Assembly (NCBI RefSeq): GCF_007859865.1
Contig: NZ_SJPI01000003.1
Span: 496,001 to 560,000 of the forward strand
Length of the DNA: 64,000 nucleotides
Source of the DNA: Rubripirellula amarantea
GTDB lineage: Bacteria; Planctomycetota; Planctomycetia; Pirellulales; Pirellulaceae
Direction: 5' to 3'
The position numbers and the translations under genes were made by a program. The notes beneath the pieces are model-generated. The model saw only the letters and a list, made by a program, of their open reading frames with translations. It had not been told where the DNA came from and did no database searches. Position 1 is the first letter of the stretch, and each line of letters opens with the position of its first letter. Positions 1 through 64,000 of this stretch are shown piece after piece.

Positions 1-902
1 CTTCTCGCGATTGGGACTTGTCTGAGATTTGGTATGCGACCAGCGACGATGGATTTAGGTGGGAAGAGCAGGGCGTTGCAATCAAACGCATGGAGAAACC
101 CAACGCCGGGTGGAGATCCGTATCGACTCCCGACATCTTGGTTTGGAAAGGCAAGTACTACATGTACTATCAAGCCTACCTGTTTATGCCGGGCAGTCGC
201 GAATCAAGCGGAACCAACGGCGACGATTGTCCAGTATCGGCTTCGGTAGCGGATTCACCCGATGGCCCTTGGACACCATGCAATAAAATTGTGGTCGAAA
301 ACGGACCGCCGGGCTCATGGGACCAGTACGTGATTCACGACCCCTATCCCTTGGTGCGAAACGGACAAATCTACCTGTACTACAAGGGAGAGATGGGGGG
401 GACTCCCTTGCCTGTTCGTGCTCAGGGGCTCGCAATCGCCGACCATCCTTTTGGACCCTTCAAAAAGCACCCGCTCAACCCAGTCATCAACTCGGGTCAC
501 GAAACGTCGCTATTCCCATTCAAGACCGGAGTGGCTGCGCTCGTGAGTCGCCATGGGCTCGAGCACAACACGATTCAGTACTCGCCCGACGGCGTGAATT
601 TTGAAATTGCTGCGATCACCGGACTGATGCCAATCGCACCGGGAGCTTACGTTCCCGATGCGTTCACGGACACCGCCGATGGTCGGGGGATCACATGGGG
701 CCTATGCCACTTTCGAAACCTTGGTCGCGACGAGGGCAAAAGTCATAGCATGCTCGCTCGTTTCGACTGCGATCTAAGCTTAGACGTGGACGACCTAGAA
801 ATGAAAGAGACCGATATCTTTAACGACCCAGAAATCAATTTCAAATTCGGGCTCAGCGAAACGCAGCGAAAACGAATCGAAGCGGCAACCAAGAACGAAT
901 AG
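1..902 (+). CDS. GH117-like glycoside hydrolase, 5' end cut by window
   Basis: Probable secreted or periplasmic exo-acting hydrolase of family GH117, whose known members release 3,6-anhydro-L-galactose from neoagaro-oligosaccharides. The reading frame is open to the window edge: codons before the first possible start (TTG at 18) spell SRDWDL, matching the ADWDL found in the middle of the complete paralogue at 992-2242, so roughly the first third of the gene is missing. Visible five-bladed-propeller signatures are EIWYATSDDGF, RSVSTPD, IHDPYPLV, the NSGHE motif and GRGITWGLCHF. NSGHE and the Asp of IHDP correspond to conserved active-site-region residues in GH117. The gene is convergent with its paralogue and lies near a sugar ABC transporter. 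Family membership looks firm; the exact substrate (agar- or carrageenan-derived) is inference. Confidence 0.8.
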   Translation, partial: SRDWDLSEIWYATSDDGFRWEEQGVAIKRMEKPNAGWRSVSTPDILVWKGKYYMYYQAYLFMPGSRESSGTNGDDCPVSASVADSPDGPWTPCNKIVVENGPPGSWDQYVIHDPYPLVRNGQIYLYYKGEMGGTPLPVRAQGLAIADHPFGPFKKHPLNPVINSGHETSLFPFKTGVAALVSRHGLEHNTIQYSPDGVNFEIAAITGLMPIAPGAYVPDAFTDTADGRGITWGLCHFRNLGRDEGKSHSMLARFDCDLSLDVDDLEMKETDIFNDPEINFKFGLSETQRKRIEAATKNE

Positions 903-937
903 AACTACTGGTGTGTCATGAGAACGTTTCGACAGTG

Positions 938-953
938 AGCACTCGCGAGTGCT
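938..953. repeat. 16-bp perfect palindrome between convergent GH117 genes
   Basis: AGCACTCGCGAGTGCT is a perfect self-complementary sequence placed between the stop codons of the two convergent hydrolase genes. It could act as a bidirectional transcript-end hairpin, but there is no U-tract on either side. Confidence 0.4.
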
Positions 954-991
954 TGCCGTTCGGCGTTTGATCAGGACTCTCGTCGTTCTTG

Positions 992-2242
992 TTACTTCGC
1001 TAGATCCTGCTTTGCGGCTTGCTGACGCTGCTTGATTGATCCCTCACCGAGGCCGTTTTGAAAATAGACTTCGGGTGAGTAGTAGTATTCAGGATCCTTC
1101 ATGAAGCGGTCGTCAAGATCTTGACTGAGATCACAATCAAAGCGACCTAAAATCGTATGTGCCTTGTCGCGAGATTTGGCTCCCCATGGAAAGTGGCACA
1201 ATCCCCATGTGATCCCTCGACCATCGTCGGTGTCCGTGAACGCATCGGGGACATAGGGTCCTGGCGCGATTGGCATTAGAATAGCCGTGGACGTCATTTT
1301 GAAATTGATTCCATCGGGCGCGAACTGAATCGTGTCGTGTTCGTTCCCGTGTCGTATGGCCAGGGCAGCAATGCCACCACGAAACGGAAACAGCCCCGTT
1401 TCATGCCCCGAGTTCAACACTGGATTAAGTGGACATTTCTCGAACGGTCCCAACGGATCATCCGCAATGGCAAGACCTTGCGCACGCACGGGATGGGGAG
1501 GCCCGTTAAAGTCGGACTTGTAATACAGATAGATCCGCCCCTTGTAGACCAAGGGATAAGGATCGTGAATGGAATACTGGTCCCATGCACCTTCGGGACC
1601 ATTGGGGACCACGATCTTGTTTGTGGCCGTCCAAGGCCCATCGGGTGAATCAGCGTACGAAACGGATACTGGGCAATCGTCCCCGCGTTTACCCGAAACC
1701 TCCATGAATCCTTGGTAGTAAAGGTAGTACTTTCCTTTCCAAAACAGGACATCCGGAGTCGAAACAGAACGCCAGCCAACATTCGGTTTGGGTGGACGAG
1801 GGACTGCAACACCTTGTTCTTCCCAGGTAAATCCATCAGTGCTGGTCGCATACCAAATCTCAGCCAAGTCCCAGTCAGCAGACGGAATCTCGTCAGTCGC
1901 GTCATCGGCGCCGCGTGGTGGGCTGACGGTGCTTCGATGGGTGTACCAAACGTAGTACTTTCCATTTGCCTTAACGACCTTAGAAGGATCACGTCGAGTA
2001 AGTGTTCCATCACCGCCGTTGTAGGTCAGACCTTTCAATGGTGTGTAACGAAACTTGCTTGACAGTTCGTTCCCCCAATAAGTCGGTGATTCATAGTCAT
2101 CGTACGCGCGGTTCATCGCCTCACTTAGAGGCATGTCTGGCTTTTCAGTAGGAATCTTAAAGGGAAAAAATGGTTCGTCCGCGTACCCAATCCATGACAA
2201 GCAACAAGCAGTGAAGAAAAGCAACAAGCGTTGAACGTTCAT
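992..2242 (-). CDS. GH117-like glycoside hydrolase, secreted
   Basis: Complete 416-residue paralogue of the gene at the window start. Residues 1-21 form a Sec signal peptide (MNVQRLLLFFTACC..., cleavage near GYA|DEP). The beta-propeller motifs follow in GH117 order: RRDPSKVV with the blade-1 Asp, DWDLAEIWYATSTDGF, RSVSTPDVLFWKGKYY, the IHDPYPLV Asp, NSGHETGLFPF, and GRGITWGLCHF. Long stretches match the first gene residue for residue, so the pair looks like a local duplication. GH117 enzymes remove terminal 3,6-anhydro-L-galactose (or a related alpha-1,3-linked sugar) from red-algal galactan oligosaccharides. The gene is divergent from the ABC transporter genes starting at 2326, with 83 bp between starts, so shared regulation is likely. 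Confidence 0.85.
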   Translation of the reverse strand: MNVQRLLLFFTACCLSWIGYADEPFFPFKIPTEKPDMPLSEAMNRAYDDYESPTYWGNELSSKFRYTPLKGLTYNGGDGTLTRRDPSKVVKANGKYYVWYTHRSTVSPPRGADDATDEIPSADWDLAEIWYATSTDGFTWEEQGVAVPRPPKPNVGWRSVSTPDVLFWKGKYYLYYQGFMEVSGKRGDDCPVSVSYADSPDGPWTATNKIVVPNGPEGAWDQYSIHDPYPLVYKGRIYLYYKSDFNGPPHPVRAQGLAIADDPLGPFEKCPLNPVLNSGHETGLFPFRGGIAALAIRHGNEHDTIQFAPDGINFKMTSTAILMPIAPGPYVPDAFTDTDDGRGITWGLCHFPWGAKSRDKAHTILGRFDCDLSQDLDDRFMKDPEYYYSPEVYFQNGLGEGSIKQRQQAAKQDLAK

Positions 2243-2325
2243 ACGACATATCTGTTTTGAAGGTAGTGGATCGGTTAAGCTTTTGTTACTTGAGAGAACA
2301 TCCCCTCGAACAAAAGGCTCACCTA

Positions 2326-3327
2326 ATGAACCGTAAACTTTCGAAGTTACATTTTACACTGATCGTGATGTTGTTGGGTATCGTTGTGGGATGCAGTTCG
2401 TCGAAAGGTCCTCAATCGGACGATGTCGCAGACGCCGATGGATCCCAATCGGTACCCGTGATTGGATTCGTACAGACCGGTGCCGAAAGTGATTGGCGCA
2501 AAGCCCACTCGGAATCAGTCCGTGATGCAGCCAAGGCTTCCGGGTATGACCTTCGTTTCGCAGACGGTCAAGGAAAGCAAGAGAACCAAATCAAAGCGCT
2601 CAGTTCATTCGTGGCGCAAGGTGTCGACGGCATCATTTTGTCTCCGCTAGTCGAAACCGGCTGGGATAACGTTCTCGAGAAAGCGAAGAAGCGAGACATC
2701 CCCGTACTAATCCTGGATCGCCAAGTCGACGTGAAAGACGACTCGCTCTACGTCACGTACATTGGCGCCGATACGTATAACGAGGGTCGGTTAGCAGCAG
2801 AATGGTTAATTGAAGAAACCGGTGGAACTGCCAAAGTCGTTGAATTGCAAGGAACACCGGGTGCTTCACCTACAATCAATCGTTTCAAGGGATTCCGCGA
2901 CGTCATCGCCGATCACTCGGGCATCGAAATCATCGCAACGCAAAGCGGTGACTTTCGTCGCTCTAAGGGCAAGGAAGTTATGGAAGCGATGTTAAAAAAG
3001 CATGGTGACGATATCGATGTCGTTTATGCCCACAACGACGACATGGCGATTGGTGCGATTCAAGCGATCGAAGATGCAGGTAAGAAACCCGGCGATGACA
3101 TCATTCTTGTTTCTATCGATGGAGTTCGTGGTGCGTTCGAAGCCATGGTCGAAGGCAAACTGAACTGCACTGTCGAATGCAATCCACTGCAGGGTCCGAT
3201 GGCGTTTGAGGCAATGGACAAAATCCTAGCAGGCGATACTGCTGACATTCCTAAAAAGCAAATGATCAAAGACGAAGTGTACGATCGTGACACTGCGAAA
3301 GACGTGATCGACTCGCGGAAGTATTAG
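2326..3327 (+). CDS. Sugar ABC transporter substrate-binding lipoprotein (YtfQ/RbsB type)
   Basis: Periplasmic sugar-binding protein of the Peripla_BP_4/LacI-like fold. The ATG at 2326 is preferred over the in-frame start at 2257 because it gives a proper lipoprotein signal peptide (MNRKLSKLHFTLIVMLLG, lipobox VVGC). The mature protein begins IGFVQTGAESDWR and contains DGIILSPLVETGWD, VLILDRQVD and YIGADTYNEGRLAA, which closely resemble the E. coli galactofuranose-binding protein YtfQ. The C-terminal lobe carries the typical AHNDDMAIGAIQAIEDAG. It is the first gene of a four-gene transporter operon and would capture the substrate. The sugar is not readable from sequence; the neighbouring GH117 genes suggest galactose, anhydrogalactose or a short galactan oligosaccharide. 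Confidence 0.9.
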   Translation: MNRKLSKLHFTLIVMLLGIVVGCSSSKGPQSDDVADADGSQSVPVIGFVQTGAESDWRKAHSESVRDAAKASGYDLRFADGQGKQENQIKALSSFVAQGVDGIILSPLVETGWDNVLEKAKKRDIPVLILDRQVDVKDDSLYVTYIGADTYNEGRLAAEWLIEETGGTAKVVELQGTPGASPTINRFKGFRDVIADHSGIEIIATQSGDFRRSKGKEVMEAMLKKHGDDIDVVYAHNDDMAIGAIQAIEDAGKKPGDDIILVSIDGVRGAFEAMVEGKLNCTVECNPLQGPMAFEAMDKILAGDTADIPKKQMIKDEVYDRDTAKDVIDSRKY

Positions 3328-3338
3328 GTCGTCGAATC

Positions 3339-4892
3339 ATGACAGAGTCACGACTTCTTGACGCTCGAAATTTGGAAAAGAGCTTTCCTGGCGTTCGAGC
3401 GCTCGCCGGTGCGAGCTTCAACGTACGACGCGGTGAAGTCCACGCGTTGATGGGAGAAAACGGTGCCGGGAAGTCTACGCTTATCAAGGTACTTACCGGT
3501 GTTCATCAACGGGACCGCGGCGAAGTTGTTTTCGATGGGCACCCTATACATCCACGTGCGCCCGTCGAAGCCGAAGCCCTCGGAATAAGCACGGTCTACC
3601 AGGAAGTCAACTTAATCCCCCACCTTTCCGTCGCCGAGAACATATCCATCGGCCGACAACCGCTTCGTTTCGGCCTTGTCGATTGGAAAGCCGTACGTCA
3701 ATCAGCCTCGCGTGCACTAGACCGCATGGGGCTTGCGCTAGACGTCAACCGAGAGCTTGCCTCGTATTCGGTTGCTATGCAACAAATGATCGCGATAGCA
3801 CGAGCGATTGACCTTGATGCGAAACTACTGATTCTAGATGAGCCAACGTCAAGCCTCGATGAAAAGGAAGTCGACGAACTGTTCGAGGTGATGGACCGAC
3901 TCCGTAGCAGTGGACTCGGCATCGTTTTCGTTACTCACTTTTTGGATCAGGTCTATAAAATCACCGATCGAATTACGGTGCTTCGTAACGGACAACACGC
4001 TGGCGAGTTTGTTACCGCTAACCTTCCGCGAATCGAATTGGTCGGCCAGATGCTAGGCAAAGCTCCGTCGGAAGTGCAGTCCATGGAAGAAGCCACGAAA
4101 GCAGCCCATCAAAACGTCACCAGCAAACCGGATGACGAGGCAGCGACGATTCTGAAAGCAAAGAATTATTCGCGGCGAGGCGCTATCGAACCGTTTGATC
4201 TTAATGTCCGACGTGGTGAAGTAGTGGGTTTAGCAGGTTTGCTGGGCAGTGGTCGAACGGAAATTGCTCGCTTGCTGTTTGGATTGGACAGTGCATCGAG
4301 TGGAACGTTGTCGGTCGATGGTTCAGAAGTCTCGCGTTGGTCACCTCGAAAGGCAATCGATTGTGGCCTTGCATTTTGCCCCGAGGACCGAAAGGTTGAT
4401 GGTGTGATCGCTGATCTATCGGTCCGCGAAAATATCGTCTTGACGATGCAAGCAAGTCGTTCGGTGATACGGACTTTGCCTCGCAAAAAACAGTTAGCTC
4501 TTGCGGAGCACTACATCAAAGCACTGCGAATCAAAACACCGTCACCTGAAACTGCCGTGGGCAATCTTTCCGGCGGAAATCAGCAGAAGGTTTTGCTCGC
4601 CCGTTGGTTGGTGATGTCACCAAAGCTAATCATCTTAGATGAGCCGACGCGTGGCATCGACGTGGGAGCGAAAGCCGAGATCGAAAGACTCGTGGCGTCA
4701 CTTCGCGATGACGGAATGGCTATCGTGTTCATATCGTCGGAACTTGAAGAAGTGGTGCGTGTATGCGAGCGAGTCATGGTGCTGCGTGATCATCGAGTCA
4801 TTGGTGAACTCAAGGGCGACCATGTTTCGGAGAATCGAATCATGAGGTTAATTGCTCACAGCGAAATCCAAGCTAACGAGTTAGACAAGTGA
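3339..4892 (+). CDS. Sugar ABC transporter ATP-binding protein (YtfR/RbsA type, two ABC domains)
   Basis: 517-residue double ATPase that powers import through the two permeases downstream. Domain 1 has Walker A GENGAGKST, a degenerate signature YSVAMQQM and Walker B LLILDEPTSSLD. Domain 2 has the divergent Walker A usual for carbohydrate importers of this subfamily (GLLGSGRTE), an intact LSGGNQQK signature and LIILDEPTRGID. This asymmetry is normal for RbsA/MglA/YtfR proteins. The gene starts 11 bp after the binding-protein gene and overlaps the next gene by 4 bp, so it is co-transcribed and translationally coupled. Confidence 0.93.
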   Translation: MTESRLLDARNLEKSFPGVRALAGASFNVRRGEVHALMGENGAGKSTLIKVLTGVHQRDRGEVVFDGHPIHPRAPVEAEALGISTVYQEVNLIPHLSVAENISIGRQPLRFGLVDWKAVRQSASRALDRMGLALDVNRELASYSVAMQQMIAIARAIDLDAKLLILDEPTSSLDEKEVDELFEVMDRLRSSGLGIVFVTHFLDQVYKITDRITVLRNGQHAGEFVTANLPRIELVGQMLGKAPSEVQSMEEATKAAHQNVTSKPDDEAATILKAKNYSRRGAIEPFDLNVRRGEVVGLAGLLGSGRTEIARLLFGLDSASSGTLSVDGSEVSRWSPRKAIDCGLAFCPEDRKVDGVIADLSVRENIVLTMQASRSVIRTLPRKKQLALAEHYIKALRIKTPSPETAVGNLSGGNQQKVLLARWLVMSPKLIILDEPTRGIDVGAKAEIERLVASLRDDGMAIVFISSELEEVVRVCERVMVLRDHRVIGELKGDHVSENRIMRLIAHSEIQANELDK

Positions 4893-5950
4893 GTGATCCT
4901 TTAACGCCGCCAACCGAACAACCATCTGTGTTCTCGCGAATTATGGCTAGTCGTATAGCTTGGCCCATACTGGGATTGGCTGCTCTGCTGATATTCAATG
5001 CAGTGTTCATCCCGTCATTCTTTCAGATTGAAAGTCGTGACGGGCATCTGTATGGCAGCCTAATCGACGTGCTCAACCGCGGATCAATTGGTGCAATCTT
5101 GGCAATTGGGATGACGCTGGTGATCGCAACCGGAGGCGTCGATTTGTCCGTTGGCTCGGTGATGGCGATTGCGGGAGCCATCGCAGCGCTGATGCTAACG
5201 GAAACAGACATGGCAATGGCAGTGATCTTTCCCTGCGTTGCATTGGTCGCTGTCATCGCGGGGCTTTTTAATGGATTGTTGATAGCGTACTTAAAGATTC
5301 AGCCGATCATTGCGACCCTGATCCTGATGGTTTCAGGCCGAGGGATTGCCAAGTTCATAACAGGTGAAAAGATCATCACGATTGGCGATGAATTTCGCAA
5401 TCCAGTGTTTGATTTCGTGGGAAAGGGGCATCTCTTTGGAATTCCTTTTCCAATCACGATCTTTATCGTTTTGTTCTTCGCGACGGCCTTGATCGTTCGC
5501 CGAACTTCCATTGGACTGTTCATTGAAGCGGTCGGTGCCAACGAGACGGCGAGCCGGGCCAGTGGCATCAACGATCGAGCCGTCAAGATTGCGGTCTATA
5601 CCTTTGCCGCATTGTGCGCTGCCATTGCAGGCTTGATCGACACTTCTAACATCAACGCCGCGGATACGATCAACGCAGGGGTATTCACTGAACTCGATGC
5701 AATCTTTGCCGTCGTGGTCGGCGGTACGGCACTGACGGGCGGTCGGTTTTCTTTGACGGGGTCCCTTATTGGAGCGATCTTGCTTCAAACGTTGATGACA
5801 ACTCTTTATACGTACGGCGTTCCATCAGATGTTGCCCCCGTGCCTAAAGCTCTTGTGATCCTAGGCGTTTGCTTAATGCAGTCACCTGAATTTCGCGACA
5901 GTGTTCGATCTTGGTTTCGAATCCATCAAAAGCTGGAAGAGCGTCGTTGA
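4889..5950 (+). CDS. Sugar ABC transporter permease (YtfT type)
   Basis: 353-residue inner-membrane permease of the BPD_transp_2 family. It starts at a GTG overlapping the TGA of the ATPase gene (GTGA). The conserved cytoplasmic-loop region is seen in ALVIATGGVDLSVGSVMA and VVVGGTALTGGRFS. About nine or ten hydrophobic segments are visible. It would pair with the downstream permease as a heterodimeric channel, as YtfT pairs with YjfF in E. coli. Confidence 0.9.
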   Translation: MSDPLTPPTEQPSVFSRIMASRIAWPILGLAALLIFNAVFIPSFFQIESRDGHLYGSLIDVLNRGSIGAILAIGMTLVIATGGVDLSVGSVMAIAGAIAALMLTETDMAMAVIFPCVALVAVIAGLFNGLLIAYLKIQPIIATLILMVSGRGIAKFITGEKIITIGDEFRNPVFDFVGKGHLFGIPFPITIFIVLFFATALIVRRTSIGLFIEAVGANETASRASGINDRAVKIAVYTFAALCAAIAGLIDTSNINAADTINAGVFTELDAIFAVVVGGTALTGGRFSLTGSLIGAILLQTLMTTLYTYGVPSDVAPVPKALVILGVCLMQSPEFRDSVRSWFRIHQKLEERR

Positions 5951-6900
5951 TGAACCTGATCCCGCGCAAGTTGATACCGCTGATGACAACAGCCTTGGTG
6001 CTGGTTGTTCTTTTTGCAGTCGCGTCGCTAAAGTACGAAGGCTTTTTGTCGATGTATGTGATTGCGGATCTGTTTTCCGAGAACGCGTTCTTGGGAATCA
6101 TTGCGCTTGGCATGACACTCGTGATTATCTCCGGTGGCATTGATTTGTCGGTTGGTTCCGTGATCGGGTTCACATCGATCTTCGTTGCGACGTTGATTAG
6201 CGAGCACGGAATCAATCCTTGGTTGGTCTGGTTACTCGCCTTGGCGATCGGGACCGGCCTGGGTGCAATCATGGGGATCATGATTCAAAGCTATCGCCTG
6301 CCCGCGTTCTTAGTCACCCTTGGCGGAATGTTTTTCGCTCGAGGCATGGCGTTCTTTGTCAAACCCGAAGCAGTGCAAATCGACCACGCCGTTTATGATT
6401 GGCTAGGAGACATTGCGTTACCAATAGGAGGCGGAGCAGAGCTAGGAATCGCTCCGCTGATATTCCTGACCATGTTCGTGGTGGTCATGCTAACTTCGCA
6501 CTACAGTCGATTCGGCCGTAACTTGTACGCGATCGGTGGCGACGAAGACTCAGCCGTCTTGATGGGACTGCCAGTCGCAAGAACAAAGATCCTGGTTTAT
6601 ACGTTCAATGGTTTCTTGTCAGCTTTGGCTGGAATCACGATGACGCTTTACATGGACAGCGGGAATCCAATCAATGCCACATCACTGGAACTTGATGCAA
6701 TTGCGGTGGTTGTTATTGGCGGAACTCTTTTGACGGGCGGGGTTGGCTACGTTTCAGGAACAATGCTTGGCTTTCTGATTTATGCCACCATTTACCAAAT
6801 CACGTACTTTGCCAGCTTTCGATCATCGCTAGCAACGATCGCCATAGGTGTGTTGTTGCTGGGCTTCATCATTTTGCAAAAGTCGCTTGTTCGCAAGTAA
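5950..6900 (+). CDS. Sugar ABC transporter permease (YjfF type)
   Basis: Second BPD_transp_2 permease, 316 residues from the ATG at 5950, whose A is the last base of the preceding TGA. An upstream in-frame start at 5911 would force a 40-bp overlap and lacks support. Motifs include ISGGIDLSVGSVIGF, GGMFFARGMAF and VVIGGTLLTGGVGY. It completes a binding protein/ATPase/permease/permease set in the same order as E. coli ytfQRT-yjfF. No regulator gene lies in the operon. Confidence 0.9.
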   Translation: MNLIPRKLIPLMTTALVLVVLFAVASLKYEGFLSMYVIADLFSENAFLGIIALGMTLVIISGGIDLSVGSVIGFTSIFVATLISEHGINPWLVWLLALAIGTGLGAIMGIMIQSYRLPAFLVTLGGMFFARGMAFFVKPEAVQIDHAVYDWLGDIALPIGGGAELGIAPLIFLTMFVVVMLTSHYSRFGRNLYAIGGDEDSAVLMGLPVARTKILVYTFNGFLSALAGITMTLYMDSGNPINATSLELDAIAVVVIGGTLLTGGVGYVSGTMLGFLIYATIYQITYFASFRSSLATIAIGVLLLGFIILQKSLVRK

Positions 6901-7052
6901 GCGTTGGTCGTATCCGACCGCTCTGCGCAGGCGCGATTCGCCGTTAGTAACTGGCAAAAAAGTTGACGCGATTCCGAATAGCGATAGGCTGAGATAATGC
7001 GCAAATTGAAGTTGCGTCTTCTATCCAGCGTTGCTTCTGAAGGGCCCTAAAC

Positions 7053-7424
7053 ATGTTTCGTCCTTTTTCTTTGATTGCCATAACCGCCGTTATCGCGTTT
7101 ACCTACGCGGATATTTCCTATGCTCAGGTCGGCGATTCCATTCGGGATCGAACAAAAGCTCAATTGCGTGCACAAGCGCTTCGCCAGGCGGCCGGCAATC
7201 GCAGATCCGTGTATCGATCGTATCGTCCGCCAGTTTACTATCGGCCAAACTACTACCCACAGAACTACTATCCGACCAATCCCTATTACGGCGGTGGGTA
7301 CTATGGATATCCTGGTTATGGAAACTATTTGCCTTACTATCGCTATCAAGTGTCACCTGGGTCAGGCAGCGTCGACAGCAACTATTTCGGTAACCCTCAC
7401 GCAAGCCAGTACTTCCCCCGATAG
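7053..7424 (+). CDS. Small secreted Tyr/Pro/Gly-rich protein
   Basis: 123-residue protein with a clear Sec signal peptide (about residues 1-24, ending DISYAQ). It is followed by a short charged helix (residues 27-47, RDRTKAQLRAQALRQ) and then a tyrosine- and proline-rich tail with many YY, YP and GYY steps. I recognise no domain. Such low-complexity Tyr-rich exported proteins are common in planctomycetes and may be cell-surface or cell-wall components, but that is inference. It stands alone, 152 bp after the transporter operon. Confidence 0.6.
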   Translation: MFRPFSLIAITAVIAFTYADISYAQVGDSIRDRTKAQLRAQALRQAAGNRRSVYRSYRPPVYYRPNYYPQNYYPTNPYYGGGYYGYPGYGNYLPYYRYQVSPGSGSVDSNYFGNPHASQYFPR

Positions 7425-7496
7425 CAACATTGGCAACGACGCAGTCGGTAGACTTGAGTGTCTTTTACCCGATGTCTTTTGCGTACGTTGCCAAAC

Positions 7497-8456
7497 ATGA
7501 ATTCAAACGACAAAGAAAAACGTCGTGAGCGAATGCTCAACGTTGTCGGCCCTCTGTTGGATCTCAACGACTTCTGTGCTGACGATGCAAAACTGCATTG
7601 TTTGGAAGCTCAACCTGCTTACGTAACGCGAACGATTACCGAATTGGTAAGAGATGGTGTATTACTGCGCACCGATGTTGCCGGTACGACGCGTTACCGT
7701 TGGACGCAGTCGCCCGAAACGTTCGAACCAAAACAGTGGATTGATTCCAAGATTCATGGCCTGCAACTAAAAGAAACTCCTGAAGCAATGCGGCCTCGGG
7801 AACGCCTCCTTCGTCACGGCGCTGAATCGCTGGCAGACGCTGAATTGCTGGCGATCTTGATTCGGGTCGGCGTCCCGAAGGAATCGGCTGTCATGGGCGC
7901 GCAACGGATAGCCAACCGCTTTAGCGAGTTGCTTCATGAATTGCCTCGATTGACGCCTAACGAATTGAAAGCGATTTCACCTGCGGCAACTGCATCTAGT
8001 TACGCGCAGATCATGGCTGGCATCGAATTGGGTCGACGTGTCGCGGCAATGGAAACGGATCGCATTGGCGAGATCGTTCGCATCACCAGCACGGCTGAGG
8101 CCATCGATTACTGCCGACGCGTTTTTCACCGGTTAGCTGTGGACGGCGTTCAAGAAGAATTTCACATCGTAACGCTGGATACAAAACACAAGCCGATTCA
8201 TCATCACAACATCACCATTGGAACACTCGACGCAAGCCTCGTGCACCCTCGCGAGGTCTTTCACCCGGCGATCCGAGATTCAGCCTCAGCGATTTTATTG
8301 GTTCACAATCACCCAAGCGGGGATCCAACGCCAAGCCGTGAAGACCACAGTGTTACCCAACGGTTAACTGAAGTCGGAACACTACTGGGCATTCCGGTGC
8401 TCGATCACATCATCGTAGCGAGAGACCGATGCCTAAGCATTCGTGAGTGTGAATGA
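7497..8456 (+). CDS. radC: RadC/JAB-domain protein with N-terminal winged-helix-like extension
   Basis: RadC family (UPF0758), a putative metal-dependent MPN/JAB protein historically linked to DNA repair. ATG at 7497 gives 319 residues. Residues about 95-185 hold the RadC N-terminal helix-hairpin-helix region (MRPRERLLRHGAESLADAEL...). The C-terminal half has the JAMM metal motif LLVHNHPSGDPTPSREDHS plus the glutamate in VHPREVFHPA. Unusually, about 90 residues precede the normal RadC start and look like a winged-helix domain (VTRTITELVRDGVLLRTD). The gene is convergent with the nqr operon, with 3 bp between stop codons. No good Shine-Dalgarno is visible, so the exact start is uncertain; an ATG at 7458 is the alternative. 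Confidence 0.85.
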   Translation: MNSNDKEKRRERMLNVVGPLLDLNDFCADDAKLHCLEAQPAYVTRTITELVRDGVLLRTDVAGTTRYRWTQSPETFEPKQWIDSKIHGLQLKETPEAMRPRERLLRHGAESLADAELLAILIRVGVPKESAVMGAQRIANRFSELLHELPRLTPNELKAISPAATASSYAQIMAGIELGRRVAAMETDRIGEIVRITSTAEAIDYCRRVFHRLAVDGVQEEFHIVTLDTKHKPIHHHNITIGTLDASLVHPREVFHPAIRDSASAILLVHNHPSGDPTPSREDHSVTQRLTEVGTLLGIPVLDHIIVARDRCLSIRECE

Positions 8457-8459
8457 AAC

Positions 8460-9794
8460 TTAGAGCACGCCGTCTTTACGACCGGTACCCTGTTCCATCT
8501 TCTCTCGCAATTCTTTGCACGCATCCGCAGGGTTACTGCAAATCGAGCAGCTAACCTTACCGTCTTCGGTGGTGGTGCCATTAAGACCGCCACATGATCC
8601 GGCGATCGGTTTCTTGCCAAAGATCACACCTATGGCCATGCCGAACAACACAAGTGCAAATGCAACGGTCGTGATCGCGATCAGCACCCACAACGAGTTC
8701 CCCTCGGCTGCTTTTGCCGCAGGCTTTCCATCGGCAACTTGCTCGCTGGAATAACGACGGAACGTTCCCGTCCCAACGCGGCTAAACCCATCGCTTGTAC
8801 GGTTGATGAAAAAGGCATCGAGGTTTTCCGTGCTTGCTAAGTTCGGTCCAGCGTCAGGACCTAGAACATTCAGAGCAGTAGCCCATGCGTCAGCCTCCAT
8901 GCAGCTTTCGCGAACGATCGAGACCGATGCAAGACTATGCACAATCGGCCGAGAAGTACGAGGGTCGATCGTGTGTGAGTATCGTTTGCCGTCGATTTCG
9001 ACGTAATTGCGGTAGTCCCCCGACGTTGCCATCGAAGCGTCTCCGCCGGAACCGGTGGAGAGAGGGTAAGCGAGATCAACTTCATCAGCAGCCGCATCCG
9101 GAATCTGAATCCCAACCTTCCACCACTCGCCTGATTTGCTGCCGCTAGTCCTGACCTCACCACCGATCTCAACAAAACAATTTGCAACGCCGAGTTCGTT
9201 TAGCAATTCTACAACTCGGTCAACGCCATGACCTTTGGCAATCGCAGACAGATCGATCTGTACTTTCGGATGAGTCTTGCGAAGTCGAGGTGGATCAACA
9301 GTCACCTCTAGTTTCTCGTAGCCAACGAATTCTTGAAGTGACTTCAGCGTTTGATCACTGGGGACCTGGTTGCTGCGTGGAGCCGCGCCGAAATTCCACG
9401 CATCCACAATCGGGCCGACGGTAACGTCAAACGATCCGTCGGTCTTTCGAGACACTAGCTGGGCAAAAGCTACCACCTTGGCAACGTTTTGGCTGACGTC
9501 GAACCAATCAGTGGATTCGCTTTGATTGAACTGTGAGATCTGCGAGGACTTTAGGTAAGTCGACATCTCATCGTTCACGTCTCGCAATTCAGCATCAACG
9601 CTAAGCTGCAACTCTTCGACATCTACGTCATCGGGCTCGGCGTACAGCTTCACACTGTAGCGAGTGCCCATCGTTGGTCCGGACCAGCCGATTATCTCGC
9701 CGGCCCAAGCCTTCGCCAGCGTCAACTCGGTGAAGCCGACCTGCAACGTCACCAGCAACAAGCACAGCAGCGGCAACGATCGTTTGCGGGTCAT
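8460..9794 (-). CDS. apbE: ApbE FMN transferase fused to NqrM maturation factor
   Basis: 444-residue exported fusion protein. After a signal peptide come the ApbE domain motifs: GPTMGTRYSV, DGSFDVTVGPIVDAWNFG, DLSAIAKGHGVD, FVEIGGEVRTSG and SHTIDPRTSRP. ApbE transfers FMN from FAD onto a threonine of NqrB and NqrC on the periplasmic side. Residues about 368-392 form a membrane helix followed by a short Cys-rich tail (GSCGGL, SCSIC; Cys at about 401, 416, 419 and 426) that matches NqrM (DUF539), a small protein needed to mature Na+-NQR, probably in iron delivery to NqrDE. The predicted topology fits both roles: ApbE outside, NqrM tail in the cytoplasm. ATG at 9794 gives the signal peptide. It is the last gene of the nqr operon, 37 bp after nqrF. 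Confidence 0.9.
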   Translation of the reverse strand: MTRKRSLPLLCLLLVTLQVGFTELTLAKAWAGEIIGWSGPTMGTRYSVKLYAEPDDVDVEELQLSVDAELRDVNDEMSTYLKSSQISQFNQSESTDWFDVSQNVAKVVAFAQLVSRKTDGSFDVTVGPIVDAWNFGAAPRSNQVPSDQTLKSLQEFVGYEKLEVTVDPPRLRKTHPKVQIDLSAIAKGHGVDRVVELLNELGVANCFVEIGGEVRTSGSKSGEWWKVGIQIPDAAADEVDLAYPLSTGSGGDASMATSGDYRNYVEIDGKRYSHTIDPRTSRPIVHSLASVSIVRESCMEADAWATALNVLGPDAGPNLASTENLDAFFINRTSDGFSRVGTGTFRRYSSEQVADGKPAAKAAEGNSLWVLIAITTVAFALVLFGMAIGVIFGKKPIAGSCGGLNGTTTEDGKVSCSICSNPADACKELREKMEQGTGRKDGVL

Positions 9795-9831
9795 GACAGT
9801 AAGCCGAAGGGACGCTTTAAAAAGACAGAAA

Positions 9832-11055
9832 CTAGCCGCCGAAATCGTCGTAGGCAATGTTTTCGGGCTCGACACCCAAGTCATCAAGCATGCGGAAGAC
9901 CGCTTGATTCATCATTGGTGGGCCACAGATGTAGTACTCAATATCTTCGGGTGCTGGATGAGTGCTAAGGTAGTTTTCAAGCAAGACTTGGTGGATGAAA
10001 CCCTTGTACCCATCCCAATTGTCTTCGGGTGCAGGTTCCGAAAGAGCGATATTGAACTTGAAGTTAGGGAACTCACGTTCGATTTCACGGAAGTGATCGA
10101 CGTAGAACAGTTCTCGCTTGCTTCGTCCGCCGTACCAGTAAGAAACCTTGCGGTCGGTCTTACCACGTTTGAACAATTCGAAGATGTGACTGCGGAGCGG
10201 CGCCATACCAGCACCACCACCGATATAAACCATTTCCGCATCAGTGTCCTTGATAAAGAACTCACCGTACGGACCGCTGATTGTGGCTTTGTCACCAGGC
10301 TTCAAGCTGAAGATCCAGCTACTCATCTTTCCTGGCGGAGTACCTTCGGGTGCACGTGGTGGTGGCGATGCAACACGGATGTTGAGCATGATGATGCCCT
10401 TTTCACCCGGGTAATTAGCCATCGAATAGGCACGCACGACTGGTTCATCTACCTTCGAAACGTAACGCCAAATGTTGAACTTGTCCCAATCTTCGTGGAA
10501 ACGTTCTTCGATATCGAAGTCTTTGTAGTGAATCTCATGAGGAGGACATTCGATCTGAATGTATCCGCCAGCCTTGAAGTCAACTTCTTCGCCTTCAGGG
10601 AGCTTCAGCACGAACTCTTTGATGAAGGTCGCGACGTTGTTGTTGCTAAGAACTTCACATTCCCATTTCTTGGTGTCGAATGCTTCCGGTGGAACTTCGA
10701 CTTCCATGTCCGTTTTCACGGACACTTGGCAACTCAGACGCTCACCCTCAGCCGCTTCTTTTTTGTTGATGTGACCCTTTTCGGTTTCCAAAATGTCACC
10801 GCCACCCGAAAGCACCTTCACCTTGCACTGGGCGCAAGTACCACCACCGCCACACGCACTACTAACAAAGATACCCGCGTCGGCCAAAGCCCCAAGCAGT
10901 TTTCCACCGGCTGGCACTTCGACTTCTTTTTGATTGTTGATCATGATTTTGACAGGGCCCGAAGCCACAAGTTGGCTCTTGGCCGCCAAAATCACGCCAA
11001 CGAGGGCGAGCACCACGAAGGTGAACATGACAACGCCGAAAATTACGGTACTCAT
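9832..11055 (-). CDS. nqrF: Na+-translocating NADH:quinone reductase subunit F
   Basis: 407-residue NADH-oxidising subunit. An N-terminal membrane anchor (about residues 5-25) is followed by a 2Fe-2S ferredoxin domain with ligands in [12 protein letters not shown] and the fourth Cys in [11 protein letters not shown] binding is seen at RAYSMANYP, and NAD(P)H binding at [14 protein letters not shown] and [13 protein letters not shown]. Electrons pass from NADH via FAD and 2Fe-2S into the membrane subunits. Length and order match the family. Confidence 0.97.
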
Positions 11056-11097
11056 GAATCAATATCCGAACGGATCAAGTTGATGAAGGGGTTGGGT

Positions 11098-11733
11098 TTA
11101 AAGCTGGATGCCGCCGAACGACATGAACGCAAGAGCCATTAGGCCTACCGTGATGAACGTGATACCTAAACCGCGAAGAGGCGGTGGTACGTCACTGTAT
11201 TTCATCTTCTCGCGAATTCCCGCCAATGCAACGATCGCCAAAGCCCACCCGACGCCGCAGCCGAGGCCGTAGACGACGGATTCGCCAAAGTCATAGCTGC
11301 GTTCTTGCATGAATAGCGATCCGCCCAAGATGGCGCAGTTGACCGTGATCAACGGCAAGAAAATACCCAAAGCGTTGTAGAGCGGTGGGAAGAACTTATC
11401 GAGGATCATTTCGAGGATCTGAACCATTGCCGCAATCACGCCGATGAAGCTGATGAATCCGAGAAACGATAAATCAACCGTCGCGAAATCAATTTGGCTG
11501 GTAGGAACAACTCCGTTGAGCCAAGTCAGGGCACCCTTTTTGAGAACCCAGGTATTAAGCAATTGGTTCGCCGGAATCGTGATCCCTTCGATCACGATCA
11601 CTGCGATCCCCAAACCGAACGCCATTTTGACGTTCTTGCTGACGGCCAGGAACGTACACATGCCCAGGAAAAAGGCGAGTGCTAGGTTTTCAATGAAAAC
11701 CGCGTTCATGAAAATGTTGAAGTAGTTTTGCAT
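11098..11733 (-). CDS. nqrE: Na+-translocating NADH:quinone reductase subunit E
   Basis: 211-residue, six-helix membrane subunit of Na+-NQR. The two half-membrane cysteines that, with NqrD, hold an iron centre are visible in [14 protein letters not shown] and [11 protein letters not shown]. It is paralogous to NqrD, as in all Na+-NQR complexes. The gene is 42 bp upstream of nqrF. Confidence 0.96.
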
Positions 11734-11751
11734 GGTTTTTGCTTTACTTGG

Positions 11752-12375
11752 TTACGCTTCTTCGATTTGTTCGGGTTTCCACGCACGAATTCCCCAGATC
11801 AAAAATCCGATCAGGAAGAAAGCACTTGGAGGCAAAAGCATCAAGTTGTTCGGGTTGTACCAACCACCGTTTCGATCGAGCCGTAGTATTTCGAAACCGA
11901 GGATCGAACCACTACCGAAAAACTCGCGGAAAACAGAAACGAACAACAACACTAGTCCGTAGCCGAGACCGTTTCCGATTCCGTCAAGGAAGCTAATGCC
12001 AGGTTTGTTTTTCATCGCGAAACCTTCGGCGCGGCCCATCACGATACAGTTGGTGATGATGAGACCAACGAACACCGACAATTGCTTGCTGATGTCGAAG
12101 AAGTAAGCCTTCAGCAACTGGTCGACCACAATCACCAACGAAGCAATCACCGTCATCTGAACGATGATTCGAATGCTGCTGGGGATGTACGATCGAATAG
12201 AACTGACAGCAAGGTTGCTGAACGCTGTCACCGCGATCACGGCCAATGCCATCACAATCGAAGTTTCAACTTTGGTTGTGACCGCCAACGCCGAACATAT
12301 CCCAAGGATTTGCAGAGCAATCGGGTTGCTATCGATCAGCGGATCGACAAGCACATCAATAGGTTTCTTTGCCAT
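11752..12375 (-). CDS. nqrD: Na+-translocating NADH:quinone reductase subunit D
   Basis: 207-residue integral membrane subunit paralogous to NqrE. The cysteines expected at the intramembrane iron site are in [14 protein letters not shown] and [15 protein letters not shown]. It lies 5 bp downstream of nqrC and 18 bp upstream of nqrE, within the operon. Confidence 0.96.
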
Positions 12376-12380
12376 TGCGA

Positions 12381-13253
12381 TTAGCCCTTTACGAGGCTTG
12401 AGTCAGAGGCTGGAACGGGAGTGGACGAAACCGCAGCCGAGCTATCAGCGTCGCTTTGAATTTCTTGTTTAAGTTTCTTTAGGAACGGACCATAGCCGTC
12501 ATCACTGGCCCAGTACTGAACCAAGTTGGTTACACCACGCGAAGTGATTGTTGCACCGGAAAGCCCATCGACGGCGTAAACATTGTCCGACGGGGCAGGG
12601 CCCTTGTAGACATACGCCGCTGGCTGGCCATCTTCGTTATAAAGCTTCAGGCCTTCCCACTGTGCTTTCCACGCTGGGTTGTCAACTTCGCCACCCAAAC
12701 CGGGTGTTTCCTTGTGCTGATAGAACGTGATCCCTTGGATCGTTTCCATGTCGCTTTTCAGAGCCAAGTATCCGTAAAGCGTTCCCCAAAGGCCTTTGCC
12801 ATAGATGGGCAACACAACCTGTTGAATCTTGTCACTATCAGGACGCTTAACGAAGAACACCTTCATCGTCCTGGGGCGAGACTCTTCGCCGGGCGTAAAG
12901 TCGCCGCCTTCAATCTTGACGTTCAAATCAGGATCTGAAATCGACTCGAGTAGATCCCAACTCTCGGGATCCATCTCGTCGTCGTAGGAACCATCTTCGA
13001 GGTTGACCAGTCGCTCGCTGACCCAGCCATAGAGCTCTTCGATCTGCTCAGGCTTCAAGCTCGACGCCGTTCGACCGTACTCACCAATCGCAAGACCGGC
13101 CGCATCAAGAATATTCTTCTGCTGGTCAAGCGTTTCATTTTCGGCTTGGATCGGACGCAGCGCTACCGCAGCAGCACTCACCACGAACGAGCAAACCAAA
13201 CATAGGACTGCCGCTACCAAGATGGTGCGGCCCGTTGAATCAGGCTGTTGCAT
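12381..13253 (-). CDS. nqrC: Na+-translocating NADH:quinone reductase subunit C
   Basis: 290-residue subunit with one N-terminal membrane helix (about residues 9-31) and a periplasmic FMN-binding domain. The covalent flavinylation motif is SGATITSRG, whose Thr receives FMN from ApbE. Its start overlaps the end of nqrB by 14 bp, consistent with translational coupling. The C-terminus has a Ser/Ala-rich tail not needed by the fold. Confidence 0.96.
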
Positions 13254-14541
13254 AGCGAGCGGCCCTCCGACGAACGTTCAATTGGACGACACAATAATCA
13301 ATCAGCGGCGCGAACACGTTGCCGAACAAAATCGCCAACATGATCCCCTCGGGATAAGCAGGATTCACCACCCGTATCAACACGGTCATGAACCCGATCA
13401 AGCCACCGTATACCCATTTCCCAGCTTCAGTCATCGAAGCACTCACGGGGTCCGTGGCCATGAACACTAAGCCAAAGGCGAGCCCGCCAATGACCAAGTG
13501 CCAGTGAACGGGCACACTGAACATCGCGTTGCTTCCATCAGGCCCGCTTGAGTAAGTCAAAACCATAAGCGTGGACGTGATGGCGACGCCAGCGACAACG
13601 CCAGCCATGATTCGCCACGACCCAACGCCCGAGAAAATTAAGATCGCGGCACCGACAAGACAAAGCAGTGCACTGGTTTCCCCAATGCAGCCTTGAATGT
13701 TGCCTAAGAACGCATCCATCCAAGTGATGGAATCGTTCCAAATCGCTTTCTCGGCCATACCAACGCCGAGTGTATTTTCAATTGAGCTAAGCGAATCGGT
13801 TGCTTTCGTACCGTTTTCGGCAAGCGCCAACTTGCCCAGTGCAGTTGCCCCGCTGTAGCCATCGACTGCGGTCCAGACCCGATCACCGCTGATTTGTCCG
13901 GCGTAAGCAAAGTACAGAAACGCTCGTGAAGTCAGTGCTACGTTAAGGAAGTTACGCCCGGTACCTCCGAACACCTCCTTAGCCACAATGACACCAAATG
14001 AGATCCCCACTGCGACCTGCCACAGCGGAATCGACGCTGGCAGCGTTAGCGGAAACAACAAGCCGGTTACCAAGAACCCCTCGTTGATCTCATGCCCACG
14101 AAGCACGCTGAAGATCAATTCGATGTGGCCGCCCACAAACATGCAAACGATGTAAATCGGCAGGAAGTGAATCGCGCCAAGGACAAAGTTGTCTGCATGA
14201 TTGTTGGGGTCGTTTTCAAAGCCCAATGCATGGTGAATGGTGTAGTGCCAGTCTTGTGATGTCTGGACACCCACCTCGGCACCCTGTGCGATCGCGGTGT
14301 TGGCCAAATGGCCGACATTCCACATCCCAAAGAGGGTGACGGGAACGAGTGCCAAAACAACCGTGATCATCATTCGCTTCAGGTCGATCGCGTCGCGAAC
14401 GTGGGTTGCGCCATGAGTGACTTCACCCGGAGTATACAAGAACGTGTCTAACGCCTCGTACATCGGGTACGCCATCGAGAGCGGCCCGCCTTTAGCAAAG
14501 AGCGGATGAACCTTATCAAGTGCGGTTCGAAGTGCTTTCAT
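13240..14541 (-). CDS. nqrB: Na+-translocating NADH:quinone reductase subunit B
   Basis: 433-residue polytopic membrane subunit that forms the Na+ channel core and binds covalent FMN and riboflavin. The FMN-attachment threonine is in [12 protein letters not shown]. Other conserved segments include [28 protein letters not shown] and the [16 protein letters not shown] region near the C-terminus. It starts 13 bp after nqrA. Confidence 0.97.
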
Positions 14542-14554
14542 CTGAGTCTAATCC

Positions 14555-15901
14555 TCAACCTTCTCGTTCGATGGTCGACAAGCTTTCGCGAAGCAGCGAG
14601 CTGTATTCGTATTTACCTGGGCACACAAACGTGCAAAGCCCAAGGTCTTCTTCTTCAAGTTCCAATACACCCAACATTTGAGCTTCGTCAGTGTCGCGAT
14701 AAATCAACGAACGAAGCAATTGGGTCGGCAAAATGTCCAATGGCACAACGCGTTCATAAGTGCCCATTGGCACCATGGCACGCTCACTACCGTGAGTCGT
14801 CGTGGTCATGTCGTACTTCTTACCCGGCATTCCTGCTGAGGCATAAATCCGAGTTAGCGAGTATTTATCAAACCCGGGCTTCTGCCATCCCAAGAACTCG
14901 CGTTCATTGCCTTCAGCAACTACCGAAATTTGTGTGTGATAGCGTCCTAAGTAATCAACCGGAGCCAGTGCCTTGCGACCACACAAAACGCTGCCGCTGA
15001 TCACACGAAGATTGCCTTGGGCGCTACATTCGCCGTCAGTCAATTGCGTGACACTTGCACCAATCCGAGTTTCGAGCAGGCGAGGCTGTGTGACCACGGG
15101 GCCAGCCAAGGAGATCACCCGGCGCGTATCAACCGTACCGGTCTGCAACAAAGACCCGAACGCACAAACGTCTTGGTAACCGATGTACCAAACGGTCTTC
15201 TTGGGGCTGACGGGGTCGAGCATATGAATATGCGTGCCAGGAAGTCCGGCCGGGTGAGGCCCGCCAAATGACTCAAGCTGCACACCGTTGATACTGCTGC
15301 CAGGAATTTCTGCCGAAGGCGATTTGCAGACAAAAACCTTGCCATCGGTCAGACGCGTTAGCATTTGCAAGCCGAGCGTGAACTGATCTTTACGATCGGC
15401 CATCACAATCGACGGGTCCGCAGCCAAAGGATTGGTATCAATCGCTTGGACAAAAATGGAGTGCGGCTTGCTACCTATCTTCGGGACCTTGCCGTAGGGC
15501 CGCGTTCGAAGCGATGTCCACAGCCCGCTGGCAATCAACGCCTCGGCGATCGAATCACCACTGACACCTAACGGGTCGACGCTGCGAATCGAATCGAACT
15601 CGACGCGATCGTCACCGTCGACGTTGATTTCGATCGACTCGAACTTGCGTTTGGCACCACGATTGACGGCCTCAACCGTTCCGCTCGCCGGAGCCGTAAA
15701 GATCACGCCTGGATTTTTCTTGTCTTCTAAGATCGGTTGGCCCAAGCGAACGCGATCACCGGGTGCCACCAACATCGTTGGCTTCATCCCAATGTAATCG
15801 TCCCCCACCAATGCCACCTTCGTGACAATACGGGCAGGTTCAATGTGCTGTTCCGGGCTACCGGAGATTGGAATATCCAATCCCTGTTTGATGGTCGTCA
15901 T
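14555..15901 (-). CDS. nqrA: Na+-translocating NADH:quinone reductase subunit A
   Basis: 448-residue peripheral subunit and first gene of the nqrABCDEF-apbE/nqrM operon. It begins [16 protein letters not shown], typical of NqrA, which sits on the cytoplasmic face near the quinone site and resembles RnfC without the iron-sulphur clusters. The start is clear although no strong Shine-Dalgarno is seen. A perfect CRP/FNR-like dyad lies about 70 bp upstream, suggesting the whole operon is under global energy or redox control. Confidence 0.96.
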
Positions 15902-15919
15902 CGGCTAACGGTTCTCACG

Positions 15920-15925
15920 ATTATT
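15920..15925 (-). promoter_or_regulatory. Possible -10 element of the nqr operon promoter
   Basis: On the minus strand AATAAT lies 19-24 bp before the nqrA start codon. It would place a transcription start near 15913, about 60 bp from the centre of the dyad at 15964-15981, the spacing of a class I CRP-activated promoter. No good -35 box is seen, as expected of an activator-dependent promoter. Tentative. Confidence 0.3.
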
Positions 15926-15963
15926 GACTTGTTCACCCAACCCCACCCACCGCGGAGGCCGGC

Positions 15964-15981
15964 TTGTGAAATTTTTCACAA
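15964..15981. promoter_or_regulatory. CRP/FNR-family operator-like dyad upstream of nqrA
   Basis: TTGTGAAATTTTTCACAA is a perfect dyad of 8-bp arms around 2 bp and contains TGTGA-N6-TCACA, the canonical CRP half-site arrangement. It sits 63-80 bp upstream of the nqrA start codon and about 540 bp from typA, so it most likely regulates nqrA. Confidence 0.6.
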
Positions 15982-16516
15982 AGTCAGTTTCGTTCGATGC
16001 CCGCGATCTGCAAAAGGAAAGCGGGCGACGGCGAAGAGCGGTGGAAAGCAGCGGGCGCGAATGCATCTTTCGCAAATAAGTTATCCAGCAAGCCAAGAAT
16101 GGCTAGCTAAATCGGCGAACCTTGCCACAAAACAGATCATGTCGATCCCGGGGAAGGCTCATCCACTTTTGGGAGTGCGAAAACACTGCCGCGTCGTTCG
16201 AGCTTGGGGAAGTGAAAAATATCGCATAGCGAGCCATTCGTCGCAACGGCACTGTGATTAATGATTTCAATAAACCTAGCTGCACTCGCTAACGTGAAAA
16301 CAGATACCACTAGTTGCCTTCAGCGGTGCGCCTAGCTGGATTGCAGAAAAGCGTCTCGACGTTGGCGATCGAACTAGGTCTTATAGCGATCCTGAAAATT
16401 CTGCAGCGTCCACGAATCATCCACAACCGCTGGGTTGATCGCGATGATTGAGCCTCTCACTCTCCTAAGGAGCGGCCATTTCCGGACGCGCACCACTCCT
16501 AAAGTGACTGATTCCC
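15982..16516. other. Intergenic region between divergent nqrA and typA
   Basis: About 535 bp with no credible coding region. Short ORFs in it lack ribosome binding sites and recognisable proteins. It must contain the typA promoter, but I cannot identify convincing -35/-10 boxes. A good Shine-Dalgarno-like TAAGGAG occurs near 16466 but is about 45 bp upstream of the typA start. Confidence 0.5.
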
Positions 16517-18328
16517 TTGCGCCGCGAAGACATTCGAAACATCGTTATCATTGCCCACGTCGACCATGGTAAAACCACCCTGGTTGACTGCCTGTTGCGC
16601 CAAAGTGGCCAGTATCGTGACAGTGAGCTTAAGGGCGAACGAATCCTCGACTCCAACGACCTCGAGCGTGAACGAGGCATCACGATCTTGGCCAAGAACA
16701 TCGCGATTCCTTATCGCGGCGTGAAGATCAACCTTATCGACACCCCCGGTCACGCGGACTTCGGTGGCGAAGTCGAACGCGTTGTGAAGATGGCTGACGG
16801 GTGCCTCGTCCTGGTTGATGCGGCGGAAGGCCCAATGCCTCAAACTCGCTTCGTGCTTGAAAAAGCTCTCGAAGCGGGAGTCCGTCCCATCATCGTCGTC
16901 AACAAGGTCGATCGTCCTGATGGACGCCCAACGGAAGCCCTCGATGAAGCGCTTGAGTTGCTGGCCGATCTCGGTGGTGAAGAGCAACTTGATCACGTCA
17001 AGTACGTCTACACCAGTGCGAAGGAAGGCTACGCCACCACGGACCCGACAACTCCGACCACGGACATGCGGCCGCTTCTCGACCTGTTCGTCGACGCACT
17101 GCCTGGTCCTGAAGTCGACATGGACGCTCCGCTGCAAATGATGGTCACGACGCTGGATTGGTCCGAGTACGTTGGCCGGATCGCCGTGGGACGCATCCAA
17201 GCTGGCACCATCGTGAACGGTTCAACCATCGACCTGCACACCAAGGACGGCCCGAAGAAACAAAAAATCACCGGTCTATTCACGTTCAACAACCTGGGAC
17301 GTGTGGCAACCGAACGGGCTTCAGCTGGCGACGTCGTTGCGGTGGAAGGCTTGCAGTCGGTTGAAATCGGAGACACCATTTCAGAGGTTGACGCAAACAA
17401 TGCTTTGCCTCGACTGAAGGTCGACGAACCGACCCTGGAAATGGTATTCAGCGTCAATACCTCACCGCTCGTCGGACGCGAAGGCAAGTATGTCACCACG
17501 CGTCAACTCAAGGCTCGCCTTGAAAAAGAACTCGAGCGGAATGTGGCTCTACGAGTTGAAATGGTTGAAGGTGCCGAAGCCTACGCCGTTAAAGGGCGAG
17601 GCGTTTTGCACTTGGCAATCTTGATTGAAACAATGCGACGCGAGGGCTTCGAATTAAGCGTGGGCAAGCCACGTGTGATCAACCGTGAAGTCAACGGAAA
17701 GATGCACGAACCCTTTGAAACGCTAGCCGTTGAAGTTCCAGCCGATGCAATGGGCCCAGTCATGGAACTTGTTGGTCATCGTCGTGGACAACTCGATTCG
17801 ATGTCACCGCGAGGCGAGTACATGTTGCTGAAGTTCTTTATCCCATCTCGCGGATTGATTGGACTTCGAACGCGCCTGCTTAACGCAACCCGCGGTACAG
17901 CGATCATCAATCACCGTTTCTCGGACTACCGTGAAATGGAAGGTGAAGTGCCACGTCGAAGTAACGGCGTATTGGTATCGATGGTATCAGGCAAGACGAT
18001 GCCGTTTGCAATGTTCGGCCTTCAAGACCGAAGCGAATTGCTAGTACCTGCAGGCACCGAAGTCTACGAAGGAATGATCGTCGGTGAAAACGTTCGCGAC
18101 AACGACCTAGTCGTCAATCCTTGTCGGGAAAAGCAATTGACCAACATGCGAGCCAGTGGCAGCGACGAGAACGTGATCCTAAAACCGCCGCGTGATATGT
18201 CACTTGAAGCGGCACTGGAATACATCGAAGAAGATGAACTTGTCGAAGTGACGCCAGAAAACATTCGCTTGCGAAAAATCTTGCTTAAAGAATCGGACCG
18301 GCGCCGAGTCAGTCGCAACGCTTCTTAA
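16517..18328 (+). CDS. typA: Translational GTPase TypA/BipA
   Basis: 603-residue ribosome-associated GTPase of the EF-G/LepA family, involved in ribosome assembly and stress or low-temperature growth. G-motifs: AHVDHGKTT (G1), ERERGIT (G2 region), DTPGHADF (G3) and NKVDRP (G4). These are followed by the domain-2 beta barrel, two EF-G-like alpha/beta domains and the TypA-specific C-terminal domain. The start is TTG at 16517, giving MRREDIRN, the usual N-terminus in this family. An in-frame TGA lies 12 bp upstream, so the gene cannot extend further, and no ATG is available. Confidence 0.95.
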   Translation: MRREDIRNIVIIAHVDHGKTTLVDCLLRQSGQYRDSELKGERILDSNDLERERGITILAKNIAIPYRGVKINLIDTPGHADFGGEVERVVKMADGCLVLVDAAEGPMPQTRFVLEKALEAGVRPIIVVNKVDRPDGRPTEALDEALELLADLGGEEQLDHVKYVYTSAKEGYATTDPTTPTTDMRPLLDLFVDALPGPEVDMDAPLQMMVTTLDWSEYVGRIAVGRIQAGTIVNGSTIDLHTKDGPKKQKITGLFTFNNLGRVATERASAGDVVAVEGLQSVEIGDTISEVDANNALPRLKVDEPTLEMVFSVNTSPLVGREGKYVTTRQLKARLEKELERNVALRVEMVEGAEAYAVKGRGVLHLAILIETMRREGFELSVGKPRVINREVNGKMHEPFETLAVEVPADAMGPVMELVGHRRGQLDSMSPRGEYMLLKFFIPSRGLIGLRTRLLNATRGTAIINHRFSDYREMEGEVPRRSNGVLVSMVSGKTMPFAMFGLQDRSELLVPAGTEVYEGMIVGENVRDNDLVVNPCREKQLTNMRASGSDENVILKPPRDMSLEAALEYIEEDELVEVTPENIRLRKILLKESDRRRVSRNAS

Positions 18329-18375
18329 TCAGCAGCGGTTCTGAAACAGGATTCGCACTGCACAGCGCTGCGTAA

Positions 18376-18396
18376 CGAAAGTCACGATGACTTTCG
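18376..18396. other. Hairpin downstream of typA
   Basis: CGAAAGTCA-CGA-TGACTTTCG is a perfect 9-bp stem with a 3-nt loop, 48 bp past the typA stop. It lacks a U-tract, so it is at most a weak or factor-assisted terminator or an RNA 3'-end stabiliser. Confidence 0.35.
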
Positions 18397-18508
18397 CCGT
18401 TGGCGTGAAGCCGCGATCACTTACTACGACTGAGCGTCACGAAGGCCGTGTGAGATCCTGGGGTCACAACCCCCACGTGCTCATGAAATCATTGTGCCCG
18501 CATAACTT

Positions 18509-18588
18509 TAGCGATTACGTAACTTAGCGATTATCTAATCCAGTGCATACGTAACCCAGCGATTACGTAACCCAGTGCCTCGATACCT
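18509..18588. repeat. 16-bp tandem repeat array (5 imperfect copies)
   Basis: Five consecutive 16-bp units modelled on CAGCGATTACGTAACC fill the space between typA and the convergent ACT-domain gene, running into that gene's stop codon. Units at 18509, 18525, 18541, 18557 and 18573 differ by several bases, and a weaker copy may precede them at 18493. The period is not a multiple of three and there are no spacers, so it is neither coding nor CRISPR-like. Confidence 0.75.
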
Positions 18589-19090
18589 AGCCTTCTCGGG
18601 TTGGGTCGTCCTCCAGGTCACCTTCGGTGATGATGGTGAACCCTTTCTCGATGAGGGTTTGCATTGCGAATTCAGTGTTTTCAACCATGATCGCAACTGC
18701 CGGCTTGCCGTTGGGACGAACAATCAAAGGGTAGGCCTGCGTGATGTTCAGTTCCGCTTGCAACAGCGCCGTACAGACTCGCAACAGTGGTTGCGGTCCC
18801 GCTGGAAGTTCGACACCAACCAAGTCGGTTTCGATAATCGCCAAGCCGCTTCGTTCGAGGATTTCGCGACCGCGATCGGCGTCGCTGACCAAGAACCGAA
18901 CGAACGCACATTCAGCAGCGTCCGAGATCGAAAGGGCGCAAATACGGATTCCTGTTCCTTCAAAGCGCTTTACTACCTCAAGCAATTGACCGACTCGGTT
19001 TTCCAAGAAGACCGTGAATTGACGCAGTGCCGGGAAGTCCCGTCCTCGCATCGTTTGAAAAGCGGTTCCAGCGTCGTCACCGATGCTCAT
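18587..19090 (-). CDS. Tandem ACT-domain protein
   Basis: 167-residue protein made of two ACT-like domains (about residues 18-85 and 95-160). ACT domains bind amino acids and control metabolic enzymes; a free-standing pair suggests a regulatory partner protein. Visible features: QFTVFLENRVGQLLEVVKRF (strand-helix of domain 1), FVRFLVSDADRGREIL, and LNITQAYPLIVRPNGKPAVA. The ATG at 19090 is chosen because AAAGGAACC lies just upstream. An upstream start at 19156 would overlap the divergent thioesterase gene. The function is not known. Confidence 0.8.
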   Translation of the reverse strand: MSIGDDAGTAFQTMRGRDFPALRQFTVFLENRVGQLLEVVKRFEGTGIRICALSISDAAECAFVRFLVSDADRGREILERSGLAIIETDLVGVELPAGPQPLLRVCTALLQAELNITQAYPLIVRPNGKPAVAIMVENTEFAMQTLIEKGFTIITEGDLEDDPTREG

Positions 19091-19122
19091 GATGTGGTTC
19101 CTTTGCGTCCTTCTTGGACGCG

Positions 19123-19677
19123 ATGTCATCTCTGTCGGGGATTGGTCATCGCCCACGGCCTAAACATTTACCCGCTGAGAGTTTACGCTTGGATGACCAA
19201 TCCGGTCAAACCGACTCTCCTATCAACAACAGCGACCTGCCTGTGAATGCCGATGACCACGAAGTGCCCGCCGATTTCGACCTTTGGCGGTTTGAGCATA
19301 CTTTTCGCGTTAATTACTACGAAACCGATGGCCAGCGACGCGTCCACCACTCCAATTACCTGAATTATTTCGAGCGCGGCCGTGTCGAAATGCTGCGGGC
19401 GGCCGGCATTAGCTACAAGTCGCTCGAAGACGCCGGAAGCATGTTAGTCGTTTCAGAGATGAATGTGCGCTACCTGGCTGCTGCTGAGTTTGACGATGTC
19501 CTGACTCTTCGAGTGAACGTCCTAGACGTCCGAAAGGTTCGGATTCGGCACAGCTACCAAATCCTTCGGGGAGAGGAACTTGTCGTCGAAGCCGAGTCGA
19601 CGATCGCCTGCGTCAACCACGAAGGTAAGCCAAACAAATTGCCAGCGGTGTTCCTGGAACAATGGAAAGCTCGCTAG
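19123..19677 (+). CDS. Hotdog-fold acyl-CoA thioesterase (YbgC/4HBT family)
   Basis: Hotdog-fold thioesterase of the 4-hydroxybenzoyl-CoA/YbgC type, which hydrolyses acyl-CoA thioesters. The core starts about 60 residues in, with VNYYETDGQRRVHHSNYLNY, the family signature in which the Asp of ETD is catalytic, followed by FERGRVEML. About 55 disordered residues precede the fold, so the true start is uncertain: ATG 19123 is listed, TTG 19114 and later codons are possible. It is divergent from the ACT-domain gene with very little promoter space. Confidence 0.82.
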   Translation: MSSLSGIGHRPRPKHLPAESLRLDDQSGQTDSPINNSDLPVNADDHEVPADFDLWRFEHTFRVNYYETDGQRRVHHSNYLNYFERGRVEMLRAAGISYKSLEDAGSMLVVSEMNVRYLAAAEFDDVLTLRVNVLDVRKVRIRHSYQILRGEELVVEAESTIACVNHEGKPNKLPAVFLEQWKAR

Positions 19678-19686
19678 CGCACTGAC

Positions 19687-19805
19687 GGCGCCAACTCAGT
19701 AACGGCGCCAACTCAGTAACGGCGCCAACTCAGTAACGGCGCCAACTCAGTAACGGCGCCAACTCAGTAACGGTGCTAACTCAGTAACGGCGCCAACTCA
19801 ATGAC
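19687..19805. repeat. 17-bp tandem repeat array (7 copies)
   Basis: Seven head-to-tail copies of a 17-bp unit, GGCGCCAACTCAGTAAC. The first five are identical, the sixth has GGTGCT in place of GGCGCC, and the seventh ends in AATGAC. Degenerate remnants continue to about 19840. It lies between the convergent thioesterase and vWA genes. The near identity of copies suggests recent expansion or length variability. There are no spacers and the period is not in codon multiples. Confidence 0.95.
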
Positions 19806-19866
19806 AGCGTTGACTCGATGCTTACGCTGACTCACTGGCACGAAGCCCCCATGCCCACCGAAGCTA

Positions 19867-22521
19867 TCACTGCCTCGAATGGGTCAATTGAGAAACCTTT
19901 CTAACAATTTGAATGAACTCAGCACGCAAGCCATCCACGTCGTCACCCTTAGACAACTTCGCAACTTGCAGCACGTCATTCAGTTTCCAGGCACCGACAT
20001 TCGGACTGCCTCGAAGCAGCATGCCTAGTCCCGCTACCGCAGCGGTAAATTGATGGTCAATGCTGGCGTCGGTAAATGCCGCTCCGTCATCCAACACGGG
20101 GAATTCAACTTTGACGCTGTTGTCTCCATTGGGCTGTTTGTATCGCAACTTCAAAGTCATCGTATCGTCACTCACCACTTGCTCGGTTTGCTTGACGACC
20201 GCTGACTTCTGATACTTCAGTTCATCAACCGCTGGGGCAACCACATCCGATTTCACACCTGCGGGTACAAGTTCATACAACGCTGTCACTGAATGTCCGG
20301 CCCCAATCTCGCCGGCGTCCTTCTTGTCATCGTTAAAGTCTTCTTTCGCCAGCATTCGGTTTTCGTAACCAATCAAACGGTAGGCCGCTACCTTGCCAGG
20401 GTTGAATTCGACTTGCAGCTTCACGTCCTTAGCGATCGTTACCAGCGTTCCTGCCATCTGTCGCACTAAAACCTTGCGAGCTTCACGCTGAGAATCAATA
20501 AAGGCGTAGTTACCATTTCCCTTGCCGCTTATCTGTTCGAGCATCGCATCGTTGTGATTGCCCATTCCGTAACCAAGGACGGTCAGAAACACATCTCCCT
20601 TGGCTTCGGCCTCAACCATCTTTACCAGTTCATCGGTGCTTGTCGTGCCGACATTGAAATCACCATCGGTACAAAGAATCACGCGGTTCACTCCATCGTC
20701 GATGAAGTGATCGCGAGCAGTCTGATAGGCAAGTAAAATTCCAGCACCTCCATTGGTACTGCCACCTGCTGTGAGTTGCTTTAACGCCTTACGAATCTTT
20801 TTCTTGTCGCTTGCGAGAGTCGAATCCAGCACCAAGCCGGTTGAAGATGCGTAGACAACAATCGCAACGCGGTCACGCTCACTAAGTTGCTTGGTAAGCA
20901 TCTTGAGACCATCAATGACCAACGGCAACTTGTTGGGCTCCTGCATGGAACCACTGGTGTCGATCAAAAAGACCAGGTTCGAAGCAGGTCGCTCTTTGGG
21001 TTGCATTGTCTTGCCCTTGATTGCAAGCCGTGCCAAACGGTGATCTTCATTCCAAGGGCAGGAAGTAACATTCACACGCGCGGCGAACGGATGCTCGGCA
21101 TCGTCCGCAGGCGGAGCATCTGAGTAATCGAAGTAATTGATCATCTCTTCAATGCGCACCGCATCGGGTGAGGGCAGACGGTTCGTACGTAAGACGTAAT
21201 CACGAATCTTGCTGTAGCTAGCCGTATCGACATCCACCGAGAACGTGCTGAGCGGTTCGTCGGCGACTCGCTTAAACGGATTTTCGACGATATCGCCAAA
21301 TCGGTCTCCGGCGTTTTTCCCCGAGCCGATTTCTCGCGACAAGCCTCGTGAACCAAGTGCGTCGACTCCGAAATACGCTCCTCCCATGCCCAACTGCATC
21401 TCCGTGTCCATCGCCCCCAGGTCCGACGTGTCATTCGAACCGGCACCACTCATTCCTTCCCCCATCATTCCTCCCCCCATCATCATCATCATATCCATGT
21501 CGTCGCCGTCACGACGTTCACCCCGTGGCTGCCGCGATCTACGCGACGGCTTGGCAGCAGGAGAAACCTCAGCAAACAAGTCAAGCGAGTCGCCAGCCTG
21601 TTCTTCAGCAAAGTCCAGCGCAGTTGTGTCAGAAGGCAAGCCATATCCGCCCATCCCGCCACCACCAATTCCCGATGCATCAAGTTCTTCTTGCACCTTG
21701 GTGTTTTGAGCATCAAGCTGAACTCCGTATCCGGCTCCTCCAAAGCCCCTCGCGCCATCCGACTCCATTCCCATGGGCGAGCTGGGGGAAGATTTCGACT
21801 GTAGTTTCGTAGTTGACTCGACAACGCCAGAATCGCGGTACTCGACCTCGGGAGTCGCAACAGATGCGGGGGCTAACTCTACTTGTGCCGCAATCTCATT
21901 TCCATTCATTGACCTCTGGCTCGACATTTCGTCAATGCCTCGGGCACCGTAGGGGCTACTGCCCGCAGCACTGACGAGGCCACTATCTGAAGCCCTGTCT
22001 TCCATTTCGTCTGCCATCTCGTCTGCTGCAACGGATGCATCTAGCTCCGGTGCAACTGAACGACCCGACTCTGGTGCCAGAGATAGTTCGGAACGAGCCA
22101 ATGAGCTTTCGTTGGACTCAGCGGTGACCAGTGCCTTCGATTCAACCTGACTCACTTGCATCAACGTTGAAGAACTGAGCATTGGACCGACACCGAGCAC
22201 CAGCAGCAGTGCCGCCGCGATCGCAAGTAACCCCCAGATTGCTCGGCGGCTAATACCGGCATCGGATTCACGAAGCGTGACGGGTTCGTTCATGATTGCG
22301 GCGCGACGAGCCGGGTCGAGCGTTCGCTGAGACTGCGATTCGAACAATCCTGCAAGCTGTCCAGTGACCTCGCGTGCTTCTTCGACGGCTTGCGCGAGCG
22401 ATTCACTCTCTCGCATTGCTTGCTCGAACTCATCGCGCTCGGAACCGTCAAGTTCACCAAGTACGTAAGCGGTGATTCGAGGGTCGTCCCAATAGGATTC
22501 GTTGACTTGAATATCGGACAT
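19867..22521 (-). CDS. vWA-domain membrane protein with anti-sigma-like N-terminus (YfbK-like)
   Basis: 884-residue protein. ATG at 22521 (MSDIQVNES) is preferred to 22605, which would overlap the sigma-factor gene. Residues 1-65 resemble planctomycete anti-sigma regions (DPRITAYVLGELDGSERDEF). A membrane helix follows (AIWGLLAIAAALLLVLGVG), then about 280 residues of low-complexity Ser/Met/Gly-rich linker including a run of Met. The von Willebrand factor A domain has an intact MIDAS (DTSGSM, then GSTNGG and LCTDGDFN). The C-terminal part matches DUF3520, as in E. coli YfbK. It is paired with the ECF sigma gene 61 bp upstream, so it may tether or sense for that sigma factor. That role is inference. 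Confidence 0.87.
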   Translation of the reverse strand: MSDIQVNESYWDDPRITAYVLGELDGSERDEFEQAMRESESLAQAVEEAREVTGQLAGLFESQSQRTLDPARRAAIMNEPVTLRESDAGISRRAIWGLLAIAAALLLVLGVGPMLSSSTLMQVSQVESKALVTAESNESSLARSELSLAPESGRSVAPELDASVAADEMADEMEDRASDSGLVSAAGSSPYGARGIDEMSSQRSMNGNEIAAQVELAPASVATPEVEYRDSGVVESTTKLQSKSSPSSPMGMESDGARGFGGAGYGVQLDAQNTKVQEELDASGIGGGGMGGYGLPSDTTALDFAEEQAGDSLDLFAEVSPAAKPSRRSRQPRGERRDGDDMDMMMMMGGGMMGEGMSGAGSNDTSDLGAMDTEMQLGMGGAYFGVDALGSRGLSREIGSGKNAGDRFGDIVENPFKRVADEPLSTFSVDVDTASYSKIRDYVLRTNRLPSPDAVRIEEMINYFDYSDAPPADDAEHPFAARVNVTSCPWNEDHRLARLAIKGKTMQPKERPASNLVFLIDTSGSMQEPNKLPLVIDGLKMLTKQLSERDRVAIVVYASSTGLVLDSTLASDKKKIRKALKQLTAGGSTNGGAGILLAYQTARDHFIDDGVNRVILCTDGDFNVGTTSTDELVKMVEAEAKGDVFLTVLGYGMGNHNDAMLEQISGKGNGNYAFIDSQREARKVLVRQMAGTLVTIAKDVKLQVEFNPGKVAAYRLIGYENRMLAKEDFNDDKKDAGEIGAGHSVTALYELVPAGVKSDVVAPAVDELKYQKSAVVKQTEQVVSDDTMTLKLRYKQPNGDNSVKVEFPVLDDGAAFTDASIDHQFTAAVAGLGMLLRGSPNVGAWKLNDVLQVAKLSKGDDVDGLRAEFIQIVRKVSQLTHSRQ

Positions 22522-22582
22522 GTTCAAGAACCTGAACGTGGGTGTATGAAAGAACTCGACACAAAAACCATGCCGGAAGTGG

Positions 22583-23095
22583 TCATGGCGTTGCCAACCG
22601 CCCATGCAATGATTTCACCGCGGCGTGCAGATGAAAGCCGACGTTAGTGACGGTCAGTCCAGTGACCTCTGCGATTTCGCGATAGGACAAGCCTCCTTGC
22701 ATCCGAAGCCTTAGCACTTCCTGTTGCTTGGGCGTCAAATCATCGAGAGCCGCTAGCAACTGCGTCTGCTCTTCGGCATCGCTGACAACCTCCGGAGCGG
22801 TCTGAGCCAAATCGGGCATCGCTTGCACCGATGCATCAATCGGCATCGGCTTCTTCGTTCTAAGCATGTCAATCACTCGGCTTCGGCAAACAAAGAACAG
22901 CCAAGCTGCGACGCGATTGCGAATTTTTTCGGGATCTTCGCGGCACAACCTCAGGAAAGTTTCCTGAACCGCGTCTTGAGCTTCTGACCAATCACCATTG
23001 AGCATTCGAGAGGCATACGCCAGTAGCGGCCGCTCAAAACGATCGACCAAAGTCGATAGTTCGTCGGTCGGCCAGGACGCTTGCGAATCCGTCAT
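22583..23095 (-). CDS. ECF RNA polymerase sigma factor
   Basis: 170-residue sigma-70 family protein of the extracytoplasmic-function type. Region 2 is seen in SEAQDAVQETFLRLC and AWLFFVCRSRVIDMLR; region 4 in LTPKQQEVLRLRMQGGLSYREIAE with its helix-turn-helix. ATG at 23095. It is the first gene of a pair with the vWA/anti-sigma-like protein and sits just past the terminator of the oxidoreductase gene upstream. Confidence 0.93.
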   Translation of the reverse strand: MTDSQASWPTDELSTLVDRFERPLLAYASRMLNGDWSEAQDAVQETFLRLCREDPEKIRNRVAAWLFFVCRSRVIDMLRTKKPMPIDASVQAMPDLAQTAPEVVSDAEEQTQLLAALDDLTPKQQEVLRLRMQGGLSYREIAEVTGLTVTNVGFHLHAAVKSLHGRLATP

Positions 23096-23138
23096 CGACA
23101 GTGAGCCCAATAGGAAAAGAAGAGTCAGAAAAGCAAAA

Positions 23139-23170
23139 ACGCGGGTTCGTTGATGACAACGAACCCGCGT
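23139..23170 (-). terminator. Rho-independent terminator of the Gfo/Idh/MocA gene
   Basis: A perfect 14-bp stem (ACGCGGGTTCGTTG paired with its complement) with a 4-nt loop ATGA. On the minus strand it is followed by TTTTGCTTTTCT. It lies about 110 bp past the stop codon at 23281 and 44 bp before the sigma-factor start, separating the two units. Confidence 0.88.
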
Positions 23171-23280
23171 ACGAGTTTCTTAGGTGGAAAATTTAAATTT
23201 CCTCAGCCAGTTCCCAACGGCCATCACTGACGCCAACGTCACCGGCCATCGAGAACCGCCCTACGTTAGCCCCAGGGCTA

Positions 23281-24651
23281 CTAAATTAGCTTCGTTTTTC
23301 CTGGAACGGCGTACTTGGGTTCGGGCAATTCACCCTGAATATCAAAGTTTTCAGGCCAGAGGTCCAACTTCGATTCCTTGGTGACGAAGTCCCAGGTCAC
23401 ATCTTGGCCGGTGTAAGCCGACATACGTCCGAGCACTGCAGTCATCGACGAGTCGGTGGTTTCGCCCAATTCGACAATCGGCTTTCCACTGCGAACTGCG
23501 TCGACAAGATCTTTGTGCTCTTGTTTGTACGCGGCACTAAGGTCACCTTCCATCGACCAAATTTCTTTTCCAGATTTGTCGTATAAGAACGCACCGCGAT
23601 TGATACCGTAGATAACCGCGTGTCCGTTACTACCGTAGATCGTGTTGCTATTGTCGGACTGGGCACCGGGAACTTGGCGGTTCTTGAACGACACCAAACG
23701 ATTACCGGGATACTTGTAGTCAACGGACATGCTGTCCCACATCTCGCTGCCTTCGGGCCGGGTGAAGCGTCCACCGCTGGCAAAGGCCGACTCGGGTGGC
23801 CCACCCATGATCCAATTAATCGCATCGATATTATGGACGGACTGCTCAGCGATCTGGTCGCCCGATAGCCAGATATAGTGCATCCAGTTGTAGATCTGGT
23901 ACTCCGTGTCGCTCATTCCTTCACGACGAGTTTTGTGCCAAATCGAATTGCCGCAGTAACGTGCGCTAGCCGCAATGATGTCACCGATCGCACCTTCGTG
24001 AATGCGTTTCACCGCTTCGATATAATTGGTTTGCCGACGGTACTGGGTTCCGGTGACGATGCATGTTCCGTTGGCTTCGGCTTGCTTATGAGCTTCCCAA
24101 CAAATTCGATAGCCCGCTGGGTCCACGCAAGTTGGCTTCTCGGCAAAGACATGCTTACCTGCATCGACCGCTTCGGCAACGTATCGAGGACGGAAACCCG
24201 GTGGCGTTGCAAACATCACGACATCAACGTCTGGATCTTCTAAAATCGCCTTGTAGCTATCGATGCCGCTGTAAAGTTTTTCATCTGGCACATCAACCTT
24301 TTCACCGTGTCGCTTTGCCATCCGACCGCGAGTCATCCCAGGAACTTTTTCATCAAGGTCAGCGATCGCAACGAGCTTGATGTTCTCATTGATCGAAAGC
24401 GAATCATCCGCTGCCCCGGTACCACGCCCACCGGCGCCAACCAAAGCAATGCGAACCAATTGGGAATCCGAGTTATCGACCGGCTCATCACCGCGGGCGA
24501 CGCGTGTGGTAGCCAAGCCCGATGCAAGAGCAGCGGAGACCGCAGTACCAGTTTGAATGAACTTGCGGCGAGACGGATCATTGCAAGACGAGTGAGTGAG
24601 TTCGCCGTCACGTTCTGGGGTGGGAAGAGAGGGATTCTGCGGTGAAGTCAT
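23281..24651 (-). CDS. Gfo/Idh/MocA family oxidoreductase, Tat-exported
   Basis: 456-residue NAD(P)-dependent sugar or inositol dehydrogenase-like protein. A twin-arginine signal lies at about residues 28-54 (DPSRRKFIQTGTAVSAALASG), so the protein is exported folded, probably with cofactor. The Rossmann motif VGAGGRGTG and the catalytic-Lys motif HVFAEKPTCVD are intact. A C-terminal GFO_IDH_MocA domain follows, with VHNIDAINWIMGGPP. Tat-exported members of this family are greatly expanded in planctomycetes and usually have unknown substrates. Confidence 0.9.
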   Translation of the reverse strand: MTSPQNPSLPTPERDGELTHSSCNDPSRRKFIQTGTAVSAALASGLATTRVARGDEPVDNSDSQLVRIALVGAGGRGTGAADDSLSINENIKLVAIADLDEKVPGMTRGRMAKRHGEKVDVPDEKLYSGIDSYKAILEDPDVDVVMFATPPGFRPRYVAEAVDAGKHVFAEKPTCVDPAGYRICWEAHKQAEANGTCIVTGTQYRRQTNYIEAVKRIHEGAIGDIIAASARYCGNSIWHKTRREGMSDTEYQIYNWMHYIWLSGDQIAEQSVHNIDAINWIMGGPPESAFASGGRFTRPEGSEMWDSMSVDYKYPGNRLVSFKNRQVPGAQSDNSNTIYGSNGHAVIYGINRGAFLYDKSGKEIWSMEGDLSAAYKQEHKDLVDAVRSGKPIVELGETTDSSMTAVLGRMSAYTGQDVTWDFVTKESKLDLWPENFDIQGELPEPKYAVPGKTKLI

Positions 24652-24750
24652 CGCGAAGACTCTGGGGTGGGTAGATCAGGAAAGGAATCTTGCCGATCGT
24701 GTGCGATCGACGGACCTCCCCATCATAACCCAGATCCGCTTGAATGAAGC

Positions 24751-25632
24751 CTATGCCGCCTTACAGAATCCTTGCGAGCTTACCGGGACAGTGTCTTGTC
24801 CCAAAGAAGCCTCTAGTCGTTCGATACGATAGGGCTTGAACACCACCCAACCCACCCCCGCTTGATGGGCTTGATGAACGTGTCCGGCGTGATTTCGGTT
24901 CGTTATCCAAACATGCTTTTCAGCTCTTTTCCCCATCAATTTGATTCGTCGTTTCCATGTCTCGGTACTGGCTGCGAAAGCAAACGAATCATCCCACCAC
25001 ACGGTATCTACGCCCCGCAATTCTTTTGCGTTGGGTTCGCGACACCAAACGGCCGCAACGGAAAGCTGTTCGGCGATATCGAGCAACGGTTCGGCAGCGG
25101 AATAATTCGCCGCGACGACAGCGATAGTCCGTGAGGGCGTTTCAAGACTATCTGGCGAAAACTGCGAGATTAACTCTTCCTCGCCATCCAACCAATCAAA
25201 CCGGTTGTGCCCAAAAAAGCTCTGATACCCTCGCGTCATCCCCTCGCAAAGAGGTCCACGCAGATGGAATCGTGTTGCGTCGGGATGGCGCTGACCGAGC
25301 ACCGCCAACGAATCCAAGGCCAGCGGTGAACGGTCACTCGATGCGACGACGATCGTCCCAACCCCCGAAGCGCGGCGTTCCACCGCTTCTTGCAAAGAAC
25401 CTCGAAACGCTATTTGCGATACGTGAGCTTCGCAAACACGAAAAGCGTTTTCAAACTCCGCGAGCTTTCGATCACCTATCCAAAGCAAGGTTTGCTCGTC
25501 GTCGATGTTTCCCAGATCAGATTCTTTGAAAACAGGATCACCGAACGTGATGCTTCCGCGATCAGCAATGGTTCGACCATGGGATTGGCCTGGGGGAAGA
25601 TTGTCGGCAAGGCGACTGTCAGAGATCTTCAT
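24751..25632 (-). CDS. Hypothetical protein downstream of the EIIA-like regulator
   Basis: 293 residues, no signal peptide and no domain I recognise. Two stretches have the alternating strand/helix look of receiver-like or Rossmann-like halves (GVGTIVVASSDRSPLALDSL and TIAVVAANYSAAEPLLDIAE), each followed by charged helices, so a degenerate two-domain alpha/beta fold is possible. It starts 35 bp after the HTH-EIIA gene on the same strand, so the two are probably one transcript and functionally linked. No catalytic motif is evident. Confidence 0.65.
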   Translation of the reverse strand: MKISDSRLADNLPPGQSHGRTIADRGSITFGDPVFKESDLGNIDDEQTLLWIGDRKLAEFENAFRVCEAHVSQIAFRGSLQEAVERRASGVGTIVVASSDRSPLALDSLAVLGQRHPDATRFHLRGPLCEGMTRGYQSFFGHNRFDWLDGEEELISQFSPDSLETPSRTIAVVAANYSAAEPLLDIAEQLSVAAVWCREPNAKELRGVDTVWWDDSFAFAASTETWKRRIKLMGKRAEKHVWITNRNHAGHVHQAHQAGVGWVVFKPYRIERLEASLGQDTVPVSSQGFCKAA

Positions 25633-25667
25633 GGAATCCTTCCCAAAGTGAATTCATCTAGCGACGT

Positions 25668-26378
25668 CTATTCCATCGCTTCATCGATCGCATCTTCCGC
25701 ATCCTTGAGGACACCCCAAGCTTGATGAGCAGACACGCTAGCCCGCAAATCGTCGAGCATTGTTTCATGCGTGATCATGCGGCTCAGTTTTGCGAGAATA
25801 CGAAGATGGACCGTGTCATCGTAAGAGCAGATCAAGAAAAACACGTCCGTGAGCTGTCCTCGATCAGAAAACGGAATCGGGGAAGGGCATACCGCCAATG
25901 CGATCACCGAGTCGGCCAAAATCGAAGTTTGCGGACGACGAGGGTGAAGCAACGCAACCCCGCAATCCAACGCCGTAGGATGCATCTGCTCGCGGGCCGC
26001 CACGGCTTCGGCCATAGTAGCCGCGTCCCACATCATTCCCGATTTGCCGGCCAGCTTGCAAACCGACCGAATCACCGAACCTTTCGTGCGAGCGTTTAGC
26101 GGAACTTCGATCGTATCGGGGGTGCACAACTCATGAATAGGGCGATCTCTGGGTCCATCCCCTTTGGCACGGTCTAGAACCCGCTGAACTTTGGTTAGCT
26201 CCTCGGCGTTACTCGCTCCGATCCGTTCCTCCAGCCAATGATGAATTTCCGCTTCACTGAAACGCCACTGTCCACTAACCCGTCGTCCAGGCAATGTTTC
26301 ACGCACCGCCATCTTTGTCACTTGGTCAGGAGTGAGATGTAGGAAGGCGGCTAGTTGAGCGACGTCGAGGTCTTCCAC
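25668..26378 (-). CDS. HTH (excisionase-like) + PTS EIIA-like regulatory protein
   Basis: 236 residues. Residues 1-50 form an excisionase/MerR-like DNA-binding helix-turn-helix (VAQLAAFLHLTPDQVTKMA ... WRFSEAEIHHWLEE). Residues about 85-230 match a PTS EIIA type-2/PtsN domain. The segment GVALLHPRRP aligns with the phosphorylatable-His motif (IPHGK/AIPHAR in EIIA proteins), so the His appears kept. This suggests a transcriptional or allosteric regulator controlled by a phosphotransferase chain rather than a sugar permease component. No EI/HPr genes are in the window. Confidence 0.78.
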   Translation of the reverse strand: MEDLDVAQLAAFLHLTPDQVTKMAVRETLPGRRVSGQWRFSEAEIHHWLEERIGASNAEELTKVQRVLDRAKGDGPRDRPIHELCTPDTIEVPLNARTKGSVIRSVCKLAGKSGMMWDAATMAEAVAAREQMHPTALDCGVALLHPRRPQTSILADSVIALAVCPSPIPFSDRGQLTDVFFLICSYDDTVHLRILAKLSRMITHETMLDDLRASVSAHQAWGVLKDAEDAIDEAME

Positions 26379-26639
26379 GAGATCATTCGATGGGTTAAAG
26401 GTTAAGTTCGGGAGTTTTCCACAGCGGTATCATAGCAACCACTGCCAAAACAACCATTTGACTGCATTGAACCAAGTTAGCCTGCCCGGATTTCATTGCG
26501 AATAAATACAGCAAAGCTAAGCAGTTTTTTCTGAGACTGTTCTCGCACTGGAAGGCGGATTTTGCCGATACTGCAGGGACAGGACCTGCATTGACAGTCC
26601 ATTTATCAGGATGCTTGGAATTTATTGAGGAAAGCTCGG
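26379..26639. other. Divergent intergenic region
   Basis: About 260 bp between divergent genes. No ORF, repeat or RNA gene is seen. The only clear signal is a Shine-Dalgarno GAGGA at 26627-26631 for the plus-strand gene. Confidence 0.4.
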
Positions 26640-27101
26640 ATGCGTAATCTCTTCATCATTGGCATGCTTGCCGTGGCCGCCTTCGCCGCTGGCTGGTTCA
26701 AGATCAATCGTGATGGCGACAGCACGACCATTGAATTCAATCGCGCTGAAATTCGCGACGACACGCGTCGAGCCATTGAGAAGGGCCGTGAAATTCTCGA
26801 TCGCCGCGATGAGCAGTTCGCGAACCAGGAACAGCCTCAATCGAACTTTGACGAACAATCTTACGGGCCTCAACCCTATGGCAATCCACCGGCGTATCCC
26901 AACCAACCGGTGACGAACCAACCGGTGACGAATCAACCAGTGCCGAATCAACCTTGGAATCAGAACTACGCTCGGCCTGCCCAACCTCAGTCGCCTCCGT
27001 CGCAACCATACACGCAGAACTACGGCCCCCAGCCACTTCCGCCTCAACAAGGCGGATACTACCAAGGCCAAGCTCCCAGCTACAACGATCAACGTCGCTA
27101 G
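26640..27101 (+). CDS. Membrane-anchored Pro/Gln/Asn-rich small protein
   Basis: 153 residues from ATG 26640, supported by GAGGA 8 bp upstream (TTG 26625 is less likely). A single N-terminal membrane segment (RNLFIIGMLAVAAFAAGWF) is followed by a charged helix (RDDTRRAIEKGREILDRRDE) and then a Pro/Gln/Tyr-rich tail with short repeats of the PNQPVTNQPV kind. The layout of anchor, short helix and disordered tail resembles the Tyr-rich protein at 7053. Function unknown; I recognise no family. Confidence 0.65.
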   Translation: MRNLFIIGMLAVAAFAAGWFKINRDGDSTTIEFNRAEIRDDTRRAIEKGREILDRRDEQFANQEQPQSNFDEQSYGPQPYGNPPAYPNQPVTNQPVTNQPVPNQPWNQNYARPAQPQSPPSQPYTQNYGPQPLPPQQGGYYQGQAPSYNDQRR

Positions 27102-27169
27102 GGAATCGCCAAAACGGCTAGCGACGCAGCCAACTCGCTAGCTCGCTAGCGAAGCGGCAAGAGAACGTT

Positions 27170-28603
27170 TTACGTACTGGGGAGTTCTCGAGCAATCTCT
27201 TCGACTCGGTAGCCAAACCCGGGGCCGCTAAGCGTCGATAGATCCAAGATGCCATGCTCTCGACGATAAATCGTCGGATGAACCTCTGCTTCGGGCAAGG
27301 ATGCATCGGGATAGAACTGCATTCCATTGCTTTCCACACCCATGATGGTGCCCGCATGAGCGGCCAAGCGAACGTGAGGAATCTGAGCCAGCATAGGGTT
27401 GGTCAAGTCTTGGACCATCAACGGCATGCCATGAGACTTCGCCCAACACAGACTCAGCAGCGCGCCCGTCTGAGTCTTGCAGGTCTTCAGAGCGACGCCG
27501 GTCCAACCCAATTGTTGACCAAGTCTGACGAATCGCCAGTCGTGAGCACTTTCGTCCAGGAACAACGGCTTCCGTTTCGACACGCTCGAAACGTCGATAC
27601 GGAACGCTTCTAAGTCGTACGGAAAGGGTTGTTCGACATACAAAATGAGCGAGTCAATCTCGGAATGTTCGGCCTTCAAGCGATCTAAGATTGCGTTGAC
27701 GTACTCGGGGTCATGAACGGTGCAATTGAAGTCAGCGGATAACGCTTCGACACCAAATTCCAGGGCCATACGCCCCACTTTGACCATGCGATCGTAATCC
27801 CATTCTGCGTCCGTGCCACGAAGCTTGACCTTCAAACACTTCAACCCATCTCGCTTGATCCATTGGCGAAGCGTCACGGGATAACCGTCATCGGGTTCGT
27901 CACCTGATAGCTCGGAATCTTCCAGTGGGTCGAGTCCACCAACAAGGTGCCAAACGGGAAGAGTATCCGGCGCCGACTTGACCAAGAAGTCTTGCGGATA
28001 CTTTCCGCCGAAGCGTTCCTTCGCATCTGGTTCTTCAGCAAAGAAGTGCGCTAAGTCATGCGACATGTATTGAGCGTTGTATGTCTTGTAGATGTCGACA
28101 TCATGCAGCTTGCCAAAAGCATCGTGGGCAGCAATATCGAAAGCGCTGGTAGATACAAGAGCCGCCAAATGAGGCAGCAACTGCGATTCATCACTGACGG
28201 ATCTTTGCTGATTGAAAGCGTCAAGCAATTCTGGCATCACGTTTTCGATGAAGTGATGACCAATTTCGATTGCATGCCCGGTGACTTCCAGTTTTGACCA
28301 AGCCTCGGCAAGTTGATCGCAGAAGTCCTTTACCACTTCATAGCGTTCAGCAAAGGTCATTGTGTTGGATGGCCAAGTCCAGGTGACCAACATCGGCGTC
28401 TCACCCCAACCGGTGGCACGACGACCGTCCTTATCTTCAACCGTGACTTCGACTCGCAAGCAAGTGACCGAGTCGACCGACTCGGCACCGAACTTCAGCG
28501 GAACTCGCATCTGCACGGGCAAGTGATGTTGTTTGGCGTTTACGATGCGAACGTCGGTGGACTTCGAAAACATGATCGCTGACTTTGCGGATTTTTGATT
28601 CAC
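27170..28603 (-). CDS. Enolase-superfamily enzyme (mandelate racemase/muconate lactonizing type)
   Basis: 477-residue enolase-superfamily protein. The barrel holds the KxK base motif (CLKVKLRG), three metal ligands (Asp in SADFN, Glu in YVEQPFP, Asp in LFLDES) and a second Lys in ALKTCKTQTG. Lysines on both faces of the barrel are typical of the muconate-lactonizing/dipeptide-epimerase subgroup, which abstract a proton alpha to a carboxylate. The N-terminal capping domain includes GWGETPML. It starts at a GTG overlapping the upstream gene's stop (GTGA), so it is coupled to the DUF1499 gene; ATG at 28573 is an alternative. Substrate unknown. Confidence 0.82.
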   Translation of the reverse strand: MNQKSAKSAIMFSKSTDVRIVNAKQHHLPVQMRVPLKFGAESVDSVTCLRVEVTVEDKDGRRATGWGETPMLVTWTWPSNTMTFAERYEVVKDFCDQLAEAWSKLEVTGHAIEIGHHFIENVMPELLDAFNQQRSVSDESQLLPHLAALVSTSAFDIAAHDAFGKLHDVDIYKTYNAQYMSHDLAHFFAEEPDAKERFGGKYPQDFLVKSAPDTLPVWHLVGGLDPLEDSELSGDEPDDGYPVTLRQWIKRDGLKCLKVKLRGTDAEWDYDRMVKVGRMALEFGVEALSADFNCTVHDPEYVNAILDRLKAEHSEIDSLILYVEQPFPYDLEAFRIDVSSVSKRKPLFLDESAHDWRFVRLGQQLGWTGVALKTCKTQTGALLSLCWAKSHGMPLMVQDLTNPMLAQIPHVRLAAHAGTIMGVESNGMQFYPDASLPEAEVHPTIYRREHGILDLSTLSGPGFGYRVEEIARELPST

Positions 28604-29109
28604 TGGCCTTCAATTCCCAAATTTTCTAAGCCGCGGCGCAACTCAATCAAGTTACGCGCATTTTGCCCGAGATCGCCTTTGCCCACACGCGACTTACTCT
28701 TGCCGCTGATTCGAGTTCCGGTTGCGGTCGGCGTCAGTTCAAGGTGCATGTCGTCCACGAACCTAAGGACTCGTGTTGTCCGAGTAAGATGCATGGTGAC
28801 ACGGTCGCCTCCCTGATCAGACGACTCCAATTTCCATAACGACTCAGACTCTACCCATTTTGCGATCGCTTGGGCAGTTTCGCTGGGCGGCGTGGAAACG
28901 TCGATGGGGTGCAAGCGTGGATCGCTGGCACTGGGATCCAGTGTGGCGACATTCGTGGTGAGGCCCTTCAGGCCACCAAACGGAAGCATTAGCAACATGC
29001 TCCCTAGCGTCGCGATGATTGCCAAAACGATCAAGCACCCTCGGCGTGTGATCGACCGTTTTTTCATAGGAGGCGGTTCCGCCAAGTCAGTCGTTTTCGT
29101 CGAATCCAT
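28600..29109 (-). CDS. DUF1499-like membrane-anchored protein
   Basis: About 170 residues. A basic N-terminus (MKKRSITRRG) precedes one membrane helix (CLIVLAIIATLGSMLLMLPFGG), then a domain resembling DUF1499 (SDPRLHPIDVSTP ... HLTRTTRVLRFVDDMHLEL ... SRVGKGDLGQNARNL). ATG at 29109 is listed; GTG at 29130 and ATG at 29067 are also in frame and none has a good ribosome site. It is the first gene of a two-gene unit with the enolase-superfamily enzyme. Confidence 0.7.
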   Translation of the reverse strand: MDSTKTTDLAEPPPMKKRSITRRGCLIVLAIIATLGSMLLMLPFGGLKGLTTNVATLDPSASDPRLHPIDVSTPPSETAQAIAKWVESESLWKLESSDQGGDRVTMHLTRTTRVLRFVDDMHLELTPTATGTRISGKSKSRVGKGDLGQNARNLIELRRGLENLGIEGQ

Positions 29110-29158
29110 GGCCGCAGGGGAACGCCTCACCTTGGTTCTCGGGACAAGAAATCGCCGT

Positions 29159-29191
29159 GAGGACTCGGTGAGGACTCAACGAGGACTCATT
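29159..29191. repeat. 11-bp direct repeat, 3 copies
   Basis: GAGGACTC recurs with an 11-bp period at 29159, 29170 and 29181 in the intergenic space upstream of the DUF1499 gene. Confidence 0.6.
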
Positions 29192-29208
29192 TGGACACTA
29201 GTGGTCGC

Positions 29209-29283
29209 GTTACCGGTTCTTGCGTTGCCAGTGCTTATGTTGCCAGTGCTTATGTTGCTAGTGCTTTCGTCGCGGGTGCTTAA
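29209..29283. repeat. 15-bp tandem repeat, about 5 copies
   Basis: Units of GTTGCCAGTGCTTAT at 29224 and 29239 are identical, with diverged copies at 29209, 29254 and 29269. It is intergenic. On the plus strand it would read as a Leu-Pro-Val repeat, but that frame has no credible gene. Confidence 0.7.
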
Positions 29284-29388
29284 TGATCATTTCCGATCAT
29301 CAAAGCACGAAGTTTGAAACGGCCCACACAACGCTCGGCGGTGACGATGCTGGCGTCGCTAGCATCCTGACTTCGCTTTTCCGCGATT

Positions 29389-29676
29389 CTACTTATCGCC
29401 TTGCTCAAGCATTTCCTTGTATTGGTCGCGTTCGCGACGAGTCGCTTCGAGGTCGAAAATCAGGTACTTCATATCGAGTCGTAGTTGCGAAAGAGCCTCT
29501 TGAACAAGGTTCAAGATTCGACGACGGCGAGTGCTGCATTCGACCACCCGTTGCAATGCGGGGGCGACGGCGTCGCGGTATCGAGCGGGCAATGCGTCGA
29601 TGGCTTTCGCCATTTCTTGCAATTCGATCGGGGTTTCGTCATTGATCTTGGCGGTAGTTCCCATGGCGTTTTGCAT
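29389..29676 (-). CDS. Small coiled-coil protein of unknown function
   Basis: 95 residues from ATG 29676, chosen because GAGGGA sits 9 bp upstream; in-frame starts at 29730 and 29763 have no such site. The protein is soluble and helical, with MAKAIDALPARYRDAVAPALQRVV followed by a long charged helix (LSQLRLDMKYLIFDLEATRRERDQY is one continuous helix in outline) typical of a coiled coil ending in a short acidic tail. I recognise no family. It stands alone. Confidence 0.6.
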   Translation of the reverse strand: MQNAMGTTAKINDETPIELQEMAKAIDALPARYRDAVAPALQRVVECSTRRRRILNLVQEALSQLRLDMKYLIFDLEATRRERDQYKEMLEQGDK

Positions 29677-30173
29677 AAGCGATCGTCCCTCAGTCAGAAG
29701 ATGAATTGTGTTTGGTAACTTGCCATCCATTGCATTCGTGGTGCCGCATCCGCTTATCGGCACCCTACCAACGCACTGAAATCGTTTGCCATCAACGACT
29801 TACGCTAATTCTCCGGCTCACGCATGCCAAACCAAAGGTGGTTTTAATGCAACGTAGCTTTTGAGCATCACAGCCAGATTTCTCTTGGCTTAGATACGTA
29901 AATCTTGTTATGGAAAGACTTTGCGTCGGTGATGTTGGCTAGCGACCTCATGTGGCTTTTCATCAACACCACGTCGCATGCACCAAACACTCTTGAATCG
30001 CGATCGGCCCGAATCACCCCCCCGGTTCCAAAAACTGAAATCCGACAGGACGACCGATTTGCATCGAGGCGGACACGAATTGAATAAAGCAAAGCTTCGA
30101 TTCACTCGCGACCACGTCGGGGCGTCGCATGTGTGGGATTGTTCCGAGTCGGCCTCTATTGGTCAATGATTGA
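29677..30173. other. Gene-free stretch
   Basis: Nearly 500 bp. Several overlapping ORFs of 60-80 codons on both strands lack ribosome binding sites and resemble each other only as complementary shadows. I see no RNA gene, repeat or terminator here. Confidence 0.45.
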
Positions 30174-32978
30174 ATGTTCAAAACCTTAACGAACCGAACC
30201 GAGAACGCGTCGGCTGTGACGACCTGGCAAACTGCGCGAGCGCTGGTCACATGGTTTCCCATCGCCAGCTTCGCATTGCTTCTCGTTCTTTCGTTTACAG
30301 GTGTTGCCCAAGCACAGATCTACGATTCGCTAGACGCATTTCCGCCGCGTTTTTTCTTGGACACTTCCGACTGCAAAGCGCGGGTGCTCGAACACGAGAA
30401 CTTACCTACCGACGGCGTGGATGGTGGCGCATGTGAACAGATCACATTCACTGCCAAGAGCGGCAGCGAGGCCATCCTGGTTTACCCAATCGAACCGGTG
30501 CGCCCACTCGACGACTTAAACGCAACACTCTCCATCATGAGTGCTCGAAGTGGTGCGGCGGTTGGTTTACGCATTCGCTATCCGTTTTTGAAAGACCCCG
30601 AAACACGGCGGCCGGTGTCAACCATCGTTTACGGAGCCAGCTACACGACACCTGGCGAATACGCATCGCTTGGAATCGGCATGATCGAAAAGCAACTACG
30701 ACTGAAGAACGTTGCGCTGCGAAGCCAGTATGGGCCGATCGCAGACTTAAGTGACGCTTACGTTGATGGTGTTATCGTCAATGCGTACGCTGGGCCGGGC
30801 AAGACTTCCATTCGTCTCGATGAACTTCGCGTTGACGGATTGGTTCCCGTCAACGCTGGCATCGTGATGGGCAATCTACGCAGTTCGGATTCGGAATTCA
30901 TTGCATCCCGTCGGTCATTGCAAGGCGGTGACGAGGCTTTCACTCCATCACCGATTGCATTCCCGCTTGGACAGATCACGAAGGTTCTTCAGCACAACGG
31001 TGAACCACTAGGTTGGGTTCGCACCCTTGGCTTTGATGCCGTCCTTCTACGTCACCCACCCGATGCCGCGATTCTGGCAGAGGCGATCCGCACGCGGATG
31101 AAGATTTATGCTCCTGCGCCCACGACTCCCGATCCGTCGATTGAGGCGATGTTAGAACCGGTGGTCGGCTGGTACGTCGGAAGTAATCGAGCCTTGGACT
31201 CGCGCGAAATCGACGAAACAAAGTTAGTGTCGGAACAACTACGTGTTTTTCCTTCACGCTGGCAACGCCCCCTCATTGCGGCCCCTAGCGAATCGTGGCA
31301 ACGCTATGCGCCGATGTTTGACGCCATGATCCATGACCTACCGCCAAGAGTACGCGGTATTCGTGGAAGCGAAGAAGTGGCGGAACTGCATGGTCGCCAG
31401 CGGTGGGTGGGTGACCGGATCCAGGTTGCCGCCGGCGTGAACAGCATGTCTCCTGATTCAATGGTCCACCAAGTCGAATCGATAGCCTCTGCGATTGGTG
31501 CTCCCATGCCTGAAGGATTTCGCTGGCACTCGATGTGGATGCAAACGATGCGTGCACTGCAAAATACGCCAACCGCGATCATCTATCGCTCGTCTCGATC
31601 ACTTGCCTCGGGATCTTCGATCGACCAAACACGAGCAACTTCGCTTAGCTACGTTAATCGAATGGTTGCGATGTTGGGACCTTGGATAACAACGGCCACC
31701 CCCACAACGGCGCCGTTGGTAACCGGAGCAGCCTTTCAATGCGGTCGCCTTACCACTCGCGGAACGGACTTGCTAATCCTGACCTCCAGTGCAACGCGTG
31801 GCAATGAGGTATTAGCCGGTGATGGCAACAGCATTCAAATTCAACTTAGCCCGTCCGATGCTGCCAAAACAGCTTGGCGGGTAACCAACTTTTCTGCCGA
31901 ACGGGTCTCACCTGTTTCTACGCCCACCGGCGCAAGCCTTGAGATCGTGTCACCCGATGTGGTTGAGGTGGTGGTGTTGAGCGATGATCCGGCGACCGGC
32001 GCGCGGCTGGCTCAACAGTGCAGTCGATTCGCTAGGCAAGCAAGTTTGGATCGTTGGCAATTGGCAATGCAGTCGGTTCAACAGACACAAAACGACTGGG
32101 ATCAATCCATTGCAATGCGAGCGAACTCTTCACCTCGACCTACCAACCTGATTCAAATCGCTAGGCAAACCCTTGAAAACGCGGAACCGATGTACCGGTC
32201 GGGTGATTCGGCAACGAGCTTGCGTATGGCTCGAAGAGCCGATGCTTGGGCTCTTCGCAGCGGCTGGCAACTCGCCGAAGCATTGATGCCTGACTGGCCG
32301 ATTTTGACCAGTAGTCCGCCAATGGACATGGGGGCAGCGAGTGTTCAATCCTTGTGGCGTCCATTGATGGATGATGAAGGTTGGGGCGACAACCTACTCT
32401 CCGCAGGCTCGTTAGATTCTGCTGACTTTATCGGCGCAGGGCGGTGGATGTTCGGGCGTCGAATGGCACACCGGGCGCTCAGCGAAGTAACCCATGCAAC
32501 TCGCGGCAGCTACGATGGTCCTGGCGCTCTACGGGCTAGCGTAACGCCGATTGCCGAAGATGAAATGCTAGGTGGTTACGAAGGAACAATCGTCCAAATA
32601 CGCAGCCCTTCGGTCCGAGTTCCCGCGGGCACCGCCATTCGCATTGATGCTATGGTGCGAACCATTGGATTTGGCGGAGCTCATCAAGGACTGCTGGTTT
32701 ACGACACGATCGGTGGGCAACCCATGGGAGTTCTAGTGCGCGGCCGTGCAGACTGGACACCGGTACGCCTCTATCGCCAAACCATAGGCGAAAGCGAGGT
32801 CAGCGTTATGTTTGAATTGATCGGCGCTGGGGAAGTCATGATTGACGAGGTGACCCTACGACGCTGGGAGCCGACTACTGACACTGGCATTCTGCTACGG
32901 CCGATTGATTCTGAGACCATCGAAATTAGCAAAGCAGAATCGACAACGGAGCCACGAATGTCCGGGCTGCCTCGCTGA
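30174..32978 (+). CDS. Large secreted protein of unknown function
   Basis: 934 residues. An N-terminal segment (about residues 27-47, WFPIASFALLLVLSFTGVAQA) is a signal peptide with a long N-region and cleavage near AQA|QIYDS. Residues about 50-210 read as a beta-rich domain. A middle alpha/beta region (GWVRTLGFDAVLLRHPPDA ... LEPVVGWYVGSNRALD ...) has the rhythm of a TIM-barrel glycosidase but no catalytic signature I can name. The last 180 residues (IVQIRSPSVRVPAGTAIRIDA ... EVSVMFELIGAGEVMIDEVTLRRWE) look like a carbohydrate-binding jelly roll. Probably a cell-envelope or extracellular protein. It is followed 54 bp later by a small gene on the same strand. Confidence 0.75.
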   Translation: MFKTLTNRTENASAVTTWQTARALVTWFPIASFALLLVLSFTGVAQAQIYDSLDAFPPRFFLDTSDCKARVLEHENLPTDGVDGGACEQITFTAKSGSEAILVYPIEPVRPLDDLNATLSIMSARSGAAVGLRIRYPFLKDPETRRPVSTIVYGASYTTPGEYASLGIGMIEKQLRLKNVALRSQYGPIADLSDAYVDGVIVNAYAGPGKTSIRLDELRVDGLVPVNAGIVMGNLRSSDSEFIASRRSLQGGDEAFTPSPIAFPLGQITKVLQHNGEPLGWVRTLGFDAVLLRHPPDAAILAEAIRTRMKIYAPAPTTPDPSIEAMLEPVVGWYVGSNRALDSREIDETKLVSEQLRVFPSRWQRPLIAAPSESWQRYAPMFDAMIHDLPPRVRGIRGSEEVAELHGRQRWVGDRIQVAAGVNSMSPDSMVHQVESIASAIGAPMPEGFRWHSMWMQTMRALQNTPTAIIYRSSRSLASGSSIDQTRATSLSYVNRMVAMLGPWITTATPTTAPLVTGAAFQCGRLTTRGTDLLILTSSATRGNEVLAGDGNSIQIQLSPSDAAKTAWRVTNFSAERVSPVSTPTGASLEIVSPDVVEVVVLSDDPATGARLAQQCSRFARQASLDRWQLAMQSVQQTQNDWDQSIAMRANSSPRPTNLIQIARQTLENAEPMYRSGDSATSLRMARRADAWALRSGWQLAEALMPDWPILTSSPPMDMGAASVQSLWRPLMDDEGWGDNLLSAGSLDSADFIGAGRWMFGRRMAHRALSEVTHATRGSYDGPGALRASVTPIAEDEMLGGYEGTIVQIRSPSVRVPAGTAIRIDAMVRTIGFGGAHQGLLVYDTIGGQPMGVLVRGRADWTPVRLYRQTIGESEVSVMFELIGAGEVMIDEVTLRRWEPTTDTGILLRPIDSETIEISKAESTTEPRMSGLPR

Positions 32979-33032
32979 GGTATGATGACGACTTCTCAAA
33001 ACTATCTACATTAAGAACCTCAAGCGGCCACC

Positions 33033-33251
33033 ATGCAGCAAATCAAGATATTCAAATTCGTGGACACCGAAATTCCAGAAATGGAACACCAGATCAACCG
33101 CTGGATGAGAAAGAGTGGAGCCAGGATTTTGTCGGTCAATGGAAACTTGGCCTCTCAATCTAGCAGCGGCCAAGGCCCGCTAAACTCGTTTGCCGGCAGC
33201 GACATCATGGTCATCTTGCACTACGAAATAGATCCTCCACAGCCGAAATAG
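33033..33251 (+). CDS. Small protein of unknown function (72 aa)
   Basis: 72 residues, no signal peptide, mixed alpha/beta: MQQIKIFKFVDTEIPEMEH, NRWMRKSGARILSVNG and IMVILHYEIDP suggest strand-helix-strand-strand. It sits 54 bp after the large secreted-protein gene and is followed directly by a candidate terminator, so it looks like a real short gene ending that transcript. No family recognised. Confidence 0.6.
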   Translation: MQQIKIFKFVDTEIPEMEHQINRWMRKSGARILSVNGNLASQSSSGQGPLNSFAGSDIMVILHYEIDPPQPK

Positions 33252-33261
33252 TCGTGAGTTC

Positions 33262-33289
33262 GGATTGTCCGCTGAAACAATCTTTTTTT
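33262..33289 (+). terminator. Intrinsic terminator after the 72-aa gene
   Basis: GATTGT and ACAATC form a 6-7 bp stem with an 8-nt loop followed by seven T. The stem is weak but the position, 11 bp past a stop codon, supports it. Confidence 0.6.
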
Positions 33290-33386
33290 GAAAATTTGGC
33301 GAACCCTGTTAACAATCTTGGGTCTTATCGGTGACTTTACCGTTGCAGAGCCAAATTCAGAACTTCGCGAGTGAGAATTATTTCTC

Positions 33387-33415
33387 TTGCCGGGTTCTGG
33401 ATCTGCAACGATAAT
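33387..33415 (+). promoter_or_regulatory. Sigma-70-type promoter of a short transcript
   Basis: TTGCCG, exactly 17 bp, then GATAAT. Predicted transcription start is near 33422. It lies just past one terminator and drives toward a second at 33665-33710, defining a unit of about 290 nt. Confidence 0.6.
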
Positions 33416-33510
33416 GTGACTGTCGGATCGCGGTAACGCGCTGCGATTGACCCCTTTCATGCGGTCCTCATTCCCTTCTGGTTGGCACCTGGAACGGAGG
33501 ATCGTTAACC

Positions 33511-33639
33511 ATGTTTTTAAAGGAGGTGAGCAAGTGGATTTATGCTGTATTAGCCAACGGGGTGAACACCGTTAGCATGTCGGCGGGCCTCTGCAATTGC
33601 GGCGGTCACCCCCACTCGCTTCGTCAACTTTCCTTGTGA
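33511..33639 (+). CDS. Candidate 42-aa small ORF
   Basis: ATG preceded by GGAGG with 10-bp spacing. It encodes a 42-residue peptide starting MFLKEVSKWIYAVLANG, with a short amphipathic helix, then a Cys/Gly/His patch (GLCNCGGHPHS). It lies wholly inside the short transcript bounded by the promoter at 33387 and the terminator at 33665. It overlaps, in another frame, the 13-codon ORF at 33534. Whether either is translated cannot be decided from sequence alone. Confidence 0.4.
   Translation: MFLKEVSKWIYAVLANGVNTVSMSAGLCNCGGHPHSLRQLSL
33534..33575 (+). CDS. Candidate 13-aa leader peptide with tandem Cys codons
   Basis: GTG start preceded by AAAGGAGGTGA (33519-33529), a perfect complement of the 16S rRNA 3' end, with 7 bp from GGAGG to the start codon; this is the strongest ribosome binding site I saw in the window. 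The peptide is MDLCCISQRGEHR, then TAG. Adjacent TGC-TGT Cys codons lie just ahead of a long hairpin whose left arm contains the stop codon. The arrangement resembles an attenuator leader responsive to cysteine or Cys-tRNA, but no regulated gene follows closely. Confidence 0.45.
   Translation: MDLCCISQRGEHR
33559..33612 (+). other. RNA hairpin overlapping the leader stop codon
   Basis: GGGGTGA (33559-33565) pairs with TCACCCC (33606-33612), extended inward by CCG/CGG with two mismatches. The end of the 13-codon ORF lies in the left arm, so a ribosome finishing that ORF would melt the stem. Confidence 0.5.
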
Positions 33640-33664
33640 TTGCTTGATCAAACGCGAGCACAGC

Positions 33665-33710
33665 CCCGTCTGCTGAGATTACCTTGGTCTCGGCAGGCGG
33701 GATTTTTTTT
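33665..33710 (+). terminator. Strong intrinsic terminator
   Basis: A 15-bp stem (CCCGTCTGCTGAGAT with GTCTCGGCAGGCGGG, three G-U pairs, no mismatch), a 7-nt loop, then A and eight T. It ends the short transcript starting near 33422, and lies about 295 bp before msrB. Confidence 0.9.
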
Positions 33711-33785
33711 GCATAGGATGCGCCCCGGCCACTCGTTGTCGTCAATGCCTTGGGGTTGCTTGTTTGGGTCGCTGCGTTGCATCCT

Positions 33786-33830
33786 GGTTTGCTGCATGGT
33801 GGTTTACTGCAGGGTGGTTTGCTGCATGTG
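33786..33830. repeat. 15-bp direct repeat, 3 copies
   Basis: GGTTTGCTGCATGGT and two near copies are head-to-tail in the msrB upstream region. It accounts for a spurious Cys-Lys-Pro-Pro repeat in a minus-strand ORF. Confidence 0.6.
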
Positions 33831-34005
33831 GGTTCAAGACATGTCGCGAGACGTGTGCCGCCGTGACTAAATCCACCTAAGACTGGGAACATCAAGGGAA
33901 ACGCTGCCTACCCATGAAACCACCATTGTTTCTCACGTGACGCATTTTGCACGAGTCGTTAAACTTCGAAGCGTCACGTCATGCACTCATCTTGGAAGAT
34001 TCGTT

Positions 34006-34680
34006 ATGTTGTCTCGATTGCTGCACCGGCCCTCACAAACTCGATCACCGCGTAGCATCGCACGCTTATTAGTCATCACTCTGTGCGTTGCGACTGCGTC
34101 ATTGGGCTGCCATGCCGGCGACGAGGTTGATTCCAGTGAAACCGCAGTGACCCCCGCTTCCAAAGTCAATGCCGAGACCAATGCCATGAGCAAATCTGAT
34201 TCAGTCGAACCGCAGGTTGTGAAAACGATTGTCGGACCATTCAATCCGCTCACCCCAGAGGAAGCCTATGTGATTCTTGAGAAGGGAACCGAGCGTCCCG
34301 GGGACCATGGTTTGACATTGACCAAAGATCCCGGCACCTACATTTGCCGCCGATGCAACGCGCCGCTGTACCACGCCAAGCACAAGTTCGTTAGTCACTG
34401 CGGTTGGCCTAGTTTTGATGACGAGATTAAGGGCGCTGTCGCTCGTCACCCAGACGCTGATGGACGTCGAGTAGAAATTGTGTGCGCGAACTGTGACGGT
34501 CACCTTGGGCACGTGTTCGAAGGCGAGCAATTGACGCCCAAAAACGTCCGCCACTGCGTGAACTCAATTTCGATGAAGTTCATTCCCGAAGGAAAAGAAC
34601 TGCCGGCGAAAATAGTGCAGCCGGAATCGAAGAGCGACAACACTAGCGAACCGACTGATAAAGACCCTGCAAAAGACTAG
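34006..34680 (+). CDS. msrB: Methionine-R-sulfoxide reductase, lipoprotein
   Basis: 224 residues from ATG 34006, preceded by GGAAGA; the upstream in-frame start at 33937 would hide the signal peptide. An N-terminal lipoprotein signal ends at SLGC, so the enzyme is anchored in the envelope and repairs oxidised exported proteins. The MsrB core is intact: zinc-type pairs CRRC and CANC, the CGWPSF motif, GHLGHVFEG and the catalytic RHCVNSISM. A charged disordered tail follows. Export of MsrB as a lipoprotein is less common than the cytosolic form. Confidence 0.92.
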   Translation: MLSRLLHRPSQTRSPRSIARLLVITLCVATASLGCHAGDEVDSSETAVTPASKVNAETNAMSKSDSVEPQVVKTIVGPFNPLTPEEAYVILEKGTERPGDHGLTLTKDPGTYICRRCNAPLYHAKHKFVSHCGWPSFDDEIKGAVARHPDADGRRVEIVCANCDGHLGHVFEGEQLTPKNVRHCVNSISMKFIPEGKELPAKIVQPESKSDNTSEPTDKDPAKD

Positions 34681-34834
34681 CAAGGCGCCGGTACGAAAAA
34701 CGGCGATCATCGTCACGAAACTCTTGGAGACACTCGAATAGGCCCTGAATTCAGCCTGGAATTTCCAACCCGCGGCGAGTTACCGATTATTATATCGGCT
34801 CTGGATTTCCTGTTCCTTCGCCCCGGACTGCCCC

Positions 34835-35422
34835 GTGTCTCGAGTACTTCTGACCGCTTTTGAACCCTACGACCGCTGGTCAGAGAACTCAAGTTGGTTG
34901 GCGCTTATGGACCTGACCAATTGGTACGAGGGCGCTACCGAGATTGTCACGCGACGATATCCGGTCGACCTATCGAGAATGAGCGACGCGCTTCGCAAAG
35001 ATCTGCAAAGCGATTTTGATTTCGCCATTCATGTCGGCCAATCCCCTGGTTCGCCAATCATCAAAGTCGAAGCGGTCGGCTTGAACGTTCGCAGCGATGG
35101 TAGTCCCCTGATAAACGGGGCTCCTGATGCCTACCGTTCACCTCTACCACTAGCCGCTCAAGTCAGCACGTTGGTCAATGCGGGCATCCCGTGCGAACTT
35201 TCTCATCACGCGGGCACCTACTTGTGCAACGCGGCGTTGTATTTGAGCCAGCACTATGCAAAGTCGTTCGGAATGAAAACGCGTGCGGCATTCGTTCACC
35301 TCCCATTGGCTCCATCGCAATCCGCTAAGGCGATCGAATCTCGATTACCCAGCATGAGTACCGCGATGTCGAGCGCCGCAATCGCATTGCTTGTCGATGA
35401 GCTAACCAATTCGGTGGCCTGA
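34835..35422 (+). CDS. pcp: Pyroglutamyl-peptidase I (peptidase C15)
   Basis: 195-residue cysteine peptidase that removes N-terminal pyroglutamate from peptides. Family features: VLLTAFEPYDRWSENSSW at the N-terminus, the Glu region IKVEAVGLNVR, the catalytic Cys in SHHAGTYLCNAALY, and the catalytic His in AAFVHLPL. Start is GTG at 34835. It is slightly short for C15 but no key residue is missing. It is a single gene convergent with the catabolic operon at 35462-43778. Confidence 0.9.
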   Translation: MSRVLLTAFEPYDRWSENSSWLALMDLTNWYEGATEIVTRRYPVDLSRMSDALRKDLQSDFDFAIHVGQSPGSPIIKVEAVGLNVRSDGSPLINGAPDAYRSPLPLAAQVSTLVNAGIPCELSHHAGTYLCNAALYLSQHYAKSFGMKTRAAFVHLPLAPSQSAKAIESRLPSMSTAMSSAAIALLVDELTNSVA

Positions 35423-35461
35423 AACTTTCCACGACAAGCATCGCTAGGTGCATGCAGTGAT

Positions 35462-36514
35462 CTATGAAGTGGTGCCAGTCCACCTTTGAAAGTCAACGGC
35501 GTCGACGTTACGTCCACTCAAGACGATGACAACGTCACCATCACCGTCTAGGTTCACCTTCTTTTCTAACAGCGAAGCGATCGTGATCGCGCCGGATGGT
35601 TCGGTGCGCAACCCATGTTGATCGTCCATCCACTTCATCGCGCAACATGTTTCTTCGTCCGATACCGTAATGGCACTCGTCACACATTCGCGCAGGATGG
35701 GCCAATTATGCTGACCAACGTCGTATGACAGTAAGCCGTCGCAGATACTATCGGGATGATCCACTCGAACTCGTTCACCCTTTGCCAAAGACAATCCAAA
35801 ATCGTTTGCTCCGACTGGTTCAACGGCGATGATGGATGACTTTGGATAGTGGTGGCGAATCGCAAGTGCATGTCCCGCCATCAAGCCCCCGCCGCTGACC
35901 GCGCACAAAAAATGAGAGACGCTTCGACCTTGCTGGTTCAGTTCGCGCGCGATCTCAAGCCCACCTACTCCGTTTCCCGCAATTACATGCCTGTCGTCAT
36001 ACGGCGATGCCGCAACGGCGTTCTCGGTAACCGCAATTTCATGAGTCAAACGATCTCGCGCACCTGTGATGTGATCGGTTGACTTGTCGTACGTCCGCAC
36101 GTCCGCGCCAAAACTATAAGTGCGTTCGAACTTGACCTTCGGTGCGTCACTGGGCATCACAATAATGACACGTTTGCCATATTGATGTCCTGCAAACGCA
36201 AGTCCGGATGCAAAGTTACCAGACGAATGCGCCGCAACGGGACGGTCACCTATTTCCTTGAAATGGTTGGCCAGCCAATTGATTGCGCCAAGCAACTTAA
36301 ATGACCCCACCGGTGTCCATCCGTAATCCTTCACCCACACTCTTCGATCGCTCGACAATCCGAGTTCCTTTTCGAGCGGATACGAGCGAATCAATGGTGC
36401 GGGGGAGATGTGGCGCCGAATCACAGACTCGGCGGCGACCACGTCTTCGATGGTTGCCAATTGAAGGGGCGAATTCAAAAGAACACCTTGGCTGCGGTAT
36501 CGCGAAGCATCCAC
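35462..36514 (-). CDS. PLP-dependent threonine/serine dehydratase-like enzyme
   Basis: 350-residue fold-type II PLP enzyme of the threonine/serine dehydratase and hydroxyaspartate dehydratase group. The PLP Lys is in VGSFKLLGA, the substrate/phosphate loops are AHSSGNFASGLAF and SGGGLMAG, and the C-terminal LSGRNVDAVDF matches the conserved serine/threonine dehydratase end. It would deaminate a hydroxy-amino acid to a keto acid. It is the last gene of a six-gene operon and its ATG overlaps the upstream gene by 40 bp. The partner deacylase suggests its substrate may be released from an N-acylated form. Confidence 0.87.
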   Translation of the reverse strand: MDASRYRSQGVLLNSPLQLATIEDVVAAESVIRRHISPAPLIRSYPLEKELGLSSDRRVWVKDYGWTPVGSFKLLGAINWLANHFKEIGDRPVAAHSSGNFASGLAFAGHQYGKRVIIVMPSDAPKVKFERTYSFGADVRTYDKSTDHITGARDRLTHEIAVTENAVAASPYDDRHVIAGNGVGGLEIARELNQQGRSVSHFLCAVSGGGLMAGHALAIRHHYPKSSIIAVEPVGANDFGLSLAKGERVRVDHPDSICDGLLSYDVGQHNWPILRECVTSAITVSDEETCCAMKWMDDQHGLRTEPSGAITIASLLEKKVNLDGDGDVVIVLSGRNVDAVDFQRWTGTTS

Positions 36515-37422
36515 TGCTTATCGCTTTCGGATAGGAAGCTTATCTCGTCACGAATCAAACCAATGGATGCGTCGTAGGTGTGGTCCCCTTGAACTTGATA
36601 GGGACAATCGCTCGCCCACATCAAACGCTCGGGGCCAAATTGGTCGACAACCCTGCGAATCATTGGCACCAAGTCGGTGTAGGGTGGCTGTTTTCGACCA
36701 AGGGCATAGAACGCCGACGTCTTCACGTGCGTTTTGGGGAATCGTGATAGGCGACAAAGTTGATCGAGCGATTCTTGTTCAATCGTGCCACTCACGCCGA
36801 TGCGAGCAAAGTGGTCCACGACCACAGTCGTATCGGGGAACTGACTACACAACTCATCTACATACGGAATGTCAGTTGGATTGATCAGCGGACAAATCGC
36901 CAGTCCTTGCTCGGCTGCCAATCGCCACAACGTCGTCATTCCCGAGTTATTGCTCCAACCTTTCGCACCACTACGTGAATGCAATCGAAATCCTCGCACA
37001 CCCTGGCTGGCGAGACTTGTGACACGTTCAGCCAAGTCGCTGGCGTTGTGATCGACAATGCCGACTCCCGAAAACACACCAGGGTGCTTTCTCATGACGT
37101 CAATCATGTAAGTGTTGTCGTACTCGTAGAAGCTCATTTGAATCAGAACCACTCGGGCCACACCAGCCGGTCGGCAATGCGAGAACAACTCATCCGGCGT
37201 GAAGCTGGCGGGCTGCATGTCCGATCTTCCGAAGCGAGGGCTCAGCGGATACTTCGACGTATCCGGTGTCCACACATGCACGTGCGCGTCGATCCATGCG
37301 GGAGTATCCGGATCCGACAGGCCCACTTCGTCCGCAACGAGCGAATGTCGTTTTGGAATCGCCGCCGATGCGGCCGCTGCCGCGGAAGCACCTAGAAATT
37401 GCCGCCGATTAAGTTTGATCAT
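36475..37422 (-). CDS. Tat-exported amidohydrolase (amidohydrolase_2 family)
   Basis: 315 residues from ATG 37422. A twin-arginine signal (KLNRRQFLGASAAAAASA) indicates export. The TIM-barrel hydrolase has metal-binding DAHVHVW, the His in VVDHFARIG, and the Asp in WASDCPYQ. The family includes sugar-lactone and dicarboxylate-lactone hydrolases, so a lactone or cyclic amide is a fair guess for the substrate. It lies 19 bp after the M20 gene in the same operon. Confidence 0.87.
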   Translation of the reverse strand: MIKLNRRQFLGASAAAAASAAIPKRHSLVADEVGLSDPDTPAWIDAHVHVWTPDTSKYPLSPRFGRSDMQPASFTPDELFSHCRPAGVARVVLIQMSFYEYDNTYMIDVMRKHPGVFSGVGIVDHNASDLAERVTSLASQGVRGFRLHSRSGAKGWSNNSGMTTLWRLAAEQGLAICPLINPTDIPYVDELCSQFPDTTVVVDHFARIGVSGTIEQESLDQLCRLSRFPKTHVKTSAFYALGRKQPPYTDLVPMIRRVVDQFGPERLMWASDCPYQVQGDHTYDASIGLIRDEISFLSESDKQWMLRDTAAKVFF

Positions 37423-37441
37423 TTGTTTGCCTTGCATACGT

Positions 37442-38659
37442 TCACGAGAATTGAATCAGGAATTGCCGATAGATTTCGCTCGCCTGAATCACTTGCTCAC
37501 ACTCGATCCACTCCACCGCAGCGTGAGCCTGGTCGATGCTGCCGGGACCTAGAATCATACTTGGAATTCCCAACGCTCCGAATTTGCTGGCGTCACTACA
37601 AAACGGAACGCCGATCAACGTTGCGTCGTGACCCAGTTCATTAAGCACGGTTACCATCGTTTGCACAGCCGGCGACGTGGCCTCAGTTTCCAGCGGTCGA
37701 TCGCTCAGCATTGGCGGATGCATGACTACATCCATACCGGGATGCTTCGTCGCAACCACATCGATGATTTGTTGATAGTGCTGCAAGACCTGATCACGAG
37801 ATTCCCCCGGCAGCAGACGCCGATCCAATTCGATCTCGCATCGGTCGGGAACAAAGTTTACTTGCACGCCGCCTCGGACGACGCCGATGTTGCATGTGGC
37901 TGGACCAAGTAGTGGATGCGGGCTTGCGGCAAGACGGCGAGTGTCTCGCTCGATTGCTGCGATGATGTGAGCCATATGCTCGATCGCGTTGACGCCCAAG
38001 TGTGGTTTTGCGGAGTGTGCTGACTTGCCTCGTGTCTCAATCTTCCAACGCACCAATCCTTTGCTGGCGATAACCGGCTGCAACAACGTAGGTTCCGCGA
38101 TAATGGCTGCGTCGGCTCTGAGTGGATTTCGAGGCGTCCTTTCGTTTTCCAGAACCTCGGGATCGACCGGCCCAGCATCAAGCGAATCACATAATGCAAC
38201 TACACCTCGATACGAGAATTCTTCGTCGATCGTCGTAGCCATCAAAACATCACACGGCGGAGTGACGCCTTCCTTCGCAAGTGTTGCAATCGCGTGCATC
38301 ATCGCTGCCATTCCTCCCTTGGTGTCACACGAACCGCGACCGTATAGTTTTCCGTCGCGGATCTCTGGCATCCAAGGATCAATGCTCATCCCAACCGTCG
38401 AAACCGTATCTAAATGAGCTTCCAGCACAACTCGCCGGCTGGAATCTCTTCCCGGAATACGAGCGATAACATTGGGCCGATCGGGGTAGACGAGTTGTCG
38501 CCATGTTTCCACTCCCAAATCGTGGAAGTACTGTTCGACAAAGTCCGCCATGGCGAGTTCGGGAACGCCACCTTCATAGTTGGGATTGACGCTGTTGATT
38601 CGAACCAGATCGGCTAATAACTCGATCACCGGGTGATTTGACGATTTGTTATTGCTCAT
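37442..38659 (-). CDS. M20 family deacylase/peptidase (ArgE/DapE type)
   Basis: 405 residues from ATG 38659, which overlaps the MFS gene's stop by 4 bp (ATGA). Metal and catalytic motifs of the M20 family are present: EAHLDTVS (His/Asp), GRGSCDTKGGMAAM, IDEEFSYRG (general-base Glu), AEPT, and a late His in IDQAHAAVEWI. The dimerisation domain contains GKSAHSAKPHLGVNAIEH. Cytosolic (no signal peptide). Members remove acyl groups from amino acids such as N-acetylornithine or succinyl-diaminopimelate; here, between a transporter and a PLP dehydratase, it probably deacylates an imported N-acyl amino acid. Confidence 0.88.
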   Translation of the reverse strand: MSNNKSSNHPVIELLADLVRINSVNPNYEGGVPELAMADFVEQYFHDLGVETWRQLVYPDRPNVIARIPGRDSSRRVVLEAHLDTVSTVGMSIDPWMPEIRDGKLYGRGSCDTKGGMAAMMHAIATLAKEGVTPPCDVLMATTIDEEFSYRGVVALCDSLDAGPVDPEVLENERTPRNPLRADAAIIAEPTLLQPVIASKGLVRWKIETRGKSAHSAKPHLGVNAIEHMAHIIAAIERDTRRLAASPHPLLGPATCNIGVVRGGVQVNFVPDRCEIELDRRLLPGESRDQVLQHYQQIIDVVATKHPGMDVVMHPPMLSDRPLETEATSPAVQTMVTVLNELGHDATLIGVPFCSDASKFGALGIPSMILGPGSIDQAHAAVEWIECEQVIQASEIYRQFLIQFS

Positions 38660-39918
38660 ATTTCGCTCTGCCAATCGATTTCCTTGATTGGTCCGACCAA
38701 CACCAAATACGCGATGATTCCGAGAGTCATCACGCAAGCAGCCGCGTAGAACGCGGTGTTGTACGATCCCGTTTGCTCAACCGACCATCCTGCAACCAAC
38801 GGTGAAACGACACCGCCCATGTTGCCAATGCAGTTTTGGATTCCTGTCCAGCTTCCCGCTGCGGGGCCAGCCATCGTTTGAGTCATCGCCCACACGTTGG
38901 CCGTAAACATACCGAGTGCACAGCACGCACCAATCAGCAGCAGGATGCACGAAGTCGAGGACGCAACCCGCGACGCTGCCACCAATAGAACAGCGGCAAT
39001 CGCGAAGCCACCCAAAGCAATTAGCTTGCGAGCGAACGTTGGCGAACGACCATGTTTGATTAAGCGATCCGCTGCCCATCCCCAAAACACCGTGGACGCT
39101 GCCATCGCGAGAAAAGGCAGCGCCGCCAGAACGGCTGTTTCCTTCAAATTCAATCCATGAGCATCCATCAAATAGGATGGCAGCCAGGTGAGAAGAAAGT
39201 ACCAAACGTATCCAAGTGCAAACATGCCCAGCGAGGTGCCCCATACCGATCGGTTCATGGCAACTCGTCTGATCGTCGGGCTATTCTTTGTTTGCTCGTT
39301 CTTGGTGGTGTGGCTTTGCCTCGGTCGTGACGGCACATAGTGCATCCAGGGCAGTAGCCATAGAAAGCCGCCAACACCCAGGCCAATGAACAATGCTCGC
39401 CATCCGAATTGGTCGACCAACAAACCGCCTGCCAGAATGCTAAGTGCTGGGCCAATCTTTGTTCCCGCGTCAATCAACGAATTGACTAGTCCACGCTGTT
39501 GCTCAGGAAAGCTCTCGACTATCAATCGCGAAATAGCAGGATAAGCGGCACTCTCGCCAACTCCCAACAACAACCTTGCGGCCAACAACGCCGCGAATCC
39601 GTTTACGAACCCCGTCATCGCGGTTGCAATGGTCCAGATCAGATAACCGCCCGCGTAAACATACTTCACATCCAACCGATCTACCAACCAACCCGCCGGA
39701 AGCTGCATCAAAGCGTAGGTCCAAAAGAAGACCGAAAGCAGCAATCCTTTCTGTGACGGTGTCATCGAAAATTCGACTTCAATGTCTGGCACCGCAACTG
39801 ACAACGCACCGCGATCGATGTAGTTGACCAAGATGGATACAACCAAGAGTGCTAACAATGCCAATCGCGCATGACGTTCGATCGCGTTCTGGTCCTTAAC
39901 GTGGTCGTTAGTCGTCAA
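38656..39918 (-). CDS. MFS transporter (ACS, hexuronate/anion family-like)
   Basis: 420 residues with twelve predicted membrane helices. The pattern [19 protein letters not shown], the GWLVDRLD loop motif and the helix-4 region [20 protein letters not shown] are typical of the anion:cation symporter (ACS) group, which takes up organic anions such as hexuronates or sialate-like acids. It overlaps genes on both sides by 4 bp. It is likely the uptake system for the compound handled by this operon. Confidence 0.9.
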
Positions 39919-41309
39919 GACAAGATCCCATCGACAACATGGCCTGCAACGTCCGTTAACCTAAAGTCACGACCAGCATAACGGAATGTCAAACGCTCAT
40001 GATCGAGTCCCATCAAGTGCAGCAGAGTCGCGTGCAGGTCGTGCACATGGACTTTGTTTTCGACCGCATAGTAACCGTACTGATCGGTCGCGCCGTATTG
40101 AATTCCGCCACGAACACCGCCACCAGCCATCCACATTGTGAATCCTTCGGGGTTGTGGTCACGGCCGTCATGACCAGTGCCCTGACAAGTCGGAGTCCGA
40201 CCAAACTCACCGCCCCATAACACCAACGTGTCGTCCAACAGCCCGCGTGATTTGAGATCCTGCAACAGGCCAGAAATTGGTTTGTCGACTTCCAATGCAT
40301 TTTGCTGGTGACCTTTGCGAAGGTTGCCGTGCTGATCCCATTGGACGTCCGTATTACTATGCGTGACCTGAACGAAACGAACGCCACGTTCGGCAAATCG
40401 GCGAGCCATCAAGCATTGGCGACCAAAGTCGGCCGTAATCGGATCGTCGATTCCATAAAGAGAATGCATCGACTTGGTCTCTGCGGCGAGGTCTAGCGCC
40501 GCCGGCATCTCAGTCTGCATGCGAAACGCCAATTCAAATGATGCGATCCGAGCTTCAAGCTCTGCGTCTGGGCCTGATGAGTCGAGGAAACTCTGGTTCA
40601 ACGTCTGAGTCATATCAAGCTGCATCCGCTGCGACTTCCTCGACATCTGAGCGTTGTGCATGTACTTAACGCGGGCCTGTTCCGACGACTGGCTCGCGTT
40701 CCCCAGCGGTGTTCCTGAATGACTGGCTGGCAAAAACGCAGAACTCCAGTTCTTCGTGCCTCCATGGGCGAGCGTGGGACAGATGGTGATGAAACCCGGT
40801 AAGTTTTCGTTCTCAGTACCCAGCCCATACGACACCCAAGCACCCATGCTGGGCCGAACAAACGTGTCAGTGCCGGTGTGAATTTTCAAACAAGCACCAC
40901 CATGAGCCGGATTGGAACCGTGCATGGAATTGATAATGCACAAATCATCCACACATTTAGCAACGTGCGGAAACAATTCGCTAACGGCAATGCCACTTTC
41001 GCCGTACCGGCGGAATTTCCAGGGCGAAGCGAGCAAGTCACCGGTCGGCGCGAATTGGACACGCGGCTTATCAAACGGCAACGGCTTTTGATCGTCTTTC
41101 TGTAACTGCGGTTTGTAATCAAACGTGTCGATTTGGGAGGGGCCACCTTTCATGAACAGAAAGATGATGCGTTTAGCTCTGGCGGGAAAGTGAGTGGCGA
41201 ATGATGAGTTCGCAGCGGAACCTTCATCGGCCAGCAACGATCCGAGTGCCAACGAGCCAAACCCGGCGGAGCATTGCGACAGCAGTTGTCGTCTTGTCAA
41301 GTTCATCAT
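39915..41309 (-). CDS. DUF1501 family protein, Tat-exported
   Basis: 464 residues. The twin-arginine signal [20 protein letters not shown] is at the N-terminus. The sulfatase/alkaline-phosphatase-like DUF1501 domain starts at [18 protein letters not shown] and includes [21 protein letters not shown]1501 genes in planctomycetes almost always pair with a PSCyt1/DUF1549/DUF1553 gene, as here (15 bp upstream). The biochemical function of the pair is unproven. Confidence 0.92.
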
Positions 41310-41324
41310 GATTCCTCCGGGCGA

Positions 41325-43778
41325 TTATTTGACATACACGAACTCGCTGGACGAAACGATCGCCTGGCACAAAGCCTGCCACGCATGTTTCGGGGTGACT
41401 TCGTTTCCCTCAGTTTGAAACTGCGCCAAGAAGTCATTGGCCTGTTGAACTTCCGTTTCGGTTGGCGAACGCCCGAACGCTTCGTTAAACAGTCGAGCGA
41501 TGCGTTGATCACGATCCACATCAGCACCGGAAAGACGCTCGGCCATCGAGTTCGACACGCTGGTCATGAACTCGGAATTCATCAGGAATAATGCTTGCGG
41601 TGAGATCGTGCTCGTGTTGCGATTTCCGCTCAACACGCTGGCATCCGCGTAGTCAAACAACTGAAACATGTCGTACAGATGATTTCGAATCACGGGCACG
41701 TAGATGGACCGTCGCCGAGTGTCGTAATTCGACGTGTCCGTGGAAGTATGATTGAAAACGAGTTCTCGGTTTGGTGTTGCGAGCAGTCGCCCACCCATTG
41801 TTCGGTCGAGCGTGCCGCTGACAGCGAGAAGAGAATCCCGAATCGCCTCCGCTTCAAGTCGCCGGACATCGCATCGCCAGTAGTATCGGTTGTCACTATC
41901 GACCTTTGCATTGTTGGCGTCAAAGCTGCTGCTACGCCGATACGTTTCAGACAACATGATCAAACGGTGCATCGATTTGATCGACCAATCGTTTTGGATG
42001 AACTGCACGGCCAACCAATCGAGCAATTCTGGATGAGTCGGCGGTTCACCGCGCAGTCCGAAGTTATCCACGGTGGGAACCAAACCCTTGCCAAAGTGCC
42101 AACGCCAAATGCGATTGACCATCACGCGGGCGGTAAGTGGGTGATCCTCGTCAATCAGCCAACGAGCAAACTCAAGCCTGCCGCTGCTGTCGCTAGGAAG
42201 CAATGGCTGAGCATCTTTCGCAAACACCCGCGGAAATCGGCGAGGGACGGTCTCACCTAGTGTGAGATGGCTGCCACGAATATGAATGGCAACATCAGCC
42301 ACGACGCCGTCTACAACCGCCATGGCCGTCGGCATCTCTGGTGCCGATGCCTCAAGTTGCTCGAGTTGATCACGCAGCTCCTTTAACTCCGATCGCGTGG
42401 CCTCAGGAAATCGTTTCTCAATATCTTCGGGGACTGTCTCGCCCTTGGTCGGCGTGAGTTCGCGTTTCGCTGCTGCGATTCGAGTATCGATCTTCTGCTT
42501 CGCCTCGGTGACGATCCGCTCGTGCTCATTCTTGCGAGCCATCTCATCGGAATCAGCGATCAAGACCTCGTTCCAACGAGCGACGGTTTTGAACGATTCC
42601 ATCGTCTTAGTACTTTTGAAAATTCCCGCTAACGCGTAGTAATCCGCATGCTCAATAGGATCGAACTTGTGCGTGTGACAACGAGCACAACCCAATGTCA
42701 TTCCCATCAACCCTCGACCGATCGTGTCGATCTGCTCGTCAACGATGTCCATTTCCATTTTGCGTTCGTCGGCTTCGGCGAGCACTTTCGGACCTAACAA
42801 CAGGTAACCGGTCGCTATCAAACGTTGATGTCTCAATTCCGAATTGTCACCGGAATCGAGCAGATCACCAGCAAGCTGCTCGACGACAAATTGGTCGTAC
42901 GGCTTGTCTTCGTTGAAAGACTGCACGACATAGTCGCGATACCTCCATGCGTTCCCGTGTGCGGCATTTTCGTCCAACCCATTGCTATCTGCATAGCGAG
43001 CGACATCCAACCAGTGGCGTCCCCACCGTTCGCCGTAGTGAGGCGAATTGAGCAGTCGGTCGACGACAACATCAAACGCAGTTTCCGATTCATCAGCGAC
43101 AAAGGCCTCGATCTCTTCGGGCGTCGGAGGCAGTCCGATCAGATCGAAGGTCGCACGCCGTATCAAAGTTCGCTTGTCAGCGCGACCAAGCGGAATCAAT
43201 TCGTTGCGATCCAACTGGTCACCGATGAAAGCGTCGATCGGGTTGGCTAACGTATTAGCGGACTCATCCGAACGTGGCATCGTTGAATCGTTGAGCGGTT
43301 GAAACGCCCAATGCTTGCGTCCGGCTGCGAGATCAACAGTTCCTCTGGGAAGAGCAACTTTCACCTTACCACGATCGGGATGCGGAGCGCCCATCTCTAC
43401 CCATCGAGTCAGGTCGGCGACTTGTTGATCGGACAGCTTGCCTTCCGGTGGCATCCGTAATTCGCTGTCACGATAACTGATCGCTGTCACAATCAAGCTA
43501 CTTTGCGGTTTGCCCGCAACCACCGCTGGTCCGGCCTTGCCACCGGTCAACATGCCCGAGAGCGAGTCCAATCGTAGATCGCCCTCGGACGTCTCGTCGT
43601 TGTGACATTCGTAGCAATGATCGGAAAGCAACGGACGAATGCTTGTTTCAAAGAAACGTATCTGCTCGGCCGTCGGTTCTCCGGTGCTTGGTGCGTTCTC
43701 GCCACCGATTCCCAAAGTTGAATAAGTCAACGTGAGAAGTAGCGTGAGTGAATATCTCGTTGTTCGGAGGTAGTTCAT
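41325..43778 (-). CDS. PSCyt1-DUF1549-DUF1553 planctomycete cytochrome c protein
   Basis: 817-residue exported protein heading the six-gene operon. After a signal peptide (about 1-24) comes a cytochrome c domain with haem-binding CYECH (planctomycete cytochrome type 1) and the distal Met in ELRMPPEGK. DUF1549 follows (DAFIGDQL ... RRATFDLIGLPPTPEEIEAF), with a CARCH second haem motif near residue 368 (GCARCHTHKFDPI). DUF1553 is at the C-terminus (FARWLIDEDHPLTARVMVNR ... DSLLAVSGTLD). It probably moves electrons in the periplasm, with its DUF1501 partner acting on the substrate. The exact reaction is unknown. Confidence 0.92.
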   Translation of the reverse strand: MNYLRTTRYSLTLLLTLTYSTLGIGGENAPSTGEPTAEQIRFFETSIRPLLSDHCYECHNDETSEGDLRLDSLSGMLTGGKAGPAVVAGKPQSSLIVTAISYRDSELRMPPEGKLSDQQVADLTRWVEMGAPHPDRGKVKVALPRGTVDLAAGRKHWAFQPLNDSTMPRSDESANTLANPIDAFIGDQLDRNELIPLGRADKRTLIRRATFDLIGLPPTPEEIEAFVADESETAFDVVVDRLLNSPHYGERWGRHWLDVARYADSNGLDENAAHGNAWRYRDYVVQSFNEDKPYDQFVVEQLAGDLLDSGDNSELRHQRLIATGYLLLGPKVLAEADERKMEMDIVDEQIDTIGRGLMGMTLGCARCHTHKFDPIEHADYYALAGIFKSTKTMESFKTVARWNEVLIADSDEMARKNEHERIVTEAKQKIDTRIAAAKRELTPTKGETVPEDIEKRFPEATRSELKELRDQLEQLEASAPEMPTAMAVVDGVVADVAIHIRGSHLTLGETVPRRFPRVFAKDAQPLLPSDSSGRLEFARWLIDEDHPLTARVMVNRIWRWHFGKGLVPTVDNFGLRGEPPTHPELLDWLAVQFIQNDWSIKSMHRLIMLSETYRRSSSFDANNAKVDSDNRYYWRCDVRRLEAEAIRDSLLAVSGTLDRTMGGRLLATPNRELVFNHTSTDTSNYDTRRRSIYVPVIRNHLYDMFQLFDYADASVLSGNRNTSTISPQALFLMNSEFMTSVSNSMAERLSGADVDRDQRIARLFNEAFGRSPTETEVQQANDFLAQFQTEGNEVTPKHAWQALCQAIVSSSEFVYVK

Positions 43779-44374
43779 GACCCAAGCTCTCGTTTCGTCG
43801 CACGTCTACTCATGGGATCCCAGCATGCCGGTGAACACACGTGAGCGTCTTGGAGTATCAAGAACCCCATCGACAAATTCACGCTGTTGCGGCAACGGAG
43901 ACTCTTCTTAGGTATACCATGCCGCGAACGTTGGTTGTGTTACAGGATAGTCGCTCGGCAGATTGCGAGCGCGCGATGGTACTGCGATGAATTCACTTTC
44001 TAGTGCAGTGAAAACCGGGTGTCTTTTGCGACTCTTGGCGAATCGTTGCAGAGATGTCCTCTTCAACCATTGCACTGACCAGGCCCAATGCAAACTCGCT
44101 TTCTCCGATGTTTAGAAATGTGTCATCGTGAACAGATGGTTCGTCTGGATCGACAGACCAGTGAAGATCAAACATACGTTGCAGCACGCATCCTTAAACG
44201 GCAACGAAAAAGCCAGTGCACCGAATGAAAATCGCACTGATCGGGAAAAGCTACTTATCAACGAAGCAGGTTAGGGGTAGAGGCAACCGATCACGGAAAT
44301 GCCACTGATTTGTTGAGGCGATTGAAACGATCACCGGGTTCAAATTTGAGCGTGATCGCGTCACATTAGGAAAC
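43779..44374. other. Intergenic region upstream of the catabolic operon
   Basis: About 600 bp between divergent genes. It must hold the promoter of the minus-strand operon. One minus-strand ORF (43993-44175, starting MFDLHWSVDPDEPSV, 60 codons) has acidic, protein-like composition but no clear ribosome site and no family. I keep it only as a possibility. Confidence 0.35.
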
Positions 44375-44812
44375 ATGGCGAGACGAAAACCTGAATTCCG
44401 TATGATCACCCACGGCATCTACACCAAGTGGATTTCCGAATCAAAGGACCTGCCATCGTTTCAGGAACAGACAACGCAAATCCCAGCCCGCGTCGACATT
44501 GAATTTGGCTTTATCGTTTCCATCAAGAATGCGAAAAACGAATCGCTTCAATACTGCATCGACCACCCTGGAATTCGCGATAGCGATGGAAAAGTACGCG
44601 CCCCCTTTGAAGGCATCGTCTACGTCAAATCAAACGATTGGCAGTTCTATCTCGGTGATACGATTTGGGAACCGATTGCCGATAAGCTTGGTGACTGGCG
44701 GATGACGTTGGAACACGACGGCAAGGTGATCGCTGACAAGACCTTCCATGTAAGCGAAGGATCCTATGAAGAAAATCAGTCCACAAAAAAAGACTCACCG
44801 CTTTCGCCGTGA
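44375..44812 (+). CDS. DUF3859-like protein
   Basis: 145 residues, cytosolic, beta-rich: ITHGIYTKWISESKDLP, the conserved IPARVDIEFGFIVSIKNAK, WQFYLGDTIWEPIADKLGDW and VIADKTFHVSEG. This set matches what I recall of DUF3859, a widespread single-domain family of unknown function. The final residues (STKKDSPLSP) are encoded by the minus-strand terminator of the tRNA gene, so the C-terminus may be shaped by that overlap. Confidence 0.72.
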   Translation: MARRKPEFRMITHGIYTKWISESKDLPSFQEQTTQIPARVDIEFGFIVSIKNAKNESLQYCIDHPGIRDSDGKVRAPFEGIVYVKSNDWQFYLGDTIWEPIADKLGDWRMTLEHDGKVIADKTFHVSEGSYEENQSTKKDSPLSP

Positions 44813-44818
44813 GTCTTT
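44789..44818 (-). terminator. tRNA-Leu terminator inside the 3' end of the convergent gene
   Basis: AAAGACTCAC and GTGAGTCTTT form a 10-bp stem with a 10-nt loop. On the minus strand it is followed by a run of T (complement of the A-run at 44785-44791). It sits 15 bp past the tRNA 3' end and spans the stop codon of the plus-strand gene. Confidence 0.85.
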
Positions 44819-44833
44819 CGCGTGTTGCAAAGT

Positions 44834-44916
44834 AGGGCTGACAGGAATCGAACCTGCACTCCAGTAAAGGAACTGGATCCTAAATCCAGCGCGTCTGCCA
44901 GTTCCGCCACAGCCCC
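44834..44916 (-). tRNA. tRNA-Leu (anticodon UAG)
   Basis: 83-nt class II tRNA. The acceptor arm pairs GGGGCTG with CAGCCCT, with a G-U first pair. The anticodon stem CTGGA/TCCAG encloses loop TTTAGGA, giving anticodon TAG (reads CUN Leu codons). A long variable arm follows (TTCCTTTACTGGAG region), and the T-arm GCAGGTTCGATTCCTGT has the invariant TTCGA. CCA is not encoded; the next bases are ACT. Confidence 0.97.
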
Positions 44917-44930
44917 ATGGTTGCAAGATG

Positions 44931-44959
44931 AGTATGAGAACGAATTGTAATTCGATCAA
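44931..44959 (-). promoter_or_regulatory. Promoter of tRNA-Leu
   Basis: On the minus strand TTGATC, 17 bp, CATACT. The predicted start lies about 8 bp before the mature tRNA 5' end, so the tRNA is its own transcription unit, separate from the rplI operon upstream. Confidence 0.6.
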
Positions 44960-45109
44960 CATCAGCGGTGAATCTTAGTCGCTGCAAGGATAACGACTGG
45001 TCAACTTCGTTCAAGGTGACCAGCAAATTCGGCACGTTATCCGTTATGTGGATCGTCAAAGCTTGGTGGAAATGTTGTCCAAGCCAAGCAATCAGGCCAA
45101 GCAAAAAAA

Positions 45110-45145
45110 TGACAGGGGCCTCAGGGGCAGTTGAGGCCCCTGTCA
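45110..45145 (-). terminator. Terminator of the rplY-pth-rpsF-ssb-rplI cluster
   Basis: Perfect 14-bp stem TGACAGGGGCCTCA with its complement, 8-nt loop, followed on the minus strand by seven T. It is 239 bp after the rplI stop and before the tRNA promoter. Confidence 0.88.
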
Positions 45146-45383
45146 CACCAAACCGGACGATGGGGCAGCAGTATCCGGCTGGTGTTGTTTCTAACTTGAC
45201 CAGGTAAGGTCAACAACTTGACAACCAAAGTATCGGATATACCCCCCGATATCTTTTGCGGAAAGCCGCAAAGTAGGTTGAATAGCTAAGGTCGTGAAAC
45301 TCAACGTCGCCGGAAACGTAGACCTGCGGTGCGTGACAAAGGCACCACAGCCGTTACGCCCAGGTTTCAAAATTCGTGATCGA

Positions 45384-45914
45384 CTACTCAGTCGTACCAT
45401 CACCGGTGACAGTTGGAACAACCCAAACCTTCACGCTTGAATCAACTTCACTGTGCAAGTGTACCTTGACGGTATAAAGCCCCAATTCCTTCAGAGGACC
45501 TTCCAAACGGATTTGATCTTGAGCCAGGGTGAAGCCAGCAGCCTTCAGGGAATCGACGATCTCGTGAGGACCGACGCTACCGTACAGGTGACCTTCATCG
45601 TTGGCGTTGGCTTCGATCGTGATCGACTGCTTGCCCAATTCATCAGCCAACTTGCGGTAGCTGCTAAGCTTCTCGAGCTCGATCGCACGCAGTTTCTCGC
45701 GGTGCTTCTCGATCATTCGCTTGTGGTGATCGGTCGCGACGGTGGCCAAACCTTGAGGCAACAGGTAGTTCAACCCATAACCGGGCTTCACTTCGACGAT
45801 GTCACCCTGCTTGCCGAGGTGCTCGACATTGTGAATGAGCAAAAGCTGAATGCCACCATTGGGGCCTTTGGGAAGTCGCTTGAAAAGCTGCGATCGCTTC
45901 GTAGTCGCTGGCAT
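45384..45914 (-). CDS. rplI: 50S ribosomal protein L9
   Basis: 176 residues from ATG 45914. The protein has a 25-residue basic N-terminal extension (MPATTKRSQLFKRLPKGPNG) before the standard L9 start (IQLLLIHNVEHLGKQGDIVE). The N-domain rRNA-binding motif VKPGYGLNYLLPQGLA, the long connecting helix and the C-domain are all present. It is the last gene of the rpsF-ssb-rplI group. A TTG at 45929 is an alternative start. Neither has a clear Shine-Dalgarno. Confidence 0.95.
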   Translation of the reverse strand: MPATTKRSQLFKRLPKGPNGGIQLLLIHNVEHLGKQGDIVEVKPGYGLNYLLPQGLATVATDHHKRMIEKHREKLRAIELEKLSSYRKLADELGKQSITIEANANDEGHLYGSVGPHEIVDSLKAAGFTLAQDQIRLEGPLKELGLYTVKVHLHSEVDSSVKVWVVPTVTGDGTTE

Positions 45915-45972
45915 GGAAAACTCAGTCAAATGTTATGGAGGTTAAGTGTACGTTTTGAACTAAAATTGAACG

Positions 45973-46509
45973 TTAAAAGGGGATGTCAGGATCATCGTAT
46001 CCAGGTCCATCTCCGGTCGGTTGGGCTTCACGCTGCCCTGCGGTCGATGTTGCGTTTGAGCCAGCGGAGCGACCTGCAGCACCAGCGTTATCGCGGTCTG
46101 AACCGTCATTCCCGGAAGATCCTGACGCTCGTTGCGAACCGCCTGATTCGCCCGACTGCCGGCCTCCGGACGAACTTGATCCCGGACTACTTAGCATCTG
46201 CATTCGCTCGCAGATCACTTTAAGTTTGCTTCGCTTTTGCCCGTCGGTTTCCCAAGATTCCTGCTTAAGCCTTCCTTCGACGAGGATCGGCGAGCCCTTA
46301 CCCAGGTATTCGCTAGCAACTTCAGCGGTACGGCCCCACATTGTGATGTCCACAAACGTGGTTTCCTCGACCCATTCACCACTGGCGGATTTTCGCCTGT
46401 CGTTTACGGCGAGCCCAACATCAGCCACGGCGGTTCCACCTGGGGTGTACCGCAACTCGATGTCTTTGGTCAGGTTACCAACCAGGACAACTCGGTTATA
46501 GCTGGCCAT
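45973..46509 (-). CDS. ssb: Single-stranded DNA-binding protein
   Basis: 178 residues. The N-terminal OB-fold is canonical ([40 protein letters not shown]). It is followed by a Gly/Ser-rich flexible linker and the acidic partner-binding tip ending DDPDIPF. It lies between rpsF and rplI, the conserved bacterial arrangement. Confidence 0.97.
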
Positions 46510-46575
46510 AGGAATGCTCCAACGACGGAAAAGTAAACACGCTTGGGTTGCTTCACCAACTCGCGTCCAATCGGA

Positions 46576-46983
46576 CTACGCGTCGGTGTCGTCGTCGCTA
46601 TCGTCTTCGTCGTCCGCACCGAGACTTTCGGTGTTCGCCGAGACACGAATGGATTCGCCGCGAGCGTTGGCCAAAATAGGCTCAATCAATCTTGGCTCGA
46701 GCTTCAAAGTCAACTGACGCAGGACAGGTTCGCTAAGGTGGAACGCTCGGTCGATCTTTGGCAAATCGACGCCTTCCATTTCAAAGTACACCAGCCAGTA
46801 GTGGCCCTTTTGGTGCTTATCGATGGGGTAAGCTAGCTTTTGCTCCATCCACAAACGGCTGACGAGTACTTCGCCACCGGCTTCAGTGATGATGTCGCCA
46901 ACCTGTTTGCTGACACCACCCGGGTCACGGGCGTATTGATTGCTGTCGAGGATCAGCAGGGTTTCGTAAGTATTCTTCGCCAC
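46576..46983 (-). CDS. rpsF: 30S ribosomal protein S6
   Basis: 135 residues. S6 ferredoxin-like core: NTYETLLILDSNQYARDP at the N-terminus and LAYPIDKHQKGHYWLVYFEM in the middle. A highly acidic C-terminal tail (DDEDDSDDDTDA) replaces the usual shorter end. First gene of the rpsF-ssb-rplI trio. Confidence 0.96.
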   Translation of the reverse strand: MAKNTYETLLILDSNQYARDPGGVSKQVGDIITEAGGEVLVSRLWMEQKLAYPIDKHQKGHYWLVYFEMEGVDLPKIDRAFHLSEPVLRQLTLKLEPRLIEPILANARGESIRVSANTESLGADDEDDSDDDTDA

Positions 46984-47161
46984 GATTCGCCTGTCTTTCA
47001 GTAAAACTGGATCGCTAGAGGGATGATGTAAGGGATGGACGCCGTTCGTCAGCGGAAATCTTAACGAGCGAGTCCAATTTCGTCAGGCCCATTCGATCAA
47101 ATGAGCCCATTGTTTCCGTAATTTACGATGATTTCGGGTCATCGGCCCAGTTCGACGGACT

Positions 47162-47806
47162 TCAAAGACCAGCTTGGCCGGACGGCTCGCTGGAATCTGA
47201 TTGCGGACGGGGCTTTGATTTGTCTTTTTTGGGCGGTTTGCCCACATGGTTGTACTTTGCCATCACGTCGGAGCAACCATCGGTTACCCAGTCCATGGCG
47301 GCCCTGGCTGCGGTCGTGGTAACGGTCTCAATGGCGTCTGCTTCTGCAGAGCCAAACTTCCCGAGCACATAGTCCGCCGTGTCCCAACCTTTCGGAGGAC
47401 GGCCAATCCCGACTTTCAGCCTCGCGAAATCTTCGCTGGCTAAATGACGAATGATGTCGGCAACACCGCGTTGACCGCCTGCGGAGCCATTTCGCTTAAT
47501 GCGAATCCGGCCCACGTCCAGGTCAAGGTCGTCACAAATCACCAACAAGTCATCGGTCGGAACCAACTTAAAAAAGTCGACTGCCTTCCGAACGCTCTGG
47601 CCGCTCAAGTTCATGAACGTTTGCGGCCACAGCAATGCAATCTTTTGATTCGCCCACATCGCCTCGGCGAAATCACCTTCAAAACGAACTTTCGAAGGCG
47701 AAGCACAGGTCAGTGAAGCAACCTTAGCGAGTGTTACAAAGCCGACGTTGTGCCGAGTTTGATCGTACTTGCGACCCGGATTACCCAGTCCAACGATGAG
47801 CTTCAC
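47162..47806 (-). CDS. pth: Peptidyl-tRNA hydrolase
   Basis: 214 residues. Pth recycles peptidyl-tRNA dropped from ribosomes. Motifs: LIVGLGNPGRKYDQTRHNVGF with the catalytic His, PQTFMNLSGQSVRKA, the Asp in VICDDLDLDVG, and GSAGGQRGVADIIRHL. A 25-residue Lys/Pro-rich tail extends beyond the fold. It is 15 bp after rplY. Confidence 0.96.
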   Translation of the reverse strand: MKLIVGLGNPGRKYDQTRHNVGFVTLAKVASLTCASPSKVRFEGDFAEAMWANQKIALLWPQTFMNLSGQSVRKAVDFFKLVPTDDLLVICDDLDLDVGRIRIKRNGSAGGQRGVADIIRHLASEDFARLKVGIGRPPKGWDTADYVLGKFGSAEADAIETVTTTAARAAMDWVTDGCSDVMAKYNHVGKPPKKDKSKPRPQSDSSEPSGQAGL

Positions 47807-47821
47807 ATCAACCGCCTAAGC

Positions 47822-48442
47822 TTAGGCTTCGTCGTCGTCAGCACCGCCCTTGGCGATTACTTCAGGCTCGGAGGCTGCAGTTTCGTCAGTCTCTGCTGCC
47901 GCACCGCGAGGCTTCTCGACGTGAACAACCACTGCATCGGCGTCGGTCACCAAGCTCACACCGGCTGGCAAGTCGATTTGCGAGGCAGTCATTGACTGAC
48001 CCAAATCAAGCTCTTCGACGTCGATAACCAACGACTCAGGAATGTTCCCAGCGGAGCACTTGATTTCAACTTCATGCAAGTTTTCAAGCAAAACGCCGCC
48101 ACTAAGAACGCCGCGAGACTGACCCTTCGTGTGAAGAGGCACAGCGACCTCAACTTCTTCTTTCAAGTTCACGCGAATCAAATCCAAGTGCAAAACTTCG
48201 ATACCCAAAGGATCGTAGTGCACGTGGTTAACCAATGCGGTTTCCTTGACTGCTCCTTCGAGCGTGACCGTCTTGCTGTGGTGCCGAAGCATGGTTTGAA
48301 CCTGCTTGACCGGAACCGACAAATGCTCGTTCGCTTCGCCGTGCCCGTAAAGTACAGCAGGCACCAAACCGCCACGACGCAGTCGTCGAGTTGCAGCCGA
48401 TCCCACTTTTTCTCGTTTTTCTACCTGCAGAACATCTGCCAT
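47822..48442 (-). CDS. rplY: 50S ribosomal protein L25/general stress protein Ctc
   Basis: 206 residues, the long CTC form: an N-terminal 5S-rRNA-binding L25 domain (VGSAATRRLRRGGLVPAVLYG) plus the TL5-type C-terminal beta domain (VEIKCSAGNIPESLVIDV). An acidic Glu/Ala tail ends the protein. First gene of the cluster, coupled to pth. Confidence 0.95.
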   Translation of the reverse strand: MADVLQVEKREKVGSAATRRLRRGGLVPAVLYGHGEANEHLSVPVKQVQTMLRHHSKTVTLEGAVKETALVNHVHYDPLGIEVLHLDLIRVNLKEEVEVAVPLHTKGQSRGVLSGGVLLENLHEVEIKCSAGNIPESLVIDVEELDLGQSMTASQIDLPAGVSLVTDADAVVVHVEKPRGAAAETDETAASEPEVIAKGGADDDEA

Positions 48443-49029
48443 CGGTCCTAGCCTTATATCTATTCAGTTTTACGGCATCCGCTCGGCCACCGGCCCGGCC
48501 GATTGGCGGGGGGGTGCAAGAGGATGCATGGCGTTAACTAACGCCGATTATCAGAAGGAAGCTTCCACGCTCGCGATTCGCCCAGGAATGTCAATTTCGG
48601 GAAAAAACGAATTAACACCCGTTTCTGGGCCCTACCTGATCTGTCCAAGGGTTGGATTTTCGCGAGAACGAAGCGGGTAAGTATGGCGAAGAGTCCCCCG
48701 AACGCAAGCCCAAACGATCACGGAGAAAAATTCTCGGCCAAAGCGGGGGAACCAGTTGCTACTGTTCTCGCCAACTGACGATATACTAAGGGTAACTTCG
48801 CGACTTTTTACACCCACTTCATTCAACAGCCCGTCCGGCAAAAACGAATCGGCCGAGCCCTAGAATCAGTGCGGTGCCCCACCTGTAAGTCCCCAATCCT
48901 TCGTAGGCTTGACGCCTCACCAATCATCCTCCTGAACTCGACTGTCAAGTACAAACTTAAGACAGACGAAGCGTTTTCAGGTGTCGACTGCTTTGCAATC
49001 CAAAACCGAATCGCAATAGACCGCAACCG
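48443..49029. other. Divergent intergenic region upstream of rplY
   Basis: About 590 bp. It must carry the promoters of rplY (minus) and of the cytochrome gene (plus). A TATACT at 48783 could be a plus-strand -10 but has no well-spaced -35. ORFs in it have no support. No RNA gene recognised. Confidence 0.35.
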
Positions 49030-51474
49030 ATGAATTGGGCCAGCCAAAATTCGCCAGAGCACTCCATGACGTTTTTTCATTTTAATCCGAGACCGCAATC
49101 AAAGGTCCTTCCCGTCGACTTCGCTTGGAAGCCGCGGTGTCAGAGGATGCTGTGCATCATCGCAGCGGTAACATCCTTTGCGTTGTGCCAGACGATAGCT
49201 TTAGCCGATGACGATGAAACGATGGCAATCGGTGCGAAGATCTATCAAGAAAAGTGCGTGATGTGTCACGGCGGTGAAGGGCAGGGCAATCAGGACTACT
49301 ATCCCGATCCATTGACGGGCGACAACACCGTCGGCGAACTGGCGGAATTGATCTCCGAAACCATGCCTGAAGAGGATCCCGACGAATGCGTTGCTGAGGA
49401 TGCTGTCGCCGTCGCGTCCTACATTCACCACGAGTTTTACAGCGAAGCGGCGCAAATTCGCCGCCGTCCGCCCCGCGCAGTACTGGCTCGGCTAACCGGC
49501 AACCAGCTTCGCCAAAGCCTAGCTGACTTGTATGCACGCTTCGGGGACGCCGGTTGGCGTGATGACAAGCAAGGCCTGTCAGGCCGCTACTACAACAACA
49601 GCCATTGGGATGACAAGAAACTTTCGATCGAGCGAGTTGATCCCACCATCGATTTTGATTTCGGACTCAAAGGCCCCAGCCCCGAAGACAGCGAAGGTGC
49701 AAAGAAGATCGATCCGGAAGAGTACTTTATCTACTGGAGCGGATCGCTGCGTGTTCCTGAATCGGGTCGTTACGAACTGATCGTGAAAAGCAGTTGCTCG
49801 TTCACCTTGGATTTCGGAAGTCGCGATCGTGAACTCATCGACAACCACGTTCAGTCGGCGGGCAAGGAAGAGTTTCGTCGCTCTTTGTTCCTGACGGGCG
49901 GACGGGACTATCCCATCGAATTACAACTACGCCAACGAAAACGAAAGACAGAGCAACCACCTGCTTACATTTCGTTCTCATGGGTACGTCCCGGTGGCGT
50001 CGAAGAAATCGTGCCCGCGAAGTACCTCGCTCCCAGCAACCAACCACCTGTCTTTCCGCTGCAGGCAAAACTACCACCGGACGACCGCAGCTACGGTTAC
50101 GAACGTGGGACCGCGATCAATCGTTCTTGGGACGAATCCACAACCGCCGCGGCCGTTGAGTTTGCTGATGTTGCGATCGCGGAACTGTACCCACAGTACA
50201 AACGACGACACAAGAAAGACCCCAACGAAAATCGCCAGGTGCTGAGAAAGTTCTTGAAAGAAATTGTCTCCACAGCGTTTCGACGACCGTTGGATAGCGA
50301 AATGGAAAAGCACTTCGTGGATCGCTTTGTCGATGAAATCAAAGATGATGCCGAAGCGATTCGCATTGTCTGTCTTTACACGATCAAGTCACCGCGATTC
50401 TTGTATCCCTTGCTCGACAAAGATCGACCTGATTCCTATCGCATCGGTTCACGCTTGGCTTTGACCCTGTTCGATTCATTGCCAGCGGACCCGTTGTTGC
50501 GAAAGGAAATGGAAAAAGATCAGCTTAAGAATCCTAAGAAGGTGACTGAGGTAGCGTGGCGAATGGTCGATGACACACGTTGCCGATCAAAGACTCGTCA
50601 ATTCCTTTATGAGTGGTTCGACCTAGCACAAATCGATGAGATCACGAAAGACAAAGAGACATACCCCAACTTCGACGCCGCTTTGGTGGCCGATTTGCGT
50701 GAGTCATTTGACGCGATGCTCGAAGAAGTCGTCTACAGCGAATCAAGCGACTTCCGATTACTGCTGCAGTCCGACTGGTCATTTACCACCGAACGACTAG
50801 CGAGTTTCTATGGCGATGCGTGGAAGCCTGCCGATGGCCAATCGGGCCGTTTGATGCGAAGCGTCCATGATCCGATTCGCCACGTCGGTGTACTTTCGCA
50901 TCCGTTGTTGATGAGCGAACTTGCCTATCACCGAACGTCGTCCCCCGTTCACCGCGGCGTGTTCATGACGCGACATGTTTTGGGTCGTGTCCTGAGACCA
51001 CCCAACGCAGCGTTTTCACCGCTCAATCCTGACCTGCATCCTGGCCTGACAACGCGTGAGCGCGTTGCTTTGCAAACGGGTGAAGTCAGTTGCCAAGTAT
51101 GCCATTCGAAAATCAACGCAGTTGGCTTTGCGTTCGAAAATTTTGATGCGGCAGGTCGATACCGTGAAATGGAAAACGACAAGCCAATCGATGCGAGCGG
51201 CAGTTACATTACCCGCACCGGAGAAACAGCAACGTTCGATGGTGTTCGGGAACTGGGTGACTACTTAGCCGGTAGCCCCGATTGTCATCGTTCATTTGTC
51301 GAAGCTGCTTTCGAGCACTTCGTTAAGCAACCGATTGCAGCCTTTGGCCCCAATTTGTCCGACGAACTTACTCAGTCGTTTCAAAACAGCGGGTTCAACA
51401 TTCGCCAATTGATCGTCTCAATTGCTGAAATAGTCGCCAATCAATCTGTTGCACCCGAGCCGACACCTAGTTAG
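49030..51474 (+). CDS. Cytochrome c-PA14-DUF1592/DUF1588/DUF1585 planctomycete protein
   Basis: 814 residues. An N-terminal membrane/signal segment (LCIIAAVTSFALCQTIALA) comes late, after about 40 residues; ATG at 49066 is another start. A cytochrome c domain has CVMCH at residues 76-80. A PA14-like sugar-binding beta domain follows (GLSGRYYNNSHWDDKK ... YFIYWSGSLRVPESGRYEL). DUF1592 comes next (FLKEIVSTAFRRPLDSE), then DUF1588 with GVFMTRHVLGRVLRPPNA and a second CQVCH, then DUF1585 at the end (PDCHRSFVEAAFEHFV). These proteins occur next to DUF1552 proteins as here and are thought to be periplasmic redox enzymes of unknown substrate. Confidence 0.92.
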   Translation: MNWASQNSPEHSMTFFHFNPRPQSKVLPVDFAWKPRCQRMLCIIAAVTSFALCQTIALADDDETMAIGAKIYQEKCVMCHGGEGQGNQDYYPDPLTGDNTVGELAELISETMPEEDPDECVAEDAVAVASYIHHEFYSEAAQIRRRPPRAVLARLTGNQLRQSLADLYARFGDAGWRDDKQGLSGRYYNNSHWDDKKLSIERVDPTIDFDFGLKGPSPEDSEGAKKIDPEEYFIYWSGSLRVPESGRYELIVKSSCSFTLDFGSRDRELIDNHVQSAGKEEFRRSLFLTGGRDYPIELQLRQRKRKTEQPPAYISFSWVRPGGVEEIVPAKYLAPSNQPPVFPLQAKLPPDDRSYGYERGTAINRSWDESTTAAAVEFADVAIAELYPQYKRRHKKDPNENRQVLRKFLKEIVSTAFRRPLDSEMEKHFVDRFVDEIKDDAEAIRIVCLYTIKSPRFLYPLLDKDRPDSYRIGSRLALTLFDSLPADPLLRKEMEKDQLKNPKKVTEVAWRMVDDTRCRSKTRQFLYEWFDLAQIDEITKDKETYPNFDAALVADLRESFDAMLEEVVYSESSDFRLLLQSDWSFTTERLASFYGDAWKPADGQSGRLMRSVHDPIRHVGVLSHPLLMSELAYHRTSSPVHRGVFMTRHVLGRVLRPPNAAFSPLNPDLHPGLTTRERVALQTGEVSCQVCHSKINAVGFAFENFDAAGRYREMENDKPIDASGSYITRTGETATFDGVRELGDYLAGSPDCHRSFVEAAFEHFVKQPIAAFGPNLSDELTQSFQNSGFNIRQLIVSIAEIVANQSVAPEPTPS

Positions 51475-51528
51475 TCGCTTCAAGAACACCACTTCCTTCC
51501 TTTCCCACCCTTCGCAAGGTTTCCTGTC

Positions 51529-52884
51529 GTGTCAGAGCAAACATCCCGCCGCGATTTCATGGTCCAGTTCGGTATCAGCGCTGCTGCTGCTAATTTCGCG
51601 TTTGCGCTTCCTAGCCTCGGCTGGGCGGCTAGCAATGCTAATCGGAAGCAACGTTTGGTTTTCGTGTTCAGCCCCAATGGTGTGATTCCTAAGCACTTTT
51701 GGCCTGACGAAGAAAAAGACGGAAAGAAGACCGAAGAACTTGGTGAACTGAAACGAATTCTTAAGCCCCTGGAACCATTCCGCAATCAGTTGATGACCGT
51801 CAACGGTATCGACAACAAGATCAAAGGGGATGGAGATGGACACATGCGGGGGATCGGTTGCTTGTTGACCGGTGTCGAACTTTTCCCCGGAGACATTCAA
51901 GGCGGCAGCGACACTCCCGCCGGTTGGTCGATGGGAATTTCGCTTGACCAACACCTCAAGAACAAGTTGCAGGCCGACCCCACCACCCAGACCCGTTTTG
52001 GATCGTTGGAGTTCGGTGTGATGGTCCCCGAGCGTGCGGACACATGGACTCGCTGGTCGTACGCCGGGCCCAACCAACCCGTCACACCCATTAGTGACCC
52101 GTACCAGATGTTCAACAAACTTTATGGACAAACCAAGAACCGCAAGTTGCTGGCCAGTGTCCTGGATGATCTGAGTGACGATTTCCGCAAACTTGAATCG
52201 ATGGCAAGTGCCGAAGATCGACACATGTTGCAGCAACATGTCGAGATGGTTCGCAACGTCGAACGTGAACTCAAAAGCGAACTGTCTCACGCCGAGAACG
52301 AATCCAACGTAGGGCATGCGGTTCCCGATTTGCCGCCGAACGTTCGCGAAGATAACGACAACATGCCGCAAATCAGCCGCATGCAAACCGAATTGCTGGT
52401 CAACAGCTTGGCAGCAGACTTCACCCGCGTCGCAACCGTCCAGATCACCAACAGTGTCGGTAACGCGCGAATGCGTTGGCTGGACATCGACGAAGGGCAC
52501 CATGCGATCTCGCACGAACCTGACAACAACGAAAAAGCGTACGAGAACTTGATTCGCATCAACACTTGGTACTGCGAACAAATCGCTCATCTTGCGAAGC
52601 GACTTTCCGAAACACCGGAACCCGGTGGCGACGGAAGCTTGCTCGACAACACAACCATTGTTTGGACGAACGAGCTCGGCAAAGGAAACTCGCACACCCG
52701 AGACGACATTCCATTTGTAATGGTTGGTGGTGGTCTTGGATTCAAGATGGGCCGCGCGCTCAGTTACCCGAGCGTGCCGCACAATCGCTTGCTGCTTAGC
52801 ATCACCGAAGCGATGGGCTATCCGGAAAAGACATTCGGCAACCCAGACTTCTGCGGCGACGGTGCGTTGACCGGCTTGGTCTAG
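51529..52884 (+). CDS. DUF1552 family protein, Tat-exported
   Basis: 451 residues from GTG 51529. A Tat-like signal is present ([22 protein letters not shown]). The DUF1552 domain begins [17 protein letters not shown] and resembles DUF1501 in the [20 protein letters not shown] region. It pairs with the DUF1592-type cytochrome protein 54 bp upstream, the usual planctomycete arrangement. It is convergent with the Omp85 barrel gene, with 10 bp between stops. Confidence 0.92.
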
Positions 52885-52894
52885 GCTTTTCCGC

Positions 52895-54802
52895 TTAGCG
52901 AATCAGGCTCATGTAGAAGCTGAAGACTCGTCGTTGGTCGGTATCGGCTTTGGTAACCGGATAGGCAAAGTCGAATGCCAGCGGTGCGGGACCGAGCATT
53001 GGGATTGCGACTCGCAATCCTAGACCCGGTGCGACGCGAAACGTGTCGCTGTCGATCTTGACGTCCTCTTCCACGGTTCCAAAGTCAACAAACGCGACGC
53101 CGCGGAAGGCGTCGTCGGCTGTGATTGGGAACATGTATTCGACTGTATTGAGCCACTGAAACCGACCACCGACCTCAACTCCGTTGGCGGCAACCGGACT
53201 TGCACCTCGAAAATCGAATCCACGAAGTGTTGCGTAGCCGCCAGCGAAGAAGTTCTCGAAAATCGGCGTTTCTTCACCACTGAATCCGAGTCGGGTCGAG
53301 TAGGAAATGGTTTGTTTACCTGACTTGTCGGCTCGCTCAGAAACCAACCAGTACTGTCGAAATTCGGTCTCAAATCGAGCGTAATCGAAGTCTCCGAAGG
53401 TCTCTTCGAATTTGAATTGAAAGTAGTGGCCCTGGCTGGCCTGGATCGGGCTATTGCGAGTATCGTGCGTCAGCGAAACTTCGCCCGCGTAGAGCTGGTT
53501 GTCGTCCGCCAGGACACTTGTCAGAGCCACAGGCCCGGTGCGAGGTGAATCGAGGTCAACATTTTGACCGCTGATGCCGGCACTGATCGACAAGTCAGGC
53601 GTGATGCGATAGCCAAACGCAACTCGTCCACCGAGCCGCTCTTCATCCCAGTCATTGAAACGTCGATCGTACAAGAATCCGCTGAGCGACATGCTGATGG
53701 GCTGATACCCAAACAAGTTGGGGTCGACAAACTGCATCGTGTATCGCTTGAAGTCCGTGCCCGGCGCCGCTTCGATTCGAAAGGTTTGCCCTGCACCGCG
53801 GAAGGCTGTGCCACTAAACAAATCTTGAAACGAGCGAGGGAAACGCATGATGTCGAAGTTGCGTTCGTCCACGGTGATCTGTCCGGTTACGCCAGCGTCA
53901 CTGTTGACCGCACCCCCGAACATGATCCGTCCGGTTCGAGCCGGAAAACCGTTGATGATCAAATCAGCGTTGCGAACACGTGGCCCCTGATAGGCGCTGT
54001 AAGGCGCAACGGTTTCATAGGGGTCGGGCAATCCCGTGTTCCCGGTCCCCGCAAATGGATCGTAGGTGACGCCCGGTTGCGACGGAGCCTGTGTGACAGG
54101 TGCCGAAGAATAGGGGTAGTTGGATTGGGGTGGCGTGTAAGGCTGGCTGCCGTACTGAGGTTGCCCTTGGTATTGGGGTTGAGTCTGATACTGAGGTTGA
54201 GCCTGGTATTGGGGTTGAGCCTGGTATTGGGGTTGAGCCTGGTATTGTTGTTGAGGCAGAACTTGGTAGTTGGAACCCTGGGGCGTGATTGCTGGTGGCT
54301 CATATTGTTGAGGCTTGCCAGCTTGGTAGCTGTTTGGAACCGACGGCGGATTCAACGACGGTGCTGTGCCGTAGGCCGACTCGCGAGACGGAGGGGTTGT
54401 CGGCGGCAGAACAAACTTGTCGGCGGGAACAGGTGGTCCTTCCGGTGCAGAAAACTGATAGGCCGAAGGTTGTTGGGTCACCGGAAACTGACGAGCCACG
54501 TAGCGATCGGATGCTTGCCCGCTGGCAGTGGTTTCGTCATCCGACGCAGTGGTTTCTAGCTGTCCGAGAGCTGATGCTTCAGGTGCCCAATGGCTCGAAG
54601 CTGTGTGCCCCGGTGTGGTGTAGCCCGGTGTGGTGTAACCCGGTGTTGATGTGCCAAACGTCGACGGTGTTAACGGTGCGGCGAACTGCGCACATCCCGC
54701 GATCATGGACGATGCAAACAACACGATCCAACCTGCGGATCGAGCTGTAGCCGATCGCTGGTATCGTAAGCGTTGTGTCGTCGAGCTAAGGAACTGGGGC
54801 AT
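52895..54802 (-). CDS. Omp85/BamA-type beta-barrel on a lipoprotein with Pro/Gln-rich linker
   Basis: 635 residues from ATG 54802. A lipoprotein signal ends SSMIAGC (Cys 37). About 220 residues of low-complexity linker follow, with PGYTTPGYTTPG and a run of QYQAQP repeats. The Omp85 barrel (about residues 270-635) begins GRIMFGGAVNSDAGVTGQ and carries the lid-loop motif LRGFDFRG, the L6 'VRGF' equivalent, ending RRVFSFYMSLIR. There are no POTRA domains in this protein. The gene starts 94 bp after the five-POTRA gene on the same strand, so the two together equal one BamA. The barrel would sit in the outer membrane and insert other barrel proteins. Confidence 0.85.
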   Translation of the reverse strand: MPQFLSSTTQRLRYQRSATARSAGWIVLFASSMIAGCAQFAAPLTPSTFGTSTPGYTTPGYTTPGHTASSHWAPEASALGQLETTASDDETTASGQASDRYVARQFPVTQQPSAYQFSAPEGPPVPADKFVLPPTTPPSRESAYGTAPSLNPPSVPNSYQAGKPQQYEPPAITPQGSNYQVLPQQQYQAQPQYQAQPQYQAQPQYQTQPQYQGQPQYGSQPYTPPQSNYPYSSAPVTQAPSQPGVTYDPFAGTGNTGLPDPYETVAPYSAYQGPRVRNADLIINGFPARTGRIMFGGAVNSDAGVTGQITVDERNFDIMRFPRSFQDLFSGTAFRGAGQTFRIEAAPGTDFKRYTMQFVDPNLFGYQPISMSLSGFLYDRRFNDWDEERLGGRVAFGYRITPDLSISAGISGQNVDLDSPRTGPVALTSVLADDNQLYAGEVSLTHDTRNSPIQASQGHYFQFKFEETFGDFDYARFETEFRQYWLVSERADKSGKQTISYSTRLGFSGEETPIFENFFAGGYATLRGFDFRGASPVAANGVEVGGRFQWLNTVEYMFPITADDAFRGVAFVDFGTVEEDVKIDSDTFRVAPGLGLRVAIPMLGPAPLAFDFAYPVTKADTDQRRVFSFYMSLIR

Positions 54803-54896
54803 TCGCTTCGTCGTATCGCAGGGAACAGGTTTCAGTAGTGCGTTAAAAGTCCGAACAATGGAGTCGTCGCGGCGAACATACTTCGCCGCAGGGCGA

Positions 54897-56366
54897 CTAG
54901 TAATCCGCGGGGAGATCATCGCTTGGGACCACCTTGATGTCGGGAGGATCCGCGATCTGCGGGTTGACTTCCAGTAACTGACTTCGTTCGAGTCGACTTC
55001 GGTTCGTTTCAAGCGTGCGGCGATTGATCCAATCACCTTCACGTAAGTCGACCAAGTTCAACATCGTTGTCTCTCGCATGAGATGGGGTTCGCCGTCAAT
55101 GTTGACTCGAATTTCGCCCACTTTCCAACGGTCGCCTTCCGAGATCTTGTAGATCAGGTCGACAACGTTGTCCTCATCTCGCATCACGGTTTGCGGATCA
55201 ACTTCGGCGTAAATGAACCCAAGTTCGCCGTAACCGTAGATCACCTCACCAACATCGCGGCGAAGGATTGAACCGTCGTACATGTCACCCGGCTTTAGCG
55301 ACAGGCGATCTCGCAATGATTGTTCGGTGATGAATTCATTGCCAATGATTTGAATTTCGTTGACTCGGAAACGCGGTCCTTCGTTGACCACATACGTTAC
55401 CGTGATCCACTTACCAGACTCGTCGTACTCCAGATGACGTCCCACGGTCGCCGTTAGGAATCCCAAGTTGTGGTAATAAGCCGCTAGAACGTCAACGTCT
55501 TCGTTGATCTTTTGCAGGTCGGCGGTGTTGTTGATCCATCGGATCACACCGGCCATCGGACCTCTTGAGTTGATGATCTTTTTCAGCCGTGCTTCGGTGA
55601 CGATGGTGGATCCTTCAATTCGAATCTCACGAATTCGTTCTTTAGGACCTTCATTGATTCGGAACACAACAGCGTTCGGGTCGTTTTGCAGACCCACCGA
55701 ACTGAGCACCGAGACTTGGTTGAAGCCTTCGCCTTGGTAATAGTCGATCAAGCGACGACGAGCGGATTCGATCGAAAATTCGTTGAGAGGATCGTTGGGT
55801 GCAAGTCCAGCACGTCCATTCAGCTCACGATCGTTGCAGCCACGATTTCCGTGGAAGATTACTTGAGTGATGATTTCGCGTTCGTGAACCGTGAAAGTCA
55901 CACGCATTTCGCCTTTGGCGATTTCTTCGGTTTTGTAGGTGACATGGTCAAAGGACCCCATGTCGTTGAGCCGACGAACGTCACCCAGGACAGTGTCGTC
56001 ATCGTAGAAGCGACTCGCCCGCGTTTGCAGTTCTTGCATGATGCGGTTGATGCTTACGCGACGGTTGCCGACGATGCGCACCTCGGCCACGATTGCGTCA
56101 CCTTTTTCGCGTCGCACAGCCAAGCCATCGAGGCTATGAATATGTTCGCGGAACTTTGGCTTGGTGTCGGGTGCAGGAGCTTGAGCCCCGCCTCCGCCGC
56201 CGGCGCCCATTCCGCCACCACCGAACTGTGCTCCGACGGGTGTCGCTAAGGTTGCCCCCGCGATCAAAACGCACGCAAACAACGCGACGATCGACACAGA
56301 ATCGCTTGAGACGATCGGCCAGCGAGCACATTGGGAACGTTTGACAGTTGCTTTTAAAATCTGCAT
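54897..56366 (-). CDS. POTRA-domain protein (BamA periplasmic half, no barrel)
   Basis: 489 residues from ATG 56366; the longer frame starts at a TTG (56423). A signal peptide (VSIVALFACVLIAGATLA ... GAQ) is followed by a Gly-rich stretch and five POTRA repeats, each with the V.IxGN/EG pattern: VRIVGNRRVS, VIFHGNRGCN, IRIEGSTIVT, IQIIGNEFIT, IRVNIDGEP. The protein stops after POTRA 5 (DDLPADY) without any barrel strands. In ordinary BamA the barrel follows directly; here it is encoded by the next gene. It would form the periplasmic docking arm of the outer-membrane assembly machine. Confidence 0.88.
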   Translation of the reverse strand: MQILKATVKRSQCARWPIVSSDSVSIVALFACVLIAGATLATPVGAQFGGGGMGAGGGGGAQAPAPDTKPKFREHIHSLDGLAVRREKGDAIVAEVRIVGNRRVSINRIMQELQTRASRFYDDDTVLGDVRRLNDMGSFDHVTYKTEEIAKGEMRVTFTVHEREIITQVIFHGNRGCNDRELNGRAGLAPNDPLNEFSIESARRRLIDYYQGEGFNQVSVLSSVGLQNDPNAVVFRINEGPKERIREIRIEGSTIVTEARLKKIINSRGPMAGVIRWINNTADLQKINEDVDVLAAYYHNLGFLTATVGRHLEYDESGKWITVTYVVNEGPRFRVNEIQIIGNEFITEQSLRDRLSLKPGDMYDGSILRRDVGEVIYGYGELGFIYAEVDPQTVMRDEDNVVDLIYKISEGDRWKVGEIRVNIDGEPHLMRETTMLNLVDLREGDWINRRTLETNRSRLERSQLLEVNPQIADPPDIKVVPSDDLPADY

Positions 56367-56568
56367 GCGTGGACGAAACCGGGAGCATGGAAGGGGAGTT
56401 TCACGACGAGAACCCTCCGACAATCGATGCCGGGACTGTTCTCCATCTGCTAACTACCAATGCTCGCCAAGCGGCCACAAGCCAGATTCAGCCGCAATTT
56501 GGCTAAAACTTCGTTCTGCAACCAGAACCGAAGCTAGCTGCGGCCATTCAGCCACCCCAATTTGCCTG

Positions 56569-57030
56569 CTAGGTGGCATCCGCCGAATGAAGGTTTAGAT
56601 CAACGTTTCCGACAGGCAATTCCAACCAATCGGTGATCATCACGCGCTGAACCAGAGGCTCTTCCAAATGCGAACGGACGATTTCCATCAAACGCTCGCG
56701 GATCTGTGTCTGCGAAGGATCGTCTAGCCAAGACGGGTCCGCTTGCCGCAGGAGTTGCTCGGAAGTTTCACAAATTTCCATGCGCACCTGGGTCAGACGC
56801 TCACGTCCTCGATGAATCTTGGATGGATCAACGACCGCGTGAAGACGAAAGTGATAAACAGTCGCGATATCGCTTGTGCTCTGGAATCGAAATTCGCCAA
56901 TCTCAAAAGCCGTTGATTCGACATCGCTAAGCCTGGCGACGCGACTGCGCACGTACCCAATCACGCCAGCGTGAACCGCGACCATCAACAAAATTAGACT
57001 GGCACCCCAGTAGCGACGAATGAATTGCAC
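56569..57030 (-). CDS. Single-pass membrane protein, weakly FliL-like
   Basis: 153 residues with an N-terminal membrane anchor (YWGASLILLMVAVHAGVIGY) and an exported alpha/beta domain. The end, ERLMEIVRSHLEEPLVQRVM followed by ITDWLELP, has the helix-strand pattern of FliL, but the other residues do not clearly match, so the relation is tentative. It lies 145 bp upstream of the Omp85 genes on the same strand. Function unknown. Confidence 0.6.
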   Translation of the reverse strand: MQFIRRYWGASLILLMVAVHAGVIGYVRSRVARLSDVESTAFEIGEFRFQSTSDIATVYHFRLHAVVDPSKIHRGRERLTQVRMEICETSEQLLRQADPSWLDDPSQTQIRERLMEIVRSHLEEPLVQRVMITDWLELPVGNVDLNLHSADAT

Positions 57031-57301
57031 GAGTTTGTCTCGACATGGAAAACAAGAAACCTAAGGAGCATCGATCAGTGGTCGGTCGTAGCGATTGCAA
57101 TAATTGCGACGATTTAACTCAGAGTTTTTGCCACTGAACGGCCCAGCCAAACCGGAATTCGACCGCTAAACGGTAGGTCATAGCGAAGCACAGTGCGGAT
57201 AAAAGGCTCTAATATTTTGCATCACTGCTCATTGTTCCTGTTGGGAGCTTCCCCGTTCCTGTTGGAAACTTCCCCATTGAAGCGTTCTGCTCGGGCTGCC
57301 T
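57031..57301. other. Intergenic region with a 21-bp direct repeat
   Basis: About 270 bp between divergent genes. Two near-identical 21-bp copies of TTCCTGTTGGGAGCTTCCCC-type sequence lie at about 57235-57276. No gene or RNA recognised. Confidence 0.4.
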
Positions 57302-58282
57302 ATGGCTTCACGAGCCCTCTCTTCCGATCTCTTCCGATCCTGCATGCCCATGCCTCTGCCCTCCGTCGTCCTATTCACCAGCCCTAAAGCGGGTAGCGGT
57401 AAGAATCGCGACCAAATTGATCGGCTGATCTCTCGGCTTCGCCAAGCCAACAACTCCGCCAGCGTTACCGCCAACGTCGCCGAACTGGATGCCTTGCTGC
57501 GTCAAACGGTGAAGCCCATTGTGGTTGCCGCTGGAGGCGATGGAACGATTGGGTTGGTTGCATCGCGATTGGCTGTCTTACAAACCCTAGATAACGTTGC
57601 CCCGGCTCGGTTGATTCCCATGCCGATGGGCACCGAGAATCTACTAGCCCGACAATTTGGGTTTCGCGCCGACGCTGATTATGTTTTCGACAAAATTTAT
57701 CACGGTCATTCCACGCCGATCGACCTTGGTTTCGTTGGTCAAAAACCTTTCCTGAGCATGGTCACATGTGGTTTTGACGGTGAAGTCATTCGTGCGATGC
57801 ATCTGACAAGGCGAGGTCACATCCGCCGGTTCGATTACTGGCGTCCTATTCTTAGAGCGATTCGGCACTATCGTTTTCCCCCTATCATGATCGAAGCCGA
57901 AGGAGTTCCCCCAAGCGACGATAGCCAAGAAGACGACGTTGGTGGGAATGATTCCACGCGAACGATCCAATGCGGTTGGGCGATGGCATTCAATTTGCCT
58001 GTTTACGCTGGCGGCATGACAATCGAACCTCATGCGAAGCCGAACGATGGGCTTCTCGACGTGATCGCGTTTCAAGGCCGAAGCATCCTAAGCGGCTTAC
58101 GCTACGTCGCCGGAATCCGCTTGGGACGACACCTCGAGTTCCCCGATGTCGTTCGTTTCCGAGCGACGACGCTACGCGTTCACTCGTCACATCGCGTACC
58201 GTTCCAACTCGATGGCGATTATGGCGGAAAGCTTCCAATAGAGATCAGAGTGGAACCGTCGGCGATTGAGTTGCTCGTTTAA
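57302..58282 (+). CDS. Diacylglycerol kinase-family lipid kinase (YegS/BmrU type)
   Basis: 326 residues. DAGK catalytic domain: SPKAGSGKN nucleotide-binding loop, [15 protein letters not shown] (GGDGT motif) and [13 protein letters not shown], the counterpart of PLGTGNDFAR. The C-terminal beta domain ends with [16 protein letters not shown]. It phosphorylates a lipid alcohol such as diacylglycerol or a sphingoid base; substrate not readable. ATG 57302 is listed and ATG 57344 would also work. It is followed 64 bp later by kdsA. Confidence 0.88.
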
Positions 58283-58346
58283 GTCCCGCCGAGCTTTTAT
58301 CAGGTTCCCCCTTTCGCTCGACCCAGCAATTCGACCAGAATCGGGA

Positions 58347-59252
58347 ATGAGCCAAACCACCCCCTCAACCGTTGATCCTGTTTCGATTGGTCCCTATCGC
58401 TGCGGTGACGCCGAACCGCTGCTCCTGATCGCAGGCCCCTGCGTGCTGCAGACCTATGAATTGTCGATGCAGATTGCTGATGTGCTCTGTCGAATCAATG
58501 ATCGTGACGATGTGAACGTTGTGTTCAAGGCATCGTTCGACAAGGCCAATCGCACCAGCCTGACGGCTCGCCGAGGCCCAGGCATCGACGAAGGTTTGAA
58601 GATGCTTGATCGCATTGGCGAAAAAAGCGGTCTGCCCAAAACCACGGACCTCCATTTGCCGGATCAGGCCGACGCGGTAGCTCAGGTTTGCGACCTGCTT
58701 CAAATCCCGGCTTTTCTGGCTAGGCAAACTGATTTGATCGTTGCCGCAGCTCAGACAGGTCGTCCGCTCAACGTCAAGAAAGGTCAATTCATGTCGCCGG
58801 GCGATATGAAATATGTGGTCGAAAAAGCCCGAGGATCCTTCGCCGAGAGTCCTCATGCGAATCCGGCCAGTTCGGCTCCGAACCCGGAAGCCGCGGGTCG
58901 AAAGGGGGGCGTGATGTTGTGCGAACGCGGGACATTTTTTGGCTACGGACGACTGGTCAACGACATGCAGTCGCTACCACTGATGCGAGCTTTGGGAGTC
59001 CCGGTCGTGTTCGATGCCACGCACAGCGTGCAGCAGCCCGGCGGATTAGGAGGTGCGACGGGTGGAAACCGAGAAATGGTCGAACCACTTGCCCGAGCCG
59101 CCGTAGCAATGAGTACGGATGCCCTCTTTTTCGAAACTCATCCTGACCCCGACACCTCGCCCAGCGACGGTGCCAATATGATCCCGCTCGATCGCTTTGA
59201 AGCGACCATCGACCGGCTGCTCAAACTGCGCCAAACCGTTTCCAGCTTGTGA
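58347..59252 (+). CDS. kdsA: 3-deoxy-8-phosphooctulonate (Kdo8P) synthase
   Basis: 301 residues from ATG 58347. It makes Kdo-8-phosphate from arabinose-5-phosphate and PEP for lipopolysaccharide. The motif IAGPCVLQ carries the Cys that marks the metal-dependent class; metal-independent enzymes have Asn there. Other family motifs are [24 protein letters not shown] and [12 protein letters not shown]. An insertion of about 20 Ala/Pro/Asn-rich residues precedes the [12 protein letters not shown] block and is not in typical KdsA. Its presence implies a Gram-negative type outer membrane with Kdo. Confidence 0.94.
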
Positions 59253-59289
59253 CTCCTGCTTCAGTACTTTGACCCCTCCTGTGTAATTG

Positions 59290-61110
59290 ATGGCAGCACT
59301 GTTTTTGACTCCAGCAACTCGCCGCGCCCCCTTGGGGTTGCTCAATCAGTCAAGAGCTGCGGTGCTCGCTGCGATGTCGTTATTCGCGGTCGCAATTCTA
59401 TTGGCGGGTGGCTGCTCGGACGACAGCGACGCGGTTCGCGAAATTCAGGCCCAGCGGCAAAACCGAATGCAATCTCGCAGCGTCCAAGACCACTTGGGTG
59501 CAACGCATAATTTGTTACGACGTTTGTTCGAACTGAATGACCGCGAGGCTCGGCGACAAATCACTTATCACCTTAACCGCTGGCAAGAGGAATCCACTCG
59601 CGGGAAAGATTCAGAGCAAGCCGACATCACCCCATTAGTTTCGACTTACGAGCCATGGCTAAGTGACGAAACTCGGGCACAACGAGTCGAGCGTACGACC
59701 TTTGTCGGAACTGATCTTCCCCACCTTCGAGACAGCTATCTCGCCCGACAAATTGTTTCCTGGGTCGATGTTGATTCTCACGACGATCCCCTATTTGCCG
59801 ATTGGTTCAAATCGCTAGAGGGAAAGTTAGACGAGAGGCAAATCCTTAAGCTGAAAACGACCCACCGCCTTTTCGATTGGTGTGTACGCAATATTGCGTA
59901 CGAACCTGAAGTCCCGACCACACCCGCACCGCCAGCCCCGACATTGACGAAGGGGCTAACCTTCCGTGCCCCAGGCTACCGTCAAACCCAATATCAAACA
60001 TTATGGCGAGGCACCGGGGATGCATGGCAATTAGCAGGCGTATTCACTCAGCTTTGCCGGCAAGCTGATATCCCAGCGTTCATCTTGGCTTTGGCCAATG
60101 ACGAAGACGGATCGCTAAAACCTTGGTCAGTAGGCGTATTGATTGGCAAAGAGATTTACCTGTACGAACCCGAGCTTGGAATTCCGATTCCCCTGCCCAC
60201 CGAGGCCGGAATTGCGACACTCGGTCAAGCTCGCAGTGATGCAGCGGTGCTTCGACGTTTGAATGTACCAGGCTTTTTCGATTACCCCTATTCCAAGTCC
60301 GACATAAGCCAGTCGATCGCGCTGCTGAACGTGGTACCTGAAGCCATCAGTCCACGTATGAAACAACTTCAAAATGGTCTGACCGGCGAACGTCGCATGA
60401 TCACCTATGTGGATGCTGACCGGTTAGCGAAAGAAATCGACGATGTACGGGGCATCGCTGGTGTGCGTTTGTGGAAAGTGCCGTTGCAGGCCGAGGTCTA
60501 TGCCGAAGACATCGCAAAAGCTGCCGAACGTGATTTGATGTTCCAGTTTTGGTACCGGTCTCGCTGGGCAATCTTGGAAGGCGAAATCCCGTCTTCCAAG
60601 CAACTCGCCAAGGCACGTTGGCAACATCTACACGGTCAATTCGACTCGATCGAAGAAGAGAACATCCAGGGTGCTCGGCCGCTTTACCTGACTCAACGTG
60701 CGCCTGAATTTGAGCTCGAAGACTTGGCTATCGATGTTGAACTGCAGAAGGCCTATGGCATTCGCCGCCAATTAGGAACCGCATCCGACATCTACGAACG
60801 TCAAGTCCAACAGGCTCAGGTGATGATGCGAATGAGCAAGCGCACCGCCACTTATTGGATCAGCTTGGTTCAATATGACGATGGTCGTTACGACACTTCA
60901 AAGTCCTGGCTCGTCAAACGAGTTCTCGATGATGAACAGCGTTCTCAGTGGGAAAACTCGGCGGTCTACAACGCAGCGCGTGCAGCCGAGCGAACCGGTG
61001 AAATCGACGAGGCGATGGAACTGTACAAGTCCGAAAAGAACGCCCGACCCCATGGAAGCAGAATCCGAGCGCGCCTGCTCGGTAGGACATCCGAAAGCAC
61101 CGACGACTAA
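59290..61110 (+). CDS. Lipoprotein with degenerate transglutaminase-like domain
   Basis: 606 residues from ATG 59290. The lipoprotein signal ends AILLAGGC. The central region (about 190-330) follows the transglutaminase-core pattern: FDWCVRNIAYEP, then GTGDAWQLAGVFTQLCRQADIP, then YLYEPELGIPIPLP. In active enzymes the GxGxC Cys is nucleophile and His/Asp follow; here the Cys position is Trp and the His position is not His, so it is probably a binding or structural protein. The C-terminal part is helical with TPR-like spacing (ARAAERTGEIDEAMELYKSE). It is 37 bp after kdsA on the same strand. Confidence 0.72.
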   Translation: MAALFLTPATRRAPLGLLNQSRAAVLAAMSLFAVAILLAGGCSDDSDAVREIQAQRQNRMQSRSVQDHLGATHNLLRRLFELNDREARRQITYHLNRWQEESTRGKDSEQADITPLVSTYEPWLSDETRAQRVERTTFVGTDLPHLRDSYLARQIVSWVDVDSHDDPLFADWFKSLEGKLDERQILKLKTTHRLFDWCVRNIAYEPEVPTTPAPPAPTLTKGLTFRAPGYRQTQYQTLWRGTGDAWQLAGVFTQLCRQADIPAFILALANDEDGSLKPWSVGVLIGKEIYLYEPELGIPIPLPTEAGIATLGQARSDAAVLRRLNVPGFFDYPYSKSDISQSIALLNVVPEAISPRMKQLQNGLTGERRMITYVDADRLAKEIDDVRGIAGVRLWKVPLQAEVYAEDIAKAAERDLMFQFWYRSRWAILEGEIPSSKQLAKARWQHLHGQFDSIEEENIQGARPLYLTQRAPEFELEDLAIDVELQKAYGIRRQLGTASDIYERQVQQAQVMMRMSKRTATYWISLVQYDDGRYDTSKSWLVKRVLDDEQRSQWENSAVYNAARAAERTGEIDEAMELYKSEKNARPHGSRIRARLLGRTSESTDD

Positions 61111-61150
61111 TCGCAAAAGCGATTCCTCAGTGATCTGTCGTGTCGGAACT

Positions 61151-61717
61151 CTATCCTTGAAGTCGCTCAAGTCGTATTCTCGCGACGTGTTGGGCGATCA
61201 AGGGAAAGGCGGCATCGACAATTCCAGTAGCGGCAAGCGATGCCGCAGTGAACTCGTTGGGAATATCGCACGACTTCAATAGCACTAGCTCGTCTGCATT
61301 GAGCCTGATGGCCAAGTGAGCGGCGATCGAGTCCGTCGTCGTTCGCCAATCCTGAGGCAAACGTGAATCATCGCCTGGGCGATAGAACGCTCCCACCCGA
61401 ACCAAACGTGTTGCTGCAGCCGAGTTCTGCTCACTCAGATCCTGCAACATTTCGGGTGACCTGATTGCCTCCCACGCGGGAAACCAGTCACTAACAACCT
61501 GAAACATTGCATCAAGCAAATCGATGCAGTGCCAGTGAGTAGCAACCGGGTCCAATGAATGAACCGTGTCGAGCTCGCGGATCGCATCGATGACTTTGCC
61601 GCCACCAAAGATCAACACATTCGTCGCTGGTTCCTGACATCCAATCCAATCTTGGAGCGTATCAACCAACATTGGATTAAGCAATAAACTACCGCCGACC
61701 TTAACCACCCGAATCAC
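61151..61717 (-). CDS. mfnE: MfnE-like amino acid kinase-fold enzyme (methanofuran biosynthesis)
   Basis: 188-residue amino-acid-kinase-fold protein. Motifs: VVKVGGSLL at the N-terminus, IFGGGKVID, and TTTDSIAAHLAIRLNADEL with LLKSCDIP. In methanogens MfnE phosphorylates a furan alcohol phosphate in methanofuran assembly; small kinases of this type also occur in bacterial tetrahydromethanopterin clusters. It overlaps the MfnF-like gene by 4 bp and is the last of the three-gene unit. The assignment rests strongly on the neighbours. Confidence 0.75.
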   Translation of the reverse strand: MIRVVKVGGSLLLNPMLVDTLQDWIGCQEPATNVLIFGGGKVIDAIRELDTVHSLDPVATHWHCIDLLDAMFQVVSDWFPAWEAIRSPEMLQDLSEQNSAAATRLVRVGAFYRPGDDSRLPQDWRTTTDSIAAHLAIRLNADELVLLKSCDIPNEFTAASLAATGIVDAAFPLIAQHVARIRLERLQG

Positions 61718-62784
61718 GCACGACTCCGAATTGTCTTAGCCAATAAAACACCGACCGCGTACGCAGGAAAGCACCGCGAGACTTCCGCGTTAAAAATCTG
61801 GCCAAGTCTCAACACGTCGCGATCCGCTGGCACGCGCAGCAGTTCCCCGCCGTGTCCAATCATCACAATCGTGCCACCATTATCGATACCGTCAAAAGCG
61901 AGTTGAACTTCGTGTTGAGCTGCAGTCATCACCTGGGCTGACAAATCACGTGCCAGAGAAATGTCGACCCTACGGTGATCTAGCCCAATCATGCGAGCCA
62001 TTCGATTCGCGGCCATCTCTATTGTTCTTGGTCGCTGGTCCGCCGATTGACAATCTTGGGCGTCTTCGCTGTTTTTACCAAGAATCAGCATTACATCGTC
62101 CATCGTCGCAAACACTTCATTCATCACGCGCACGTTTCGTCCTCGGAAACGCAAACTTGAAACCAATGAGCAAACCGGAGTTCGGCCGCAACCGAGATAG
62201 ACAAGCGAACCTTCGACCAAGCGATCAAAATCAGTGCACGAGGCCGTAGCGACCTTACCCGCCTTGATAGGAACGATATCCGTGGTCGTCGATCCAACGT
62301 CCACGACCATTGCGTCATCAACGGCGCCGCTCGAAGCGGCATGGCGTAAGGCGATGTCGTTTCCGAAATACTCTTCAGCAATACATTTTGCGGAAGCATG
62401 CCAATTCGATGCGGCAACCGCATCGGGATTCTGCTTTGCCGCCGAACCACCCACGAATTCGCCTTCGACGGTATAGAAACAAACATCGGCGTTAAATCGT
62501 TTGGATGCAGCAACCGCCGAGTCAACAATCTTGGAGACACCTTCGCGGCGATCAAAGAAACAATCGGCAAGCTCGCCTGTCATCGTTACTGCAAGCGACG
62601 AAAACTCAAACGGAACCAACATGTCGGCCAAAGCATCGCATAGCCGATCGGAATCAGACCACATAGGAAAAAACTGACTTGCCGCATTGCCAAGCAAATC
62701 AGAGACCTTCAAGTTTGCACCACCGATGTCAATGCCGACAACACGAGCGGTATCGCAATGCCCAGTGTCTTCCAACGTTTTCAC
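61714..62784 (-). CDS. mfnF: MfnF-like hydantoinase/ASKHA-fold enzyme (H4MPT-linked C1 pathway)
   Basis: 356 residues of the hydantoinase/oxoprolinase-type ASKHA fold, matching the family first noticed as linked to tetrahydromethanopterin C1 transfer. Phosphate-binding loops are GIDIGGANLKVSD near the start and DVGSTTTDIVPI in the middle, with GHGGELLRVP near the end. In methanogens MfnF joins the furan to gamma-glutamyl-tyramine. It is 59 bp after the ATP-grasp gene and overlaps the MfnE-like gene (ATGA). Confidence 0.8.
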   Translation of the reverse strand: MKTLEDTGHCDTARVVGIDIGGANLKVSDLLGNAASQFFPMWSDSDRLCDALADMLVPFEFSSLAVTMTGELADCFFDRREGVSKIVDSAVAASKRFNADVCFYTVEGEFVGGSAAKQNPDAVAASNWHASAKCIAEEYFGNDIALRHAASSGAVDDAMVVDVGSTTTDIVPIKAGKVATASCTDFDRLVEGSLVYLGCGRTPVCSLVSSLRFRGRNVRVMNEVFATMDDVMLILGKNSEDAQDCQSADQRPRTIEMAANRMARMIGLDHRRVDISLARDLSAQVMTAAQHEVQLAFDGIDNGGTIVMIGHGGELLRVPADRDVLRLGQIFNAEVSRCFPAYAVGVLLAKTIRSRA

Positions 62785-62843
62785 TTACCGTTTCAAATCG
62801 CAAGAGGTCGAAGGAAGCGCACCATAAAAAGCACCGCCGAGGT

Positions 62844-63872
62844 CTAGGTTGATTCCGTGACCATATCGTTGACCCAAACCGTACCCTCGGGAGTCCAACG
62901 AACGGTATCAACACTGGTTGAACACGTGATCGGCCCGGACTCTAGGTCAAACAACCTAGCGGTAATATTGCCGTGAATCATACGGCGCAGCCCAACGTAA
63001 GACGTCGTTAGACGCGGATTGATTTCAATCACGTAATCGGCCGATGGATCATCACCGAGTAACAGGTCAACTCCAACGAAACCACGAACGGTAGGCGGCA
63101 TGGCTTCAATCGCCCGCATCGCAAGCGCTGCAGCGCGGCGTTGTGCGTCGTCGTCTAAAGGCCCCTGGCCCCCGTTGTACTCGCATGTAACATCACAAAG
63201 ATTCTGCGAGACCGCGGGCAAAAACGTTTGTTGCGTAGGCGATGCCACCATAGCAATCGACACGGCGCGACCTGGCATCCAAGCCTGCAACAGCGAACTT
63301 TCATGAAGTTCCGCGTTGGCTTCTTCGAGCGAATCAAATGTTCGCAGCTCTTGGGTCCCGCATCCGTCGCGCGGCTTCACTATGTACTTGCTGAAACCTT
63401 TGCACTCTTCGGCATACCGACGGTCCGAGGTCGCCATATAAATAGGGTGCGCCACACCGGCACCAATCAATGCTCTCGCCGTGAGCAATTTATCGCTAGC
63501 GGTCCGAAGAAAGTCGCCACTCCCTGCGATCACGTCTACTCCGCCAGCGCGTAGCATAGCGACGGACTTCGCGAGAATCCCATCGCTTTCGGGTGCGACA
63601 ATCAAGGCGGCGTCGCAAGACTGGGCGGCTTCGACCCATTGAGACCAATGTGGCTTGCTAGGGTCGATTGTAACAATTTGTTGCCCGGGAACCAATTCAT
63701 CAGCATCAAAGCGAGGATCGACAGGAATCACGGCTTCGGCGATTTCAGACAAATCGCTGACCACAGCGTGCAACATCGCCGAGCCCTCTTGCCGAAGGCT
63801 TCTGGGTATTTTTTCCAAGGGAAGTTCCGCGAGTCCGCCACCGCAAACGTACTCACCCACAAAAATCCGCAT
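62844..63872 (-). CDS. ATP-grasp ligase (MfnD / methylotroph Orf17-like)
   Basis: 342 residues from ATG 63872, supported by GGGGAG 7 bp upstream; an upstream start at 63953 has none. N-terminal domain: MRIFVGEYVCGGGLA. ATP-grasp core: KYIVKPRDGCGTQEL nucleotide loop and VIEINPRLTTSYVGLR with the metal-binding Glu-x-Asn. ATP-grasp enzymes ligate carboxylates to amines; MfnD joins tyramine or tyrosine to glutamate in methanofuran synthesis, and an ATP-grasp gene is part of methylotroph H4MPT clusters. First gene of the three-gene unit. Confidence 0.78.
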   Translation of the reverse strand: MRIFVGEYVCGGGLAELPLEKIPRSLRQEGSAMLHAVVSDLSEIAEAVIPVDPRFDADELVPGQQIVTIDPSKPHWSQWVEAAQSCDAALIVAPESDGILAKSVAMLRAGGVDVIAGSGDFLRTASDKLLTARALIGAGVAHPIYMATSDRRYAEECKGFSKYIVKPRDGCGTQELRTFDSLEEANAELHESSLLQAWMPGRAVSIAMVASPTQQTFLPAVSQNLCDVTCEYNGGQGPLDDDAQRRAAALAMRAIEAMPPTVRGFVGVDLLLGDDPSADYVIEINPRLTTSYVGLRRMIHGNITARLFDLESGPITCSTSVDTVRWTPEGTVWVNDMVTEST

Positions 63873-64000
63873 TGAAACACTCCCCGAGAACAACAAAACA
63901 AGTGCCAGTCCAACGAATGTGGCATAGTGACGCTGATGCGTCAAACTTGGCATGCCCCAGCAGCTACCCCATCCCTAGAAGATGCCCAAGTGATCACGTG

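Follow-up and report, generated by a model that had tools for sequence, protein, structure and literature searches.

A predicted free-standing RNA gene of the Planctomycetota with the anatomy of a ribosome-gated switch

Here, we report a short RNA gene of the Planctomycetota that, to judge from its sequence, stands alone and, with slightly better than even confidence, acts as a regulatory switch gated by the ribosome. The gating itself we infer from the anatomy of the RNA. The gene lies in the window, the whole stretch of 64,000 nucleotides from Rubripirellula amarantea that was analysed, which belongs to a genome of 6.9 Mb. Of the genomes sampled from the class, about four fifths have an RNA gene of this kind in single copy, which points to a basic function. 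Since the RNA has the parts of an attenuator and no gene attached to it, it would be an example of a switch gated by the ribosome that occurs as an independent regulator.

The preliminary description of this DNA had proposed a self-contained short gene with a promoter, a strong terminator and a structured interior, and this proposal, together with the translation of a mini-ORF inside it, is strongly supported. On the evidence of its sequence, the interval 33422-33710 of the window is a short gene served by a promoter and a terminator of its own (Table 1). By consensus alone neither element is above chance (two promoter-like sites against 1.8 in shuffles, two terminator-like sites against 2.9). 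The genus alignment shows conservation of promoter and terminator alike, for the promoter in its CTTG and ATAAT, and the independent transcription unit to be expected of a dual-function small RNA is thus indicated. In distant homologs the promoter was visible by eye only, and the rule used for the terminator matched 25 of 40 loci. The fold of the interval was better than that of all 200 shuffles (z -2.73).

Table 1. Predicted features of the RNA gene, with positions in the window
Feature	Position	Strand	Remarks
Promoter TTGCCG-N17-GATAAT	33387..33415	+	Predicted transcript start near 33422
Hairpin H1	33427..33447	+	Arms 33427-33434 and 33440-33447; RNAalifold, 21 sequences, two-sided changes at several pairs
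Hairpin H2	33461..33504	+	Outer arms 33461-33464/33501-33504, inner arms 33471-33474/33491-33494; loop contains GUUGGC
Pseudoknot PK1, strand GUUGGC in H2 loop	33481..33486	+	Partner GCCAAC 33553-33558, within the ORF; compensatory forms elsewhere
Shine-Dalgarno (SD) AAAGGAGGTGA	33519..33529	+	11 nt exact complement of own 16S 3' end
13-codon ORF GTG...TAG, MDLCCISQRGEHR	33534..33575	+	Start GTG at 33534, stop TAG 33573-33575; ORF kept in 157/157 parsed homologs
P3 5' strand (R-G codons)	33559..33565	+	Partner TCACCCC 33606-33612
Switch segments A, GGCG loop, B	33575..33592	+	A 33575-33581, loop 33582-33585, B 33586-33592; A:B covaries class-wide
Switch segment C	33601..33607	+	Alternative partner of B; B:C covaries class-wide
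P6	33615..33658	+	CTCGC 33615-33619 with GCGAG 33654-33658; by eye in alignments and flanks
Intrinsic terminator and T-run	33665..33710	+	17-pair stem 33665-33701; stem covaries

Conservation in planctomycete relatives, on which the earlier proposal was made to depend, was found already at the DNA level, where the interval matched 24 of 60 relatives and 21 of the 22 in the genus, the window's own genome being counted in both figures. Three covariance models, searched in overlapping samples of genomes, extended this range. The model R1 (167 positions, 24 sequences) had matches in 176 of 241 family genomes and in 66 of 296 from the order. R2, built from 77 sequences, matched 215 of 347 class genomes and, phylum-wide, 31 of 343, four of these outside the class. 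With R3, whose 65 sequences include more distant families and some hits from outside the class, matches were obtained in 255 of 317 class genomes, corresponding to 127 of 161 genera and to 224 of 276 good genomes, and the remaining 62 of the 317 had no match. Across the phylum R3 matched 94 of 343 genomes, nearly always with a single match, 67 of them outside the class and mostly weakly; the out-of-class loci that were inspected (L289, L291, L294 and L298) have the same layout. The match in the class search with R3 was single in every genome except two of the 255 (G016 and G287). The draft genome G016 holds two partial copies at the ends of contigs C12 and C14, and a run of N lies inside the RNA at locus L019; both are probably assembly breaks. 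When named genomes were scanned for the pattern, 35 records came up, all planctomycete and led by Rubripirellula and Rhodopirellula. Rhodopirellula europaea 6C is among the named, cultured carriers, so that the RNA gene is directly testable. A copy on phages was also sought, and none of 50,697 phage records matched.

The 13-codon ORF put forward in the preliminary description holds up well, since its start, open frame and stop are retained in each of 157 parsed homologs, of which 89 are from the family and order and 40 and 28 are more distant, all hand-picked across the score range. The start is GTG in 137, TTG in 18 and ATG in two, always behind a Shine-Dalgarno sequence, and the resulting ORF of 10-18 codons is closed by TAG (76), TGA (42) or TAA (39). 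These calls are to be read with their rules, in that the score used for the 89 favours RG-containing peptides and lengths of 10-17 codons, and in a second parse the starts were set at fixed places with a stop required within 8-19 codons. In 88 of the 89 the start is at the usual spacing, the exception (L151) having a deletion of one nucleotide. No common stop position was found in frames +1 and +2 of the parsed homologs. On a rough tree, built quickly from about 110 columns and with start and stop masked, at least 47 switches of stop-codon type were counted, a number that may be too high. Of the nine triplets that a single change of TAG can give, just two are stops, and a triplet that is not translated would therefore lose its stop identity in the course of many changes. 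The distances inside the ORF behave likewise as a reading frame: among the 89 homologs the start is 25 nt from the P3 anchor in 82, 22, 28 or 31 nt in six and 24 nt in one, and the anchor is 14 nt from the stop in 82, 17 in six and 18 in one. Six of seven length differences before the anchor, and six of seven after it, are thus multiples of three; from the stop to the GGCG the spacing varies from 2 to 15 nt. By comparative evidence the mini-ORF is translated, and the RNA in this respect has the short ORF with Shine-Dalgarno sequence of an attenuator. Two other statements on the reading frames fell away. The stop had been placed in the GGGGTGA arm, whose TGA (33563-33565) is out of frame, and the ORF in fact ends at the TAG 8 nt beyond that arm. 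An overlapping ORF of 42 codons from the ATG at 33511 had also been suggested; among 25 loci (one, L018, is cut at that place) an open ATG in that frame was found only in the window and in L007.

Full complementarity of the Shine-Dalgarno sequence to the 16S 3' end had been claimed as well, and the genome's own 16S rRNA, which ends in ...GGATCACCTCCTTTCT, bears this out with an exact match over 11 nt. Measured against the 16S tail of the window's genome, the exact complement spans 7-18 nt in the 157 homologs and 11-14 nt in 112 of them; among the window's long ORFs, of which 41 were compared with the start crudely set at the first ATG, it never exceeds 6 nt. The sequence AAAGGAGGTGA occurs six times in the genome, once opposite the 16S end. 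In many homologs there is also GGATCACC, a copy of the 16S 3' end itself, behind segments A, B and C, where it can pair with the Shine-Dalgarno sequence or with a downstream GATCC. Masking of the Shine-Dalgarno sequence by a segment of this type reached p<=0.05 in 22 of 88 single sequences, the 89th being too short for the test, and was weak in the clade of the window.

Behind the stop codon lie three segments, of which B can pair with either A or C. Covariation of stems in relatives had been named as a check, and it was seen in H1, H2, the terminator, A:B with P3, and B:C. The alignment used was not fitted to A:B, P3 or B:C; the first two of these helices were chosen from the fold that RNAalifold gave for it. 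For A:B and P3 together 91.1% of cells are paired against at most 50.8% in slid controls, and 66 cells changed on both sides against 17.4 in shuffles. For B:C 91.8% are paired against at most 58.7%, and 33 cells changed on both sides against 6.5. None of 500 shuffles reached the cell counts in either case; when pairs with two-sided change were the measure, 42 of 500 shuffles attained the value of B:C. The slid controls weigh more, because shuffles do not preserve relatedness. Both A:B and B:C can form six of seven pairs in 48 of 65 sequences, and in the window itself five of seven and six of seven, respectively. At locus L262 segments A and C are identical (AGCGACC) and flank B (GGTCGCT). The mutually exclusive hairpins that an attenuator has at its ORF are therefore found here in A:B and B:C, which could also be a single three-way arrangement seen twice. 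The position of the stop codon relative to this region is held in distant homologs, 56 of 68 having it 10-14 nt ahead of a CGGG.

The pairings upstream of the switch segments include the ORF itself. In H2 most pairs show two-sided changes in 4-8 of 21 sequences. The pseudoknot PK1, between the loop of H2 and the ORF, takes compensatory forms by lineage (GUUGGC/GCCAAC, GUUCGC/GCGAAC, UCGGC/GCCGA, CUGGUUGCC/GGUAACCAG and UUGAUUGCC/GGCAAUCAG), and these changes argue for it; single-sequence tests were modest, with p<=0.05 in 15 of 89, 7 of 40 and 4 of 28 homologs. Compensation is seen also in P3, where GGGGTGA/TCACCCC stands against GGGGTGG/CCACCCC, and five of its six pairs form in the window.

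A mechanism may be proposed from this anatomy. In the resting RNA, without a ribosome, the pseudoknot would be formed together with A:B and with P3, which joins the C side to the ORF, and in some lineages the internal copy of the 16S 3' end may mask the Shine-Dalgarno sequence. The long Shine-Dalgarno sequence would then capture a 30S subunit, the ribosome would open the pseudoknot and P3, and on arrival at the stop codon it would cover A, upon which B could fold onto C. In this way the RNA would signal that a round of translation had been begun and completed on it, and a segment set free by the switch may then base-pair with a second RNA, serve as a binding site for a protein or retain the ribosome. 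As to the purpose of such a switch, we tentatively put forward, at well below even confidence, a sensor of the cell's own translation capacity that would be as old as the phylum, equipped with a ribosome-binding site close to the maximum and, in numerous lineages, with a copy of the 16S anti-Shine-Dalgarno sequence that competes for this site. Being switched by a ribosome that terminates at a fixed spot, it would then act in trans, and the peptide would merely result from positioning the ribosome.

The peptide could instead be the product, in a dual-function RNA or small-protein gene whose MxxxCTSQRGGxx would work in trans or arrest the ribosome that makes it, with the RNA structure only tuning synthesis. 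Peptides ending in SQRGGxx are indeed conserved in the order of the window and in the family f22, and in the 76 homologs with 13 codons codon 10 is Gly throughout and codon 9 is Arg in 69. However, the residues Q-R-G-G coincide with the pseudoknot and P3, so that RNA pairing can account for their conservation. In the families f21, f23 and f26, outside the order of the window, the strand of this helix is translated in a different frame to give peptides of types such as CSDNQGRLA, CSGNQVRLL and CGNQRWLL, again with the stop shortly before the hairpin, which argues that translation and the position of the stop are conserved and the peptide is not. The idea of a small-protein gene is thus weakened, the peptide being conserved in the order and f22 and replaced in the three families, and we regard the peptide as an unlikely product. 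A purely structural noncoding RNA with an incidental ORF would fit the strong covariation, yet it would leave the start, frame and stop kept in all parsed homologs, with all three stop codons in use, without a reason, and we hold it to be very improbable. That the RNA is a decoy, whose long Shine-Dalgarno sequence serves chiefly to catch 30S subunits or free 16S 3' ends while the ORF and its stop only release the ribosome, is suggested by the exact complements of up to 18 nt and by the GGATCACC copy inside many of the RNAs. This explanation is improbable, as the covarying alternative helices behind the stop are left unexplained by it.

The preliminary description had also considered a cysteine-responsive leader, in keeping with the tandem Cys codons of the ORF. 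An attenuator of this kind, ahead of msrB or another gene, would make use of the ORF, the alternative hairpins and the terminator, all of them attenuator parts, and a SelR (msrB) gene does follow downstream in the window. The tandem Cys codons are not general, codon 5 being Cys in 71 of the 76 homologs with 13 codons and codon 4 in just 34, and homologs without any Cys codon in the ORF occur (for example L111 and L142). The downstream genes, moreover, vary among clades and genera. Neighbouring ORFs, called mechanically, belonged to the msrB cluster in the window and in four of 20 other mapped loci and to another cluster in most of the rest; they differed in 18 further mapped genomes, and the next ORF was reversed in 10 of 23 mapped loci. 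No conserved co-directional gene that readthrough could reach was found downstream, and as the downstream gene is not conserved the RNA is not a cis-leader of msrB. The probability left to a cysteine-responsive attenuator is therefore close to negligible.

Upstream, a gene of 934 aa (window 30174-32978, + strand) is kept, with few exceptions, across most of the genus where the contig reaches, and an ORF of 72 aa (MQQIKIFKFVDTEIPEMEHQINRWMRKSG...) at 33033-33251 (+ strand), directly upstream of the RNA gene, has counterparts similarly placed elsewhere in the genus (cluster c6). Neither protein had a Pfam match. Between the terminator and msrB lies a tandem repeat of 15 bases in 2.9 copies (TGGTTTGCTGCATGG; window 33785-33828), and apart from a tRNA-Leu at 44832-44916 (- strand) no further RNA gene was found in the window.

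No family of Rfam 15 matched the RNA at the gathering score, and permissive scans gave chance-level hits only (mir-3155 with E values of 0.76 and 3.2, and CC2171 with 0.44 in L023). The tmRNA (RF00023) of the genome is located elsewhere (C3:783713-784092), and 6S RNA (RF00013) had no match at the locus or anywhere in the genome, the same model being positive in 5 of 14 control genomes. The open-access literature that was covered, with most subscription papers outside its scope, contained almost no work on planctomycete small RNAs and no description of this RNA, including the available parts of PMC2864571 and PMC5521070. The candidate closest by name, the Rhodopirellula-1 motif of Weinberg et al. 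2010, is a candidate RNA motif called after a relative and is listed from Proteobacteria and Planctomycetes as likely cis-regulatory (PMC2864571). That listing sets it apart from the present RNA by description, and the two could be identical. With the Rhodopirellula-1 motif compared by description only, the RNA family seems to be new and to consist of parts of known kinds.

Attenuators of the trp and his type have a short ORF with a Shine-Dalgarno sequence, mutually exclusive hairpins next to its stop and a final terminator. The planctomycete RNA shares all of these, but it is a free single-copy gene with no regulated gene attached and has no family-wide run of codons for one amino acid. tmRNA is without Shine-Dalgarno sequence or start codon and has a tRNA-like end; like the present RNA it is a single-copy RNA with a pseudoknot and a short ORF, whereas the planctomycete RNA has both a Shine-Dalgarno sequence and a start codon. 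The rnTrpL of Sinorhizobium meliloti is said to derive from an attenuator ahead of trp genes. As rnTrpL/peTrpL it is likewise a leader RNA with a tiny ORF, for which functions in trans are reported (PMC7298713). The planctomycete RNA differs from it in being a gene to which no operon is attached.
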